Shown here piece by piece: positions 1-64,000 of a stretch of 64,000 nucleotides of DNA. The position numbers were made by a program, and so were the translations under genes. Source of the DNA: Myxococcales bacterium (GTDB lineage: Bacteria; Myxococcota_A; Polyangia; Polyangiales; Polyangiaceae); assembly GCA_947473045.1 (NCBI GenBank), contig CANJCO010000001.1, positions 62,001-126,000 on the forward strand, given 5' to 3'. How positions within the stretch are numbered: position 1 is the stretch's first letter; each line of letters opens with the position of its first letter. The notes beneath the pieces are model-generated. The model saw only the letters and a program-made list of their open reading frames with translations, was not told the origin of the DNA and ran no database searches.

Positions 1-2249
<2,249 letters not shown>

Positions 2250-2252
2250 CGA

Positions 2253-4403
2253 TTATCGACTTTCGCGAATGCGGCGTACGCGCAGCAGGAAGTCGTCTCT
2301 CTGCGCGTCGCTCAGCGGCTCGTTGCCGAAGCGCACGCCGAGGTAAACCTGGGTGAGGTCGAGCAGCTCGTCGGCGAGCGGGTGGGCCGCGCGCTTGAGG
2401 GCCTGAGCGTGTCGCAAGGGCGGCATCGACGCGATGCGCGCGACGCCCTTCTGCGCGAGCGACGCCTCGAGGGATCGGAACATCGCGGTGATCTTCGCGG
2501 CCGACGCGAACCCCGGGTCGACCTTGTTTTCAGGCTTTTTTAGCTCTGACGGTCGCCTTCGGCGCATCCACGCCGCATACCCGGCGAGCGATCCGACGAG
2601 CAGCAGTCCGGCGATGACCGGCCCGCGGGTCAGCGCTTCGAGGGGCCCGTGGTCGACACCCAGCTGCGCGCGCGCCGCCTCGTAGCGCTTCCCCACCGAG
2701 TCTGCGAGCCGCGCCTGCTGCGACAGATCGTAGCCGACCACGTATTGGTTCCAGCGCTGCGAAATCGCCTCGCCGAAGTCGCGCAGGTAGACCCACGTTC
2801 CGGTCGTCTCGGAGAGCGGTTGAGCGCCTGCGGGCGGCGTCGGATCGAAGGTGACCCAGTGCGGCGGGCCCTCTTCGATGTAGGCCTCTACCCACGAGTG
2901 CGCCTCGCCTTGCCGGACAGCGTAGTAGTGACCAAAGCGGTTGTAGGTTCCGCCCACGAATCCCGTTACGTTTCGCGAGGGAATGCCGACGTCGCGCAGC
3001 ATCATGGCCATTGCGGTCGAGAAGAATTCGCAATGTCCGCGCTTCGACTCGAACAGGAAGTGGTCCAGCGGCTGCGGCGTTCCCCCTGAGGGTGACCCCA
3101 AATCGTAGCGGTAGTCCGCGCGCAAATGGGCCTCGATGGCGCGGGCCTTGGCCGCAGGCGTGCTCTCGCTGTCGGACCACTGCCGCGCGAGGGTCGCGAT
3201 GCGCGTCGGCAGCGCCGCGGGCACGGCGAGGTGCCGCACGCGCTCCGCAGGGCCCATGAAGGCCGGAGTGATCTCGCTCGCTGCGCCGACGAACACCTCG
3301 TAGTGCGCGCCGCGGCCCTCGTTGCCGGAATAGCGAAATTCGCCTTCGGAGCCGCGCTGCAGGACGATTGGCTGCGCCGCCGCGCGGCTGGTGCCGGTGA
3401 ACTGGACCGCAGCAGCGACGGGCGGAAGAAAGACCACCGGCGGATCGATGGGTTCGAGGTCGACGCTGATTCGCGTGTCGCTGGCGCGGGGCGGGCGCGT
3501 GACGAGGAAAGCGTCGGGGGTGCGCGCGCTGCGCTCGGCGACGCCGGTTGTGCCCTGGCTTCGGGACCATGCGCGCCCGTCATAGATGTCGAACGCCGTT
3601 CCGCGGAGCCGCAGGGTCATGCGCGTCGGCGGCGGAGTTGGCGTCTGCAGCTCGAAGCGGAGGGCGATGGTTGGATCGCTCCGCAGCACCCCGACTTCGC
3701 CGAGATCGACGTGATCCGAGAAGCCGACAACACGACCGCTGTGCGGCCTGCTCAGCAGCAGGAGGGAGAGGCCGACGCGCGGAAAGAGCACAAAAAGCAC
3801 CACCGTGAAAATCAGGATGGGCACCGCCATGAGGCACGTGGCCGCCAAAAAGCCGCGCCCCACAACGCGCCGGCTTCGGAGGATTCGTGGAACGTCGACC
3901 GGCAGGCCCGTTCGGTCGCGTGCCCCTTGCCGGTAGTTGCCCTCCACTTCGCGGCGCAGATGCGACAGCACGAGCGCGCCGGGCGCGAATATCAGAAAGC
4001 CGAGGAAACACAGGCCGAACGCGAGGCTCCCGCCGAGCACCGTTCCTGCCACAAAGTGCAGCAGCGCGAGCACGATGATCTGCTGGTCGTGCGCCGCACC
4101 CCGACGGGTGGCCACGCGAATCACCTGCAGCATGGCAGCGAATTCGATGGTTACGTCAATCGCGGACTGGCCCACCAGCAGCCGCGCGGTCTGAACGAGA
4201 AACAGCGCCAGCAGCGCGATCGTCGTGGCGTGCCGTGCCCACGGCTTCGGCTGCCACGACTCGGGCACGAAGAGCGCCAGCAGCATGCCGATAACAAGAA
4301 CGCCGCTGGCCACCGGTCCGAGCGCCGCCGTACTCACGATAGCGAGCACACCGAGCGCAGCGAGCGCGTCGGTCATGATGCGGTGAATGAGTCCGAAGCG
4401 CAC
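2253..4403 (-). CDS. TgpA-type membrane transglutaminase-like protein
   Basis: 716-residue inner-membrane protein. It has several N-terminal transmembrane helices (DUF3488/TgpA-like), a large periplasmic transglutaminase-like domain and one further helix near residue 620 followed by a cytoplasmic tail. The Cys-His-Asp triad is visible: Cys about 457 in RGHCEFF, His about 501 in EAHSWVE and Asp about 519 in FDPTPP. GTG start. It lies 10 bp after the DUF58 gene in a MoxR-DUF58-TgpA operon, a well-known arrangement. In Pseudomonas the TgpA homologue is essential and envelope-linked, but the substrate is unknown. Envelope maintenance is an inference. Confidence 0.9.
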   Translation of the reverse strand: MRFGLIHRIMTDALAALGVLAIVSTAALGPVASGVLVIGMLLALFVPESWQPKPWARHATTIALLALFLVQTARLLVGQSAIDVTIEFAAMLQVIRVATRRGAAHDQQIIVLALLHFVAGTVLGGSLAFGLCFLGFLIFAPGALVLSHLRREVEGNYRQGARDRTGLPVDVPRILRSRRVVGRGFLAATCLMAVPILIFTVVLFVLFPRVGLSLLLLSRPHSGRVVGFSDHVDLGEVGVLRSDPTIALRFELQTPTPPPTRMTLRLRGTAFDIYDGRAWSRSQGTTGVAERSARTPDAFLVTRPPRASDTRISVDLEPIDPPVVFLPPVAAAVQFTGTSRAAAQPIVLQRGSEGEFRYSGNEGRGAHYEVFVGAASEITPAFMGPAERVRHLAVPAALPTRIATLARQWSDSESTPAAKARAIEAHLRADYRYDLGSPSGGTPQPLDHFLFESKRGHCEFFSTAMAMMLRDVGIPSRNVTGFVGGTYNRFGHYYAVRQGEAHSWVEAYIEEGPPHWVTFDPTPPAGAQPLSETTGTWVYLRDFGEAISQRWNQYVVGYDLSQQARLADSVGKRYEAARAQLGVDHGPLEALTRGPVIAGLLLVGSLAGYAAWMRRRRPSELKKPENKVDPGFASAAKITAMFRSLEASLAQKGVARIASMPPLRHAQALKRAAHPLADELLDLTQVYLGVRFGNEPLSDAQRDDFLLRVRRIRESR

Positions 4404-4413
4404 GCCCGTGCCC

Positions 4414-5421
4414 CTACTGCCCCTCGGGGCTCGAGGCCGCGGGGGCCGCGATCAGCGCCAGAAAACGCAGCACTGGGTCCGCGCCGCTGCTGCGCGAGGC
4501 TCGTACAGCGGGTCCGTGTGAGGAGCGAACAAACACAGAATCTCCGCGCTTCAAATGGGCAACTGCGCGCGACGCTACTTCGCGGACGCGGCGCTCAAAC
4601 ACCATATCCCAAGCTTCAGCGGTGAGTTGGTGCGGCTGGCTGTCGAGCATCATGTTCACATCGGGCCTCGTCTCGCGGGCCCGCTCGCGCGCGACCAGCT
4701 GGCCCGAGGCAGCGCTCTTCGGCCAGTGCACGTCTCGCACGTCTTCGCCCTCGCGCAGCAGTCGGACTCCCAGAAAGTCGTCTCCCCCTGCCCTGCCCGT
4801 CAGCGCCATTCCGCCTTCCAACAAGCCTCCCGGCGTTGCAGGCAGCTGGACCGGGTCGGTCGCTGGATAGATGATGAGCTCGCCGGCGCTGGAGACCTCG
4901 CGCGACTTCTCGAAGAGGCCAAACGGGAAGCGGGTGGCGATGCGAAAGCCTACGTGGATGTCCTTGCCGCGGCGGGCCGGTGTGCGGCGATAGGCAGCCA
5001 CTTGCGCCGACTGCGGGCTTATCTTCAGGAAGAAGCAGCGTTTGTCAGCGGGCTGACCGCCGCGAAGATCTTCGACCTCAATGGCGTAGGAAGGGACGCG
5101 CGTCTTGTGATTGAAAACCTCGACCTCGACGAGATGCGGCTTGCCGACTTGCGCGCGTCGCGGCAGGCGCCTCACGACGGAGAGGCCACGCAGCGACAGC
5201 TCGCTCATCACTCCGCTCACGATGATCAGCGCCAGCAGCAGTCCGAGCAGCAGGTACAGCAGGTTGTTGGCCGTATTGAGCGCAGCGAAGCCGACGCCAA
5301 AGGTGATTCCGACGAAGAACTTCCCCTCGCGCGTGAACTTGAGCGCCCGCGCAGGCCGCGCAGTCGACACGGCGCGCCAGGCCCGCGCGAACAGTCCGGC
5401 GGGCAGGGCGCGCGGCGTCAC
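4414..5421 (-). CDS. DUF58 domain protein, MoxR partner
   Basis: 335 residues. Two hydrophobic segments near residues 35-75 anchor the protein, followed by a beta-rich region and the DUF58 signature LLREGEDVRDVHWPKSA with the conserved Asp-x-x-Trp. DUF58 proteins resemble vWA folds and are usual partners of MoxR ATPases. The GTG start (5419-5421) overlaps the TGA stop of the upstream moxR gene, a GTGA overlap consistent with translational coupling. It sits in the middle of the three-gene operon. Molecular role unknown beyond the association. Confidence 0.88.
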   Translation of the reverse strand: MTPRALPAGLFARAWRAVSTARPARALKFTREGKFFVGITFGVGFAALNTANNLLYLLLGLLLALIIVSGVMSELSLRGLSVVRRLPRRAQVGKPHLVEVEVFNHKTRVPSYAIEVEDLRGGQPADKRCFFLKISPQSAQVAAYRRTPARRGKDIHVGFRIATRFPFGLFEKSREVSSAGELIIYPATDPVQLPATPGGLLEGGMALTGRAGGDDFLGVRLLREGEDVRDVHWPKSAASGQLVARERARETRPDVNMMLDSQPHQLTAEAWDMVFERRVREVASRAVAHLKRGDSVFVRSSHGPAVRASRSSGADPVLRFLALIAAPAASSPEGQ

Positions 5422-6380
5422 AGGGGCACCGGCACGCGAGCGACGATGTCGCGAATCGCGGCCTCGGCTTCGTCGCGCGACGGAATGAAGCCGTCCGCGT
5501 ACGACGCGAGCCGCACGCGGTGCGCGAGCACGGGCACGGCGAGCTCGTGGATGTCGTCGGCGATGCAGTAGCCGCGCCCTCGCAGCAGCGCCCGCGCCTT
5601 CGCGGCACGCGCGAGCGAGATCGCTCCGCGCGTCGAGGCCCCGAGGGCGAGCGTCGGGGCCGCGCGCGTCGCCAGCACGATGGCCTGGAGGTAGGTGACG
5701 AGGGCGGTGTCGATCGCGACGCGGTCGACCTGGCGCTGGAGCGACACGAGCGTGGCCGGGGAGAGTACGGCGGGCACGTCGCGGGCGGTGTCCGGACTGC
5801 CCCCCTGAAGTAGGCGCATTTCCACCTGGGGGGGGGGGTATCCGATGCGAATTCGTACAAGGAAGCGATCGAGCTGCGATTCGGGCAGCGGAAACGTTCC
5901 GGCGAAATCTTGCGGGTTTTGTGTGGCGATCACGAGAAACGGGTCGGGCAGCGGAAGGGTCTGGCCGTCGAGAGAAACCTGGCCCTCGTTCATGGCTTCG
6001 AGCAGGGCCGACTGTGTTCGTGGGCTCGCCCGGTTGATCTCGTCCGCCAGCAGGATGTTGGTAAACACGGGGCCCTGCCGCAGCACAAACTCGCCGGATC
6101 GCTGATTGTAGACCGACACGCCGAGGACATCGCTCGGGAGCAGATCGCTTGTGAACTGCACGCGTCGCAGCTCGCCTCCGACCGCTCGCGCGAGGGCGCG
6201 CGCGAGGGTTGTTTTCCCGACCCCGGGAACGTCTTCGATGAGCAGGTGCCCGCGGGCAAGCAATGCGACGAGCGACAGCTCGACGGCCTCGCCCTTGCCT
6301 TCGAGAGCCGCCTCGACCGCGTCGCGGAGTTTCTGGAGGTCTGGCAGCGGCTCGTTGACCACTGCGGTAGCCGCTGTCAT
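5418..6380 (-). CDS. MoxR-family AAA+ ATPase
   Basis: 320-residue AAA+ ATPase of the MoxR family, chaperone-like ATPases thought to act on vWA or DUF58 partners. Walker A is VPGVGKTT at residues 51-58, Walker B is LLADEIN at about 110-116, and the AAA lid follows. The frame stays open far upstream, but homology begins at the ATG at 6380 (MTAATAVVNEP), which gives the usual family length. First gene of the minus-strand operon with DUF58 and the transglutaminase. It is divergent from the ABC ATPase gene with 93 bp between them, which should hold the operon promoter. Confidence 0.93.
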   Translation of the reverse strand: MTAATAVVNEPLPDLQKLRDAVEAALEGKGEAVELSLVALLARGHLLIEDVPGVGKTTLARALARAVGGELRRVQFTSDLLPSDVLGVSVYNQRSGEFVLRQGPVFTNILLADEINRASPRTQSALLEAMNEGQVSLDGQTLPLPDPFLVIATQNPQDFAGTFPLPESQLDRFLVRIRIGYPPPQVEMRLLQGGSPDTARDVPAVLSPATLVSLQRQVDRVAIDTALVTYLQAIVLATRAAPTLALGASTRGAISLARAAKARALLRGRGYCIADDIHELAVPVLAHRVRLASYADGFIPSRDEAEAAIRDIVARVPVPL

Positions 6381-6473
6381 GCCGTCAGGGTAGCACGCTT
6401 TGGCCGCGCATCGGGATGGCTGTCCGCGTGCCGAAAGGTTGCGCGGTCGGCGCATAAGGAGCATGGATCGGCC

Positions 6474-7106
6474 GTGGCGGTCGTTGTCTCGGGGGTCAGC
6501 AAGATATACGGGAGCGTCCGCGCCGTGGTCGCGGCTTCGGCGCGCTTCGACGACGCGACGGTGAGCGTCATCGTCGGCGCAAACGGGTCCGGCAAGACGA
6601 CCCTGCTGCACATTATTGGCGCCCTGACGCGTCCGACGGCGGGGGTGGTGACGCACGGGCCCGGCGGAATGAGCGCGGAGGCGGTGCGGGCAGACCTCGG
6701 GTGGCTGGGGCACGATACGATGTGTTACGGCGACCTGTCCGGGTGGGAGAACATCAGCTTTGCGGCGCGGGTTCGCGGCCTCGACGCGGCGGTTGCGTGC
6801 CAGCGCGCCGACGCGCGCTTCGGGCTCGGCGCGTTCGGTTCCCGGCCGGTTCGGAGCCTCTCCCGCGGTCAGCGCCAGCGCGTCGCGCTTGCTCGGGCGC
6901 TCGTGCACCGGCCTGGGTTGGTGCTGCTCGACGAGCCTACGACGGGGCTCGATTCTGCGGGCGTCGATGCGCTTGCGGCCGTGGTGGGCGAAGAGGCGGG
7001 GAGGGGCGCGGCGGTGATTCTGGTGACGCACGACGAAGCGTTCGCCCAGCGCGTCGGCGGCGCGTTGTTCGCGATGTCTCGCGGCCGGCTCGCGGCTCGG
7101 GGCTAG
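6474..7106 (+). CDS. ABC transporter ATP-binding protein
   Basis: 210-residue single ABC ATPase. Walker A GANGSGKTT is at residues 35-43, signature LSRGQ at 129-133, Walker B VLLDEP at 150-155 and the switch histidine at 186. Start is GTG with AAGGAG 12 bp upstream (6456-6461). The nearby ATG at 6462 is out of frame. Size and sequence style resemble the CcmA haem-exporter ATPase and other short exporter ATPases. No permease gene is adjacent, so the substrate cannot be assigned. It ends beside a hairpin-rich intergenic stretch. Confidence 0.85.
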   Translation: MAVVVSGVSKIYGSVRAVVAASARFDDATVSVIVGANGSGKTTLLHIIGALTRPTAGVVTHGPGGMSAEAVRADLGWLGHDTMCYGDLSGWENISFAARVRGLDAAVACQRADARFGLGAFGSRPVRSLSRGQRQRVALARALVHRPGLVLLDEPTTGLDSAGVDALAAVVGEEAGRGAAVILVTHDEAFAQRVGGALFAMSRGRLAARG

Positions 7107-7143
7107 AAGGCCGGTCTTTAACGGCCAGCTGGCAGGGCGCTCA
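7101..7143. repeat. Imperfect direct repeat, copy 1
   Basis: A 43-nt stretch that starts with the last codons of the ABC ATPase gene and resembles 7247-7289, apart from substitutions and two offsetting 1-nt indels. Shared blocks are GGCTAG, AGGCCG, AACGGCCAGCT and GGCGCTCA. Each copy can fold a 5-bp GGCCG/CGGCC hairpin. It brackets the left side of a structured spacer. Confidence 0.6.
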
Positions 7144-7159
7144 AAAAACACCCTGCCAG
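7129..7159. terminator. Perfect 9-bp inverted repeat in convergent gap
   Basis: CTGGCAGGG (7129-7137) and CCCTGCCAG (7151-7159) are perfect complements around an A-rich 13-nt loop. The position between convergent genes suggests transcription termination. There is no U-tract after the stem on either strand, so an intrinsic terminator is not proven. Confidence 0.35.
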
Positions 7160-7216
7160 GAATTGGCGAAGCCAGTTGCGTGGGGTGGGGACCACGAAAA
7201 GCCGCGTTTTTCGGGG

Positions 7217-7238
7217 CGGGGAGGTGCACACCTCCCCG
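7217..7238. terminator. Perfect 10-bp palindromic hairpin with 2-nt loop
   Basis: CGGGGAGGTG and CACCTCCCCG flank a CA loop. A weaker CGAAAA/TTTTCG inverted repeat lies just upstream (7195-7213). Placed between the convergent ABC ATPase and bioD genes. It may end transcription from one or both sides, or be a recombination remnant. Confidence 0.35.
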
Positions 7239-7246
7239 AGATGAAG

Positions 7247-7289
7247 GGCTAGCAGGCCGCTGCTTCAACGGCCAGCTAGACGGCGCTCA
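7247..7289. repeat. Imperfect direct repeat, copy 2
   Basis: Second copy of the repeat at 7101-7143. It covers the stop codon and last codons of bioD. The GGCCG/CGGCC stem is preserved although the loop differs, which suggests the fold is kept. Confidence 0.6.
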
Positions 7290-7953
7290 TTGCGCGCGCG
7301 ATCAGGTCGCGGATCGCAGGGTGCGCGGCGAGATCGGCGCGTTCGGCGCGCGGAATCGGGCCTAGAACGCTGTGCGGTTGGAGGATGGCGAGTTCGGCGG
7401 CGTTGGTGCCCGTCGAGGCGTCGCTTCGCTCTGGAGTATTGAGCACGATGCAGGGGGCGAGATCGGGCGCCGCCCGGGCTGCGGCGAGCACGTCGTTGAG
7501 GGCCCCGAGGCGGTCCGGGGCGACGAGCACGAGCAGGTGCGCCCCGAGCGTTCGCGCGAAGTCGACGTTGAGCAGCTCTTCGGTGAGCGGCGAGAACAAT
7601 CCGCCGGGGAGCTCGACGAGGACGCCGTCGGCGCCGTCGCGAAGGGAGCGTATCGTGTCCGCGAGCGCGCTCGTGTCGATGGGGCGTCGCTCCATCCGAG
7701 CGGCAAGGTGGGGAGAGACCGGAGCGCGGAAGCGGAGGGCGCGCTCCGAATGTTTCACGTGAAACGTCGACGCCAGCTCGAGGCTGTGGGCGTCGTCCCC
7801 CGGCGAAACGGCTGACGGGTCGGCTCCGGTCTCGACCGGCTTAAAGCCGGCAATTCGGCCGAACGCGGACCACGCGCGGACGAGGGCCACGCTCAGGTGG
7901 GTCTTGCCGATCCCGGTTCCGACCCCGGAGACGACGATCAGCGGGGAAGGCAC
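7276..7953 (-). CDS. bioD: Dethiobiotin synthetase
   Basis: ATP-dependent carboxylase that closes the ureido ring of dethiobiotin from 7,8-diaminopelargonate and CO2. 225 residues. The P-loop GVGTGIGKT is at residues 10-18, followed by the substrate loop FKPVETGAD. The frame is open further upstream, but the GTG at 7953 gives a normal BioD N-terminus. That start lies inside the end of bioF (16-bp overlap), so the two are probably coupled. A near-perfect parS site (7751-7766) lies in the coding sequence and is read as FHVKH. The last codons fall in a direct repeat. Confidence 0.93.
   Translation of the reverse strand: MPSPLIVVSGVGTGIGKTHLSVALVRAWSAFGRIAGFKPVETGADPSAVSPGDDAHSLELASTFHVKHSERALRFRAPVSPHLAARMERRPIDTSALADTIRSLRDGADGVLVELPGGLFSPLTEELLNVDFARTLGAHLLVLVAPDRLGALNDVLAAARAAPDLAPCIVLNTPERSDASTGTNAAELAILQPHSVLGPIPRAERADLAAHPAIRDLIARAMSAV
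7751..7766. promoter_or_regulatory. parS: parS centromere site, 15 of 16 matches
   Basis: TGTTTCACGTGAAACG differs only in the last base from the bacterial parS consensus TGTTTCACGTGAAACA, the ParB-CTP loading site for chromosome segregation. It lies within bioD in a frame that encodes FHVKH. A perfect copy lies 1.28 kb away in bioF. Confidence 0.88.
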
Positions 7954-9044
7954 GCTACGCACTCCGCGACGGCTCGCAGGAGCGCGTCGATGTCGTGGTC
8001 GCCGTGGGCCGCGGTGACCGCGAGCCGGAGCCGTGAGGTCGGCACCGTCGGCGGCCGCACGGCGAGGACGTGCTGTCCGCGCTCTGCCAACGCCGCCGAC
8101 AGGGCGAGGGCGCGCCCCGTGTCCGCCTCGAGCCAGGGAACGATATGCCCGAAGCCGAGTGGCACGATGCCGATCGCTGCGAGTCCGTCCCTCAGCCGGG
8201 ACGCGTTCTGCAGCGTTCGCGCAGCGAGCGACGGATCGCCCTGGGCCCGCGCGACATTGAGACGCGCAGCCGCCGCAAGCTGCGGGCTGAGGCCGGTGGA
8301 AAACACGAAGGAGCGCGCGCGGTTCCAGAGCCATCGCACGAGGGAATCGCTGCCGGCGACGAACGCCCCACCGGCTCCAAAGGCCTTGCCGAATGTTCCG
8401 ACGGTGATGTCGGGCGTCACTTCCTGCTCCGCCGCGAGCCCGCGCCCGCCGGGGCCGAGCACACCGAGGGCGTGAGCCTCGTCGACGTAGAGGGCCGCGT
8501 TCGCTGCGTCGCACGCCCTGCGCAGGGAGCGGAGGTCGGGAGCGTCGGCGTCCATGCTGAAATACGACTCGGTAACCACCCACTGCCTTCCACGGCAGGG
8601 CAGGGCGAGCGCACGCTCCACGGCCTCGACGTCGAGGTGGGGCGTGACGACGACCTCTGCCCGCGACAGGCGCGCTCCATCGACGATCGACGCGTGGTTG
8701 AGAGCGTCGCTCACGATTCGGTCGCCTGCGCCGGCGAGCGCTGCGATCGCGCCGACGTTCGCAGCGTAGCCGCTGGTGAAGGCGAGGGCCGCCGGGGCCT
8801 TGAGCCAGGCCGCCACTTCCAGCTCGAGTGCGAGGTGCTCGTCGCGCTCTCCGGCGATCAGGCGAGACGCGCCTGCGCCTGCCGCGCCAGCGGGAGAGAT
8901 CTCCGACGCCAGCCCGAGGTAGTCGTTCGAGCAGAACGACCGCGCGAGGTCGACCGGCGCCCGCCGCTGCCTGAGCAGACCCGCGCGTGCAAGGTCGGCG
9001 AGGGCGTCGTCGAGGAAGGACAAGGGGTGTTTCACGTGAAACAT
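7938..9044 (-). CDS. bioF: 8-amino-7-oxononanoate synthase
   Basis: PLP enzyme joining pimeloyl thioester and L-alanine in biotin synthesis. 368 residues of the alpha-oxoamine synthase family. Visible are the DEAHALGVLG motif and the PLP lysine at 220 in TFGKAFGAGG. The N-terminus begins MFHVKH, and these codons are the parS palindrome at 9028-9043. The typical BioF sequence starts only afterwards (PLSFLDDALADL). The downstream bioD overlaps by 16 bp, and zapA lies 48 bp upstream on the same strand. bioA, bioB and the pimelate genes are not in the window. Confidence 0.94.
   Translation of the reverse strand: MFHVKHPLSFLDDALADLARAGLLRQRRAPVDLARSFCSNDYLGLASEISPAGAAGAGASRLIAGERDEHLALELEVAAWLKAPAALAFTSGYAANVGAIAALAGAGDRIVSDALNHASIVDGARLSRAEVVVTPHLDVEAVERALALPCRGRQWVVTESYFSMDADAPDLRSLRRACDAANAALYVDEAHALGVLGPGGRGLAAEQEVTPDITVGTFGKAFGAGGAFVAGSDSLVRWLWNRARSFVFSTGLSPQLAAAARLNVARAQGDPSLAARTLQNASRLRDGLAAIGIVPLGFGHIVPWLEADTGRALALSAALAERGQHVLAVRPPTVPTSRLRLAVTAAHGDHDIDALLRAVAECVACLPR
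9028..9043. promoter_or_regulatory. parS: parS centromere site, perfect consensus
   Basis: TGTTTCACGTGAAACA is the exact 16-bp parS palindrome bound by ParB. It overlaps the bioF start codon (9042-9044) and encodes the first residues of BioF. Bound or spreading ParB would sit directly on the bioF translation start region and could influence its expression (inference). Confidence 0.93.
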
Positions 9045-9092
9045 TGGCTGCTCGAAGCGCTCAAAAGAAGGCCCGAAACCCGGCCGAACGCG

Positions 9093-9386
9093 TCAGTCGG
9101 CGTCGGTCTCGAGGGCACGGTCGACCCGAACGAGTACGCGCCGAAGCACGTCACGGGTGCGCCGCTCGAGCGCCTCGCGGGCGTTTCGCTCCGTCTCCAG
9201 CTCGTGCGCGAGCGCGATGGCTGCGAGCAATACGCCCTGCGGAGAGTTGCGGCTCCTGGGCCCGAGCTCGGTGAGCTTGGCGTCGACCACTTCAGCGAGT
9301 CGCTCGAGCTCGCCGTCTTCGGCGGAGCTGACAACCTTGTATTGCTGGCTACCAACCCGAATCTGAACAGCGCGGCGCGACGTCAT
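9093..9386 (-). CDS. zapA: Cell division protein ZapA
   Basis: 97-residue Z-ring-associated protein that cross-links FtsZ filaments. It has the N-terminal beta-strand motif VQIRVGSQQYKVVS, the characteristic LERLAEVVDAKLTEL segment and a long C-terminal coiled-coil helix rich in Glu and Arg. Length fits the family. It lies upstream of bioF, with 48 bp on each side. A 6S RNA gene often follows zapA elsewhere, but there is no room for one here. Confidence 0.9.
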   Translation of the reverse strand: MTSRRAVQIRVGSQQYKVVSSAEDGELERLAEVVDAKLTELGPRSRNSPQGVLLAAIALAHELETERNAREALERRTRDVLRRVLVRVDRALETDAD

Positions 9387-9434
9387 TGCACGGCAGCATA
9401 GCGCAATCGGGGAGCCTGCGGCCTGACGACCGGA

Positions 9435-10175
9435 TCAGTTACAGACCGCGTTGCTCTTGCAGAGACACGCGTCGACCGGCTGGTCCATGCCGCGCTGGCA
9501 AGCGTCGGCCTGAATCGTCGTGGATGAGCCGCCGCCACCGCAAACCGCGGTCGAGAACGAGACGAGGCAGCCGAGGCACGTGTCGACCGGAAATTGATAT
9601 TCCGCTGACTCGATCGACGCGCCGCCGAGCGTTTGGCCGTAGACCTTGAAGTAGGCGACGACGCGCTTGCTCGGTCCGCGCACCGTGAGCGCTCCGCGAA
9701 GGAGTTTGACCGTCTCGGGGGGCACGAGCGTGACGACGGTCGAACCGTAGCTGGGCGTCGCGCCCGCGGCGGGCTCGACCTGCCCGGCAACCTGCACCGT
9801 ATAGCTGGTGATCTCGGCGCCCGCGGCGTCCGTCAAGCGCACGATCACGCCCTGGATGATGAACCGACTCGTCTCGACGCGAACCTGCGTCTGGTCGCCA
9901 CGCGCGATGAGCTGGTTGCCGACGAGAACCACCGGCGAGTACTGGCTCGCGAGTCCCACGTCGAGCGTGCCCTGAAAGAGGAAGGGGCCGGTCGACGACG
10001 CGGTGTACGTGCACGCGCTCCCCTGGACCGGAACCGGCGGGGCAAGCACGCCGCCGATAAACACCGAGCCGTCATTGTGGACGCATGCCAACGCCGTCAC
10101 GACGCTTGCGGCGGCGGCGGCGAGAAGGCCGCGCGAAGTGAGGCGCTTGACGAAATTTGCGGGCTTGCTGACCAT
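9435..10175 (-). CDS. Probable exported cysteine-rich lipoprotein, unknown function
   Basis: 246 residues starting at ATG 10175 with AAGGAG in the proper place upstream. The N-terminus is positively charged, with a hydrophobic stretch ending ALAC near residue 30, compatible with a lipoprotein signal although the -3 residue is unusual. The mature part is beta-rich, with a C-terminal cysteine cluster (CLGC, then CGGGG, then DAC, then CLC). No family recognised. It lies between aroKB and zapA on the same strand. Confidence 0.7.
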   Translation of the reverse strand: MVSKPANFVKRLTSRGLLAAAAASVVTALACVHNDGSVFIGGVLAPPVPVQGSACTYTASSTGPFLFQGTLDVGLASQYSPVVLVGNQLIARGDQTQVRVETSRFIIQGVIVRLTDAAGAEITSYTVQVAGQVEPAAGATPSYGSTVVTLVPPETVKLLRGALTVRGPSKRVVAYFKVYGQTLGGASIESAEYQFPVDTCLGCLVSFSTAVCGGGGSSTTIQADACQRGMDQPVDACLCKSNAVCN

Positions 10176-10275
10176 GACCAGACTCCTTGGGCGCCACGCA
10201 GCTTGCGCGGCCATTTGCAAAGCGTACCCCGGGACCGCCCGTGATCCAAAATTCTGATACGTCGCGCCTTTGCGC

Positions 10276-11862
10276 TCAGCGAATTTCGGCGCCTTTGCAG
10301 TCTGCGACGAGCTCCGCCACTGCGACCCGCTCGATGCTGGCGAGGCCCGCTCCTCGCAGTGCTGGCAGGCGCACGTCGCCCCCTGCGCGCTTCTTGTCCT
10401 TGCCGAGATGGCCCGCAGCTGCTGCCCATCGCCCGGCGGGGACGTGAGGCGAGACTCCCAGGGCCGCAAGCAGGCGCGCCGCCCGCTCGGTCAGCCCGGG
10501 AGGCGTCCACCCGCGGCGGGTCGTAAACGCGAGCTCGCGCACGATGCCTGCGGCAACAGCCTCGCCGTGCAAGTAATCGCGGTAGGCGCCCGCGGTCTCG
10601 AGCGCGTGGCCGAAGGTGTGGCCGAAATTGAGCAGCGCTCTGCGACCTGTGTCGGTCTCGTCCTCGCGGACGATCGCCGCCTTCAGCTCAATTGCGCGAC
10701 GCACGACGGGAGCGAGGATTTGCGGCGATCCGCCCGCGAGCGCGGCAGCGTGCGACTCGAGGAGCTCGAGCAGCGTTGGATCGAACGCCAGCGCGACCTT
10801 GACGACTTCGGCGAGTCCTGCGCGCAGCTCGCGCTGAGGCAACGTCGCGAGCGTCGCCAGATCCGCGACCACCGCGCAGGGCTGGTGAAATGCGCCGACG
10901 AGGTTCTTGCCCGCAGTCACGTCGAAGCCGGTCTTTCCGCCGACCGACGCGTCGACCATCGCGAGCAGGGTGGTCGGCGCCTGCACAACACGCAGGCCGC
11001 GCAGCAGGGTCGCCGCCGCGAATCCTGCGAGGTCGCCGACGACGCCGCCCCCGAACGCCACGACCACGGCGTCGCGATCGATGCCCGCCCCCAGGGCCGA
11101 CTCCCAGATCGTCTGCACCGCGGCGAGGTTCTTGTTCGGCTCCCCCGGAGACAGCGTGATGAGCGATCCGGCGGCGGCGAGGGGCGCCAGCGCGCTCTCC
11201 AGGCGCTTCTGCTGTGCGCGGTAGACGTGGGCGTCGGTGACGACAACCAGCGAGGACGGCGCCAGCTGCGCGATCGCGTCGGTGAGCGCCCACGACTGGT
11301 CGCGGGTCACATCGACGACGTAGCTGCGGGTGCCGAGCGGGACCGCGACCGGCGCGCGCGCAACGAGGGCGAGCACGGCCTCGGCGAGGGCGTCGAGGCC
11401 CACGTCATCGGTCGCGAAGGAGCCATGACACTCCGCGTAGGCGTCGGCCCGCAGCGCGAGCAGATCCCTCGCCCGCGCCGCTGGATCCCCGCTCGCCAGG
11501 TGGGGCCGCGTCGACAGGTCCCCCGCCCGCGCCGCGATCACCTCGGGCGAAGCCGTGAGCGTGACGACGACGGCGCGATCGAGCGCGAGGTGCCGGGTAG
11601 CGCGATCGAGAAGCGTTCCGCCCCCGCAAGCGATGACCCGAGGCGCCTCGTGACGCAGCTCGGCCTCGGCGATTGTAGCCTCGAGGGCGCGAAAGCCGCG
11701 CTCGCCAAGGCGCTGCCACACCTCCCCGACCGCCGCGCCCTGCTGTGCGGCGATAACAGCGTCGATGTCGACCCACGGCAGGCCCGCGCGCTCGGCCACG
11801 ACCGGCGCGAGGGAGCTCTTTCCCGTGGCCATGAAGCCGCTGAGCACGATGTGCGCGGCCAT
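10276..11862 (-). CDS. aroKB: Shikimate kinase / 3-dehydroquinate synthase fusion
   Basis: Bifunctional 528-residue enzyme covering steps 2 and 5 of the shikimate pathway. Residues 1 to about 165 are AroK: P-loop GFMATGKS at 9-16, then the DID and CGGGT substrate motifs. From about 175 it is AroB: AFGGGVVGDLAGF for NAD binding, VGGKTGFD, the metal-binding Glu in RAGLAEVVK, and the histidines of LNFGHTFGH and LHGEAVA. The start ATG (11860-11862) overlaps the aroC stop by one base. Both catalytic halves look intact. Confidence 0.95.
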   Translation of the reverse strand: MAAHIVLSGFMATGKSSLAPVVAERAGLPWVDIDAVIAAQQGAAVGEVWQRLGERGFRALEATIAEAELRHEAPRVIACGGGTLLDRATRHLALDRAVVVTLTASPEVIAARAGDLSTRPHLASGDPAARARDLLALRADAYAECHGSFATDDVGLDALAEAVLALVARAPVAVPLGTRSYVVDVTRDQSWALTDAIAQLAPSSLVVVTDAHVYRAQQKRLESALAPLAAAGSLITLSPGEPNKNLAAVQTIWESALGAGIDRDAVVVAFGGGVVGDLAGFAAATLLRGLRVVQAPTTLLAMVDASVGGKTGFDVTAGKNLVGAFHQPCAVVADLATLATLPQRELRAGLAEVVKVALAFDPTLLELLESHAAALAGGSPQILAPVVRRAIELKAAIVREDETDTGRRALLNFGHTFGHALETAGAYRDYLHGEAVAAGIVRELAFTTRRGWTPPGLTERAARLLAALGVSPHVPAGRWAAAAGHLGKDKKRAGGDVRLPALRGAGLASIERVAVAELVADCKGAEIR

Positions 11863-13022
11863 CAGTACGCCTCCACGCGATCGCGAAATGCTTGCATATT
11901 GCACATTGTCTCGCGCATCGAGTCTCCCCCGAATTTCTCGAGCAGCGCGTCGGCGAGGGTGAGGGCGACCATGGCCTCTCCAACGACTGACGCGGCCGCC
12001 ACAGCGCAAATATCGCTGCGTTCGAACGCTGCGTCGAATGCCTCTTTGGTGACGACGTCGACGCTCTGGAGGGCGCGTCGCAGCGTCGCGATCGGCTTCA
12101 TGGCCGCGCGGCACACGATCGGCTCGCCGTTCGACATGCCGCCCTCCAGGCCCCCGGCGTGGTTGGTCGGCCTCGAAAAATGACCCGAACTCCAGGCGAT
12201 CGCGTCATGGACCGTGGACCCCCGCCGCGCGGAGGCCGCGAAGCCGTCGCCGAGCTCGACGCCCTTGATGGCCTGAATGCTCATCAGCGCCTGCGCGAGG
12301 CGACCGTCGAGCTTGCGGTCCCACTGAACGTGGCTCCCGAGGCCGGGAGGCGCTCCGGTCGCGATCACCTCGAAGCAGCCGCCGAGCGTGTCGCCGGCGT
12401 GCGACGCGTTCCTGATCGCCTCGCGCATGCGCGCCTCGGCCTCGGCATCGGCGCACGAGAGGTCGGAAACGCGAGAAATGGCCTTGATCTGCGACATTTC
12501 GAGCGACGACGCGTCGGCCGCGACTTCGCCGATTCGCACGACGTGCGCGAACACGTCGATGCCCGCTGCGCTCAGCAAGGCCCGGGCGACAGCGCCCGCT
12601 GCCGTTCGCGCGGCGGTCTCGCGTGCGCTGGCACGCTCCAGAACGTCGCGGAGATCGTGCCGGTCGTACTTCAGGCCGCCCGCGAGGTCGGCGTGCCCCG
12701 GACGGGGCCGGGTGAGCGGCTCGGGCGGGCGATCGAAGGGCTCCGGGCCCATCCGCCCCTGCCAGCTCGCGAAGTCGCGATTGTCGATCGTGAGCACGAT
12801 CGGCGCGCCGAGGGTCTCGCCCCCGCGCACGCCGGCGGTGATCGCGACGCGATCGTCTTCAATCTTCATGCGCCCGCCGCGCCCGTATCCGCGCTGCCGC
12901 CGCGAAAGATCCGCGTCGATATCGCTCGCCAGAAGCCGAAGCCCCGCGGGCACGCCCTCGATGATTGCCGTCAAGCGCGGCCCGTGCGACTCACCCCCGG
13001 TCAACCAACGCAGACGGCTCAT
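11862..13022 (-). CDS. aroC: Chorismate synthase
   Basis: Last common enzyme of aromatic amino acid synthesis, converting EPSP to chorismate with reduced FMN. 386 residues. It begins RLRWLTGGESHGP, the family N-terminal signature. Further signatures are RRQRGYGRGGRM, GGLKYDRHDLRDVLERASARETA and NHAGGLEGGMSNGEPI. It heads an aroC-aroKB pair with overlapping stop and start. Its ATG shares the CATG at 13020-13023 with the ATG of the divergent DUF167 gene, so its promoter must lie in that neighbour. Confidence 0.96.
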   Translation of the reverse strand: MSRLRWLTGGESHGPRLTAIIEGVPAGLRLLASDIDADLSRRQRGYGRGGRMKIEDDRVAITAGVRGGETLGAPIVLTIDNRDFASWQGRMGPEPFDRPPEPLTRPRPGHADLAGGLKYDRHDLRDVLERASARETAARTAAGAVARALLSAAGIDVFAHVVRIGEVAADASSLEMSQIKAISRVSDLSCADAEAEARMREAIRNASHAGDTLGGCFEVIATGAPPGLGSHVQWDRKLDGRLAQALMSIQAIKGVELGDGFAASARRGSTVHDAIAWSSGHFSRPTNHAGGLEGGMSNGEPIVCRAAMKPIATLRRALQSVDVVTKEAFDAAFERSDICAVAAASVVGEAMVALTLADALLEKFGGDSMRETMCNMQAFRDRVEAY

Positions 13023-13320
13023 GACTCTGGAGATTACTCACAAAGGCGACGCGCTGCGCTTCGAGGTCCTCGCAAAGCCGCGCGCACGGCGCTCTGCGAT
13101 CGGGGCCGTCGCCGGCGGAGTGCTCAGCGTCGCCATCGCCGCGCCCCCTGTTGGCGGGGCCGCCAACGAAGAGCTGATTCGCGTGCTCGCGAAGGCGATA
13201 TCGGTACCGAAGCGGCAGATTTGCATCCGCGTCGGCGAAGGCTCGAAGCACAAGCTCGTCGAGGTGACCGGATTGCCGGAGCCCGAGCTGCGCGAACGCC
13301 TTGCCGTCGCCGCGGGGTGA
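13021..13320 (+). CDS. DUF167 / YggU-family protein
   Basis: 99-residue small protein of the widespread YggU family. Visible are the VLAKPRARRSAI segment, the VAIAAPPVGGAANEELI core and IRVGEGSKHKLVEVTG. Function is not known in the family. The ATG start is the one at the family-typical distance from the core, and it overlaps the divergent aroC start. It ends 15 bp before dapF, so the two are probably co-transcribed. Confidence 0.85.
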   Translation: MTLEITHKGDALRFEVLAKPRARRSAIGAVAGGVLSVAIAAPPVGGAANEELIRVLAKAISVPKRQICIRVGEGSKHKLVEVTGLPEPELRERLAVAAG

Positions 13321-13335
13321 TAGGCTGGGGCAATC

Positions 13336-14118
13336 GTGCGCTTTTCCAAATACGAGGGCCTCGGAAACGACTTCATCGTCATCGAGGCGGCGTCGAGTGA
13401 CGCCCTGTCTCCCGAGCGCGTCGTCGCTCTCTGCGACCGGCGCTTTGGCGTCGGGGCTGACGGCGTGCTGCTCGTTCTGCGCGGCGAGGGCGCCGAGGAC
13501 GGCCGGATGCGTGTGCTCAACGCCGACGGATCGGTGCCCGAAATGTGCGGCAACGGGCTGCGCTGCGTGGCCCTGCACCTCGCGCGGGCAGGGCGCGTCG
13601 ATTCGGTGTCGCTGGTCATTGGCACCGACGCGGGGCCCCGCGCTTGCGACGTGTCGCGCGCCGGAGAGGCCGCCCAGGTCTCGGTCGACATGGGCGAGGT
13701 CCGCAGCCTCGGCGCCGTGACCCTCGACATCGACGGCGCTCCGCTCCCGCTTCACCTCGCCGACGCCGGCAATCCGCACGCGATCGCGTTTGGCTCATTT
13801 ACGCAGGCGGACGTGGCGCGAATCGGCCCCCTCGTCGAAAAGCACAGCACGTTCCCGCGAGGCACAAACGTGGAATTTGCATGCGTGCATAATGCACACA
13901 TCGACCTCGTCGTCTGGGAGCGCGGCGTCGGGGTGACCCTCGCGTGCGGCACCGGGGCGTGCGCCACCGCCCGGGTCGCGCGGGGCCTTGGGCTCGTACC
14001 CGCCAGCGGCGAGCTCAACGTGCGATTGCCGGGCGGGACCCTGCGCGTCGACCCGCGCGAAGACGGGCGCACCCGGATGGTCGGGCCGGCGCGCTACGTG
14101 TTCGGAGGGGACGTCTAG
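13336..14118 (+). CDS. dapF: Diaminopimelate epimerase
   Basis: Converts LL- to meso-diaminopimelate for lysine and peptidoglycan. 260 residues. GTG start preceding RFSKYEGLGNDFIVIE. The two catalytic cysteines are present at about 71 (EMCGNGLRC) and 204 (LACGTGACA), and the symmetric two-half fold length fits. It follows DUF167 closely and converges on pyrH. Confidence 0.96.
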   Translation: MRFSKYEGLGNDFIVIEAASSDALSPERVVALCDRRFGVGADGVLLVLRGEGAEDGRMRVLNADGSVPEMCGNGLRCVALHLARAGRVDSVSLVIGTDAGPRACDVSRAGEAAQVSVDMGEVRSLGAVTLDIDGAPLPLHLADAGNPHAIAFGSFTQADVARIGPLVEKHSTFPRGTNVEFACVHNAHIDLVVWERGVGVTLACGTGACATARVARGLGLVPASGELNVRLPGGTLRVDPREDGRTRMVGPARYVFGGDV

Positions 14119-14121
14119 CCG

Positions 14122-14892
14122 CTAGGCGCCGACGATCGTGCCGATGGGCTCGCCGAACACGACGCGCTTGATGTTGCCGCGCGTGTTGAGCTTGAAGACC
14201 CGCACCGGCAGGTTGTTGTCGCGGCAAAGCGTGACGGCCGTTTGATCCATCACGCCGATGCGCTCCTGCAGAAAGTGATCGAACGACATGTGCGTGAACA
14301 TCTGCGCGTCGGGAAACCGCACCGGGTCCTTGTCGTAGACGCCTTCGACCTTGGTGGCCTTGAAGAGCGCGTCGGCGTGGATTTCCATCGCGCGCAGCGC
14401 CGCGGCGGTGTCGGTCGAGAAATACGGGTTCCCCGTGCCTGCGGCGAAGATGACGACGTGTCCGCGCTCGAGGTGCCGAATCGCGCGACGGCGAATGTAC
14501 GGCTCGGCGACCTGGCGAATCTCGATAGCCGTCTGCACCCGCGTGGCGACACCGCATTTCTCGAGGGCGTCCTGCAGCGCGAGCGCGTTGATGACCGTCG
14601 CGAGCATGCCCATGTAGTCGCTCTGTGCGCGATCCATCCCCGCGCTGGCGCCTTTGAGGCCGCGGAAGATGTTGCCGCCGCCGACCACAATGCCGATTTG
14701 CACGCCGATCGAGTGCACTTCGGCCAGCTCCTGCGCGGTGGCGACCAGCACGTCGGGATGCAGCCCGAAGCCGCCGTCCTTCCCGCACAGCGCTTCGCCG
14801 CTCAGCTTGAGGACGATGCGCCCGTATTTAAGTTTCGGATGACGCGGAGGGGGAGCGATCGAGAGGTCTTCTCGTTCACCGGGGGGTCGCAT
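14122..14892 (-). CDS. pyrH: Uridylate kinase
   Basis: UMP kinase of the amino-acid-kinase fold, making UDP. 256 residues. The core starts [14 protein letters not shown], with [10 protein letters not shown], the [16 protein letters not shown] loop and GIMD-like [13 protein letters not shown] 14892 is chosen because GAGGAG lies 4 bp upstream. It gives a charged N-terminal extension of about 22 residues ahead of the conserved core. The usual neighbours tsf and frr are not in the window. Confidence 0.95.
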
Positions 14893-14962
14893 GGCTCTCC
14901 TCGTACCCGCCTGCGACATGAAGCGCAAGCCGAGCGGCGCTGCGTTGTGGTAAGAGGCAGCG

Positions 14963-15967
14963 ATGCTCCGAAAGGGCTCCCTCATCGCCCTCACCGCGCT
15001 CGCGCTGTTTTCGTCGCGCTGCAGCTCGTGCAATGACAAAGCGCTCGTCGTCGGCGTCGCCGATGCCGGCGGTCACCAGTCGACCGATCAGCTCACGCCC
15101 GAGCAGTCCGCGAAGGTGCTCGCCCGCGTCGGCGACGTCGCGATCACCCTCGGCGACTATGTCGCTGCGCTCGAGCACATGGACCAGTTCGACCGCCTTC
15201 GTTACCAGTCGCCCGAGCGCCGAAAAGAGCTCCTCGCCGAGATGATCGACGTCGAGCTTTTGGCGCGCGAGGCTACAGCGAGGGGCTACGACAACGATCC
15301 AATCGCGCAGCAGGAGCTGCGCGCGGTGCTCCGCGACGCGCTGCTCAAAGAAGCGCGGAAGGGCGTTCCAGGGCCTGCCGAGCTGCCCGCCGACGAGGTG
15401 CGGACGTACTTCGACGCGCACAAGGACGAGTACCGCGACCCCGAGCGCCGACGGATTTCCTGCATCGTCGTGCGCGACGAGGCCGGGGCGCGCGCACTGT
15501 TGGCGCAGGCAGCAAAGGCGACCGCCGCCGAATTCGGTCAGCTCGTACGCGACAAGTCGGTCGACTCACAGGCCAAGGCGAACGTGCCGGTCGACCTCGC
15601 GGGCGACTTCGGCATGGTCAGCCCGCCCGGCGACGCCCGCGGCGAAAACCCGCGCATACCTGAGCCCGTGCGCGCAGGTGCCTTCGAGCTCGCCAAGGTC
15701 GGCGATGTCCTCGATCGTCCGATTCGCTCCGGCGACCGCGTCTACGTGGTCAAGCTGACCCAGAAAGCCGACGCTCACGAGCGCGCGTTTGCCGAGGCGG
15801 AGCGAAGCGTGCGCGTGCGCCTCGCCCAGGAGAAAATGCGCGCGAGGGACGAAGAAGTGCTCGCGGGGCTCCGCAAGCAGTTTCCCGTGCAAATCGACGA
15901 TCAAGCGCTCGAGCAGCTGCAGAGCGCCGCCGTGGCCGCCCTCGCCGATGCGGGCGCGCGGGACTGA
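14963..15967 (+). CDS. SurA/PpiC-type peptidyl-prolyl isomerase, probable lipoprotein
   Basis: 334 residues. Short hydrophobic signal ending SSRCSSC, plausibly lipidated although Arg at -1 is not canonical. Then a SurA_N-like helical region ([18 protein letters not shown]) and a rotamase-like domain from about residue 140 with [12 protein letters not shown] and the late region VVKLTQK. It resembles periplasmic foldase lipoproteins that assist outer-membrane protein folding. Substrates are not inferable. It is divergent from pyrH by 70 bp and followed by the aminomutase gene 10 bp later. Confidence 0.8.
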
Positions 15968-15977
15968 ATCAGCGCCC

Positions 15978-17138
15978 ATGCAGCGCGAAGACGATCGACC
16001 GCGCTCGGAAGACCGATCGGCGTCGCCCGTGCGACTGCCCGTAGTCGCTGCGGCGCCGCGCAAGCCGCGCGACTGGCGCTGGCAAATCAGGAACGCCGTC
16101 ACTTCGGTCGATGGGCTCGACCGCGCGCTGTCGCTGACGCCCGCCGAGCGACAGGGGGCGATCGTGGCGCAGCAGGCCGGGCTGCCGATCTCGATCACGC
16201 CGTATTATCTGGGCCTCGTCGATCGGCGCGATCCGACGTGTCCCGTTCGGCGGCAGTGCGTCCCGGTCGCCGATGAGTCCGTGGAGGTCGACGGCGATCT
16301 CCGCGATCCGCTCGGCGAGGAGGAGCACGAGGTCGCCCCGCACCTGGTGCAGCGCTATCCGGACCGCGCCCTGCTGCTCGCGACTGATCGCTGCGCAGTC
16401 TACTGCAGGTTTTGCACCCGCTCGCGAATCGTCGGCAACGGGGGCGGGGCCGCTTCGCTCGAAGCCCTCGCGCCGGCGCTGGCCTACCTGCGCGCGCATC
16501 CCGAAGTACGCGACGTCATCGTCAGCGGCGGCGATCCGCTCGCGATGGCGACCGATCGGCTCGTGCGCATCGTGGCGGCGCTGCGCGAGATCGACAGCCT
16601 CGACACCATTCGCCTCGCGACGCGCGTGCCCGTGACCCTGCCGATGCGCATCACCCCCGAGCTCGTGCGCGCCCTGCGTCCCCACCATCCGCTGTGGATC
16701 ATGACGCATTTCAATCACCCGAAAGAGCTGACCAAGGCCTCGCTCCGCGCGTGCACGCGTTTGGCAGACGCCGGCTTTCCGGTGATGAATCAGACCGTGC
16801 TTCTTCGCGGAATCAACGACGACGCCGAGACGCTCGAGGCGCTGTTTCGCGGCCTCATTCGAGCGCGCGTACGCCCCTATTACCTCTTGCAGATGGACCC
16901 GGTGCGGGGAACGGGACACCTGCGGACGCCGCTGTCGCGCGGCATGGATCTCATGGCGAAGCTGCAGGGTCGCCTCACCGGCATCGCGCTGCCCAAGCTT
17001 ATTTGCGACACGCCCCACGGCCGAGGCAAGGTTCCGATCGGAATCGACACCGTCGTCTCGAGGTCGCCGGGTCGCACGGTGCTGCGCACCTTCCGCGGCG
17101 AAGAGGTCACCTACGTCGATCCGCCGTCCGGAGGGTAG
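15978..17138 (+). CDS. Lysine 2,3-aminomutase family radical SAM enzyme
   Basis: 386 residues. The iron-sulfur cysteines form CAVYCRFC at 139, 143 and 146. Asp307 and Asp344, and the PLP lysine 351, keep the spacing of the lysine-binding aspartates and PLP lysine known in clostridial KamA (37 and 7 residues). The sequence is closer to KamA than to the EF-P enzyme EpmB. Expected reaction: L-lysine to L-beta-lysine. Role in the host is unknown. It could feed osmolyte, antibiotic or lysine catabolic routes. ATG 15978 is the first start at family length. Confidence 0.88.
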   Translation: MQREDDRPRSEDRSASPVRLPVVAAAPRKPRDWRWQIRNAVTSVDGLDRALSLTPAERQGAIVAQQAGLPISITPYYLGLVDRRDPTCPVRRQCVPVADESVEVDGDLRDPLGEEEHEVAPHLVQRYPDRALLLATDRCAVYCRFCTRSRIVGNGGGAASLEALAPALAYLRAHPEVRDVIVSGGDPLAMATDRLVRIVAALREIDSLDTIRLATRVPVTLPMRITPELVRALRPHHPLWIMTHFNHPKELTKASLRACTRLADAGFPVMNQTVLLRGINDDAETLEALFRGLIRARVRPYYLLQMDPVRGTGHLRTPLSRGMDLMAKLQGRLTGIALPKLICDTPHGRGKVPIGIDTVVSRSPGRTVLRTFRGEEVTYVDPPSGG

Positions 17139-17195
17139 TCGCGGGCGCGACAATCCCGCGATCGACGGGCCGCCGCGGGTGTATACGAAGGGGCT

Positions 17196-18761
17196 ATGAG
17201 CACGCCCCACAAGCCCGCTTCAGCGACGATCGCACGCCTCGATGAAATGAACCAAAGGGCGCTGCTCGGGGGCGGCGAGGCGCGCATCAAAAAGCAGCAC
17301 GAGGGCGGCAAGCTCACGGCCCGCGAGCGCGTCGACCTGCTGCTCGACCCCGGGTCCTTCATCGAAATTGGACGCTTCGTCACCCACCGGTGCACCGACT
17401 TCGGAATGGAGCAGCAAAAGGTGCTCGGTGACGGCGTCATCACAGGTCACGGCACGGTCGACGGCCGCAAGGTCTTCGTGTTCGCGCAGGACTTCACAGT
17501 GTTTGGCGGATCGCTCTCGGGTGCGTATGCCCAGAAGATTTGTAAGCTCATGGAGCTGGCCATGAAGGTCGGCGCCCCCGTGATTGGTCTCAACGACTCG
17601 GGCGGCGCTCGCATTCAGGAGGGCGTCGAGTCGCTCGCCGGATACGCCGACATCTTCCTGCGCAACACGCTGGCGTCAGGCGTCGTTCCCCAGATCAGCG
17701 CGATCATGGGCCCCTGCGCGGGCGGCGCCGTGTACTCCCCCTCGATTACCGACTTCATCCTGATGGTCGAGGGCACGAGCTACATGTTCATTACCGGCCC
17801 TGAGGTCATCAAGGCGGTGACGCATGAGGAAGTCACCAAAGAAGATCTGGGGGGTGCGACGGCGCACGCTTCCAAGAGCGGGGTGTGTCATCTCACCTCT
17901 CCCGATGATCGCGCGTGCATCGCTCAGGTGCGCGAGCTCATCTCCTATATGCCCTCGAACAACCAGGAGGACCCGCCCTTCAAGGCCACGCAGGACCCTC
18001 CGCAGCGCGAGGTGCCCGAGCTCGACACGATGATCCCGCTCGAGTCCAATCGCCCTTACGACGTGAAGGACGTGGTGCGCGCCGTCGTCGACGACGGACA
18101 CCTGTTCGAAGTCGCCGAGCAGTACGCGGCCAATATCGTTGTGGGGTTCGCTCACATCGGGGGGCGCTCGGTCGGCGTCGTCGCCAACCAGCCCGCGGTG
18201 CTCGCCGGCGTGCTCGACATCGACGCCTCCAAAAAGGCCGCGCGCTTCGTACGGTTTTGCGACTGCTTCAACATTCCGCTAGTGACGTTTGTCGATGTGC
18301 CCGGGTTTCTTCCGGGCACCGACCAGGAGTACGGCGGCATCATCACGCACGGTGCGAAGCTGCTGTTTGCGTTCGCGGAGGCCACCGTGCCCAAGGTCAC
18401 CGTCATTTTGCGCAAGGCCTACGGCGGCGCCTACGACGTCATGGCCAGCAAGCACATCCGCGCCGACGTGAACCTTGCGTTTCCCACGGCGGAGATTGCA
18501 GTCATGGGGCCCGACGGCGCGGTCAACATCGTGCGGCGCAAGGAGATCGACTCCGCCGCGGACCCAATCGCGGCGCGCGCGGAGTTCGTTGCGGACTACA
18601 AAGAAAAATTCGCCAATCCATACAAGGCCGCGGAGCTCGGCTTCATCGATGAGGTCATCTACCCGCGTACGCTTCGCGCGCGGCTGTCGAGTGCGCTCGA
18701 AATGCTCAAAAACAAGCGCGACGTGAATCCTCCGAAGAAGCACTCGAACATCCCGCTCTGA
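17196..18761 (+). CDS. pccB: Acyl-CoA carboxylase beta subunit (propionyl-CoA type)
   Basis: 521-residue carboxyltransferase subunit of a biotin-dependent acyl-CoA carboxylase. It contains the [15 protein letters not shown] and [11 protein letters not shown] acyl-CoA binding motifs and the C-terminal [13 protein letters not shown] loop. The protein is highly similar in style to propionyl-CoA/methylmalonyl-CoA carboxylases. Acyl specificity (acetyl versus propionyl) cannot be settled by eye. No alpha (biotin carboxylase) subunit gene is adjacent. The biotin cofactor genes bioF and bioD are 9 kb away. Confidence 0.92.
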
Positions 18762-18868
18762 CGCGCGGGGCGACGATCGCCAGACACGAAAACTTGGCCC
18801 GACGGGCCGCGCGCCTTTATCGCGGAAGGGTGCGCGGGCCTGGTGCGGCCGGCGACGTGGAGGATTCG

Positions 18869-20569
18869 ATGAGCACGATGGGCGACCAGAGCGACGCGAG
18901 GACGAAAGCACGGATTCCGTTCGAGGCGGTGGTCGAGGTTGCCGATACCGGCGACAGCGATCCGTACGAAGCCCAGGCGGTAGATGTGTCGGGGGAAGGC
19001 ATGCACCTCCGGACGGCGTATCTGCCCGACGTCGGTCAGTCGATCGCTTGCCGCTTCGACGCGGGAGCCGACCCGGTGACGGTGACCGGCGCGGTCGTAT
19101 GGCGTCAGGCCGAGTCGCGCGGAGGCGAGTTCGGCATTCGCTTCAACGAGATGGACCCTGACACCGCGAAGGCGCTCGAGGCCATCGTCGGGACGTCGAC
19201 TCCCGAAGGCGTGGTCAGCGCGATGCCGAAAGGCCGCGTGCGGCTTCACATCGAAGGCCTCGGACAGCCGATGCGTGCGCGGGTCAAAACCACCAGCGCG
19301 ACTGAGCTTACGGTCGGCAGCGACCTCGCTTTTTTGCAGGTCGGAAAGCACCTCGAGCTCGAGGACGCAGAGCTCGGCGGCAAGCGGCCCGCTGTGATCG
19401 ATCGCGTCGAGGTGGAGACCGATCCGGACTCGCATGTTCCGCGGCTGGTGGTCGCGCTCCGGTACGAGCCACTCGCGGTCTCGGACGCCGCGCGCATGCC
19501 CGACAGCGACGCCGACGCTGCGAGACCTACGGTTCGCGCACGTACCAGCGAGCCGAACGCTCGGGTGCTGCCCGCCGATGAGCGCCCCGACGGCACCGAC
19601 GAGGAGGCCGCATCCATGAAGAGCACGTTCGCCCGCAACGCGGCGAAGGTGACGCCGGCCGTGCTTGGATTGCTCAAGCGCGCCCGCGAAAAGGCGGCAA
19701 ATCTGTCGGCTCGTGGTGCGTCGACCGACGAGGCGCCTGCGCGCCGCACGACCTCTCCGGCCCCGGGTGGCGGTCTCAAGACGAGCGGGCGCGGTGTCGT
19801 TCGCGACAAGTTTGAGGCCGCGCCGCCGACCGGCATGCGCGCCGCGCTCGAGATGCACAAGCGCAAAATCGCCCTCGGAGGCTCAGCTTTTCTCGCGGTG
19901 CTGCTCGTTGCAGCAGCCATGCACAAGCCTTCGTCGGGCGCTGTCGCGTCGGCACCTGCGCCCCTCGACAGCGCCGCGCTGGCGCCGCTCACCGAGCTGG
20001 CGAACGCGCCGCCCGTCAATCTGTCGGCTGACGCGGGCCCGGCGCCCGCGGTCGATCCGATGCTCGTCGCCACAGCGCCGTCCGCGGCTCCCGCGCCGAT
20101 GCCTCCCGCGCCTCTGGCCGTGACGCCGCCCGATCCGCCGCCGGCCGCGAAGCCGTCGGGGCCCGTGCATGCGACGCCGTTTTCCAACGGCTCCGTCACC
20201 CACGGAAACGTGCTCCGCCTGAAGATGGACGGCGCGATTGAGAAGATCAACGGCGCGCAGCAGCCCGCGGGCTTCAGCGTGTCGATCCCCGGCCACAAGT
20301 CACTCGAGCCGGCGGGCCCGCTCGCGTCGCGCGACTCGCGCATCGCCTCGATTCGCGTCACCAACGATCAGGGCGGCGCCGAACTCGAAGTGGCCTTCAA
20401 GGACGGCGTTCCCAACTACGTGGTGCGCTCCAAAGGCGACACCCTCGAGATCGTCCTCGCCCCGATCGCGACGGCCTCTCATGACGCGCCCGCAAAGCCT
20501 GCAAAGCACGTCGATCCGTCTGCGAAACCCTCCAAACCTTCGAAGAAGACCGCGCACGCCAAACACTGA
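18869..20569 (+). CDS. PilZ domain membrane protein with AMIN-like C-terminus
   Basis: 566 residues from ATG 18869 with GGAGG just upstream. Residues 8-110 form a PilZ domain with both c-di-GMP motifs: RTKAR (RxxxR) and DVSGEG (DxSxxG). A second, degenerate PilZ-like segment follows (about 115-210). A single transmembrane helix near 333-353 is followed by a Pro/Ala linker. The C-terminal domain (about 430-545) resembles AMIN domains of PilQ and AmiC. The topology implies cytoplasmic c-di-GMP sensing linked to a periplasmic peptidoglycan or secretin-associated domain (inference). Confidence 0.8.
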   Translation: MSTMGDQSDARTKARIPFEAVVEVADTGDSDPYEAQAVDVSGEGMHLRTAYLPDVGQSIACRFDAGADPVTVTGAVVWRQAESRGGEFGIRFNEMDPDTAKALEAIVGTSTPEGVVSAMPKGRVRLHIEGLGQPMRARVKTTSATELTVGSDLAFLQVGKHLELEDAELGGKRPAVIDRVEVETDPDSHVPRLVVALRYEPLAVSDAARMPDSDADAARPTVRARTSEPNARVLPADERPDGTDEEAASMKSTFARNAAKVTPAVLGLLKRAREKAANLSARGASTDEAPARRTTSPAPGGGLKTSGRGVVRDKFEAAPPTGMRAALEMHKRKIALGGSAFLAVLLVAAAMHKPSSGAVASAPAPLDSAALAPLTELANAPPVNLSADAGPAPAVDPMLVATAPSAAPAPMPPAPLAVTPPDPPPAAKPSGPVHATPFSNGSVTHGNVLRLKMDGAIEKINGAQQPAGFSVSIPGHKSLEPAGPLASRDSRIASIRVTNDQGGAELEVAFKDGVPNYVVRSKGDTLEIVLAPIATASHDAPAKPAKHVDPSAKPSKPSKKTAHAKH

Positions 20570-20587
20570 CTTTGCCTCTCACTTTCG

Positions 20588-20618
20588 CGCCGCGTACGCC
20601 CGGGTGGTGTGCGCGGCG
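20588..20618 (+). terminator. Possible terminator after the PilZ gene
   Basis: A 7-bp CGCCGCG/CGCGGCG stem with a 17-nt loop, followed by TCGATATTTTG. It sits in the 65-bp gap between the convergent PilZ and tsaD genes. The T-run is short and interrupted. Confidence 0.3.
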
Positions 20619-20634
20619 TCGATATTTTGTGCGA

Positions 20635-21687
20635 TCAGCGTCGTCCCCGGCCTTTGCGCGTCGACTTGACCAGCACGCTCTGGCTCGTCGCGAGGAGATC
20701 CCAGCCGTCGCGCTCGCCGCGCGCGAAGCGGCACGCGCCCGCGTAGGCGATCATCGCGGCGTTGTCTGTGCAGCTCGCGAGGCTCGGCGCGTGGGCGGTG
20801 ATGCCGTGCGATTCGGCGAGCGCCGACACCCGCGCGCGAAGCTCGCTGTTTGCCGCCACCCCTCCGCCGATGACGACATGGGCCACGCCCTCGCTGACGG
20901 CCGCCATGACCAGCTTCTTCGCCAGCACGCTGGTGACCGCCCGCTGAAACGAGGCGCAAATATCGGCGATTTGCGCTTCTGAAAACGGCCCCCGCGTGCG
21001 CACGAGCTCGGCCACCTGGGTCTTGATGCCCGAAAAACTCATCTCGAGCGTTGAGCCGTGCGCCATGGGCGCGAGCAGCTTGAAGGCGTTGGGATCGCCG
21101 AGTCGGGCGAGTCGATCGACCACGGGGCCCCCGGGATATCCGAGCCCCAGCATTTTTGCGGTCTTGTCGAAGGCCTCGCCGGCGGCGTCATCGCGGGTGG
21201 CGCCGAGCTCACGAACCGAGTCGGCGTGCGCTTCGTCTACGCGGTAGATCGCGGTGTGTCCGCCCGAGGCGAGCAGCGCCACGAACGGAAATTGCGGCAT
21301 CGGGGCAGGGGCGTCGCCGCGCCGCAGAAAAATCGCCAGCAGATGCCCCATCAGGTGGTCGACGCCGACGAGCGGCTTGTCGGCCGCCCAAGCGAGACCT
21401 TTGGCCACCTGCACGCCCACGAGAAGCGCGCCCACGAGGCCGGGCCGGTGCGTGACCGCTACGGCGTCGATCGAGCCGAGCTCCACGCCCGCCACGGCGA
21501 GGGCCTCGCGCACGACGGGCACCACGTTTTTCGCGTGATCGCGAGAGGCCAGCTCGGGAACGACGCCGCCAAAGGCAGCGTGCAGCCTGACCTGGCTGTG
21601 CACGATGTCGCTGAGCACAGCGCCGTCGGCGCGAACGACCGCTGCGCCTGTCTCGTCGCACGACGACTCGATGCCGAGGACGAGCAC
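20635..21687 (-). CDS. tsaD: tRNA N6-adenosine threonylcarbamoyltransferase
   Basis: Transfers threonylcarbamoyl to A37 of ANN-decoding tRNAs (t6A). 350 residues. Family markers are LGIESSCDETGAAVV, PELASRDHAKN, VTHRPGLVGALLVG, the metal-binding HLMGH and VIGGGVAANSELR. GTG start, 1 bp after the stop of the glycine-rich lipoprotein gene, so the two are probably on one transcript. Confidence 0.96.
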   Translation of the reverse strand: MLVLGIESSCDETGAAVVRADGAVLSDIVHSQVRLHAAFGGVVPELASRDHAKNVVPVVREALAVAGVELGSIDAVAVTHRPGLVGALLVGVQVAKGLAWAADKPLVGVDHLMGHLLAIFLRRGDAPAPMPQFPFVALLASGGHTAIYRVDEAHADSVRELGATRDDAAGEAFDKTAKMLGLGYPGGPVVDRLARLGDPNAFKLLAPMAHGSTLEMSFSGIKTQVAELVRTRGPFSEAQIADICASFQRAVTSVLAKKLVMAAVSEGVAHVVIGGGVAANSELRARVSALAESHGITAHAPSLASCTDNAAMIAYAGACRFARGERDGWDLLATSQSVLVKSTRKGRGRR

Positions 21688-21688
21688 G

Positions 21689-23374
21689 CTAGAACGTGAG
21701 CTTCTGGCTGCTTGCGCCGGAAGCGCCTGCGTTTCCGCCTGCGCCCCCGCTGCCGCCCGCGCCCGCGGTGCACATGTTGGCGGGAGTCTCGGTGAGCTTC
21801 ACCGTCGACGACACCGCGATGCAGGCCGAAGGGCCTCCCGCGCCGCCGCCGCCGTTGCCTCCCGCGCCGCCGCTGCTGCCGTCGCCGCCGCGGCCGCCCA
21901 CGCGTCCGTCGTCAGCGGTGTTGCCGCCGCTTCCGCCCTTGCCGCCAGCGCCAGCGATACCGCCGTTTCCTCCCGCGCCGCCGGTGCCGCCCTTGCCGGT
22001 AACGATGGTGCTCTGTCCGACGACGAGGGTGCCGCCGAACGCGGTCACGCCGAAGCTCGCGCCGCCGCCGGTGCCGCCGGTGCCACCCGCCCCGGGACAG
22101 CCTCCCGTGCCTCCGCTGCCGCCTCCGGCGCCCCGGTCGGGGTACGAAAACGAGCAGTTTGCGCCGCCTCCGCCGCCTCCGCCGCCCGCGCCCGCGCCGC
22201 CCGCCTGACCGTCGCCGCCGGTGCCGGCGCCAACGGGAACATAGAGCGCCACGCCTGAAATGCCGCCTGATTTGCCCGCGCTGCCGCCTGAGCCAGCCGC
22301 TCCCGGGGTCGATGCGGAGCCGCCGCCCTGTCCGCCGCTACCGACCGTGGAGATGCCCACGAGATTGCAGCTTCCGCCGCCGCCGCCGGGGCCGCCCGAC
22401 ACGCTCGAGCCTGCGCCGCCGCTGGCGCCTCCGCCGTGATCGAAGCCTCCCTGACCGCCCGCGCCGCTGCTGGCGCCGCCGCACGAAGAGGCCACTGCGC
22501 CTCCGCCCGCCGAGCCACCCTGACCGCCCGCGTTCGACGAATTGCTGACCGCGTCGGTCCCGTTGACCCCGGCGTTTCCGACTGCGCCCCCCGCGCCGCC
22601 GGCTCCCGCAGCGCCGTCCTGTCCGCCGCCGACGTTGATGAGATCGTAGCGCACAAACAGCGTCGCGGTGCCTTGCGCGAGCCTCACGCCGTAGGCTCCG
22701 ACGCCTGGATTCCCGGGATCGGGCGTGATGGCGGTTAGCGTCAGTCCCTCCACGTGGGTGTCGGCGTTGATGGCGGCGCCGTAGACGACCGTGCCCTTGT
22801 TCTTGAGGGTGGTGGGCGTGCTCGCGCCGCGCTTGAACGGGAAGCTCGGGTCCTTCTCGCCGAAGCCGCCGTAGACGCTGACGCCGCTGGCAAGATCGAC
22901 TTGCCCGTCGAACGTGTCGCCGGCGAGGCACACGTCCTTCTTTTGAGCGGTCGCGAGACCGATCGCGAACGCCACGGTCGCGACGGGCGCCGCGCGGGAG
23001 CCGCCCTTCGCGTCGTCCTTGCCGTCGAGGGCGACGAACACGCATTTGGCGACGACGCCGTCGGTCCCGTCGCAGTTGTCATCGACGAAATTCGGGTCGA
23101 TTGGGTCGTTTGGCGCGTTTGCGGTGGGCGTACAGGCGTAGTCGCAGCTGCCCTTCAGGTCGACGCGTCCCGGAGGACATCCCGCGTCGGCGTCGGGCGC
23201 TGCGTCGGGCGCTGCGTCTACTGCGCCAGCGTCGCGCGCCGCGTCGGGCGCAGCGGCGTCGACGGCCTCGCCGGCGTCGTAGGCGTTTACCTCCACCGTG
23301 GTGCCATCGGCGCGCGCACACGCCGCGAAACCAGCCGCGCCCACCATCCAGACCAAACCGATCGCGTTTCGCAC
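21689..23374 (-). CDS. Glycine-rich PGRS-like surface lipoprotein
   Basis: 561 residues. N-terminal hydrophobic signal ending GFAAC, then an Asp/Ala-rich linker (about 30-65), a cysteine-containing segment, and a domain with a DGKDDAKGGSRAAPVATV motif typical of beta-helix DUF1565-like proteins. From about residue 205 to 550 it is dominated by Gly-Gly-x repeats with Ala, Ser and Asn, like PE-PGRS-type proteins. GTG start. An ATG nine codons later is an alternative. Surface-exposed structural or adhesive role is an inference from composition. Confidence 0.75.
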   Translation of the reverse strand: MRNAIGLVWMVGAAGFAACARADGTTVEVNAYDAGEAVDAAAPDAARDAGAVDAAPDAAPDADAGCPPGRVDLKGSCDYACTPTANAPNDPIDPNFVDDNCDGTDGVVAKCVFVALDGKDDAKGGSRAAPVATVAFAIGLATAQKKDVCLAGDTFDGQVDLASGVSVYGGFGEKDPSFPFKRGASTPTTLKNKGTVVYGAAINADTHVEGLTLTAITPDPGNPGVGAYGVRLAQGTATLFVRYDLINVGGGQDGAAGAGGAGGAVGNAGVNGTDAVSNSSNAGGQGGSAGGGAVASSCGGASSGAGGQGGFDHGGGASGGAGSSVSGGPGGGGGSCNLVGISTVGSGGQGGGSASTPGAAGSGGSAGKSGGISGVALYVPVGAGTGGDGQAGGAGAGGGGGGGGANCSFSYPDRGAGGGSGGTGGCPGAGGTGGTGGGASFGVTAFGGTLVVGQSTIVTGKGGTGGAGGNGGIAGAGGKGGSGGNTADDGRVGGRGGDGSSGGAGGNGGGGAGGPSACIAVSSTVKLTETPANMCTAGAGGSGGAGGNAGASGASSQKLTF

Positions 23375-23415
23375 GGTGACCTCCGAGCGGTCAATTGTAG
23401 CACGTGCGGCTGCGC

Positions 23416-23904
23416 TCAGAACGGGCAGGGGCCCGGCGTGCGCGCAAGCTCGAACACCGCGAAGAGGTTGGCCGTTGCGTCGCCCGCGTCTGAGGCGGCG
23501 GACGGCGCGCCGCGGATCAGTCGCACTTCGACCTTGCCCCCCTGCATGAGCGAGACGATGGCGAGGTCATCGCCCGCAGCGTCGGCGACCGCGTACACGA
23601 GATTTCGGGCGCGCCCCTCGCCGAACGCGAGCGTCGAGAGCGAGTCGTGCCAAAGCTGCGGTATCGGTCGCAGCGGCGTGCTCCCGAAGCGGCCGTCCGA
23701 GGCTGAAATCGCGCCCGGATCGCTCTGCAGGCGGGCGGCATCGAGCGACAGGCAAAGTCGTGTCCCGCCTTCGATACCGCTGCGCACGAAGTCTCCCGGG
23801 ACGAGCGTGCCCTCGTAGTGATCGCCCGCGTTCGAGTAGCTCGACACGTCTGTGCAGCCGGCAGCGGCGAGCGCGATCAGCAGTGCACTGCCGCCGCGGA
23901 TCAT
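23416..23904 (-). CDS. Small lipoprotein, unknown function
   Basis: 162 residues with a clear lipoprotein signal (hydrophobic stretch ending LAAAGC) and a beta-rich mature part. The start overlaps the stop of the upstream TPR-HEAT gene in an ATGA, so the two should be co-translated. It may be a membrane-anchored partner of that protein. No recognised family. Confidence 0.75.
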   Translation of the reverse strand: MIRGGSALLIALAAAGCTDVSSYSNAGDHYEGTLVPGDFVRSGIEGGTRLCLSLDAARLQSDPGAISASDGRFGSTPLRPIPQLWHDSLSTLAFGEGRARNLVYAVADAAGDDLAIVSLMQGGKVEVRLIRGAPSAASDAGDATANLFAVFELARTPGPCPF

Positions 23905-26900
23905 CGGGCTCGGAGCAGCTGAGCGGCCGCCTCGCGCAGCCGCGGCTCGGGATCGGTCGTGGCGAGGCGCGCGGCCACTTCCGCCGCTGCTGGTGGGTCG
24001 AAGCTCGCCAGCGCCGAGAGCGCGGCCTCCCGCACGAGCGCGTACGGGTCGGTGGTGGCGACGCGTTGGAGCGTTGATCGCGCAGCCGCGGCGTTGGCCC
24101 GACCGCCGATCCGGCCCAGCGCCTGAGCCGCGAGGACGCGCATCGACCAGCTTGCGTGCGTCAGCGCGACGCGTGATGCGATGGCCGCGGCTTCCGCCGT
24201 GCCTTGACGGTCGATGGCCGCAATCGCGAGGCGTTGCACGCGCTCATCGGCGTCGCCGGCCGCGGCGACCACAGCGGCCTTCGCTTCGGGAGAATCCCCG
24301 CGCGACAGGAACACGACGGCCTCGCCGCGCAGGGTCGCGTTCGGGTGACGCGCGAGGGGAAGCACCTCGCCTTCGAGCGATCGGGCGAGGCTCGCGGCCA
24401 CTTCGCGCGCCGACGCTGTGTCGGGGGAACCGCCTGCGGCGACGAACGGCGACAGTCCGCCTTCCCGCCCGCCAAATGCCGACAGCACGCTGAGCGCGCG
24501 ATCGCCGCTCGTGAGCAGTGCGCCGGACGCAGCGCGGCCAATGGCTTCAGAGAACTTCACCAGCGTCGCCGCCCGCTCGGCCACGGAAAAACCGCGCGGG
24601 ACCAGCGAATCGATCAGCGCGTCGAGATCGAGGGCGCCATCGGGCACGGGCAGCAGCTCGACGGAGGCCTTCGCGCGATCAGGGTTCGCGAGGAGCACGA
24701 GGCTGGCCGCCCCCGAGCGCGCGGTGGCGTCGGCCCTGGCGCGCGCCCGGCCGCTTTCGGGGCCGCCGCCCGAAAACAGGGCGTCTGCCATCGCGCTGAC
24801 GGCGCTGGCTCGCGTGCGCCCTGAACCCAGCCTCGCGAGCGCCACGAACGCGAGCGTGCGCGGCCAGCCGTCGGCCCCTTGCGCGAGCGCCAGCAGCGTC
24901 TGCGCTTCAGCTTCTGCGCCCAGCTCACCGAGCGCATAGGCGGCTCCCGCGCGCGCGATGGTGCCGGCGTCCTGCGCCTTCGCGATGGCCGCGATAGCCG
25001 GAATTGCGCTGCGGTCGCGCTGTTCGGCGAGCCCCAGCGCCGCGAGGGCGCGCATCTCGGGCGTGCCGCGATCGAGCAGCGCCCGAATCGCAGGGAGCGC
25101 GCGTCGATCCGCAATGCGCGACATGCCCCACGCCGCGGCGAGAGCCACCGGATCGCTCGGAACAAACGCGTCGCTGCCTTTGGGGAGCAGCAAGGCCTCG
25201 AATTTAGGCAGCAGCGCTGCGTCACGGAGCGACCCCGCGGCGATCATCGCCCTGGCGCGAAGCTGTGCGTCGGCCGGACCGGTCGCGAACGCGAACAGAG
25301 CGGGGCCCGCGTTCTTGTTCTGCACGTACCCGAGGACGTCGATGGCGATGCGCTGCTGCGCGGGATCGCCGTCGGCCAGGGCGTCGAGCAAGGGCTTCAC
25401 GGCGCGGCCGCCGATCCGCGCGAGGGCCTCCCGCGCCGAGGCCGCATCGCGCCCGTCGCCGTGCCGAACGCGTGAAACCAGCGAAAATGAGAGGTTTCCG
25501 TAGATTTCGACCAGCACGTTGCGATAAATTTTTCGCGTCGGGTTGCCGATGGCGAGCGGGAGCAGCTCCTGCTCAAGCGACTCGAGCGTGCTGCGCCCCA
25601 GGTTGATCTGCATCGACAGGCGCGCCGCCCGCGCGACGAGCTCGGCGTCGGGGGCTCCGCGGATCACGCGACGAAACAGCCGGTCGGCCTCCTCGGCCTC
25701 GCCGCGCGCGAGGAGCAGATCGGCGAGCGCGAAGTAAACGACAAACAGGCGATCGTTTTTTGCAATCGCCTGGCGAAATTCGCCGATCGCGTGGTCGACG
25801 TCCTGGCGCGCCCGGTACATCTCACCGAGGCGACGGTGGCCCTCTGCATCTTGCGGGTTGAGCTCGACTGCCTGCGCCGCGTAGCGAATGGCGTCGTCGT
25901 CGAGGCGGAGCTGCAGCGCGTACTGGGCCATGCGCTGGTAGACTTCGCGCGCCCGCTTCGGGTCGACGCCGATGAGTCGCTCAAGCACCGCGACGGCCTC
26001 CTGGAGCTTCCCTGCCGAAACGAGCGTGCGTTCGAGCGCGAGGTAACTGTCGGCGTCGCCCGGGGCGAGCTCAATGACCTTTCGGAGCGCGATTTCCGCG
26101 TCTCCGAGCCTCCGCAGGTGCAGCTGCGCCTCGGCGAGCGTTCGCCCGGCCTCGACGTCGGGGGGAGCGCCCGCAAAGGCCGCCGCCAGCGCCGGGAGCT
26201 GCTGCTCGAGTATCTTCTCGCGCGCCCACAGCGCCACGATCCGCGCCCGGGCCTCGCGCGAAAGCAGCTTGTCGCCCGACTGCCGCGCGCGGCCCTCGAG
26301 CTCCTGCCACAGCACCCGCGCACCGTGAAAGTCGCCTCGACGCTCGAGCGCAGCGGCGAGCTGCTTTTTGTATCCTGCGTTGGCCGGCTCGAGTCCGACA
26401 GCCTCGCGAAACGACGCGAGCGCTTCGTCCCCCATGTCGTGCTCGAGGAGCACATCGCCGAGGGCCGCGAGCGCGCGCGCCCTCGGGGAGACCGTGGTGA
26501 GAATCCGCCGCCACGTCTGCAGGGCAAGGGCGGCGTTTCCGTCCTGAAAATAGCGGTCTCCGAGGTCGACGAGGTGCGTCGGATCGCTCGCGCCCACCTG
26601 CGACAGCCGCGTGAGCACGCGCAGCTGGGCGTCCCCCTGCGCGATGCGCCCATAAAAGTCGGCGAGCCGCGACAGCGACTCTTCGTCGGCGCCCGCGCGC
26701 GCCTCGAGCTCACCCAGCAGCTTCAGCGCTCGGACCCGGTCGCCTCGCTGAATCAGGGCTTCGCACTGCTCGAAGACGAACTCCGGGTTGTTCGGCGCCG
26801 CGCGAATCAGCGCCTCGTATTCGGAGATGGCCTTGTCGAGGTCGCCCTGCGTCTGGAGCAGGCGCACCATTTTCAGGCGCAAATCGATCTGCCGCGGGCT

Positions 26901-27956
26901 CTGCAAAAGCGCCCTGCGGTAGGTCGCGATGGCGCGCCCGGCGTCGCCGGTCTCTTCGTAGAGCGCTCCGAGCAGCGCGAGGCGCGCGTAGTCGCCGGGG
27001 TGCTCGTCTTCGAGCTGCTTGATGAGCAGCGGAAGCTGCTGATCGGCGCGGTAAATCTCGGAGATCGTCTCGTAGATTTCTGCGCGAACCGCCGCTTCCT
27101 GCCCGGCCGCGGACAGCGCCTTTTTGAGCGACGCGAGCGCGTCCTGATGCTTGTGGGCCTTTGCCTGCGCCTTGCCGAGCTCCGTGAGTGCGGGCGCGAG
27201 GGTGCGGTTGTCGCCCGTCGCAGCCGCCACGAGCGCGGCGAATTCGGGGATGGCCCGATCATACTCGGCGCGGGCAAAGAGCTCGCGACCCAGCTCCCCG
27301 CGAACGAACAGGCTGGTGGGCTCGAGCTTGACGATCTGGTCGTGGTAGGCCTTCGCCCCCGCGAAATCTTTGGTCTCCAGCGCGAGGGTGACCAGCGTGC
27401 GAAGCGTCTGCTCTTTGTCGGTCTGGGCCGATTGCAGCGGAAGCGCGTGCTCGTAGTGGGCGCGGGCGGCGGTCGCGTCGCCGCGATCCTGCTGCGCGCG
27501 GGCGAGGGCGAGCAGCGCGCTCGGATCGCCCGGCCGCAGCGCGATGGCCCGTTCGAACGCGCGAATTGCCTCGTCGGCGCGGCCCTGGATTTTGTAGATG
27601 CCGGCGAGGGTGACCGTGGCTGCGTACGCGCCGTCGCCGCCGGCCTGCGCGCGCTTGTCGAAGTCCGTGGCGAGCGCGTCGAGCTTGCCGTCGCGCTCGC
27701 GGTACAGCTGCGCGAGCCGCTGTAGCGGAAAGGCTGCCCCGGGCTGGGCGAGCACGACCTTGGTGTACCGCTCGATAAGCGCGGCGGGCGTTTGTGCGTC
27801 CGGGGCGTCGGGCCCAGGGGTCGGCCTCGGACGCGGGCGACCCGATGGCGCCGGCTTCGGGCGATGGCGGCCGCCGGGATCGAAGTCCTGCGCGGCGGCG
27901 ATCGTGGCCACTGCCAGCACAAGCGAAACGAGGATGCTGCAGCGGGCGAGGCGCAC
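23901..27956 (-). CDS. Giant exported TPR-HEAT repeat protein
   Basis: 1351 residues from GTG 27956. This start gives a clean signal peptide (RLARC, hydrophobic core, then AAAQ). A GTG at 27992 is an alternative adding 12 residues. A Pro/Arg-rich linker follows. Residues about 55-820 are tandem tetratricopeptide repeats, and from about 830 to the end are HEAT/PBS-type repeats (for example GRAVKPLLDALADGDPAQQR and the final PRLREAAAQLLRAR). Such scaffolds mediate protein-protein contacts in the periplasm. No enzyme domain seen. Middle gene of a three-gene minus-strand set. Confidence 0.82.
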   Translation of the reverse strand: MRLARCSILVSLVLAVATIAAAQDFDPGGRHRPKPAPSGRPRPRPTPGPDAPDAQTPAALIERYTKVVLAQPGAAFPLQRLAQLYRERDGKLDALATDFDKRAQAGGDGAYAATVTLAGIYKIQGRADEAIRAFERAIALRPGDPSALLALARAQQDRGDATAARAHYEHALPLQSAQTDKEQTLRTLVTLALETKDFAGAKAYHDQIVKLEPTSLFVRGELGRELFARAEYDRAIPEFAALVAAATGDNRTLAPALTELGKAQAKAHKHQDALASLKKALSAAGQEAAVRAEIYETISEIYRADQQLPLLIKQLEDEHPGDYARLALLGALYEETGDAGRAIATYRRALLQSPRQIDLRLKMVRLLQTQGDLDKAISEYEALIRAAPNNPEFVFEQCEALIQRGDRVRALKLLGELEARAGADEESLSRLADFYGRIAQGDAQLRVLTRLSQVGASDPTHLVDLGDRYFQDGNAALALQTWRRILTTVSPRARALAALGDVLLEHDMGDEALASFREAVGLEPANAGYKKQLAAALERRGDFHGARVLWQELEGRARQSGDKLLSREARARIVALWAREKILEQQLPALAAAFAGAPPDVEAGRTLAEAQLHLRRLGDAEIALRKVIELAPGDADSYLALERTLVSAGKLQEAVAVLERLIGVDPKRAREVYQRMAQYALQLRLDDDAIRYAAQAVELNPQDAEGHRRLGEMYRARQDVDHAIGEFRQAIAKNDRLFVVYFALADLLLARGEAEEADRLFRRVIRGAPDAELVARAARLSMQINLGRSTLESLEQELLPLAIGNPTRKIYRNVLVEIYGNLSFSLVSRVRHGDGRDAASAREALARIGGRAVKPLLDALADGDPAQQRIAIDVLGYVQNKNAGPALFAFATGPADAQLRARAMIAAGSLRDAALLPKFEALLLPKGSDAFVPSDPVALAAAWGMSRIADRRALPAIRALLDRGTPEMRALAALGLAEQRDRSAIPAIAAIAKAQDAGTIARAGAAYALGELGAEAEAQTLLALAQGADGWPRTLAFVALARLGSGRTRASAVSAMADALFSGGGPESGRARARADATARSGAASLVLLANPDRAKASVELLPVPDGALDLDALIDSLVPRGFSVAERAATLVKFSEAIGRAASGALLTSGDRALSVLSAFGGREGGLSPFVAAGGSPDTASAREVAASLARSLEGEVLPLARHPNATLRGEAVVFLSRGDSPEAKAAVVAAAGDADERVQRLAIAAIDRQGTAEAAAIASRVALTHASWSMRVLAAQALGRIGGRANAAAARSTLQRVATTDPYALVREAALSALASFDPPAAAEVAARLATTDPEPRLREAAAQLLRAR

Positions 27957-28006
27957 GTCGCAGAGCTTAGACGCCTTCGCCGCGCCGTGCACACTGCGCG
28001 GACGGT

Positions 28007-29383
28007 TTACCCGAAGCGCGTCAGCGAGAAAGTCGCGAGCAGCCCGAGCCCGAGCGCGAGCAGCAAGAGCGTGACGACGACGTCGATTGCGCCGAGCTTT
28101 CGTGAGGGCCGGAGCAAGGGCGCCTCTGCCGCGTCGGCCAGGCTCGCGAGCTGCGCCTGGGCCCGCCGCGCGCCGAGCACGATCAATAACGCCTCAAGAG
28201 TACCGGCCACGCCGAGTGATCCGAGCCCGAAGAAAAGTCCGCGCCTTCGCTGCGCTTCTACGCGGCGGCGCCCCGCGATTCGCCCGTCGGCGGCCGTCCA
28301 GCGTGCGAACCCTCGCGGAACGAGCCCCGCTTCGTCGGCACCGTCGCACGCAGATGGCGCGCCACCCACCTCGACAGGCCACGCGAGGGTTGCTCCTGTC
28401 ATCGCCGTGGCGCCGCCGGGATCGCTCGACACGACCACCCAGTATCGCCCTGATTTCAGGGCGATCGTCGTCACCCTCGCTTGCGCGCCGCGCGTGGCAT
28501 GGGGCGGCAGCGGCACCACGGACGCGAAGACGCGCCCCGCGTCGTCGTCCACCTCGACGTAAGCCCGGGACTGCGCGCCCGGCGCGATCACGTCGAACGT
28601 GAGCGGGCCCTCCGGCGCGCGATCGGCGAGCGAGACCGTGAACGCGCCCGGCGCCACCGGAAGCGCGCCAACCCAGGCGCCGGCGAGCGCCCCGCGCCTG
28701 GCTTCAATCGACAGGCTCACGACGTGGGCGGTGGGCGACAGCGACAGGCGCGAAAAGCCCGAGCGACACCCGGAATCCGCCAGCGCGGCTTCGAGCCCCG
28801 CGTCGGGCAAAAGGGTGAGCGCGTCGGCTGCGACTGGCGCCCGCGAAGCGAGGTCGACGACGCGCGCCCAACCCGTGCCGGCGTGGCCCGCGCCGAGCCT
28901 GCCGCCGCGGATGGCGACGTCGATGGCGAGTCCGCCGTCCTGCCTGCTGTGCGCGACCCACTGACGGGACGGCGCAGCGCGCGCGGGCGCCAGCACCGTC
29001 GTTTCGCCGATCGCGAGCGCGCCACCGCTGGCATCGGTCACGCGTAAGCCGACGCGCTCACCAGGGCGGATCGGCCCCAAATCAAGCGCGAATTCGGCGA
29101 TGCCGTCATCGTTGGTCAGCACCTCGGCGGCGGCCGTTCGCCCCTGCGCCGAGGCCTCGACGTGGGCCGCGATCGCCACGGGCTCTTCGACGCCGCGCAC
29201 GTTCGCCACGGTCGACAGTTGCCACGCGAGCGGCGATCCGCCGGCAGACTGCGGTGCCGCGCTCACGATCGCGGCGTTGAAATCGTCGCGCGCGCCCAGC
29301 CGCAGCCCCATCGCGAGCGCTGCAATGCCCAGCGCTGGAATGACCGCGAGCGCGACGCGAGACCGGGCTGGATCGATCACCAC
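28007..29383 (-). CDS. Membrane-anchored protein with large extracytoplasmic region, unknown
   Basis: 458 residues, GTG start. One transmembrane helix near residues 10-30, a long beta-rich region (about 35-380) that looks like Ig-like modules, then two C-terminal helices (about 390-415 and 432-455). It is upstream of the TPR-HEAT gene on the same strand and may be its inner-membrane partner (inference). No family recognised. Confidence 0.7.
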   Translation of the reverse strand: MVIDPARSRVALAVIPALGIAALAMGLRLGARDDFNAAIVSAAPQSAGGSPLAWQLSTVANVRGVEEPVAIAAHVEASAQGRTAAAEVLTNDDGIAEFALDLGPIRPGERVGLRVTDASGGALAIGETTVLAPARAAPSRQWVAHSRQDGGLAIDVAIRGGRLGAGHAGTGWARVVDLASRAPVAADALTLLPDAGLEAALADSGCRSGFSRLSLSPTAHVVSLSIEARRGALAGAWVGALPVAPGAFTVSLADRAPEGPLTFDVIAPGAQSRAYVEVDDDAGRVFASVVPLPPHATRGAQARVTTIALKSGRYWVVVSSDPGGATAMTGATLAWPVEVGGAPSACDGADEAGLVPRGFARWTAADGRIAGRRRVEAQRRRGLFFGLGSLGVAGTLEALLIVLGARRAQAQLASLADAAEAPLLRPSRKLGAIDVVVTLLLLALGLGLLATFSLTRFG

Positions 29384-29445
29384 GCATCTACGCTATACTG
29401 AGGTGCCATGGTGAGCCTGCCAAAGCGCCGCAGCAGGGGTCGCTT

Positions 29446-30561
29446 GTGACGCGCCTCGAGCGCGCGCTGTCGCTTGCCTACAGCCGCGGTGAGGCGCCGC
29501 GCGTCGAGCTTTCGGCGGACGGGCGCGCGCGTACGCGGCGCGTCGCGATGGGAGACCCGCAGGCGCCGCTCGAAAAGGTGCTGGGGCTCCTCGACTACAA
29601 CGGCCTGCTCGGCGATGACGGCGCGCTCGCGCCCGATGTGACGCTCGTGTCGGTGGGAGACCACTTCGACTGGGGCGGCGGCGCCGAAGCCTCGCGCGCG
29701 CGCCGCGACGGGCTTGCCCTGCTCGCGTGGCTGCTCGCCCATCCGCGCGATCAGGCGCTGCTCGTTGCGGGCAACCATGATCTCGGCCGCCTCGGCGAGT
29801 TCGCCGGCTTCGATGACGCGACCTTCCTGAGCGCGCACCACGAAGCCCTCGCGGCGTATACCCTGCGCGACGAACCGCGCGCCCTGGCGCTGCTCGCCGC
29901 GTATCCGCAGCTGCCTACCGCCGAGCTCGCGGCGCGGGACTTTGCCTCGTTTTCTGTCGCGCAGCGCGAGCTCGTGCAGGAGGCAATCGCCGCCGGGCGC
30001 ATGTCCGCAGCGGTCGCGCTCGCCGCCGATGTGCTCGTGCTCCACGCAGGCGTCACGCAGGACGACCTCACCGAGGCTGCCGTCGAGGCCGCCGATGCGT
30101 TCTCGATCGCGCGTGATCTCTCGGCGCGTCTTCGCACCGCGGCGGTTTCGCCACCGATTCGCATCGCCGGCCTGCATGAGCCGGGGGCGGCCGCGCACGG
30201 GGAGGGTGGCGGCATTTTCTACCATCGCCCGACGAGCCAGCCTGTCTCGCGAACGCCTCTCAGGCGTCGCTTCGACGCGCGACGCTTGCCGGCGGGGCTC
30301 ACCCAAATCGTGGGACACATCAACGACCCGAAGTGCCGCGAGCTGATGCCGTCGTGGTCGATCGGCGAGCCGGCGCTCGGCGATCTGCGCACCCTGCAAA
30401 TGTGCGGCGGCAGGGGCCGCTATCAATCGGGCGTGGCGCCGATCGAGCCTGGTGGCGCGCGCATGATCTTCACTGACGGCAGCCTCGCGCGCACGCCCGT
30501 CGAGCGCTACGCGTTGCTCGATGTGGTCACGATGACCCGCTTTAGTCCCACCACACGCTGA
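29446..30561 (+). CDS. Calcineurin-like metallophosphoesterase
   Basis: 371 residues. Metal-ligand motifs occur in order: GDPQ at about 36, VGDHFDWGG at about 70, AGNHDLGR at about 108, then LHAG and GHIND near residues 200 and 290. The first motif reads GDPQ instead of the usual GDIHG or GDxHG, an unusual variant. The GTG start has a weak AGGGG upstream. TATACT at 29394-29399 could be a -10 element. Substrate unknown. The last 20 bp overlap the convergent esterase gene. Confidence 0.8.
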   Translation: MTRLERALSLAYSRGEAPRVELSADGRARTRRVAMGDPQAPLEKVLGLLDYNGLLGDDGALAPDVTLVSVGDHFDWGGGAEASRARRDGLALLAWLLAHPRDQALLVAGNHDLGRLGEFAGFDDATFLSAHHEALAAYTLRDEPRALALLAAYPQLPTAELAARDFASFSVAQRELVQEAIAAGRMSAAVALAADVLVLHAGVTQDDLTEAAVEAADAFSIARDLSARLRTAAVSPPIRIAGLHEPGAAAHGEGGGIFYHRPTSQPVSRTPLRRRFDARRLPAGLTQIVGHINDPKCRELMPSWSIGEPALGDLRTLQMCGGRGRYQSGVAPIEPGGARMIFTDGSLARTPVERYALLDVVTMTRFSPTTR

Positions 30562-31942
30562 CCCCTCGCGCCGAGTCTGCCGAGGTCGCGCAGCCGCGCG
30601 GCGCGCCAAGGGCTCCGCGCGCGAGCGTGAGCTGCTCAACGTTGCGGGCGGCGCGAACCCGCAAGCTTCCTTGCATGTACTCTACATCAACAAAGGCGTC
30701 GCCCGCGGAGCGGCGCGTGAGCCGCACGCCGTACGCCGATTCGTCTTCGGGCCTCGCCGACGTGAACGTGACGCGCGCCGGATGGGTGGGCGCCCGCGCC
30801 GTAGCAGCCTCGCGCACGACGTCGGCGATGAATTTCGCGGCCAGCGCGCCGGAGTGCCCGAACCCCGGGGCGCGCGCGAACGTCACGGCATACCCGAGCC
30901 GCGAGAGCTCGCCCGCGAGGCGCTCGCTCTGGGCGATCGGCGAGACGTGGTCGTCCTCCCCGTGAAACAGGCGCGTCGGAACGTGGCGCAGGTTCGCTGC
31001 AAGCTCGAGCGAGTTGACCGCGTGCGCTTCGGCGGGGGAGCGCAGGATGGAGCGAACGTAGGTCGACAGGTCGTACTCGGAGTCGCCGAAAAAGCTGGCC
31101 ACCATCGCGAACGCGTCGGGGTGGTGGACGGCCAGCGTGGTCGCTCCGGCGCCGCCCATCGAGGCGCCCCACACCGAAGTGCGCTGCGGCTCGATGGCGA
31201 CCGCAGCGCGCGCCGCGGTGATCGCCCGAAATACCTCGCGCTCGGCGCGTGCAGTATACAGCGAATTGCCGAGGCCACCCGGCATGAGAAGCACCACGTC
31301 GCTCGCGTCGGCTGCGCGCAGCAGCTCGCCCATCGCGGCGTAAGTCCACATCGACCCGCCCCACGGGTGCAGCCCCACGAGCATGGCGCCCGGCGCGCGT
31401 ACGTCGTGGCCTCGCGGGACGTAGAGCACCGCGTGGCCGCCGCCCGCCTCCGGGCTCGCGAAGTCGATGACGCGCAGGCCGTCGACCGAAGTCTCGAGGG
31501 CGCCCAACGCCACACCTGCCGAGCAGGCGATGCGCTGCTCGTAGCCGGTCACGACGAACGGCATCTCCACGATGTGGCGCGAGGCCCCGGCGCGCAGCCG
31601 GACGACGAGAGGCCCGTGCGGCATGGAGATCGCGTCGCCGTCGACGGTCACGGACCCGCGTCCTGCGCACTCCGGGATCTCGGCGAACGCGCTCGGGGCC
31701 TCGAGCCCCGCCGCGTCCCCGGGCGCGTCGACCGTGAGCACATACGCGCCCGCGGGCAGCTTGATTTGCGCGAGATCGTCGCCCGAACGCCCTGTCGCCA
31801 CGCGCGCCTGCGTCGCCTGCGCGCGGATGGTCATCGCAGCGTCGACCGGGCGCGCCACCCGCCCTTGAGCCGGCAACCCCGCCGCGTGAGACGTCGCAAG
31901 GGCCAGGGCCACCCCGCTCGCTGCTGCCCATCGTCCGCGCAT
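30542..31942 (-). CDS. Secreted alpha/beta-hydrolase esterase
   Basis: 466 residues with a signal peptide (hydrophobic core, SHAAGLPAQG). The hydrolase domain begins near residue 170 (GGGHAVLYVPRGHD). Nucleophile elbow is WGASMGGAG, acid in HGEDDHVSP and histidine in GFGHSGALA. Overall it resembles polyhydroxyalkanoate-depolymerase/feruloyl-esterase type enzymes. Substrate not inferable. It overlaps the metallophosphoesterase 3' end by 20 bp and is divergent from the cytochrome b gene by 45 bp. Confidence 0.8.
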   Translation of the reverse strand: MRGRWAAASGVALALATSHAAGLPAQGRVARPVDAAMTIRAQATQARVATGRSGDDLAQIKLPAGAYVLTVDAPGDAAGLEAPSAFAEIPECAGRGSVTVDGDAISMPHGPLVVRLRAGASRHIVEMPFVVTGYEQRIACSAGVALGALETSVDGLRVIDFASPEAGGGHAVLYVPRGHDVRAPGAMLVGLHPWGGSMWTYAAMGELLRAADASDVVLLMPGGLGNSLYTARAEREVFRAITAARAAVAIEPQRTSVWGASMGGAGATTLAVHHPDAFAMVASFFGDSEYDLSTYVRSILRSPAEAHAVNSLELAANLRHVPTRLFHGEDDHVSPIAQSERLAGELSRLGYAVTFARAPGFGHSGALAAKFIADVVREAATARAPTHPARVTFTSARPEDESAYGVRLTRRSAGDAFVDVEYMQGSLRVRAARNVEQLTLARGALGAPRGCATSADSARGVSVWWD

Positions 31943-31987
31943 CGCGCTTGTATCGTACGCCGCGCCGCCCTAGATCTGCCGCCAATC

Positions 31988-32638
31988 ATGAGCGACGCCA
32001 CGATCTCCTCGCCCAGGTCCGCGGGCTTTTTGCGCGCGCGCCTGGGCTCGCTGCTCTCCTTCGCGCCTCTCGGGGTGTGGACGTTCGTGCACCTGTGGAA
32101 CAACCTCGCCGCGTTTCAAGGTGAAGGCGCGTGGGAGCAGGCGGTCACGACCTATCCGCACCCGATCGCGCAGCTCGTCACTTCGGTCGTCGTGCTGCTG
32201 CCGCTCGTGCTCCACACCATCTGGGGCGTCTCGCGCCTCCTGACGGCCCGCCCGAACAACGTCCGCTACGGCTACTTCGCCAACATCAAGTTCGCCCTGC
32301 AGCGCCTGTCGGCGATCGGGGTGATGCTGTTTTTGGGGGCGCACATCTGGCTCGCGCTGCTGCATCCGCGCCTCGTTGAAGGGCACGCCGAGGCGTTCAG
32401 CGACATCTCGCACGAGATGCGCACCCACATGCCGACGCTGGTCGTCTATCTGCTCGGCACCCTCGGCGTGAGCTACCATCTGGCCAACGGCATCTCCACG
32501 TTCGCGATGGGCTGGGGCATCGTGGCGAGTCGCCGCGCGCTCGCGAAGCTCAACGTCGTGTCGATCGCGGCGCTTGTCGTGCTGCTCGGCATGTCATGGT
32601 CGGTCATTTACGCGCTCTACCGCAGCGGCGCGCCCTGA
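31988..32638 (+). CDS. Succinate dehydrogenase/fumarate reductase cytochrome b subunit
   Basis: 216-residue five-helix membrane protein of the Bacillus/Wolinella-type b558 family that carries two haems and anchors the dehydrogenase. Candidate haem ligands are the histidines in FVHLWNN, VLHTIWG, GAHIWLALLHP and SYHLANG. The frame is open far upstream, but the ATG 31988 gives the normal N-terminus. Flavoprotein and iron-sulfur subunit genes are not adjacent, so this is either an orphan or the operon is split. Confidence 0.87.
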   Translation: MSDATISSPRSAGFLRARLGSLLSFAPLGVWTFVHLWNNLAAFQGEGAWEQAVTTYPHPIAQLVTSVVVLLPLVLHTIWGVSRLLTARPNNVRYGYFANIKFALQRLSAIGVMLFLGAHIWLALLHPRLVEGHAEAFSDISHEMRTHMPTLVVYLLGTLGVSYHLANGISTFAMGWGIVASRRALAKLNVVSIAALVVLLGMSWSVIYALYRSGAP

Positions 32639-32645
32639 GCTTCGC

Positions 32646-33161
32646 ATGAGTGAAGACGCTACCGCATCCGCTGCGAGCGGGGCTGTACTCGAGCTTCACC
32701 GGGCGAGCGCGACGGGGCTTCTCGTGCGCTCGATTCTTTTGGGAGCAGGCGTTCTGTCGACGGGGCCCTTCGTGGCCGTGCTCGGCATCGTCGTCGCGCG
32801 CAAGTCGCCCTGGGTCGCGACGCCGAGCACGGTAATCGCCGCAATCTGCACGATTTGCGGTCCGATCATCGCCCTCCTCGGCGTGTCGCGATCCATGCGA
32901 AGCGACGTGCTTCTGTCGGCGCGCGAGGGCGGCATCACCTACGAGCGCAACGGAAAGTCGCTCCAGCTCACGTGGGACGAGATCGCTTCGGTGAGCTACG
33001 AGCCTTCCGGAGCCATCGTCTTTCACCACCGCGACGGCGCGCGCACGCCGGTGCACGATCAGTTCGACGTCAAGAGCGCCGAGCTCGCGGCGCGGCTCGA
33101 AGAACTGCGGCGCAAGGCGGCGTTTCGCTTGCTGCCCAAGCCCCGCGCCCATTCCATGTAG
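32646..33161 (+). CDS. Two-helix membrane protein with PH-like domain
   Basis: 171 residues from ATG 32646. Two transmembrane helices (about 30-50 and 58-80) followed by a soluble domain (LLSAREGGITYERNGKSLQLTWDEIASVSYE) that resembles bacterial PH-like or YcxB-type domains. It follows the cytochrome b gene by 7 bp and may be co-transcribed. Function unknown. Confidence 0.7.
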   Translation: MSEDATASAASGAVLELHRASATGLLVRSILLGAGVLSTGPFVAVLGIVVARKSPWVATPSTVIAAICTICGPIIALLGVSRSMRSDVLLSAREGGITYERNGKSLQLTWDEIASVSYEPSGAIVFHHRDGARTPVHDQFDVKSAELAARLEELRRKAAFRLLPKPRAHSM

Positions 33162-33171
33162 AGTCTCAACC

Positions 33172-33708
33172 ATGACGCGCAGCTCAGCGATGGCATTTGT
33201 GGCGTTCGGGCTCGCCGGTTGCGAGCCGCCGCGCGAGGCATCGAGGCCCCCAACAGAACTCGCGCCGCTGTCCGCCGTCGCCGATTCGCCGCGCGCAGAC
33301 GCGTGTCAGCGCGAAATTCCCGACTGCGCGGCGGCCTGCGCCCTGCGCGAGACGGGCCGCACCGACCACCTCGAGTGGTTCGATCGGCGCTGCGCGGCGG
33401 TCGTTTTGGGCAAAAACCCCGACAAAGCGGTGGGCTACGTCGCTCCGGTGGTGGTCGCCCTGCCGCCCGCAGTCGCGGCTGCGCAAAGGCCAGCCTGGCC
33501 GCCCGCCGCCGAGTCCGATCCTTTCGACAGCGGTGCGGGCCTGGGCGAGCCAGGTGAGTGCCGGTCGGCGCGCGCGATGCGGGCAGCAGGGCGGGCGCGC
33601 GAGGCCGACGTGCTCGCCGCGCAGTGCTCGGCGAAGGGCGGATCAGAAGCTCCGCCGGCGCGTAACGCCGAGCTGCCGGGCAAGCGGCGGCCCGATCTCG
33701 GATTTTAG
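33172..33708 (+). CDS. Small lipoprotein, unknown function
   Basis: 178 residues with a lipobox LAGC near residue 17 and a cysteine-containing mature region (CQREIPDCAAACALRE). Pro/Ala-rich middle. Starts 10 bp after the preceding gene. No family recognised. Confidence 0.65.
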   Translation: MTRSSAMAFVAFGLAGCEPPREASRPPTELAPLSAVADSPRADACQREIPDCAAACALRETGRTDHLEWFDRRCAAVVLGKNPDKAVGYVAPVVVALPPAVAAAQRPAWPPAAESDPFDSGAGLGEPGECRSARAMRAAGRAREADVLAAQCSAKGGSEAPPARNAELPGKRRPDLGF

Positions 33709-33792
33709 CGGCGCGGGCGATACGCGCCTGCGGCGATTGGCGTTCTGGCGCCGGGCGGCCTGTTGCGCTAGTAGGCCCTACCGGTTGTAGCC

Positions 33793-35076
33793 ATGTCCAA
33801 AAGCAAAGTCGCCATCCTCCGCACCACCCCCGCCACGGTCCTCGAGGACTACCACCGCGCGATGAACCTCGCCGACTACCAGGAGGTCATCGCCAAGGAC
33901 GCCGACACGGCGCTCAAGGTGAACATCTCGTGGCACTTCTTCTACCCGGCTTCGTCGACCACGCCGTGGCAGCTCGACGGCGTCATCGGCGCCATGAAGA
34001 AGGACGGCTACGCGAGCGATCTCATCCACGCGTGCCACAACCGCACGGTCGTCATCGACGCGCACCTCGGCGAGCGTGAAAACAAGCAGATCGACGTGGT
34101 CGAGCAGCACGGCCTCCGCAACGTGCACCTCTACGAAGGCGAAGAGTGGATCGACGTCCGCGACGCCGTCGGCGACCTGACGAAGAAGTTTCTGTGCCTC
34201 AACGAAGTCTATCCCAAGGGCTTCAGCATTCCGAAGCGCTTCATCGGCGAGAACATCATTCACCTGCCCACGGTGAAGACGCACATTTTCACGACCACCA
34301 CGGGCGCGATGAAGAACGCGTTTGGCGGGCTGCTCAACGAGCATCGTCACTGGACGCACCCCGTCATCCACGAAACGCTCGTCGATCTGCTGATGATCCA
34401 AAAGAAGATCCATCGCGGCGTGTTCGCGGTGATGGACGGTACGTTCGCGGGCGACGGCCCCGGCCCGCGCTGCATGATCCCTCACGTAAAAAACGTCATT
34501 CTCGCGAGCGCCGACCAGGTCGCGATCGACGCGGTGGCGGCCAAGCTGATGGGCATGGACCCGCTGAAGGACTGCAAGTTCATCCGCCTCGCGCACGATC
34601 TCGGCCTGGGCTGCGGCGATGTTCGCGATATCGAGATTGTTGGCGACCTCGACGCCGCGCAGCAGAACTGGCACTTCGACGGCCCGTTCAAGAAGATGAC
34701 CTTCGCCTCGCGCAACCAGCACCGCATCTACTGGGGCCCGCTGAAGAAGCCGGTCGAGTGGTCGCTCAAGACGTGGCTCGCTCCGTGGGCTTACGTCGCC
34801 AGCGTGACCTACCACGACGCGTTCTGGTATCCGGTCTACGGCAAGGCCCACATCAAGACGGCGCTCGAGAGCGAGTGGGGAGCCCTGTTCCAGAACTGGG
34901 GCAAGGTTCCGCGCACCGAGCAGGGCTTCCCCGACGTGGGCGAGAGCCATCCGGAGCTCGTGACGATGGGCATCAAGCACATGCTCGAGGCCTCGCGCCT
35001 CATCGGCATGGCGGTCGCCGAGAGTCCTGAGGTCAAGGCGCGCCAGCGTCGCCGCGAGCTTGAGCAGGGGCACTGA
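33793..35076 (+). CDS. DUF362 domain protein
   Basis: 427 residues. It matches the DUF362 core: LKVNISWHFFYP, HLPTVKTHIFTTTTGAMKNAFGGLL, GTFAGDGPGPRC and SADQVAIDAVAAKLMGMDPL. Many DUF362 proteins carry a ferredoxin domain, but none is present here. Function of the family is not established. It is followed after 11 bp by a small membrane protein gene. Confidence 0.85.
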   Translation: MSKSKVAILRTTPATVLEDYHRAMNLADYQEVIAKDADTALKVNISWHFFYPASSTTPWQLDGVIGAMKKDGYASDLIHACHNRTVVIDAHLGERENKQIDVVEQHGLRNVHLYEGEEWIDVRDAVGDLTKKFLCLNEVYPKGFSIPKRFIGENIIHLPTVKTHIFTTTTGAMKNAFGGLLNEHRHWTHPVIHETLVDLLMIQKKIHRGVFAVMDGTFAGDGPGPRCMIPHVKNVILASADQVAIDAVAAKLMGMDPLKDCKFIRLAHDLGLGCGDVRDIEIVGDLDAAQQNWHFDGPFKKMTFASRNQHRIYWGPLKKPVEWSLKTWLAPWAYVASVTYHDAFWYPVYGKAHIKTALESEWGALFQNWGKVPRTEQGFPDVGESHPELVTMGIKHMLEASRLIGMAVAESPEVKARQRRRELEQGH

Positions 35077-35087
35077 GCGGGCCGCTC

Positions 35088-35336
35088 ATGCCTTCGCCGT
35101 TTCGCGATGAAAATGCGTCGCTGAGGGCGGAGAACGAGCGCCTCCGGGCGGGGCAGCAGCCCGCCGTTCGTCGCGGGCGCGTGGTCGTCGCGCTGGGCCT
35201 CGTAGCCGCCGATTTCGGCGTGGCGATGATGCTGCGTCCCTGGTTCAACGGCGGCGACGACTTGAAGTTTTGGGCTGCGCTCGCCATGGTGGGCGCGTTG
35301 CCGATCGTCGCGCTCTGGTGGGCGGCTCGCCGCTGA
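35088..35336 (+). CDS. Small coiled-coil membrane protein
   Basis: 82 residues. A short heptad-like segment (ENASLRAENERLRAG) precedes two hydrophobic helices (about 32-50 and 60-78). Codon use matches neighbours. It lies 11 bp after the DUF362 gene. Function unknown. Confidence 0.65.
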   Translation: MPSPFRDENASLRAENERLRAGQQPAVRRGRVVVALGLVAADFGVAMMLRPWFNGGDDLKFWAALAMVGALPIVALWWAARR

Positions 35337-35399
35337 CAGCGCCGCGCGTCCGGCGCGCCCGGGCGAATGGTGCTACTCCTGCGCGGCGTAGGGGTACCC

Positions 35400-36512
35400 A
35401 TGGCCAGTCAATTTCAGTCTCCGGGCAACATCAACATCGGCGCGCTCCGGCGCGTGCTCATCACCGTGGCGGTGCTCGTCGCCACCCTCTTCGTGGGTTG
35501 TTCGTCGACCACGCGCGTCGACGCGGGCCACGTGGGCATTCGGGTGCGCCTCGCAGGCAGCGAGCGCGGGGTTTCGGACATGCCGGTGGTGACGGGTTGG
35601 GTTTGGTACAACCCAATCAGCGAGCAGATCGTGCAGTTTCCCACGAGCGTGCAAAACGTCATTTGGACGGCGAGCCCGCACGAAGGTCGATCGGTCGATG
35701 AGTCGATGTCGTTTTCCTCGACCGAAGGCGTGAACGTGAACGCCGACGTGGGCCTGTCGTTTCACGTCGAGCCGCTGATGGCGCCGAAGCTGTATGGGCG
35801 GTTCCGCCAGAGCGACATGCTCGAGCTGGCCGATCGCTACATGCGCAGCGTGGTGCGCGAGGCCTTCAACGAGGTGACCTCGACCATGCCGGTGCAGGAG
35901 ATCTACGGGGCGGGCAAGTCGAAGATGCTCGCCGAAGTGACTACCCGCGTGCGCGAAAAGCTCGGCAAGGACGGCATCATCATCGACCAGCTCACCATCA
36001 ACGGCAGCCTGCGGTTGCCGCAGAACGTCGCCGACGCGATTAACCGCGCGATGGAGGCCACGCAAAACGCGATTCAGAGCGAAAACCGCGTGCGTCAAGT
36101 GCGCGCCGAGGCCGATCAGGCCATCACGCAGGCGCACGGGCAGGCGGAGGCCACACGCCAAAAGGCGCAGGGCGAGGCCGATGGTCAGCTGATCCGCGCC
36201 CGCTCGGAGGCGAAGGCCAACGAGATCATCCGCCTGTCGACGAGCCCCGCAGTGCTCCAGTACCGCGCGCTCGAACACTGGGACGGCAAGCTGCCGACTT
36301 ACAACGCGGGCGGTCAGCTCCCGCTGCTGACGTTCGACGCGTCGAAGCTCATGGCGGGTCCCGAAGACGCCGCGCGCGAAAAGAAGCTCCGCGAGCTGCT
36401 CGCCGAGGGCGCTTCGCCGGCGGCCGCGGCCCCTGCGCCCGCGCCGCCTGCACCTGCGCCTGTCGCGCCTGCTCCGGCAGCGCCTGTTGCGCCTGCGCCG
36501 CCCGCAAAATAG
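35400..36512 (+). CDS. SPFH (band 7/prohibitin) domain lipoprotein
   Basis: 370 residues. N-terminal hydrophobic helix ending FVGC, suggesting lipid attachment. The SPFH domain spans about residues 45-240 (SFHVEPLMAPKLYGRF, SVVREAFNEVTSTMPVQEIY). A long charged coiled coil follows (RVRQVRAEADQAITQAHGQAEATRQ) and the tail is Ala/Pro-rich. SPFH proteins form membrane rings and organise proteases or microdomains. ATG 35400 is chosen over an in-frame start 11 codons upstream because it starts next to the signal. Confidence 0.87.
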   Translation: MASQFQSPGNINIGALRRVLITVAVLVATLFVGCSSTTRVDAGHVGIRVRLAGSERGVSDMPVVTGWVWYNPISEQIVQFPTSVQNVIWTASPHEGRSVDESMSFSSTEGVNVNADVGLSFHVEPLMAPKLYGRFRQSDMLELADRYMRSVVREAFNEVTSTMPVQEIYGAGKSKMLAEVTTRVREKLGKDGIIIDQLTINGSLRLPQNVADAINRAMEATQNAIQSENRVRQVRAEADQAITQAHGQAEATRQKAQGEADGQLIRARSEAKANEIIRLSTSPAVLQYRALEHWDGKLPTYNAGGQLPLLTFDASKLMAGPEDAAREKKLRELLAEGASPAAAAPAPAPPAPAPVAPAPAAPVAPAPPAK

Positions 36513-36524
36513 GGCGGAGCGCCT

Positions 36525-37964
36525 TCAGACGCGCGCGCGCACCACGGCCGGAACGCCGCCCTTAGGGCGGAGCGTCGCAAAATCGTCGGGGTCGATCGTG
36601 CGGCGCGGGTCGACCTCGAACCGGTGTCGTCGCAGCAGGGTGGCCAACACAATCGGCCCTTCCATCATGGCGAAGTGGATGCCGATGCAAACCCGCGGAC
36701 CGGCGCCGAAGGGCAGATAGGCGCTCTTGTGGCGCTCGGCCTCGCGCTCCGGCAGCCACCGATCGGGGTCGAACCGCTGGGGATCGGGGTAAGTTCGCGC
36801 GCGGTGATGCTGGGCGTAGGCGCTCACGATCGTGATGGTGCGCGCCGGAACGTGGGTGCCTGCGATCTCGACGTCTTCGAGGCTGCGGCGCGCGAACATC
36901 ACGAGCGGCGGATACAGGCGCATCGCCTCGCGAAAGACGCGCGTCAGATACGCGAGGCGCTCGGGCTGCCAGCTCGTGATGGGTGCGTCGCCGAACGCAT
37001 CGGCCTCCGCCTGCGCGCGGGCCATCGCCGCGGGATCACGCGCCAGCAGGTAGAACGACCACGCGAGCGCCGTCGCCGTCGTCTCGTGCCCCGCCACGAA
37101 GAGCGTGATGGCCTCGTCGCGCACCTGGCGATCGCTCATGTGCTCGCCGGTGTCGGCATCGAGGGCCGTGAGCAGGCGCGTCATGAGATCGTTGCGCGAA
37201 AGGTCGGACGCGCGCCGCTCGTCGATCATGGCCTGCATGCGCTCGTCGAGCAGGCGCGCCGCCGCGAGGAGCTCGGGATCGCGCGCCCCGGGGAGCAGAA
37301 ACGGCGCTGCTGCGCGCTCATGCAGCCGCTGCGCGAGTGACTTCGCCCGCCCGGTGGTGCGCTCCGCGGCGGCCTCGGTGAGATCGAGCATGAGCACGTG
37401 CAGCGCCACTGCGGGGCTCGCGAGGTTGCGATCGACCCATCGCAGGCACGTGGTGAGCGCCCCGCCGAGCGCGTCGGCCTCGTCGAACGTGTCGACGTCG
37501 AACAGCGCCTTGCCCACGACGCTCATCGCGATGCGCATCGTCTCGTGCGCCAGATCGAGCGTCGTTCCGGGCGTCATCGCGTTCGCCGCGCGAATCGCCA
37601 CCAGCCGCATGCACTCGGCGTAATGGTGGATCGGAGCCGGCTGAAACAGCGGCGACATGAGCTTGCGCTGACGACGCCACAGGGAGCCCTCGCTGGTGAA
37701 CAGCCCCTGCCCCGCGAGCGTGTGCAGCAGCACGCGAAAGCCAGGGGCCTTCTCGAAGCTCTTCGCCTTGGTCACGAGCACCTCGTGCGCGGCCTCGGGG
37801 GAGCAGGGAAACAGCACCGGAAAGTGCAGCACCCGCCCGCGCGCGAGGTGCCCGGTCACGCGCGAAACCGCTGTTTGCAGGGCGATTCGATCGGCGGCCG
37901 ATGCGCCGAAGCTCCCCGACAGGCCGTAATTCGGAAGGCGTGGCAGGTCGCGTAGTTGCTGCAT
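36525..37964 (-). CDS. Cytochrome P450
   Basis: 479 residues. Haem-binding FGAGPRVCIG with Cys about 426, I-helix AGHETTATAL, K-helix EAMR and the PERF-like FDPDRW region are all present. It looks like bacterial CYP class enzymes with an internal N-terminus (no membrane anchor). Substrate unknown. It follows the amylase genes on the minus strand by 60 bp, so it may share a transcript without a clear functional link. Ends 12 bp from the convergent SPFH gene. Confidence 0.93.
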   Translation of the reverse strand: MQQLRDLPRLPNYGLSGSFGASAADRIALQTAVSRVTGHLARGRVLHFPVLFPCSPEAAHEVLVTKAKSFEKAPGFRVLLHTLAGQGLFTSEGSLWRRQRKLMSPLFQPAPIHHYAECMRLVAIRAANAMTPGTTLDLAHETMRIAMSVVGKALFDVDTFDEADALGGALTTCLRWVDRNLASPAVALHVLMLDLTEAAAERTTGRAKSLAQRLHERAAAPFLLPGARDPELLAAARLLDERMQAMIDERRASDLSRNDLMTRLLTALDADTGEHMSDRQVRDEAITLFVAGHETTATALAWSFYLLARDPAAMARAQAEADAFGDAPITSWQPERLAYLTRVFREAMRLYPPLVMFARRSLEDVEIAGTHVPARTITIVSAYAQHHRARTYPDPQRFDPDRWLPEREAERHKSAYLPFGAGPRVCIGIHFAMMEGPIVLATLLRRHRFEVDPRRTIDPDDFATLRPKGGVPAVVRARV

Positions 37965-38024
37965 GCGGAGCCTTTTAGGGCACGCGCGCCGGAAACGGCA
38001 GCCCCACGCGCGCGAGGCGACCGC

Positions 38025-40037
38025 CTACTTCTTCACCCACACGCGGGTCTGGCGCGCGGGCACGGTCGCGGTCGGACCGGTCGCCGCCTGCGCCGTAATG
38101 AGCTCTGTGAGGGGCGCCGCGGGGAGCCCCGTCACGCCCTGATCGGAGTCACCCCGGTTGATCGCCACGTACACTTCGTCCTGCGCCGTCCGGTTCACGA
38201 ACACCCACAAATCGGCGCTCGACTGGAGCGTGGTGCGCAGCCCCCGCCGCAGGGCAGGGTGCGCGGCGCGAATGGCGGCGAGTGAGCGGATGCGGTCGTG
38301 GAGATAGGTCTGCCCCGCCGAATAGCCGCTCCACTGCATGAAGCGCCGGTTGTCGGGATCGCCGCCGCCCGGCATGCCGTACTCGTCGCCATAGTAAATC
38401 AGCGGCGCGCCGTGCCCGGTGAGCAGCACTGCGAACGCATTGGCGAGTTTGTCGAACGTCTTCTGATCGCCCGGCAGACCCGGCTGCCCCTGCCACGCGC
38501 GGTCCTTGCCGTCGGAGCCCTGATCGTTCCACAGCGGCGGCTCCTGCGCGAGATGCACGACCCTCGGCAGATCGTGGTTGCCGATGAACGGGCTCATGAT
38601 CGCGGTCGAACCGTAATAGTAGTCGTTGCCGTCCATGAACGACGCGAGCGAGTCCATACCTTGTTTTTTCAGGAGGGTGGCGTCGACGATCATGCGCCGC
38701 GCCGGGAAGTCGAACTGGCCGTCGAGCTTCGTTTTGGGCTCGACGAACGACTTGATGAAGTCCCGGTTGTAGAAGTCGTAGGTCTCTCCCACCATGTAAA
38801 AGCGCTGCTGCGGACTCTGGGGGGCGATGATCTGTGACTGCACCTGCGACCGAAGCTGGGTGAGCCACGAGACGTCGACGTGCTTGATGGCGTCGAGCCG
38901 AAAGCCGTCGGCGCCCGTGTCTTTCACCCACTGCACGGCCGCGTTCACAGAAAAATCCCGCGCTGCAGAGACTGTGTAGTTCCAGTGGGGGAGATACCCG
39001 GTGAACCAGCAGCGGTCACCCTGTGCGTCCCACGAGCAGTTCTGCCCGCAGACGCAGTCGCCATTGCCATACGAGTTGGGCCAGAACCAGCCTGGGTTGC
39101 TTTGGTAGATCGGGCTGCCGATCTGCACATGCACCATCGCGTAGTCGAAGATGACCTTCAGCTGCTTGCCGTGCGCGGCTGTTACCAGCGCCTTCAGGTC
39201 CTGAAGCGACCCGAACCGCGGCTCGGGCTGCGAGACGTCGGTCGGCCAGTAGCCGTGGTAGCTCGAGTACAGGTGGGAGTCGCCGCCAACACCCTGACCT
39301 GCGAACGCGTCGGCGTTCTTCACCGGCACTGTGAGCCAGAGCGTGTTGGCGCCGAGATCGGTGAAGTAGCCGGCGTTGATCTTCGCCGTCACGCCCTTCC
39401 AGTCGCCGCCCTGATATTGCGCCGGCTGGCTCACCCCGCCGGGCGCGCTGCCGTTGTTGCTGGGGTCGCCGTCGAAGAACCGGTCGACGAACACGAAGTA
39501 AATCACCGCGTCGCGCCAGTCGTAGACGCCGGGGGGGGTCGCAGGCGGCGTGTCGCAGATCGCGGGGCTGCACGTCACCGGCGACAGCACGTTGTTGGTG
39601 TTGTTGTTCTGGTCGGTGGCGGAGGGCTGGGCGGGGTCGTAGACCCACGTGCTGCCGTTGATGAAAAACTTGTATTGTACAGACTTGCCGAGCGGCACGT
39701 TGACGCTCGCCTTCCATGACGGGCCGACGTGGGTCATCGCGTCGCCCGTGACCCACGACTCGGGGCCGCGGTAGTCGCCGCGCAGCTCGACGCTCGTCTC
39801 TCCGGAGTACGGAAACGTGAAGGCCTGGGCGCAGCGCTTGAACTCGTCGGGGCACACAAAGGCAGCGCCGCCGTCGACGCCGGCCCCCGAGCCGTAGCCG
39901 TCGCCCGGTCCGCCGCTGCCGGGATTGAACGCGGCGGCGTCGGGCGGGTCGCCGTAGTTTTTGCTGTTCGTGGCGTCTGAACCGCAGGCAGCAGCCAAAG
40001 CCGCGAACGCGATGAATACGGATGATTGGGCGCGCAT
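38025..40037 (-). CDS. GH13 alpha-amylase-family lipoprotein A
   Basis: 670 residues from ATG 40037 with lipobox AAACG. Asp/Gly-rich linker, then a starch-binding-like beta domain (about 70-150), then a (beta/alpha)8 GH13 domain. Catalytic residues are Asp382 (GFRLDAIKH), Glu418 (VGETYDF) and Asp489 (GNHDLPR). A cysteine cluster in the loop DCVCGQNC...DRCWF is shared with the neighbouring paralogue. It should hydrolyse alpha-glucans at the outer surface. 113 bp after GH13 gene B. Confidence 0.9.
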   Translation of the reverse strand: MRAQSSVFIAFAALAAACGSDATNSKNYGDPPDAAAFNPGSGGPGDGYGSGAGVDGGAAFVCPDEFKRCAQAFTFPYSGETSVELRGDYRGPESWVTGDAMTHVGPSWKASVNVPLGKSVQYKFFINGSTWVYDPAQPSATDQNNNTNNVLSPVTCSPAICDTPPATPPGVYDWRDAVIYFVFVDRFFDGDPSNNGSAPGGVSQPAQYQGGDWKGVTAKINAGYFTDLGANTLWLTVPVKNADAFAGQGVGGDSHLYSSYHGYWPTDVSQPEPRFGSLQDLKALVTAAHGKQLKVIFDYAMVHVQIGSPIYQSNPGWFWPNSYGNGDCVCGQNCSWDAQGDRCWFTGYLPHWNYTVSAARDFSVNAAVQWVKDTGADGFRLDAIKHVDVSWLTQLRSQVQSQIIAPQSPQQRFYMVGETYDFYNRDFIKSFVEPKTKLDGQFDFPARRMIVDATLLKKQGMDSLASFMDGNDYYYGSTAIMSPFIGNHDLPRVVHLAQEPPLWNDQGSDGKDRAWQGQPGLPGDQKTFDKLANAFAVLLTGHGAPLIYYGDEYGMPGGGDPDNRRFMQWSGYSAGQTYLHDRIRSLAAIRAAHPALRRGLRTTLQSSADLWVFVNRTAQDEVYVAINRGDSDQGVTGLPAAPLTELITAQAATGPTATVPARQTRVWVKK

Positions 40038-40150
40038 GGAGCGCTTAGAATGCCGCGAGCGCAGGCGGAAGGCGAGCGCGGGCGCAGCTTTTCGGCGGCC
40101 CGGGCTGCCGTCAACGCGGCGATGCTGAGCGGACGAGCGCGTGGCCGCCG

Positions 40151-42340
40151 TCAGGGCAGGCAGGGGTCGCCTTTGGGCAGCAGCACGCGAATCGACCACG
40201 GTGCGGCCGCGAGCACCGTGCGGGTGGGGTCGACCGGCGTGGGCGCGCCGGTCAGCGCGTCGATCCACGTCGCCGAGGCGGCGCCCGGTAGCGGCGCGTC
40301 GAACGGCAAGACGCCGCTGCGTTGCACGATGATGAGCGCGCGCGCGCCGGCGTCATCTTCGCGCGCGAACGCGAGCTGCTCGCCCTCGGCCACGAGCCCT
40401 CGGTACGCGCCGCGGCGGAGCGCCGCCGAGCACGCGCGCAGCGCCCCGAGCCGCCCAACAAAGTCGCGCGTCGCCCGCATTTCGCCTGTGAGCGCGCTCT
40501 CGGCCGGCATCACGCGTCGCGCGTCCGGATCGGCCCGGCCGGCGAGCCCCAGCTCGTCTCCGTAGTAGACGACCGGCGCGCCCGGGAGCGTGTAGAGTAC
40601 ACCGAGCGCGAGGCGCTGCTGCGCGTACACGAGCGGTGAGGTCGGCTGCGGCGCCGGGATCCAGCCGTCACCGCCCGCGTCGCCCGCGCTCTCGGAGGCG
40701 AAGCGGGTGACGTCGTGGTTGCCGATCATCGTCGCCATGATCGCGCCCGATCCGGCCCACGCGTCCTGCCCTCGCCGCGCCGCGAGGTCGATCGCCGACA
40801 GCGGCTCGCTCTGCCACGCGATCGCGCCGCGCAGGGCCCACATGAGCGGGAAGTGAAACTCGCCGCTCAGCCCGAACGGACCGAGGAGGTAGCGCAGCGA
40901 GTCGTAGCCGCCCGGCCCGGTGAAATTCTCGCCGAGTAAATAGGTCGCGTGCCCCTCATGGTCGAAGCGGGCGCGAACGTCGGCGACCATCCGGCGACTC
41001 GCGGCTCGCGGCATCATCGGCACGGCGTCGATGCGCAGGCCGTCGGCGTCGAACCGATCGAGCCACCACGACACGTCGCTCGTCAGCTGGTCGGCGACGT
41101 CGCTCCGCGTCCAGTCGAGGGTCGGCAAATACGAAGTGAACCAGCAGTCCTGAATGTGGGAGGCCCACGAGCACGAGGGCGCGCCGCAAACGCACGCGCC
41201 GCCCGAATCGGTGAACCACCCGTCGCGCGAATGGGAGGCCACATAAGGGTGCTGCGCGTGAACGTGGTGGGGAACCACATCGAAGAGCACGCGCACCCCG
41301 CGGGCGTGGGCCGAGGCGATGAGCGCGTCGACGTCGGCCTCGGTCCCGAAGCGCGGATCGATCGCGCGCGAGCGGGTGGGCCAGTAGCCGTGGTAGCCGG
41401 AGTACGCGCGGCCGTCGGCGCCCGGGAAGGCACCGGTCGGGCTCTCATATAGCGGCGACAGCCACAGCGTGTTGAAGCCCATCGCCGTGAGCTCTCCGCG
41501 CTCGAGGGCCGCGCGCACGCCGCCCACGGTGCCGCCCGCAAAGCCGCCCGCGTCGGCGGGAGCCGCGAGCGGGCCTGCCGGCCCCCGGTAGCGGTCGACC
41601 ATGACCTGATAAATGGCCGCGTCGCGAAAGTCCCACGCGCGCGGCTCGATCCACGCGGTGGCGAGCCCCGGCTCCGCGACGGCGCCCTGGGCGTCGGAGG
41701 CGGAGATCCGCCAGACGTGCTTTCCCGCGGCGAGGCCCGAGAGGCGGAGCGCGATCGCGCCCGTCGCAGCGTCGACCGTGACCGAGTCCGTCGCGACGAC
41801 GCCCCCCACTGCGTCGCGGATCGCCACGCTCGCAGCGGCCACGCGATCGCCCTGTTTTGAGGCAAAAAACGTTGCATCGACTGCGGCGTGGCCGTCGCTC
41901 GACCCGCGCGCCGCGTTGATGTGCACCGATGGCATCCCGCAGTCGCCGACGGTGATCCACGACACTTCGCGGCCCTCGTAGAACGCCGTCGTGCCCACGG
42001 ACGGATCGGTCAGCCACTGGCCGTCATCGACGATCGCGTAGCTGTGCTCTCCCGGCGGCAAGTCGAACGCGGCGACCCGCCACCCGTCGGCGCGCTCGGC
42101 GGGCAGCAGCGTCCCCGGGCGCGACCAGCCGCTCCAGCTCGACACGATTTCGACCTGCGCGCGCGCACTCGAAGCGTGGTGCCACACGGTGCGGGCGCAA
42201 GACCGCCGCGGGATGGCGTCCGCAGGGGCGGCATCCGTGCGGCACCCGGCCGCCACCGCCGCGCCGAGCGTGGCGGCGAGGGCGAGGGCGCGCCTATTCG
42301 GCGAGCTCGACGCCGGTCGCGTCGATTTCGAGCGCTGCAC
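40151..42340 (-). CDS. GH13 alpha-amylase-family lipoprotein B
   Basis: 729 residues, GTG start overlapping the end of the DUF4920 gene by 47 bp. Lipoprotein signal ending VAAGC. CBM48-like domain (about 60-135), a second beta-sandwich (about 140-230), then the GH13 barrel with Asp438 (GLRIDAVP), Glu471 (LLGENF) and Asp543 (GNHDVTRF). The ACVCG...CSW...DCWF loop matches its neighbour. The two genes are likely ancient tandem duplicates, while the N-terminal modules differ. Confidence 0.9.
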   Translation of the reverse strand: MQRSKSTRPASSSPNRRALALAATLGAAVAAGCRTDAAPADAIPRRSCARTVWHHASSARAQVEIVSSWSGWSRPGTLLPAERADGWRVAAFDLPPGEHSYAIVDDGQWLTDPSVGTTAFYEGREVSWITVGDCGMPSVHINAARGSSDGHAAVDATFFASKQGDRVAAASVAIRDAVGGVVATDSVTVDAATGAIALRLSGLAAGKHVWRISASDAQGAVAEPGLATAWIEPRAWDFRDAAIYQVMVDRYRGPAGPLAAPADAGGFAGGTVGGVRAALERGELTAMGFNTLWLSPLYESPTGAFPGADGRAYSGYHGYWPTRSRAIDPRFGTEADVDALIASAHARGVRVLFDVVPHHVHAQHPYVASHSRDGWFTDSGGACVCGAPSCSWASHIQDCWFTSYLPTLDWTRSDVADQLTSDVSWWLDRFDADGLRIDAVPMMPRAASRRMVADVRARFDHEGHATYLLGENFTGPGGYDSLRYLLGPFGLSGEFHFPLMWALRGAIAWQSEPLSAIDLAARRGQDAWAGSGAIMATMIGNHDVTRFASESAGDAGGDGWIPAPQPTSPLVYAQQRLALGVLYTLPGAPVVYYGDELGLAGRADPDARRVMPAESALTGEMRATRDFVGRLGALRACSAALRRGAYRGLVAEGEQLAFAREDDAGARALIIVQRSGVLPFDAPLPGAASATWIDALTGAPTPVDPTRTVLAAAPWSIRVLLPKGDPCLP

Positions 42341-42743
42341 CGACCGCCTCCATCTCGTCGCACTCGTGGCCGTCTTTGGTCAGAACGACCGTGCCCTGCA
42401 CCCGCGCGCGCTTGCCGGCGCTCGTGGTCGGAACGAAGAACGCGTGGCCGTGCATGCGCACCGTGGCGTCGGTCCCCTCATCGCGAATCGCGAGCCAGCA
42501 GCCCTGCTCCTGACAGACGCGCGTCACCTTGCCCTGCGCGACGATCGTCTTGTTTTTAAAGGCCGCGGGGCTCCTGGCGATCTCGGCGAGGCGGGCGATC
42601 GGCGACGGACCGATGGCCTTTCCGAACGTGGTGGGCGCCGCCTTCGCAGGCAGCGCGTCGGGCGCCTCCGCGCGCTGCTGGGGGGCCTCGCCCGCGCCGT
42701 TGCAGGCGAGAGCCAGTACACAAGCCGCGAGCGTCGGTCGCAT
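42294..42743 (-). CDS. DUF4920 lipoprotein
   Basis: 149 residues with signal and lipobox LALAC. The core VTRVCQEQGCWLAI, VRMHGHAFFVP and GTVVL is the DUF4920 signature with its pair of cysteines. Family function is unknown. It could bind a metal or haem through CxxxxC (inference). ATG 42743 gives the usual N-terminus. It overlaps GH13 gene B by 47 bp, which suggests translational coupling. Confidence 0.83.
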   Translation of the reverse strand: MRPTLAACVLALACNGAGEAPQQRAEAPDALPAKAAPTTFGKAIGPSPIARLAEIARSPAAFKNKTIVAQGKVTRVCQEQGCWLAIRDEGTDATVRMHGHAFFVPTTSAGKRARVQGTVVLTKDGHECDEMEAVGAALEIDATGVELAE

Positions 42744-42810
42744 GCCCCAACCGCTAGCACAGGCCGCAGCGCGCGGGCGCATGTTAGGCTCCCGCCGGCC
42801 GACTTCCCGC

Positions 42811-44529
42811 ATGAGCCGCCTGTCCAAACCCAGCCATGCGTGGCTCGCCGTCGCGATTCTGCTCGCGGGCGCCCTCGTGTTTCTGCCCGCGGTGCGCGCG
42901 CCTCTGTGGCTCGACGATTACGTGCAGGCCTCGATGGTGGACGGCTCGTTTCCGGCGGCCAGGGGGCCGACGGGGCTGTACGATTTTGTTGGCGACGACG
43001 ATCGCAAGGCGCTCATGGACCGCGGCATTTTGCCGTGGTGGAGCAATCCCCGGCTCAAGGTGCGGTTCTTCAGGCCGCTGTCGAGCGCGCTGCTGTTCGC
43101 GGAGCACCGCCTGACGTCCCACGCGCCGCTGCCGCTTCATCTCGCCTCGCTCGCGTGGTGGGCGGCGGCTGTGCTCGCAGCGCGCAGCCTCTACCGGCGC
43201 GTGCTGCCCGAGCGGGCTTCGACCCTCGCGATGGCGGTGTTCGCGCTCGCGCCATGCCACGCACTGCCCCTCGCGTGGGTCGCCAACCGCGAAGTGCTGA
43301 TGTCGCTGGCGTTTGGCGCCGCGGCGCTGGGACTGCTGGCGCGCTCGCGGACGGCGCCGACGTGGGGCGGCTTCCTTGGCGCGACCGCGCTGTTTTCGCT
43401 GTCGCTGGCGAGCGGCGAGTACGGGGTGTGCTTTGGCGGCTACGTGCTCGCGTTCGAGCTTTCGCGGCCCGGTTCGCGCTGGAAGAAGCTCCCCGGACTG
43501 CTCGCGTTCGCGCTCCCGGCCGCCGCTTACCTGTCCGTGCGCGCCGCGCTGCACTACGGCGCGGCGGGGTCGGGGTTTTATCATGATCCGCTGCGCACCC
43601 CGGGCGCGTTCCTGCAGGCCGCGCCGCGGAGGCTGATCACCCTGCTGGCCGACGGATGGCTCACCGCGAACGCGGACGACTGGGCCTCGGAGGCGCCGCT
43701 GTGGCTGCTCGCGGCGCTGCTGGCCTGCGCCCTGCTGTTCTTCGCGCGACCGCTGCGCACGGCGATGCGCGCGGCCGGCGCGCCCGCCCAGCGCGATCTG
43801 CGCTGGCTCGCGGCGGGCTCGTTGCTGGCGCTCGTGCCCGTGCTCGCGGCCGCGCCGTCTTCCCGATTGATCGCGGTGAGCGTGCTGGGGACTGCCCCGC
43901 TGGTGGCGGCGCTCATCGACCACGCGTGGCTGTCCGGCGCGGCCTCGGTGCTCCCCGATCAGCGCTTGCGCCTCGCTGCGATCGCGCTTGGATTTCTGCA
44001 TCTCGTGCATGGGCCGGCCATCTCGTGGTTTACGTCGCGCGCGCTCCAAGCCACGAGCGTCGAGTCGGCCGCGAGCGCCCGGTGGCTGCGCGATCGCATC
44101 GGCGACACTTCGGCCGCCAGCGTCGTGGTGACGCGCGCCGCGTGGCAGTCGGTCGGGCCGCTCGCGGTCGATCCGCCGAGGGTGCCGGCGCGCTGGCGCG
44201 TGCTCGTGATCGCGCGCCATGCCCTCGCTTTGCGCACAAATGACCGCACCCTCGAGGTCGTGATCCCCAGAGGCGAAGGCTTCTATCCTGCCGGCTCGAA
44301 CGATCTGTTTCGCAGCGACGACGACCCCATCCGCACCGGCGACGAGGTCGACGTGCCCGGCATGCACGTCACGGTCGTCGACGCCGGAATCAGCGGCCCG
44401 GCGCGCATGCGCTTCGTGTTCGACCGCAGCCTCGACGACCCTTCGCTCACGTGGGTCGCGCAGACCGCGGCGACGTACAAGTCGTCGTCGCCCCCGGGCG
44501 TGGGCTTCGGCGCGCGGCTCGATCCCTGA
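42811..44529 (+). CDS. GT-C-like multi-pass membrane glycosyltransferase
   Basis: About 572 residues, around ten transmembrane helices. The first loop has LWLDDYVQASM with the Asp-Asp that many GT-C glycosyltransferases use as catalytic base. A soluble C-terminal domain of about 140 residues follows. Start is uncertain: ATG 42781 is ten codons longer. It could transfer a sugar from a polyprenyl phosphate donor to an envelope acceptor (inference). Divergent from DUF4920 and followed by the first 22-bp repeat array. Confidence 0.72.
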   Translation: MSRLSKPSHAWLAVAILLAGALVFLPAVRAPLWLDDYVQASMVDGSFPAARGPTGLYDFVGDDDRKALMDRGILPWWSNPRLKVRFFRPLSSALLFAEHRLTSHAPLPLHLASLAWWAAAVLAARSLYRRVLPERASTLAMAVFALAPCHALPLAWVANREVLMSLAFGAAALGLLARSRTAPTWGGFLGATALFSLSLASGEYGVCFGGYVLAFELSRPGSRWKKLPGLLAFALPAAAYLSVRAALHYGAAGSGFYHDPLRTPGAFLQAAPRRLITLLADGWLTANADDWASEAPLWLLAALLACALLFFARPLRTAMRAAGAPAQRDLRWLAAGSLLALVPVLAAAPSSRLIAVSVLGTAPLVAALIDHAWLSGAASVLPDQRLRLAAIALGFLHLVHGPAISWFTSRALQATSVESAASARWLRDRIGDTSAASVVVTRAAWQSVGPLAVDPPRVPARWRVLVIARHALALRTNDRTLEVVIPRGEGFYPAGSNDLFRSDDDPIRTGDEVDVPGMHVTVVDAGISGPARMRFVFDRSLDDPSLTWVAQTAATYKSSSPPGVGFGARLDP

Positions 44530-44540
44530 CGCCCGCCCGG

Positions 44541-44624
44541 TGTTCAGGCGTGTGAACATGGGTGTTCAGGCGTGTGAACATGGGTGTTCAGGCGTGTGAA
44601 CATGGGTGTTCAGGCGTGTGAACA
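44541..44624 (+). repeat. Palindromic 22-bp-period repeat array, 4 copies
   Basis: Four identical copies of TGTTCAGGCGTGTGAACA at 44541, 44563, 44585 and 44607, separated by TGGG. Each copy carries 6-bp inverted arms (TGTTCA/TGAACA) around GGCGTG, so it can form a hairpin or bind a dimeric protein. It lies after the GT-C gene and before the DUF1275 gene. The same unit recurs as a 3-copy array at 48741. Confidence 0.9.
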
Positions 44625-44726
44625 TGGTTTGCGGGGCGCTTGAAGGTTGCGCGCGATGGCCCCGACAGATCGCTGGCACGAGGCCCGACCCGGGTTCATA
44701 GTGCGACCGGCTCGCCCGGGACTTCT

Positions 44727-45512
44727 ATGTTTCTCCACTCCGCCTCTGCCACGTCCATGCACTCGCGGCGCGATCTCGTGCTCGCGGCCTGCCTCGCGGC
44801 GACGGCCGGCTTCGTCAATTCTGCGGGGTTTTTGCTGATCGGCTCGTTTACCTCGCATGTCACCGGCAACGTCGGCCGGCTCGCCAGCGATCTCGCCGCC
44901 GGGGAGCTGAACGCCGCGGCTGCGGCCGCCACGATGGTCGCGTCGTTTTTCGGCGGAGCGTTCGTCTCGAGCGTGGCCGTCGAGAGTCAGTTCTACCGGT
45001 CCCGCCGCCACGCGTGCGCGGTCGCGCTGGGCCTCGAGGCGGCCCTGCTGCTCTTGTTCATGGTGCTCGCGCGTCTCACGCAACCGAGCCATCCGCGCCT
45101 GCAGGACGCCGAGGCGCTGCTGCTGTGCGCGGCGATGGGCATTCAAAACGGGCTGGTGACCCGCACGTCCCGGTCGGTGGTTCGATCGACGCACCTCACC
45201 GGCGCGATCACCGATCTCGGCATCGAGGCGGCCCGCTGGTTTCGCTTTGGGCGCGGTCAGCTCGGCGCGCGCGTTCACCTGCCGCTCGCCACGGGCGCGA
45301 ATCTGCCCGAGCGGCCGTCGGCGCACCGCATCGCCATGTCGGCGATCCTCGTGGCCGGCTTCATGGGCGGGGGCATCGCCGGCGCGGTGGCCGCGCTTCA
45401 CCTGCGCCACCTGACGATGCTGCTGCCGGTCGTCGCGCTCCTCGCGACCGCCGCGTTCGCGGCGTGGCCGGGCAGGGAGCCCGCGGGCCAGTCCGGCGAG
45501 CCGGCCCCGTAG
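44727..45512 (+). CDS. DUF1275 (YoaK-family) membrane protein
   Basis: About 261 residues with six or so hydrophobic helices. Family marks are LAATAGFVNSAGFLLIGSFTSHVTGNV and the repeated LLCAAMGIQNGLVTR and STHLTGAITDLG. Function of YoaK/DUF1275 is unknown. ATG 44727 is used, and ATG 44757 is possible. It lies between the two repeat arrays. Confidence 0.85.
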   Translation: MFLHSASATSMHSRRDLVLAACLAATAGFVNSAGFLLIGSFTSHVTGNVGRLASDLAAGELNAAAAAATMVASFFGGAFVSSVAVESQFYRSRRHACAVALGLEAALLLLFMVLARLTQPSHPRLQDAEALLLCAAMGIQNGLVTRTSRSVVRSTHLTGAITDLGIEAARWFRFGRGQLGARVHLPLATGANLPERPSAHRIAMSAILVAGFMGGGIAGAVAALHLRHLTMLLPVVALLATAAFAAWPGREPAGQSGEPAP

Positions 45513-45611
45513 CGCCCTGTCACCAAAGTCTCCGCTACCGGGAACTTGGCCTCGCCGGCGCTGTCGCACGACATAGCAACGCCGCGAGCGTCGCGCCGGA
45601 GCCTCTCCACC

Positions 45612-48600
45612 ATGCCGCTGAACTATGCTCATTATGCTGCCTTTGGCGCGGTCGCCCTCTTCGTCGGAGGCGTCGTGGCGGCTGCCCGCCATAACGCCGA
45701 GCAGCGTGAGCAGGCTGCTCCGCCGAAACCGGCGTCGATCGTGCCGATGGCGTGGCCGCGCGACGTGCTCGTGACGCCGCGCCAGAAGCCGTCGCCGCCG
45801 GTGAGCCTCACTGCTTCCGACGGCACGGGGCTCAAGCTGCTGAGGCTCGACGCGCGCGCGGTGCTGTCGGACCCGCTCGCGTTCACCGAGCTTCATCTGA
45901 CGTTCCAAAACCCCCGTCAGCAGACGATCGAAGGCCAGTTCTCGATCACGCTTCCGCCCGGAGCCACCGTCAGCCGGTTCGCCATGAAGGTCGGCGACGT
46001 GTGGCAGGAGGGCGAGATGGTGGAGCGCCAGGCGGCGCGCCGAGCGTACGAAGACTTTCTGCATCGCAAGCAGGATCCGGCGCTCCTTGAGCAGGCCGCC
46101 GGCAACCAGTTTCAGGCGCGCGTTTTTCCCATCCCCGCCACCGGCGTCAAAGAGCTCATCGTCGCCTTCACGCAGGAGCTCGCGGGCCGCGCCGATTACG
46201 CGCTGCCGCTGCGCGGAATGCCGGAGATCGCGCAGCTCGACGTGGCGCTGTCGCTCGCGAGCTCGGGGGCCGTCGCCCGGCAGCTCCATCAGCAGCGGGT
46301 CGTGCCCACCGAAGACTTCGTCTACGAGCCTGCCGCCGCCCGTCCTACGCAGGGGCTCCGAAGCGGGGAGCTGGTGCTCGCGCGCGTTTACCCGGTGATC
46401 GATGACGCGCCCGATCCGATGACCTCCGCGGTGGTGCTCTTCGACACGAGCGCGTCGCGCGCGCTTGGTTTCGAGGACCAGCTCGAGCTGCTCGCGAGCT
46501 TCGCGCGCGACCTCGCCCTGCGCGGCGGACCGCAGACGCCGCTGACCGTGGCGTGCTTCGACCAGGCCGTGACCGAAGTGTTCTCGGGAAACGCATCCGA
46601 GTTCGGCGCACCCTCGCTCGAGCGCATTCGGCAGCGCGGCGCGCTCGGGGCCTCGAATCTGGGGGCCGCGCTCGCATGGGCCGGTCCGCAAGCGAAGGCG
46701 CGCGGACTCAGTCGCGTGGTGTTCATGACCGACGGCGTGCCCACCGCGGGCGAGACAGAGGCCGACAAACTCGCGGCCGTCGCCGCAGACCTCAAGAGCG
46801 CCGGCGTCTCCCGCCTTGACGCCCTCGCGGTTGGCGGGCTCCGCGACGAGGCGCTGCTGCGACGGCTCGTCACTTCCGGGCTGCCCCGCGACGGGGCGGT
46901 CCTCGATGGTCGCCTCTCGCCCGCGTCGATCGCGCGCCGCCTCGGCGCCGCTACGCGCTCGCACCTCGCCGTCACGGTTCCCGGAGCGACGTGGTCGTTT
47001 CCTAAGGAGCTTGGCGGCGTGCAGTCGGGTGACGAAGTGCTCGTCTACGCGCAAGTGCCCGAAGGTCAGCCAGTGAGCGTGTCGGTGGGCGGCGCTCCGC
47101 TCAAGCTCGACCTCGAGAGCGTCGATCGCCCGCTGCTCGAGCGGGCGTTTACGCAGGCAAAGATCGCCTCGCTCCTCGACGCCGAGCGCCACGGCGCGCC
47201 CGCCTCCACCAAAGCCGCGATCGTCGACCTGTCGCTGCGCTACCGGGTGATGAGCCCCTACACTTCGCTGCTCGTGCTCGAGACTGACGCTGACTACGCG
47301 CGGTTCAAAATCGATCGAAACGCGCTCGCCGATTTGATGGTCGTCGACGGCGGACGACTGATCGCGAAAAAGCGAGCCTCGGCGCGCGACTTTCGTCTGC
47401 CACCGAAGGGTGAGGCCGCGGAGCGGGCCGGCGAGCAGGAGGGCGTCGCTCGATCCGCGTCGGCCGCGTCGGCCGCGGCGGCTGACGATCCGACGAGCGC
47501 CCGTGGCAACGCGTGGGGCGAGGCCATCGGAGACGCGCTCGGCGCGGGCGGACTCGGCCTCTCCGGCGCCGGCGAAGGTGGCGGAGGGGCTGCTGGCGAA
47601 GACGGCGAAATCGGACTGGGCGTCGTCGGGGCCTTGACCGCCGGGGGCGGCTCCGCGGGCCCCGGGGCACCTGCTGCCACTGCAACGCAAGGGTCAGCAC
47701 AAGGCTTCGGGTCGGGCCACGGCCGACTCCTCGGCGCGCCGTCGGGACTCATCGAACCCGGTCCGGAGGCAGACGAGCGGCCGGCCCGCGCGATCGAAAA
47801 GCCCCACGCGGCCGACCCCTACGAAGGCAGCTTCAAGACTGTAATGAACCTCCTCGCACGCCACGACGCCGCGGGAGCGCTCGCGGTGGCGCAGGCGTGG
47901 AACGTGCGCGCTCCGGGCGACGTGCTCGCGCTCGTGGCGCTGGGCGAAGCGCGCGAGGCGCTCGGCGACGCCGAAGGCGCGGCGCGGGCCTACGGCTCCC
48001 TGATCGACCTCTTCCCCGGGCGCGCCGATCTCCGCCGCTTCGCAGGCGCGCGCCTCGAGCGCGTACGCGAGTCGGGCGCGCTGGACCTCGCGCTCGACAC
48101 CTTCGAAAAGGCCGCCCTCGAGCGCCCCGACCACCCCGAGAGCCATCGGCTGCTCGCGTTTGCGTGGCTGCGAAAAGGCAACTGCGAAAAGGCGTTTGCC
48201 GCAGCGAAGCTCGGCGCGCAGAGGCAGTATCCGGCCGGTCGCTTCAGGGGCGCGGCGCGCATCTTGAGCGAAGATCTGGGGCTCATCGCCGCCGCGTGGA
48301 TCAAGGCCGAGCCCGCCCGCAGCGCCGAGATCGCCGCCATGCTACGCCTCGCCGGTGGCCAGCTCGAAAACGCGCCGTCGCTGCGCTTCGTGCTTAACTG
48401 GGAGACCGACGCCAACGACGTCGACTTTCACATCTTCGACGATCAGGGCGGGCATGCGTTCTACGCGACCCCTGCGCTTCCGAGCGGCGGCGAGCTCTAC
48501 GCCGACGTCACGACAGGCTACGGCCCGGAGTGCTTCACGATCCGCAACACGCCCGCCAAACGCCCGCGCCGCTACACCCTTCAGGCCAACTACTATTCGC

Positions 48601-48737
48601 GCGGCCCGATGGGCTACGGCATGGGCAAGCTCGAGATCATCGAGCACGACGGCCGAGGCGGACTCACCTTCGAAGACCGCCCGTTCGTCGTGCAGACCGA
48701 TCGCGCGTTCGTCGACCTGGGATCGGTGACGCGCTAG
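45612..48737 (+). CDS. VIT - vWA - DUF2135 membrane-anchored protein
   Basis: 1041 residues. N-terminal transmembrane helix (about 7-25), VIT domain (about 60-190; EGQFSITLPPGATVSRFAMKVG), vWA domain from about 270 with MIDAS DTSAS at 278, a Gly/Ala-rich hinge (about 620-720), TPR-like helices (about 740-900) and a C-terminal DUF2135 domain (WETDANDVDFHIFD, TGYGPECF). VIT-vWA proteins are eukaryote-like adhesive or complex-assembly modules also found in bacteria. Extracytoplasmic calcium- or protein-binding is inferred. Ends 3 bp before the second repeat array. Confidence 0.85.
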   Translation: MPLNYAHYAAFGAVALFVGGVVAAARHNAEQREQAAPPKPASIVPMAWPRDVLVTPRQKPSPPVSLTASDGTGLKLLRLDARAVLSDPLAFTELHLTFQNPRQQTIEGQFSITLPPGATVSRFAMKVGDVWQEGEMVERQAARRAYEDFLHRKQDPALLEQAAGNQFQARVFPIPATGVKELIVAFTQELAGRADYALPLRGMPEIAQLDVALSLASSGAVARQLHQQRVVPTEDFVYEPAAARPTQGLRSGELVLARVYPVIDDAPDPMTSAVVLFDTSASRALGFEDQLELLASFARDLALRGGPQTPLTVACFDQAVTEVFSGNASEFGAPSLERIRQRGALGASNLGAALAWAGPQAKARGLSRVVFMTDGVPTAGETEADKLAAVAADLKSAGVSRLDALAVGGLRDEALLRRLVTSGLPRDGAVLDGRLSPASIARRLGAATRSHLAVTVPGATWSFPKELGGVQSGDEVLVYAQVPEGQPVSVSVGGAPLKLDLESVDRPLLERAFTQAKIASLLDAERHGAPASTKAAIVDLSLRYRVMSPYTSLLVLETDADYARFKIDRNALADLMVVDGGRLIAKKRASARDFRLPPKGEAAERAGEQEGVARSASAASAAAADDPTSARGNAWGEAIGDALGAGGLGLSGAGEGGGGAAGEDGEIGLGVVGALTAGGGSAGPGAPAATATQGSAQGFGSGHGRLLGAPSGLIEPGPEADERPARAIEKPHAADPYEGSFKTVMNLLARHDAAGALAVAQAWNVRAPGDVLALVALGEAREALGDAEGAARAYGSLIDLFPGRADLRRFAGARLERVRESGALDLALDTFEKAALERPDHPESHRLLAFAWLRKGNCEKAFAAAKLGAQRQYPAGRFRGAARILSEDLGLIAAAWIKAEPARSAEIAAMLRLAGGQLENAPSLRFVLNWETDANDVDFHIFDDQGGHAFYATPALPSGGELYADVTTGYGPECFTIRNTPAKRPRRYTLQANYYSRGPMGYGMGKLEIIEHDGRGGLTFEDRPFVVQTDRAFVDLGSVTR

Positions 48738-48740
48738 TCA

Positions 48741-48802
48741 CGTTCAGGCGTGTGAACACGCGTGTTCAGGCGTGTGAACACGGGTGTTCAGGCGTGTGAA
48801 CA
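48741..48802 (+). repeat. Palindromic 22-bp-period repeat array, 3 copies
   Basis: Copies at 48741 (first base C), 48763 and 48785 of TGTTCAGGCGTGTGAACA with 4-nt spacers. It lies between the VIT-vWA gene and the end of the convergent acyltransferase gene. Same orientation and period as the array at 44541. Confidence 0.9.
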
Positions 48803-48807
48803 TCCAT

Positions 48808-50073
48808 TTAGGCGGCGACGCGCGCCCGAAGGCTCATCGCGGGCTTTTCGATGAGCACGTGCAGTACGTATGACAGGGCGAGCGACGCGCCCATCGCGAG
48901 CGCCACTGCGCTCACCCACACGGCCTCGACCGGCACCTGCGCCCGGATGAGCGCGCGGGAGGCCGGCGCGACGACCCCGTGAATCAGCGGGATGTGCACC
49001 AGATACACGCCGTAGCCGAGGGTCGCGATGCGCCGAAAGACGTGCGCGGACAGAAAGCGGTGCACCACGCCGTCGCCGTGCAGCAGCAGCAGCCCGACGC
49101 ACACGTACAGGACCGACGTGACGGTTCCCCAGGCGTAGATGTGCGCGAGCTGCAGGTCGCCGCCGCCAAAGAGGGCCGGCTGAAGCAAAAACCACAGGCA
49201 GGCGAGCGCCGGCAACTGAAGCGCCGCGCGGTTGCGCGGGGACTGCAGCCAGGGGCCCACGCGCGCCCCGTGCCGCTGATGAATGAGCGCGAGGATGATG
49301 CCCGCGAACAGGGTGTCGAAGCGCGTGTACGTGCGAAAATAGATGGCGCCGTAGAGCTCCAGATCGTTCCACGGCGCGCCCTTGTAAAAGATGACGAGCC
49401 GCACCACGAGCGCGCTCAGCCACAGCGCCCCGAGCAGCCCGAACCGCGCCCTGTCGCCTTTCATGCGCGCGAGCGCGAAGAACAGCAGCGGCACCACCAG
49501 ATAAAACTGCTCCTCGAGGGCCAGCGACCAGCCCCAGAACATGACCACCTCGGTGGGCAGCAGCGGCAGGAAGTTCGTGAGATACGCGAGCTCCATCGGC
49601 AGATGCCTGCGCTGCGCAGCCGTGAGGCCGCGAATCAACGCGAGCGCCGCGATCACCACGTAATAGGCGGGAAACGTGCGCAGCATTCGCCGCAGGTAAA
49701 ACCGTCGCAGCAGCTGCGTGCGCTCGCGAAACGTTGCGCGCGCCGGCGCTCCGTCGGCTCCCGCCGCGTCGGCGTCGCCCACCGATCGCAGCAGGATCGA
49801 GCCGATGAGAAAGCCGCTGAGCACAAAGAAGCAGTCCATCCCAAAGAAGATCGTCATCGAGCCCTGCACCCACGTCTGCGTCAGCGGCAGCCGCTCGATG
49901 AACGCGAGCACTTCGGTCACGTGGTACTGCACCACGGTGATCACGGCGACGACGCGCAGCCCGTGCAGGGTCGGGTAGCGGTTGTCGAGCAAGTCGAGCG
50001 ACAGCGCGCGCGCGAGCGAAAAGGGGCGGCCCGGATCGGGATTGGCGCTCGTTTGTGCGGCCTCGGCGGTCAT
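48808..50073 (-). CDS. Membrane acyltransferase, acyltransferase 3 family
   Basis: 421 residues, about ten transmembrane helices. It has the active-site histidine in VVQYHVTEV and the SGFLIGS and LRRMLRTFPAYYV motifs of OafA/YrhL-type O-acyltransferases. These acetylate or acylate polysaccharides and related envelope molecules. Acceptor unknown. Divergent from the TonB/TBDT gene over 144 bp that should hold both promoters. Confidence 0.9.
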   Translation of the reverse strand: MTAEAAQTSANPDPGRPFSLARALSLDLLDNRYPTLHGLRVVAVITVVQYHVTEVLAFIERLPLTQTWVQGSMTIFFGMDCFFVLSGFLIGSILLRSVGDADAAGADGAPARATFRERTQLLRRFYLRRMLRTFPAYYVVIAALALIRGLTAAQRRHLPMELAYLTNFLPLLPTEVVMFWGWSLALEEQFYLVVPLLFFALARMKGDRARFGLLGALWLSALVVRLVIFYKGAPWNDLELYGAIYFRTYTRFDTLFAGIILALIHQRHGARVGPWLQSPRNRAALQLPALACLWFLLQPALFGGGDLQLAHIYAWGTVTSVLYVCVGLLLLHGDGVVHRFLSAHVFRRIATLGYGVYLVHIPLIHGVVAPASRALIRAQVPVEAVWVSAVALAMGASLALSYVLHVLIEKPAMSLRARVAA

Positions 50074-50217
50074 GGGATCGCGCGCAGACTACAGCCGGCA
50101 ACGCCCCGCAGCGCAGCGGAAACCAGCATTCTTTACGCGCCCCTGTCGCGATGGCGTGCGCCCGCGTCCGCGCGATCGTGTAGCTCTGGGGTCCACAAGC
50201 GCATGCGAAGCCCGTGC

Positions 50218-52677
50218 ATGTCGAACCCCCCCGCGGTGAGCCGTCGGCCGCTGCGCTACCGAACGCGCATCGCTGCGGGGCTGCGGCTGCCGTGCGCGCT
50301 CGCCGTGGCCTTCGCGACCTCCCTCGTGACGCCAGCCGCGGGGGCCGCGCCGGACGCTCCGCCCGCTCCGCCCGCGCCCGCGCCGCCGGAGGGTGTGCTC
50401 GCGCCGCGGTTGATCGACGGCCCTTCTGTTGCCTATCCCGACGGGGCCGCGGGCGACGCCGTGGTGCTGCTGACGCTCACCGTCGGCGTTGACGGTAGCG
50501 TTCACGCGGCGACCGCCGCCGCGCCGAACCTGCCGTTTTCCGCGTTGGCCGAGCAGGCTGCGCTCGCGTTTCGGTACGAGCCCGCCACGCGCGCCGGAAA
50601 GCCGGTCGCGTCGCGCATTCGCATCGAAATAGCGTTCCACGCTCCGGTGACCGCCCCGGTCGCGCAGGCGCTCCCTGCGCCCGCGCCGCCGCCGCCGGCC
50701 GCCGGCAAGCCCGTCGCAGAGGGCGCGCAGGACGTCACCGTGCGCGGCGCCCACGTCGACCCGTCGCGGTCGGTGTCGCTCTCGCGGGCGGAGGTGCGGC
50801 AAATTCCGGGGACGTTCGGAGACCCGTTTCGCGCGCTCGAGATCATGCCGGGCGTTACGCCGATTGTGTCGGGGCTGCCGTTCTTCTTCGTGCGCGGCGC
50901 CCCTCCCGGCGACGTTGGCTACTTTCTCGACGGCATCCGCGTGCCCTATTTGTTTCACGTCGGCGCCGGTCCGTCGGTGGTGCACCCCGGCCTCGTCGAT
51001 CGCGTCGACCTGTATCCCGGCGGATACCCGGCGCGCTTCGGCCGTTTCAGCGGCGGCATCGTCTCGGGTGAGACTCTGCCGCCTCCCGCCGAGGCGCGCG
51101 GCGAGCTCAACGTGCGGCTGTTCGACGCCGGCGCGCTCGTTGACGCGCCGTTCGACAAGGGCAGGGGAGAGGTGCTTTTGGGAGGTCGCTACTCCTTTAC
51201 GGCGGCCGCCCTGTCGCTGCTGTCTCCCAGCACTGTGCTCAACTACTGGGACTATCAGGCGCGCGTCGGCTACGACCTCACGCCGCGCGATCGCGTCAGC
51301 GTCTTTGCGTTCGGCGCCCTCGACTTTCTGGGCCAAAAGACCGCCACCGACACGACCACCCTGTTTGGCACCCAGTTTCACCGGGTCGATGCGCGCTACG
51401 ACCGCCGCCTCGCCGCCGACGGCGTGATGCGGACTGCCCTCATGGCCGGAGAGGACCTCACCGAAATATCGGCAGGGCGCCAGATCCGCGACCGACTGGT
51501 CGGCTTGCGAACCGACGTCGCGTGGCGCCTGTCGCCGTCTGCGCTCGCGCGCGCCGGCACCGACGTGCAGGTCGACGCGTATGACATCCTGCTGGGCCCG
51601 AACGATCTGTCGGCGGCGGCCGCGAAGATCGCCAGCCTGTTTCCCACGCGAAGCGACCTCACCGTGGGCATGCGCGGCGACGTCGTGCTCAAGGTCACGC
51701 CGGCCTTCGAAGTCACGCCCGGATTGCGGCTCGATCTCTACAGCTCCGAGGGGGCGACGGCGATCGGCATCGATCCGCGCCTGTCGACCCGCACAGCGAT
51801 CAACAAGAGCGCCCGCGTGCTGGCCTCGATGGGCCTCGCGCACCAGCCGCCGTCGTTCGTCATTCCCGTGCCGGGATTTGCGCCTGGAGGGCTGAGCGGC
51901 GGCCTGCAAACGGCGGTGCAGCAGTCGCTCGGAGTCGAGGTCGATCTCGGGCAGAGCACGACCGCGACGGCGACAGTGTTTCACAACGGCTTCTTCAACT
52001 TGAGCGACGCCCTCAGCGTGACCCAGCCCGTGGCCACCGGGTGTCCGCCAGGCTCGTTTCCGGACGACTCGATTTCCGGCGATCGCGGCACTCAGCCGTC
52101 GGGCAACGCGCGCAGTTGCAAGCCGCCGTTCCCCGCGGGAACCGTGGGCCCCGACAACACCGGAGGCGGCGGCGGGCAGGGCAACTCCCAGCAGGCCTCC
52201 GCCCTGTCGACGCGCGCGACCGGCAACGCGTACGGGGTCGAGCTGTTTCTCAAGCGCAAGCTCACGAGCCGCGTGGGAGGCTTCCTTTCGTACACGCTGT
52301 CGCGGTCCACGCGCACGGCGAGCGGGCAGGAGTTCATCGCGTCGTTCGATCGCACACACGTGCTGAACGCGGCGCTGGCCTTCGACCTCGGCCGCAACTG
52401 GCGCGCCGGCACGCGCGTGACGTTCTATACGGGGCTGCCGAAGGCTCCCGATCCGACTACCAACGCCACGCGCCTCGACCCCTTTTTCAGGCTCGATTTG
52501 CGCATCGAAAAGCGCTGGAACCTCGCCCACGGAAAGTGGCTGTCCGCCGTGGCCGAATGGATGAACGCGACGCTGAGTAAAGAGTCGATCGGCACGAGCT
52601 GCACGCTCGGCGGTTGTCAGGAGACGAAGGTGGGACCGATTACGATTCCGAGCCTGGGCGTCGAGGGAGGATTCTGA
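50218..52677 (+). CDS. TonB C-terminal domain fused to TonB-dependent receptor
   Basis: 819 residues from ATG 50218 (50203 is possible). Signal sequence, Pro/Ala linker, then a TonB CTD (about 60-145; VAYPDGAAGDAVVLLTLTVGVDG), then a plug domain and a beta-barrel that ends in Phe (EGGF), as usual for outer-membrane proteins. Periplasmic TonB folding onto its own receptor is unusual. It may act as an energy-coupling or signalling module. Ligand unknown. The next gene starts by overlapping its stop by one base. Confidence 0.85.
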   Translation: MSNPPAVSRRPLRYRTRIAAGLRLPCALAVAFATSLVTPAAGAAPDAPPAPPAPAPPEGVLAPRLIDGPSVAYPDGAAGDAVVLLTLTVGVDGSVHAATAAAPNLPFSALAEQAALAFRYEPATRAGKPVASRIRIEIAFHAPVTAPVAQALPAPAPPPPAAGKPVAEGAQDVTVRGAHVDPSRSVSLSRAEVRQIPGTFGDPFRALEIMPGVTPIVSGLPFFFVRGAPPGDVGYFLDGIRVPYLFHVGAGPSVVHPGLVDRVDLYPGGYPARFGRFSGGIVSGETLPPPAEARGELNVRLFDAGALVDAPFDKGRGEVLLGGRYSFTAAALSLLSPSTVLNYWDYQARVGYDLTPRDRVSVFAFGALDFLGQKTATDTTTLFGTQFHRVDARYDRRLAADGVMRTALMAGEDLTEISAGRQIRDRLVGLRTDVAWRLSPSALARAGTDVQVDAYDILLGPNDLSAAAAKIASLFPTRSDLTVGMRGDVVLKVTPAFEVTPGLRLDLYSSEGATAIGIDPRLSTRTAINKSARVLASMGLAHQPPSFVIPVPGFAPGGLSGGLQTAVQQSLGVEVDLGQSTTATATVFHNGFFNLSDALSVTQPVATGCPPGSFPDDSISGDRGTQPSGNARSCKPPFPAGTVGPDNTGGGGGQGNSQQASALSTRATGNAYGVELFLKRKLTSRVGGFLSYTLSRSTRTASGQEFIASFDRTHVLNAALAFDLGRNWRAGTRVTFYTGLPKAPDPTTNATRLDPFFRLDLRIEKRWNLAHGKWLSAVAEWMNATLSKESIGTSCTLGGCQETKVGPITIPSLGVEGGF

Positions 52678-53252
52678 TGAACAGTCGTCTGCCATTTCGT
52701 GGGTGGCCCCTGGCCTTTGTGCTGCTGGGCGCGTGCGTGTCGAACGCCGGAAACACGCCGGGTCCGGCGCCAGCGTGCGACGGGCCCTGTCAGGACGCGA
52801 TCGCCCTGCGGGCAGTGCGCGAGGCCATGAAGACGGCCTACAACCGCATGCTCACCGGCAACGACGCCGGGCCGCAGGACGAGACTTCGCCGTGCCCCCT
52901 CGGCGGACAAATTCACGTGTTCGGGAGCGCGACCTCGAACGCGGCGCAGGGGGCCACGCGCGTCAGCCTCAGCTACGTCTTCGATCGCTGCAAGTTCGCC
53001 AGCGTCGACACCGAGCCCACCCGCAACTACTCGGTCACCCTGACCGGCACCATCGCCGAAGACGGCACGCTCGCCGTGCAACCGACCGCCACGACGTCGC
53101 TCATTTTGAAGAGCGACGCGCTCGACGTCGCGGGCTCCGTCGGTGTGCCGGCGGTCGACTATTCGGCCGCCGCGTGCGCGCTGGCGATCGGTCAAAACGG
53201 CAATCAGCTCTCCGGCACCCTCTGCGGGCGCGTGGCGGGCGTGACGCTGTAG
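52677..53252 (+). CDS. Lipoprotein co-encoded with the TBDT
   Basis: 191 residues. Lipobox LLGAC and a cysteine-containing beta-rich body. The ATG overlaps the TGA of the TonB-dependent receptor gene (TGATG), so translation is coupled. A substrate-binding or surface partner role is inferred from this position only. No family recognised. Confidence 0.75.
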   Translation: MNSRLPFRGWPLAFVLLGACVSNAGNTPGPAPACDGPCQDAIALRAVREAMKTAYNRMLTGNDAGPQDETSPCPLGGQIHVFGSATSNAAQGATRVSLSYVFDRCKFASVDTEPTRNYSVTLTGTIAEDGTLAVQPTATTSLILKSDALDVAGSVGVPAVDYSAAACALAIGQNGNQLSGTLCGRVAGVTL

Positions 53253-53267
53253 CGGTCTTCGCCCTGA

Positions 53268-53852
53268 TTACAGGGCCTTTTCGACGAGGCGCTCGAGCTC
53301 GGCGCCGTCGGTGATGCCCTGACGCACGGCGACGATGGCGCCCGTGCGCGAGATGACGACGAGCGTAGGAAGCGCATTGGCGCCGTACGCGCGCGCCGCG
53401 GCTCCCGTGCGGTCGAAGGCGATCGGGTAGGCGTAGCCGTGCTTCATGATGAACGGCGCGGCGAGCCCGTCGTCCTCGCTCGTGTCGATGCCGACGACCA
53501 CGAGCCCCTTGTCGCGGTAGCGCGCGAACACCTTGTCGACGATGGGCAGCTCGGCCCGACAGGGAGGGCACCAGGTGGCCCAAAAATCGAGGATGACGGC
53601 CTTTCCCTTGAGGCTCGCGAGCGACACGGTCGCGGGCGGCGCCTCCGGCGGCGTGGCGAGAGCTGCTGCGTTGTACACGAGCTCGACCGTGAAATTCGGC
53701 GCCGCCTGGCCGGACGCGCCCGAGCCGGACCCGAGCACCCGCGGCAGCCACGCGAAGCCGACGAGCAGCGCGAGCACCACCGCCGCGATGGCGATCGGGT
53801 AGACCGCGCCCTCCTGCTTCGACGCCTGCGACATGGGCTTTGTGTCTAGCAT
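53268..53852 (-). CDS. TlpA-like membrane-anchored thioredoxin
   Basis: 194 residues. Transmembrane helix near 18-40 and an extracytoplasmic thioredoxin fold with the active site WCPPC and VISRTG. It resembles TlpA/ResA disulfide reductases that supply electrons to cytochrome c maturation or oxidase assembly. Convergent to the lipoprotein with 15 bp between. 10 bp downstream of the sensor kinase gene, so the two are probably in an operon. ATG 53834 would be shorter. Confidence 0.9.
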   Translation of the reverse strand: MLDTKPMSQASKQEGAVYPIAIAAVVLALLVGFAWLPRVLGSGSGASGQAAPNFTVELVYNAAALATPPEAPPATVSLASLKGKAVILDFWATWCPPCRAELPIVDKVFARYRDKGLVVVGIDTSEDDGLAAPFIMKHGYAYPIAFDRTGAAARAYGANALPTLVVISRTGAIVAVRQGITDGAELERLVEKAL

Positions 53853-53862
53853 GCCCGCCGCG

Positions 53863-55482
53863 TCAGGCCTTCGACGTCTGCACGCCGAGCTCGCGCGCGC
53901 GCTCCCGCGCTTCGTGCTCGGAAGTGTCGCTCGGGTTGGGCAGCCGAATCGAAAATAGCGCGCCGCCGAGCGCAGGGCCCGCCGACACTTCGATGCTCCC
54001 CCCGTGCTCGACGACGATCTTCTTTACGATCGCGAGGCCGAGGCCGGTGCCGTCGCTCTTGGTCGTGAAGTAGGGGTCGAAGATTCGCTCGCGCTCGCTC
54101 GGCGCCACGCCCGGGCCGCTGTCCTCGACTTCGATGCAAGCGCCGCCGCGCGCGTCGCCGCGGGCGCGCACCACCACCTTGCCGGCGGCGGTCGCGTCGA
54201 CGCCGCGAATCGCCTGCACGGCGTTGCGTACGAGGTTGACCACCACGCGCCGCAGCATTTGCCGATCGACGGCGATGGGAATCGACTCGGTCGGCACCTC
54301 CCAGGAGACTCCCACATTCGACGCCCCGGCAGGCGCGTCCGCCTCCGCGGCGTCTTCGAGCACGCCGTCGGAGTAGGCGCTGGCGTCCTCGAGGTGGCCG
54401 AGCTGGTCGCTGCAGTCGCGCATGAAGTCGCACAAATCAGCGCGCTTCAAGTCGACATGGGGCAGCCGGGCGAACGCGGAGAAATCACCGACCAGCCTGC
54501 GCAGCGTGCCGACCTCCTCTTCGACGATCTCGAGAGTGGTGTCGAGCAGGGCGCGGTACTTGCGGTCGTCTCCCGGATATTTTCGGTGGCACTCCTGCAC
54601 AGCGAGCTGAATGGGGGTGAGCGGGTTTTTGATCTCATGGGCGAGCCGCTGCGCCATTTCCTGCCAGGCCCCGACGCGCTGCAGAAACTCGATGCGCGCC
54701 TGCGATCGCTGCATTTCGCCGAGCATCCCGTTGAACGTGGAGGCGAGGTCGGTGAGCTCGTCGGAGCCCGTCACCGGCACGCGAACGTCGAGGTCGCCCC
54801 GCCCCACGAGCTCGATTGCGCGCGCCAGCCGGTTGATGCGGGTGGTCACGCCCCGCGCGAGCACGATGCCGCTCACGAGGGTGAGCGCGATGGTCAGCGA
54901 GAGCAGCAGGGCAAAGGCGCGCACGTAGCCCCCGTAGAGGTCGGCCCGCGAGGCCTCGATCTGGTGGTATTTCGCTACGACGTCGCCGCCGGACTCCAGC
55001 TCGTCGAGGCGCTTGCGATCGACGGCGAACGTCGCCGTGAGGGTGAGCGATCCGCCGCTGCCGACCGGCCGCGTGACGCTCAGGCTGCGCTCCGATTTCT
55101 CATCGACCCGGCTGCCGCGATCGCGCTTCGCCAGCGGGCCGCTTTCGCCCGCCACTTCGACTGCGACCAGCTCGGGAAACCTCGGAAAGAGCGCGTCGAG
55201 GCGGGCGGAGGCGCGCGCGGCGTCGCCAGCCTTCGCTGCGTCGGCCAGCGCTTCGTCGGCGGCCAGCGCGTCGGTCTCGTGCCGCATGTCGGCCTTGATG
55301 GCCGTCACGTAGTCTTTGTAGAGCGACAGCCCGCGGTCGAGCTGCTGGCCCACTTCGGGGTTGAACCACACGGCCGCCGCGCGCGAAAACATGGAGTCAG
55401 CGAGAAAAATGGCCGCCACGAGGGGCAGGATCGCCGTGACAAAGATCGCCGCAGCGAGGCGGCGCTCTGATTTTCCGGGCAT
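53863..55482 (-). CDS. NtrY-like sensor histidine kinase
   Basis: 539 residues. Transmembrane helices near 10-30 and 265, with an extracytoplasmic sensor part between. HAMP segment (TTRINRLARAIELVGRGDLDVRVPVTG), HisKA with His282 in RLAHEIKNPLTP, then HATPase_c with NLVRNAVQAI, DSGPGV and TGLGLAIVKK. The frame is open farther upstream, but ATG 55482 fits the signal anchor. No response regulator is adjacent. It is divergent from the hydrolase gene with 61 bp between. Confidence 0.92.
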   Translation of the reverse strand: MPGKSERRLAAAIFVTAILPLVAAIFLADSMFSRAAAVWFNPEVGQQLDRGLSLYKDYVTAIKADMRHETDALAADEALADAAKAGDAARASARLDALFPRFPELVAVEVAGESGPLAKRDRGSRVDEKSERSLSVTRPVGSGGSLTLTATFAVDRKRLDELESGGDVVAKYHQIEASRADLYGGYVRAFALLLSLTIALTLVSGIVLARGVTTRINRLARAIELVGRGDLDVRVPVTGSDELTDLASTFNGMLGEMQRSQARIEFLQRVGAWQEMAQRLAHEIKNPLTPIQLAVQECHRKYPGDDRKYRALLDTTLEIVEEEVGTLRRLVGDFSAFARLPHVDLKRADLCDFMRDCSDQLGHLEDASAYSDGVLEDAAEADAPAGASNVGVSWEVPTESIPIAVDRQMLRRVVVNLVRNAVQAIRGVDATAAGKVVVRARGDARGGACIEVEDSGPGVAPSERERIFDPYFTTKSDGTGLGLAIVKKIVVEHGGSIEVSAGPALGGALFSIRLPNPSDTSEHEARERARELGVQTSKA

Positions 55483-55543
55483 GCGCAGCAGCACGCGACG
55501 CAGTCTATCAGGGCGGATCGAAACTCTGGCATCCTGCGCGCCG

Positions 55544-57229
55544 ATGAAGACCGCGTCCCGTATGTCCGTGCTGCCTCTGCTTGCCCTGCTGCGCTGCTCG
55601 TCGTCGTCGCCGGCGGCCACGTCGCCCGCGTTCGTGGCGCCGCCCGCGAGCGTGGTGGTCGACGACGGCTCAGCTGTAAAGATTCGTCGCGAGGCGTTCG
55701 TGATCGACGGCTTCAAAGCGCCGCCCAACCCGAAGACTGGCGCGGTCACGCCGCCGGAGCTCAACCGGGTGCGCGTGGTGCGCTACCGCGTCGACGCGGA
55801 CCCGCCGAGACCCGCCCGCGCCGTGTTCATCATGATGCCGGGCTTTCTCGGCGGCGCGGGATCGCTCGACGGCGCGGCGCGCGCGATGGTGCGCCGCAGC
55901 ACTGCCACAGATGCGATCGAAGCGTGGGCCATCGACCGTCGCTCGAACCTCCTCGAAGACACCCACGGGCTCGACGTGGCCGAGGTGACCCGCGATGCGT
56001 CGCAGGCGACCAGCTATTACTTCGACGGCGCGACCGTCGCGGGCAAGTCGTTCGAGGGGTTTCACTCCGGCTCGGCCGACACTTACGCGAGCGAGTGGGG
56101 GCTCGCGACCACGATCGGCGACCTTCAGGCGATCGTCGCGCTCGTGCCCGCGGCCGACCGCGCCAGCCGCATTGTGCTGCTCGGCCACTCGCTCGGCGGC
56201 GCGATCGTCGAGGAGTACGCCGCGTGGGACTTCGGGGGACTGGCCGGCGCGAGGAACCTCGCGGGGCTCGTGCTCGTCGACGGCGTGGCGGGAGGCGAGG
56301 GCGCCGCGCAGCCGGCGATGGACGAAAACGCCTACGCCAACGGCGCGCCGCAGAGCGCCGGCGCGTTCGGTCCGCAGCCCGGCGTCGAGACCGACATTCG
56401 CGGCGGCAGCGTGTTCACCACCCTGCCGTTTCTCGGAACCAAGGCCTACGTCGTCTCGGAATATGTCTCGATTTTGGCGCGAACCGCCCCCGACGCCGTG
56501 GCCGTCGACGCGACCCGCGACGGGCTGCTGTCGGTGCTGCTCGGTCAGTCTCCGATGCCGAAGCTCACGAACCGCGCGGCCTTCGGCTTCGCCTTCGACG
56601 TGAAATCGTGCGGGCTGCAAATTGCAGCGATTTCGTGCGGGGAGGGCAAGGCTGGGGCGATCACCGAGTACGACAGCGTGCTGGGTGGCAAGCTCTCGCA
56701 CCCGTCGGACGTGAGCGCGACGTACGCGTGGACGGCGTTCGACCAGACCTCCCCGCACGAAAACACGTCGATCGATGACGCTGCGCGCGCCTGGTACGAA
56801 GGGCCCGGCCTCAATTTCGCGGAGTGGTATTTTCCGCAGCGCCTGTCTATCGACGCGCAGGCGGCCCGCACGCTGAACGCGAAGCCGGGTGACTGGCGGG
56901 TCGACAAATACGGTTTGCTCGCGAGCCGGGGCAGCGAGATCGACGTGCCGATCTTCGCCGTGGGCTCGGTGGTCGCCGCGTCGGCCAGCGCCTATGACGG
57001 CATCAAGGCGTTTGCAGGACCCATCGGACCGGGTCGCCCTCAGGCCGGCAAGCCGCGAACGGACCCGGACGCGTTCTCGACGCTGATTCTTCCTACCCTG
57101 ACGCACATCGACTGGGTCGTCGGCACCGACGCGAGCGGTTCGCCGGTGGGCCGCTACTACGACGCGCTCTACGCTTTCGCGATGAAGTCGACGCCCGCGG
57201 GAGGCGTCACGGTCGCTGTCACGAAGTAG
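55544..57229 (+). CDS. Alpha/beta-hydrolase (lipase-like), exported
   Basis: 561 residues. Hydrophobic N-terminus followed by a Cys-Ser-rich stretch (RCSSSSPA), possibly lipidated but with an atypical residue before Cys. The nucleophile is Ser216 in GHSLGGAI. The catalytic acid and His are not assigned with certainty, though HIDWVVG near the C-terminus contains a candidate histidine. Substrate unknown. Confidence 0.78.
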   Translation: MKTASRMSVLPLLALLRCSSSSPAATSPAFVAPPASVVVDDGSAVKIRREAFVIDGFKAPPNPKTGAVTPPELNRVRVVRYRVDADPPRPARAVFIMMPGFLGGAGSLDGAARAMVRRSTATDAIEAWAIDRRSNLLEDTHGLDVAEVTRDASQATSYYFDGATVAGKSFEGFHSGSADTYASEWGLATTIGDLQAIVALVPAADRASRIVLLGHSLGGAIVEEYAAWDFGGLAGARNLAGLVLVDGVAGGEGAAQPAMDENAYANGAPQSAGAFGPQPGVETDIRGGSVFTTLPFLGTKAYVVSEYVSILARTAPDAVAVDATRDGLLSVLLGQSPMPKLTNRAAFGFAFDVKSCGLQIAAISCGEGKAGAITEYDSVLGGKLSHPSDVSATYAWTAFDQTSPHENTSIDDAARAWYEGPGLNFAEWYFPQRLSIDAQAARTLNAKPGDWRVDKYGLLASRGSEIDVPIFAVGSVVAASASAYDGIKAFAGPIGPGRPQAGKPRTDPDAFSTLILPTLTHIDWVVGTDASGSPVGRYYDALYAFAMKSTPAGGVTVAVTK

Positions 57230-57281
57230 GCTGATTTCAGGGCGCTCAAGGTTCTGCGCGGGCTGCCGTTCTTCCTGGCCG

Positions 57282-57500
57282 ATGAGGATCGATGCGCTGA
57301 CGACCGCTTATCAGGGCATGCAGTCGGCGACCGAACGCCTGAACTCGGCCGGCGGGCGCATCGCGCAGGCGCGCCCCGACGAAGACCTCGCGGGCGACAT
57401 CGTCGACCTCAAGGTGGCCGGCATCCAGATGCGCGCGTCTACCGCGGTGGCGAAGACCGCGAGCGAGATGATGGGCACGCTGCTCGACATGTTCGGCTGA
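57282..57500 (+). CDS. Miniature flagellar rod/hook-like protein
   Basis: 72 residues. The N-terminus (ALTTAYQGMQSATERLNSAGGRIAQ) resembles the first helix of flagellar rod/hook proteins of the FlgC/FlgG type. The C-terminus (VDLKVAGIQMRASTAVAKTASEMMGTLLDMF) matches their last helix with the MMGTLLD motif. The beta-rich middle that such proteins carry is absent. No other flagellar gene is nearby. It could be a relic, a relative of small axial-like proteins, or of new function. Confidence 0.6.
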   Translation: MRIDALTTAYQGMQSATERLNSAGGRIAQARPDEDLAGDIVDLKVAGIQMRASTAVAKTASEMMGTLLDMFG

Positions 57501-57509
57501 GGTCGGGCC

Positions 57510-58484
57510 TCAGGGGCCCCACCACATCAGCTCGTGCGTCTGCGCCGCGCCCCGGTGCGTGAGGGTGATCACGAGCTTGTCGCCGTCGGCGGCGAGCTGG
57601 GGCTCGGGCTGCGCGTCGGCTGCAAAGTGGGCGGCCTTGACGAAGCCGCTCTTTGCCATCCAAAACACGTGAAGTCCGCCTTTGCCGCGGCCCGCGAGCA
57701 CCACCATTTTGCCGCCGCCGACGAGCTTGAAGTCGAGCCACGCGAGCTCATACGCCGCGAAGCGCTCGGGCGTTGGAAAGTGCTCGCCGACGTCGCGCAG
57801 CTCGGGGAGGTGCGCCTTGAGGTACTTGAAAAACAAGTCGTAGCTGACCCGCTTGGTGATGCGGGGCAAGGCGCGATCGGCAGGGGCTACAACCTCGAGA
57901 CCGGCCGGCTCGAACATGGCCTCAACATGCGCGCGGTAGCGCTCGGCGAGGCCCGCGCGGGGGAGCCCGCCAGCATCGAACGCGTCGTCGGCGAGCGACT
58001 TCAGCCACCAGTGAAGCACCGAAACATCGGCCTCTCCGGCCGGCGAGACGAGGCGCACCACGCTCTCGAAGAGGGGAGCCCGCACGCCCCAAACGCCGCC
58101 GCGCGCGCGCACGATGCACGCGCCGACGTAGGCCGCGCCATGCACGACGACGTTGAAGAGCTCGCAGTCGGCGGTGCCGAGGCCGCCCTTGGCGATCAGC
58201 GCGTCGCGCCACCCGCGCGTCATCGCCGCGCCCAGCCTGTGAACGCTCTCGCCGCTGAAATCGAGGCCTGGATCGCGACCAAACACGCCGTGCGCCATGC
58301 CCGCGAACACCCGCGCCGCGTCGGCGAGGTGGGCCGGCAGCGCAGGGTTTGCACCGGGATTCGCGTCGGTTTTTCGGGCCCGCGGCAGGTCGGCGGCAAC
58401 CTCCGGCGGATACAGCGGGAGGAAAACCTCCGCGAACAATGACTCGGCGGTGATCGTCATGACGATCGCGGTGATATACGTCAT
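57510..58484 (-). CDS. Hypothetical cytoplasmic protein
   Basis: 324 residues if started at ATG 58484. A shorter start is ATG 58460. No signal peptide and no obvious domain. Aromatic-rich segments such as FNVVVHGAAYVGA and VSVLHWWLKSLADDAF are notable. Only 6 bp separate this start from the divergent GTG at 58491, which suggests a shared regulatory region within coding sequence. Confidence 0.65.
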   Translation of the reverse strand: MTYITAIVMTITAESLFAEVFLPLYPPEVAADLPRARKTDANPGANPALPAHLADAARVFAGMAHGVFGRDPGLDFSGESVHRLGAAMTRGWRDALIAKGGLGTADCELFNVVVHGAAYVGACIVRARGGVWGVRAPLFESVVRLVSPAGEADVSVLHWWLKSLADDAFDAGGLPRAGLAERYRAHVEAMFEPAGLEVVAPADRALPRITKRVSYDLFFKYLKAHLPELRDVGEHFPTPERFAAYELAWLDFKLVGGGKMVVLAGRGKGGLHVFWMAKSGFVKAAHFAADAQPEPQLAADGDKLVITLTHRGAAQTHELMWWGP

Positions 58485-58490
58485 CGGGAC

Positions 58491-59474
58491 GTGCTTACCC
58501 GCGACATTCGCTTCGAAGGCTGGACGACCGAGTCGTGGAAGCGATTCTTCGATCTGTGGAAGCCGCGCGCCGCCCCTGAAGCCGAGGCCACGCGGCCCCG
58601 CGGCGGCGTCATCGCGCTGCATGAGGCCGGCAAAGTGCGAAAGCTCTTGCATACGCGAAGGGGCAGGCTCGAACCCTGTCCCTGGCCCCTGCCGCTGCAG
58701 GAGCTCGCTTCGCAGCACGAGGCGAGCTGGGCGCTGTCAGCCGAGACAGGCGCCCTCGAAGCGATCATGGAGCAGTTCGGCGCCCGCGCGCGCAGGTCGG
58801 ACGATATGCTTTCGCAGTCGCTCCTCCTTGTCGCGATTGTGCGGGAGCTCATGGCGGAAGGCCGCATCGAGAGCTGGCCCAACCGCCTGCGCGCCGTGCC
58901 GATCCCGAGCGAAAACGTGGCGCGCCGCGCGCTCGACGCTGTCTGCGCCGACGGTCACGCGATCGCCCTCGGCGTGTTCAACGGCGGCGAGCTGTGGACT
59001 TCGATCACCCTCCGGCGCACGGGCCCGGGCTTCGATGTCATCGCCGGCCCCGAAGCGCTGCGCGACGCGATGGGCGTGCTGTCGAGCGACTGGCGGCGCG
59101 ACTACCGTCACCTCGCGCGGGCCGTCGAAGATCACTACGCGCCGCTGGCGCTCGGATGCTTCGTCGAGCTCGATCAATTTCGCGATTTGCAAGTCGACAC
59201 GCGCCAGGGCGCATGGAGCCGCGCGATCGCGTTGCGCGACGTGATCGTGAGCCCCATGCCCGCCGCGATCGGTCTCGCGGTGGGCGTCGACGGCGCGCGC
59301 TATGCGGCGTCGAAGCTGGCGCGGGTGGCCCGAAGGGTCGACTGGCTGGGCCTCGCCGAGCCGGCGATGGCTGCGCTTCGCGAGCGCGTCGGTGAGGCGG
59401 GCGAGCGCAGCGATGTCATCGCGCTGCTTGGTTTCAGCCCCCTCGAAGTGCTTCGCAATCTGCTTCGTCGCTGA
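58491..59474 (+). CDS. Hypothetical protein upstream of PhyH-like gene
   Basis: 327 residues, GTG start. No signal peptide and no family recognised. It begins LTRDIRFEGWTTESWKRFFDLW and contains an arginine-rich region. The stop overlaps the next ATG (TGATG at 59472-59476), so it is translationally coupled to the PhyH-like oxygenase gene. The pair probably works together (inference). Confidence 0.68.
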   Translation: MLTRDIRFEGWTTESWKRFFDLWKPRAAPEAEATRPRGGVIALHEAGKVRKLLHTRRGRLEPCPWPLPLQELASQHEASWALSAETGALEAIMEQFGARARRSDDMLSQSLLLVAIVRELMAEGRIESWPNRLRAVPIPSENVARRALDAVCADGHAIALGVFNGGELWTSITLRRTGPGFDVIAGPEALRDAMGVLSSDWRRDYRHLARAVEDHYAPLALGCFVELDQFRDLQVDTRQGAWSRAIALRDVIVSPMPAAIGLAVGVDGARYAASKLARVARRVDWLGLAEPAMAALRERVGEAGERSDVIALLGFSPLEVLRNLLRR

Positions 59475-60307
59475 TGCGCGCGCCGCCGCCAGCCCGCGGC
59501 AGCGCAGGGCCCCTGCTTGAAAGTTCGCAGCGCCCGGCCCCGACGGCGCTTGAGTTGGCGGGCATCTTTGTTCATCGCGCGGCAGTCGATGCGGCAGCCG
59601 TGAGCGCGTTGCGCGCGCGAACCGGGGCGGCCTACGACGCTCTCGAGGCCAGCGGTCATCCGGGTCTGCGCGGCGTGACCCGTGTGGCCCTGCCCGGCGG
59701 AGAGAGCTTCGTGCCCACTGCGTCGTCGCTCACGCTCGGAGCCGTGCTCACTGCGGCCGAGCAGCGCGCGCTGTGCAGCGGGCTGCTGGCGGGACCGGTC
59801 GGGGAGTCGATCGCCCGCGCGCTCGGACCTTCGCTCGCGCTGTGCACCTCTCAGGCCTGGATCCGGAGGCAGTACGCGCCGCCCAGTTACCCGCGCGCGC
59901 ACGCGCCCCACGGCTGGCATCAGGATGGCGCGCTCGGCTTCGACTTCCTCGGAGACTCCGGCCCTCCCTGGCCGCCGCACGCGATGATCGAAATGGTCAC
60001 GTGTTGGGTGCCGCTCGGGCGCTGCGGCGCCCATGCGCCGGGGCTCGAGCTGGTCGCGCATCACAACAGCGCGCTGCTGCCGCCGGCCGATTTGGCCGAG
60101 GCGCGCGTGCTTTCGCAGTTTGGGGCCGACGCGCGGGTGCGACCGGAGCTCGAAGGCGGCGACGCGCTTCTGTTCCCCGGCGGCGTACTGCACCGCACGC
60201 ATGTGACGCCGCAAATGCGCCGCGATCGAACCAGCATCGAGCTTCGCTTTTTTCGCGCCGACCGCGTTCCTGCGCGGCTGTTGAACGAGCGGTTCGTCAC
60301 GCTGTAG
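59474..60307 (+). CDS. PhyH-like 2-oxoglutarate/Fe(II) oxygenase
   Basis: 277 residues. The iron-binding facial triad appears as His-x-Asp in GWHQDGALG and His in GGVLHRTHVT, followed by Arg in RTSIELRFF for 2-oxoglutarate. It fits the phytanoyl-CoA dioxygenase superfamily. Substrate unknown. Start overlaps the preceding stop. Confidence 0.8.
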   Translation: MRAPPPARGSAGPLLESSQRPAPTALELAGIFVHRAAVDAAAVSALRARTGAAYDALEASGHPGLRGVTRVALPGGESFVPTASSLTLGAVLTAAEQRALCSGLLAGPVGESIARALGPSLALCTSQAWIRRQYAPPSYPRAHAPHGWHQDGALGFDFLGDSGPPWPPHAMIEMVTCWVPLGRCGAHAPGLELVAHHNSALLPPADLAEARVLSQFGADARVRPELEGGDALLFPGGVLHRTHVTPQMRRDRTSIELRFFRADRVPARLLNERFVTL

Positions 60308-60372
60308 AAGTCGCTGAAAGGCCGCTGCCGAGCGGGGTTCGCGTTATTGGCGAAGCGCGCACGCGCCTTTTG

Positions 60373-60383
60373 TGTACTGTACA
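60373..60383. promoter_or_regulatory. Perfect inverted repeat TGTACTGTACA near start
   Basis: TGTAC and GTACA around a central T, ending 3 bp before the ATG of the next gene. It could be an operator, but it is short and unproven. Confidence 0.25.
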
Positions 60384-60386
60384 ACT

Positions 60387-60995
60387 ATGCCCTCCAATCG
60401 CCCGTCGGTCCGCTGGTCTCTCCTCGTGCGCAACGCGGGCTTGCCGTTGGCTGTGGCCGTGTTGTCGATCGTCGTCGCCAACGGGTGCACCCCTTCTGGC
60501 ACCCGCGGGTGCGGCACGAACTGCGACCAGTCCGCGGACGCTTCGTCCGCTGTTGACGCCGCGCCCGATGCAGCCCTCGCCGACGCGTCCGCGGCCGACA
60601 CGAGCGTCGCCGCGCCGTCGGTCGCGGAAGTCTCGCCCCTGAAGAAAGACTGGGTGCTGATCAGCCCGGGAGACAGCGACGAGCAGCTCTTCACCGTGCG
60701 AAATACGGGAGGCGGAGTGCTCCACGTGACCGCCGTCACGCTCCGCCAGCCCGACAAGGACGCCGGCGCCGCGACGGGCAGCTTTGCGCGCACGATGACC
60801 GACACGTGCACGGGCAAGGCGTTGGGAGCCGGCGAGACCTGCACGTTCGGCGTCCAGGTTCTGGGAGCCATGACCGACGGACCGAGGGACGGGATGGGCA
60901 TCGCGTTGCCCAGCAACGGGAGCATGGACGTCGCGACGGACGCCGCCTCGGGCGCGAGCACGATCGTGGTCCCGCTCAGCTTCGTCGCGACCTGA
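60387..60995 (+). CDS. Lipoprotein with ASH-like (choice-of-anchor) domain
   Basis: 202 residues. Lipobox VANGC, Asp/Ala/Ser-rich linker and a C-terminal beta domain (FTVRNTGGGVLHVTAVTL and GAGETCTFGVQV) resembling ASH/choice-of-anchor-D domains. Short intergenic region upstream contains TGTACTGTACA and a GC-rich hairpin. Function unknown. Confidence 0.75.
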   Translation: MPSNRPSVRWSLLVRNAGLPLAVAVLSIVVANGCTPSGTRGCGTNCDQSADASSAVDAAPDAALADASAADTSVAAPSVAEVSPLKKDWVLISPGDSDEQLFTVRNTGGGVLHVTAVTLRQPDKDAGAATGSFARTMTDTCTGKALGAGETCTFGVQVLGAMTDGPRDGMGIALPSNGSMDVATDAASGASTIVVPLSFVAT

Positions 60996-61050
60996 TCGCG
61001 CCGCGCGGCCCCCTTGCCGTGTGCGTCGCACCCGACTTACTCATGAACGC

Positions 61051-61740
61051 ATGAATTACGCCTCGTATTCGGTACCCGCCGCTCGCGGACGCGCAGCGAG
61101 CGACGCGCTCTGGATCACCTACCGCTGGATGTCGCTCGGGCTGGCGACCACCGGGCTCGTCGCCCTCGCGGTCGTCAGCTCCGACGCCGCGATGCAGCTG
61201 CTGCTCGGCTCCCGGCTGGTGTTCTACGCGCTGCTCATCGCCCAGCTCGGCCTCGTGGTCGCCTTCGCCCCCGTCGCGCGCCGCGCCAGCACGCCCGTGG
61301 TGGCGGCGATGTTCTTCGCGTACGCGGCGCTCACCGGCGTCACACTGTCGACGATCTTCCTCATCTACACAGCGAGCTCGATCGCAGCGGTATTTTTCGT
61401 CACTGCCGGCTCATTCGCAGGCCTGTCGGCGTTCGGCCTCTTCACAAAACGCGACCTCTCCGCGATGGGACGGTTCGCGATTTTCGCCCTCTTCGGCATC
61501 GTGATCGCAGGCCTCGTGAACCTGCTGGTCGCGAGCTCGGGCCTGCAGCTGCTGCTGTCGATCGGCGGCGTGTTCGTGTTCGGAGCGCTCACCGCCTACG
61601 ACACGCAAAAGCTGAAGGAGCTCTTCGCGAGCGGCGACGCCAGCGCCAATCTGCCGCTCGTGGGAGCCCTCACGCTCTACCTCGACTTCATCAACATGTT
61701 TCTGTTCATGCTCCGCCTGTTCGGCGACCGGCGCCGGTAG
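61051..61740 (+). CDS. Bax inhibitor-1 family membrane protein
   Basis: 229 residues with seven predicted transmembrane helices. Motifs are GALTAYDTQKLK and LYLDFINMFLFMLRLFG, the end of the BI-1/YccA family. Bacterial members act as pH-sensitive calcium-leak channels or as FtsH modulators in some species. Which applies here is unknown. ATG 61051 chosen over an upstream GTG for family length. Confidence 0.92.
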   Translation: MNYASYSVPAARGRAASDALWITYRWMSLGLATTGLVALAVVSSDAAMQLLLGSRLVFYALLIAQLGLVVAFAPVARRASTPVVAAMFFAYAALTGVTLSTIFLIYTASSIAAVFFVTAGSFAGLSAFGLFTKRDLSAMGRFAIFALFGIVIAGLVNLLVASSGLQLLLSIGGVFVFGALTAYDTQKLKELFASGDASANLPLVGALTLYLDFINMFLFMLRLFGDRRR

Positions 61741-61841
61741 TCCGCGGGCAGCGCACTCCGGCCGCCACGCGCGCGGCGACTGCGCTACTCTCTTTAGAAA
61801 TGGGCGGCGTCTGCGTCACCCCGAAACCAAAGGACTCGCCC

Positions 61842-62363
61842 ATGATCGCCAAGCACGCTGTTGCCTTCGCCGCCTCCATCGTCGCTCTTGCGCTCGCCGC
61901 GCTGCCTGCCTCGCCGGCGGCCGCTTCGGGCGGATCGTGCAGCTCGAACTCGGACTGCGGACCGGGCGTCAGCTGTCGCAGCGGCAAGTGCGCCACGTCC
62001 ATGGGCGGTTCATGCAGCTCGAACTCCGATTGCGGCGGCGCGTCGTGCCGCAGCGGCAAATGCGCGAACGCGCCCGACGGCACGTGCAGCAGCAACTCCG
62101 ACTGCGGCGCGGGTTCTTGCCGCAGCGGCAAATGCGCGGCCGGCGGGGGCGGGTGCAGCAGCAACTCCGATTGCGGGCCGGGCGTCAGCTGCCGCAGCGG
62201 CGTGTGCGCCACGGCGCAGGGCGGCACGTGCAGCTCGAACTCCGACTGCGGCGGTGCGTCGTGCCGAAGCGGCAAGTGCGCCAACTCGCCCGACGGCACG
62301 TGCAGCTCGAACTCCGACTGCGGCAAGGGCTCGTGCCGCAGCGGCAAGTGCGCGATGAACTGA
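61842..62363 (+). CDS. Secreted cysteine-rich six-repeat protein
   Basis: 173 residues with AAGGA upstream. Signal peptide to about residue 28, then six repeats of about 24 residues of the form CSSNSDCG-x-SCRSGKCA, four cysteines each, giving 24 cysteines. Units 1-3 and 4-6 form a duplicated block with a 73-residue (219-bp) offset. The cysteine pattern suggests small disulfide-rich modules resembling eukaryotic extracellular repeats such as Dickkopf-type. Role unknown. Confidence 0.8.
   Translation: MIAKHAVAFAASIVALALAALPASPAAASGGSCSSNSDCGPGVSCRSGKCATSMGGSCSSNSDCGGASCRSGKCANAPDGTCSSNSDCGAGSCRSGKCAAGGGGCSSNSDCGPGVSCRSGVCATAQGGTCSSNSDCGGASCRSGKCANSPDGTCSSNSDCGKGSCRSGKCAMN
61929..62357 (+). repeat. 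Tandem DNA repeats encoding cysteine-rich modules
   Basis: Six related units within the preceding gene, each about 66-75 bp, with a higher-order duplication of the first three units (period 219 bp). The DNA similarity suggests recent amplification and possible copy-number instability. Confidence 0.8.
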
Positions 62364-62415
62364 GCCGCCCCTGCGATCGCCCGGGAGGGCCGCCGGTCTG
62401 CGAACGCCGCGGCGG

Positions 62416-64000
<1,585 letters not shown>

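Follow-up and report, generated by a model that had tools for sequence, protein, structure and literature searches.

The closest described systems to the repeats presented in this study are elements of the REP/BIME type, which are short extragenic imperfect palindromes that occur in many grouped copies and are often species-specific (PMC3733652, PMC2817692). They are predominantly located downstream of genes, and a survey found REPs mostly between co-directional and convergent ORFs (PMC3733652). Their orientation alternates, a GTAG or CGTC tag is present at one foot of the palindrome, the copy number usually exceeds 100 per genome, and a cognate RAYT (Y1 transposase) is found (PMC3733652, PMC2817692). 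The CGTC-tagged REPs without a dedicated transposase are palindromic families that apparently lack a transposase of their own (PMC3733652). The TAACTGA sets of the Beggiatoaceae (PMC4679880) are likewise genome-wide short direct repeats with few copies each, a typical position relative to genes, and no functional theme; in contrast to the units described here, they are 7 nt long, non-palindromic, and mostly located upstream of start codons.

The window, i.e., the whole 64-kb stretch of DNA that was analyzed, belongs to a genome of 5.15 Mb (138 contigs, 99.98% complete) and contains two arrays of a short palindrome, which we call W1 and W2. The arrays of this genome are best explained as a species-restricted, REP/BIME-like, non-autonomous family of short palindromic repeats, a reading to which we assign a probability of roughly 55%. 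The family differs from the REP/BIME elements in its strictly head-to-tail arrangement with a fixed 22-bp period, in its 75 units, and in the lack of a foot tag and of a detectable RAYT. Because it departs from REPs in four respects (tag, alternation, copy number above 100, and RAYT), we use the term REP-like rather than REP. The apparent lack of its own transposase is shared with the CGTC-tagged REPs, whereas the tandem arrays and the absence of CGTC beside the palindrome are not.

Anatomy of the arrays and of the repeat unit

Array W1 (44541..44624, plus strand) consists of four identical TGTTCAGGCGTGTGAACA units, which start at 44541, 44563, 44585, and 44607 and are separated by the 4-nt spacer TGGG. 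Array W2 (48741..48802, plus strand) consists of three units, which start at 48741, 48763, and 48785 and are separated by the spacers CGCG and CGGG; its first unit (beginning CGTTCAGG) has one mismatch to TGTTCAGGCGTGTGAACA, at position 1. TRF reports a period of 22 at 44539-44627 with 100% matches for W1 and at 48742-48802 with 97% matches for W2. A pattern search of the 64-kb window with up to three mismatches found no TGTTCAGGCGTGTGAACA match beyond these seven, all of which are on the plus strand with a 22-bp period; the chance expectation for even one match at this threshold is 0.01, and none of the shuffles reached seven. The pattern search and TRF confirm the counts, positions, shared orientation, and period given for both arrays by the first-pass annotation, together with its claim that the repeat occurs nowhere else in the window. 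A 72/216-bp tandem repeat of approximately six copies, possibly coding, was also detected by TRF at 61929-62355 of the window.

A genome-wide search for the unit, which had been proposed as a check, gave 76 matches at up to two mismatches, whereas the reversed control gave no match; the genome-wide palindrome counts rest on such pattern searches. The family comprises 75 units (a count that takes in a few more diverged copies at array edges) in 16 head-to-tail arrays of 3 to 8 units each, plus a few single copies; one contig, C102, breaks off within an array. All 16 arrays have a period of exactly 22 bp and one orientation within each array, and none has exactly two units. Contig 1 carries, besides W1 and W2, two further arrays, one at 133 kb and the other at 154 kb. 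A 48-kb segment of this contig (C1:106541-154277) thus holds four of the 16, which is tighter than random placement, for which we estimate approximately 0.01 such clusters.

The conserved unit is a 20-bp near-palindrome, RYGTTCAGGCGTGTGAACRY, and two further bases fill the 22-bp period. Among the inner 16 positions of the 75 aligned units, the two central ones vary in 5 to 6 units, and the others vary in at most one. The outermost arm bases are T or C (first) and A or G (last), the base before the 18-mer is G or A in every unit, and the base after it is T or C save at three array edges; the outer positions show transitions only, apart from G at those edges. Because the preceding base is always a purine and the following base is a pyrimidine except at the three edges, the unit is 20 bp and not 18 bp. 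The earlier description of a palindrome with 6-bp arms in a 22-bp repeat is therefore right in its period and too narrow in the extent of the recognized unit. A search of 456 kb of the genome for further 22-bp palindromic arrays returned members of the RYGTTCAGGCGTGTGAACRY family only. A 33-bp tandem palindrome at 209.7 kb of contig 1 was set aside as coding, and the GC skew of this contig was uninformative.

The two period-completing bases are near-constant within an array and differ among arrays (GG, GC, AC, CC, CG, and AG). The flanks past the 20-bp unit, compared across arrays, have nothing in common, and no fixed tag is present beside the palindrome, where the flank varies as YNNR without GTAG or CGTC. 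The left-flank dinucleotide equals the spacer of its own array at 19 of 30 positions, whereas permuted spacers would agree at 12.6 (p = 0.007); the right flank shows no such agreement. Nine tests were made in all, and the left-flank result would be borderline after correction, so that it is only suggestive; it suggests an amplified unit composed of 2 bp of left flank plus the palindrome. A target-site duplication was ruled out, since the match between flank and spacer is weak on the left and lacking on the right. As 22 mod 3 is 1, three units place a TGA in every frame of both strands, and no array leaves any of the six reading frames open.

Position behind genes and candidate functions

All 16 arrays are intergenic, and that of L031 overlaps the last codons of a gene. 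Eleven of the 16 begin no more than 22 bp from a stop codon (P of about 9e-9), where 9% is expected from the share of intergenic positions in a sample from the same genome. Seven of the 15 classifiable arrays lie between convergent genes (P = 0.001), which account for 12% of intergenic bases, the genes round the arrays being called with a simple codon-usage script and not a full gene finder; the L040 array lies in an apparently divergent region. This location, like the palindromic form and the dispersal of the units, resembles that of the REP/BIME elements (PMC3733652, PMC2817692). In the window, W1 starts 12 bp past the stop codon of the 42811-44529 gene, and W2 starts 4 bp past the stop of the VIT-vWA gene and ends 6 bp from that of a convergent acyltransferase gene. 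According to Pfam, the array-adjacent genes have no common function and include those for a Mur ligase, FtsH, a ribonucleotide reductase, and lipoproteins. The arrays thus occupy the ends of arbitrary genes with no conserved context, a pattern that the first-pass annotation had itself named as a refutation and that weakens two of its readings, namely, cassette boundaries and specific operators.

The RNA of W1 folds with -66.9 kcal/mol in its own orientation versus -41.8 kcal/mol for the opposite strand, and the stem of a single unit has -6.3 kcal/mol. Array orientation is that of the nearest upstream gene in approximately 9 of 11 unambiguous cases (our own count). These values, together with the location just after stop codons, speak for RNA elements at mRNA 3' ends, in which hairpins of the transcribed array protect the end or aid termination. 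Nevertheless, we consider this unlikely, given that two arrays (L031 and L036) are clearly in the opposite orientation, that some arrays adjoin ordinary terminator-like hairpins (L043), and that none of the Rfam families attains its gathering score at an array, the only sub-threshold hit being inside the DUF1275 gene. Directly past the arrays there is no T-run of the kind required of an intrinsic terminator. Unit variants break pairs (C-A and A-C), and the outer pairs show no compensatory changes; at the pair formed by the first and last arm bases, none of 20 changes gives C-G. The earlier suggestion of a termination element is accordingly supported neither by a T-tract nor by covariation.

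Because the outer-pair changes are never compensatory, recognition as DNA is favored, if the unit is recognized at all. One possible, though rather improbable, explanation is that the arrays are clustered sites for a dimeric DNA-binding protein with an architectural, segregation, or regulatory role, in which units two helical turns apart would allow the dimers to stack on one face. Such a protein would be consistent with the symmetric retention of purine and pyrimidine at the outer positions and with non-compensatory changes, which suit DNA contact rather than an RNA stem; the uniform period of all 16 arrays, the invariant core next to differing spacers, and the minimum of three units also agree with it. 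However, the arrays are located behind the stops of unrelated genes and not at promoters, and neither the sister species nor any other genome of the phylum sample has them, whereas DNA-binding proteins of this kind are usually conserved together with the sites they bind; no candidate for such a protein emerged. The parS-like clustered palindromes of segregation proteins have the form TGTT...AACA and are bound by a dimer, but they have another length and center, and the present family lies behind genes throughout the genome and is not conserved in relatives. The resemblance to parS and to Tn7 ends was rejected on the basis of length, center, orientation, and distribution.

The DUF1275 and VIT-vWA block

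W1 and W2 enclose the genes of a DUF1275 protein (44727..45512, plus strand; PF06912, E = 2e-34) and of a VIT and vWA domain protein (45612..48737, plus strand; PF08487, E = 2.9e-21). The block is preceded by the gene of a predicted membrane protein of 572 aa (42811..44529, plus strand), which is glycosyltransferase-like by eye and has no Pfam hit, and is followed by the acyltransferase gene (48808..50073, minus strand; PF01757, E = 7e-24). These two flanking genes are convergent neighbors in the best loci of 20 of 29 relatives, and their aligned ends are less than 130 bp apart in 16 of those 20. In the source genome, the DUF1275 and VIT-vWA genes separate the pair, with a directly oriented array at each junction. 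Because most of these relatives keep the pair convergent and it is split here, the block is, on the comparison of gene orders, best read as a lineage-specific insertion, and the earlier observation that two arrays enclose a two-gene block is borne out in this form.

Beside the L045 array, two lipoprotein-like genes (L045:4146-6613) are missing between the orthologous neighbors in the sister species (G001). Gene gain next to an array is thus seen at W1/W2 and at L045, and it is not seen at the array of L038. The two positive cases, with directly oriented arrays on both sides of the window block, would fit boundaries of mobile gene cassettes, with the asymmetric 6-bp center as the substrate of a site-specific recombinase. 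We regard this as very unlikely, since the L038 array is without gene gain, the spacers of W1 and W2 differ, the 7-bp arms are short for tyrosine recombinases, and nothing ties a recombinase to the arrays; a Pfam scan of the called array-flanking genes found none other than an IS3-type rve fragment, which lies at a distance of 0.7 kb from the L042 array. Moreover, two arrays within 4.2 kb of each other are expected by chance in approximately one-fifth of genomes at such a density (our own estimate). Boundary marking does not hold as a general role because most arrays bracket no cassette; the other 14 lie beside unrelated genes, and most of them are unpaired.

Direct repeats like those on the two sides of the block would be produced by integration through a single crossover between two arrays. 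A search for the donor site found none, and the neighbors of the VIT-vWA gene in G001 are not near any array of the source genome. Because the spacers differ and no donor was found, single-crossover integration is a step that we only infer.

Distribution, copying enzyme, and origin of the family

The arrays are absent from all 59 near relatives, including the sister species G001, which is the only available congener, and among 377 Myxococcota genomes searched they occur in none but the source genome. A scan of approximately 85,000 species detected no further array family of the RYGTTCAGGCGTGTGAACRY kind; it gave three stretches, of which one is unrelated, one is a locus of the type found in G029 (see below), and one is L108. 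The latter (L108:6241-6278 and around; QMMC01000283.1, a deltaproteobacterial MAG) contains four GT[T/A]CAGACGTCTG[A/T]AC palindromes (GTTCAGACGTCTGAAC-type) within approximately 80 bp, immediately 5' of a possible start codon. No viral contigs carrying the family were found, and no literature on the palindrome sequence was found. The family appears to be undescribed, as had been surmised.

At L038, the convergent genes flanking the array are syntenic in G001 (L191), where their stops are approximately 25 bp apart with no array between them, i.e., the site is empty. The difference reflects either a gain in the lineage of the source genome or a loss in G001, and the absence of the arrays everywhere else favors a gain. 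Just behind ftsH, where the source genome has an array, G001 carries two copies of a different repeat, GTCATCCTGAGGCGGAGCCGAAGGACC (G001:C294; L186:5503-5625), which was not found in a local sample of the source genome. The gene of an AMP-binding enzyme by the L036 array (L036:2378-3892) is in the opposite orientation in G001 (L188/L189) relative to the conserved neighbors.

No RAYT/Y1 transposase was found in the 99.98%-complete source genome, either by PF01797, for which control genomes were positive, or by protein search (P0001). RAYT-like proteins are encoded in 25 of 108 genomes of the same taxonomic family. In one of these, G029, which belongs to another genus, two copies of TGTTCAGGCGCCTGGAC with a period of 22 are located approximately 50 bp 5' of a RAYT-like gene, and this tandem palindrome is the only lead to an enzyme. 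Alternatively, the arrays could be REPs of the classical type, mobilized by a resident RAYT whose gene was not assembled; both the G029 locus and the frequency of RAYT-like proteins in the taxonomic family point in this direction. However, the completeness of the genome with two negative searches, the lack of dispersal of the G029 palindrome within its own genome, and the absence of a GTAG/CGTC tag make this highly improbable. Four GGGTGGCGGCCGCCACCC palindromes are found just upstream of a RAYT-like gene in another genus (G083:C65; L101:1234-1424), and two copies related to GGGTGGCGGCCGCCACCC are found near another RAYT (L073).

For the preferred reading, that of a REP/BIME-like family, the following course may be proposed. 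The 20-bp near-palindrome RYGTTCAGGCGTGTGAACRY has been copied to many places, as the same core between unrelated flanks shows. The copying was probably done by an HUH-type activity that acted in trans and has since been lost or was left unassembled. Copies lie almost exclusively behind stop codons, where they presumably do the least damage and would be retained for that reason. Each copy would have grown head to tail into 3 to 8 units of 22 bp (the 20-bp core plus 2 bp), and the added 2 bp probably came from the DNA on the left of the copy, as the match between the array-constant spacers and the left flank suggests. The identical arrays would then offer homology for rearrangement, which is a likely route for the DUF1275 and VIT-vWA block between its directly oriented arrays. 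When transcribed, usually in the orientation of the upstream gene, an array can be predicted to fold into a long hairpin, and an effect on the mRNA 3' end is possible.

Simple insertion and slippage do not account for the perfect 22-bp period or for the missing two-unit arrays. Another explanation, which is tentative and rather improbable, is an undescribed type of mobile palindrome, in which a 20-bp sequence seeds sites behind stops without a RAYT and amplifies in exact two-turn steps, taking two local bases each time; arrays of at least three units would close all six frames and later serve as joints for recombination through which new genes are acquired.

The arrays are a clean example of repeats that one bacterial lineage has and its nearest sampled relative lacks, and the core, the spacer, and the empty site can each be read separately. 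From this family it could be learned by what steps short palindromes spread and multiply when no known transposase is at hand, and whether gene gain is promoted by identical arrays at 3' ends.
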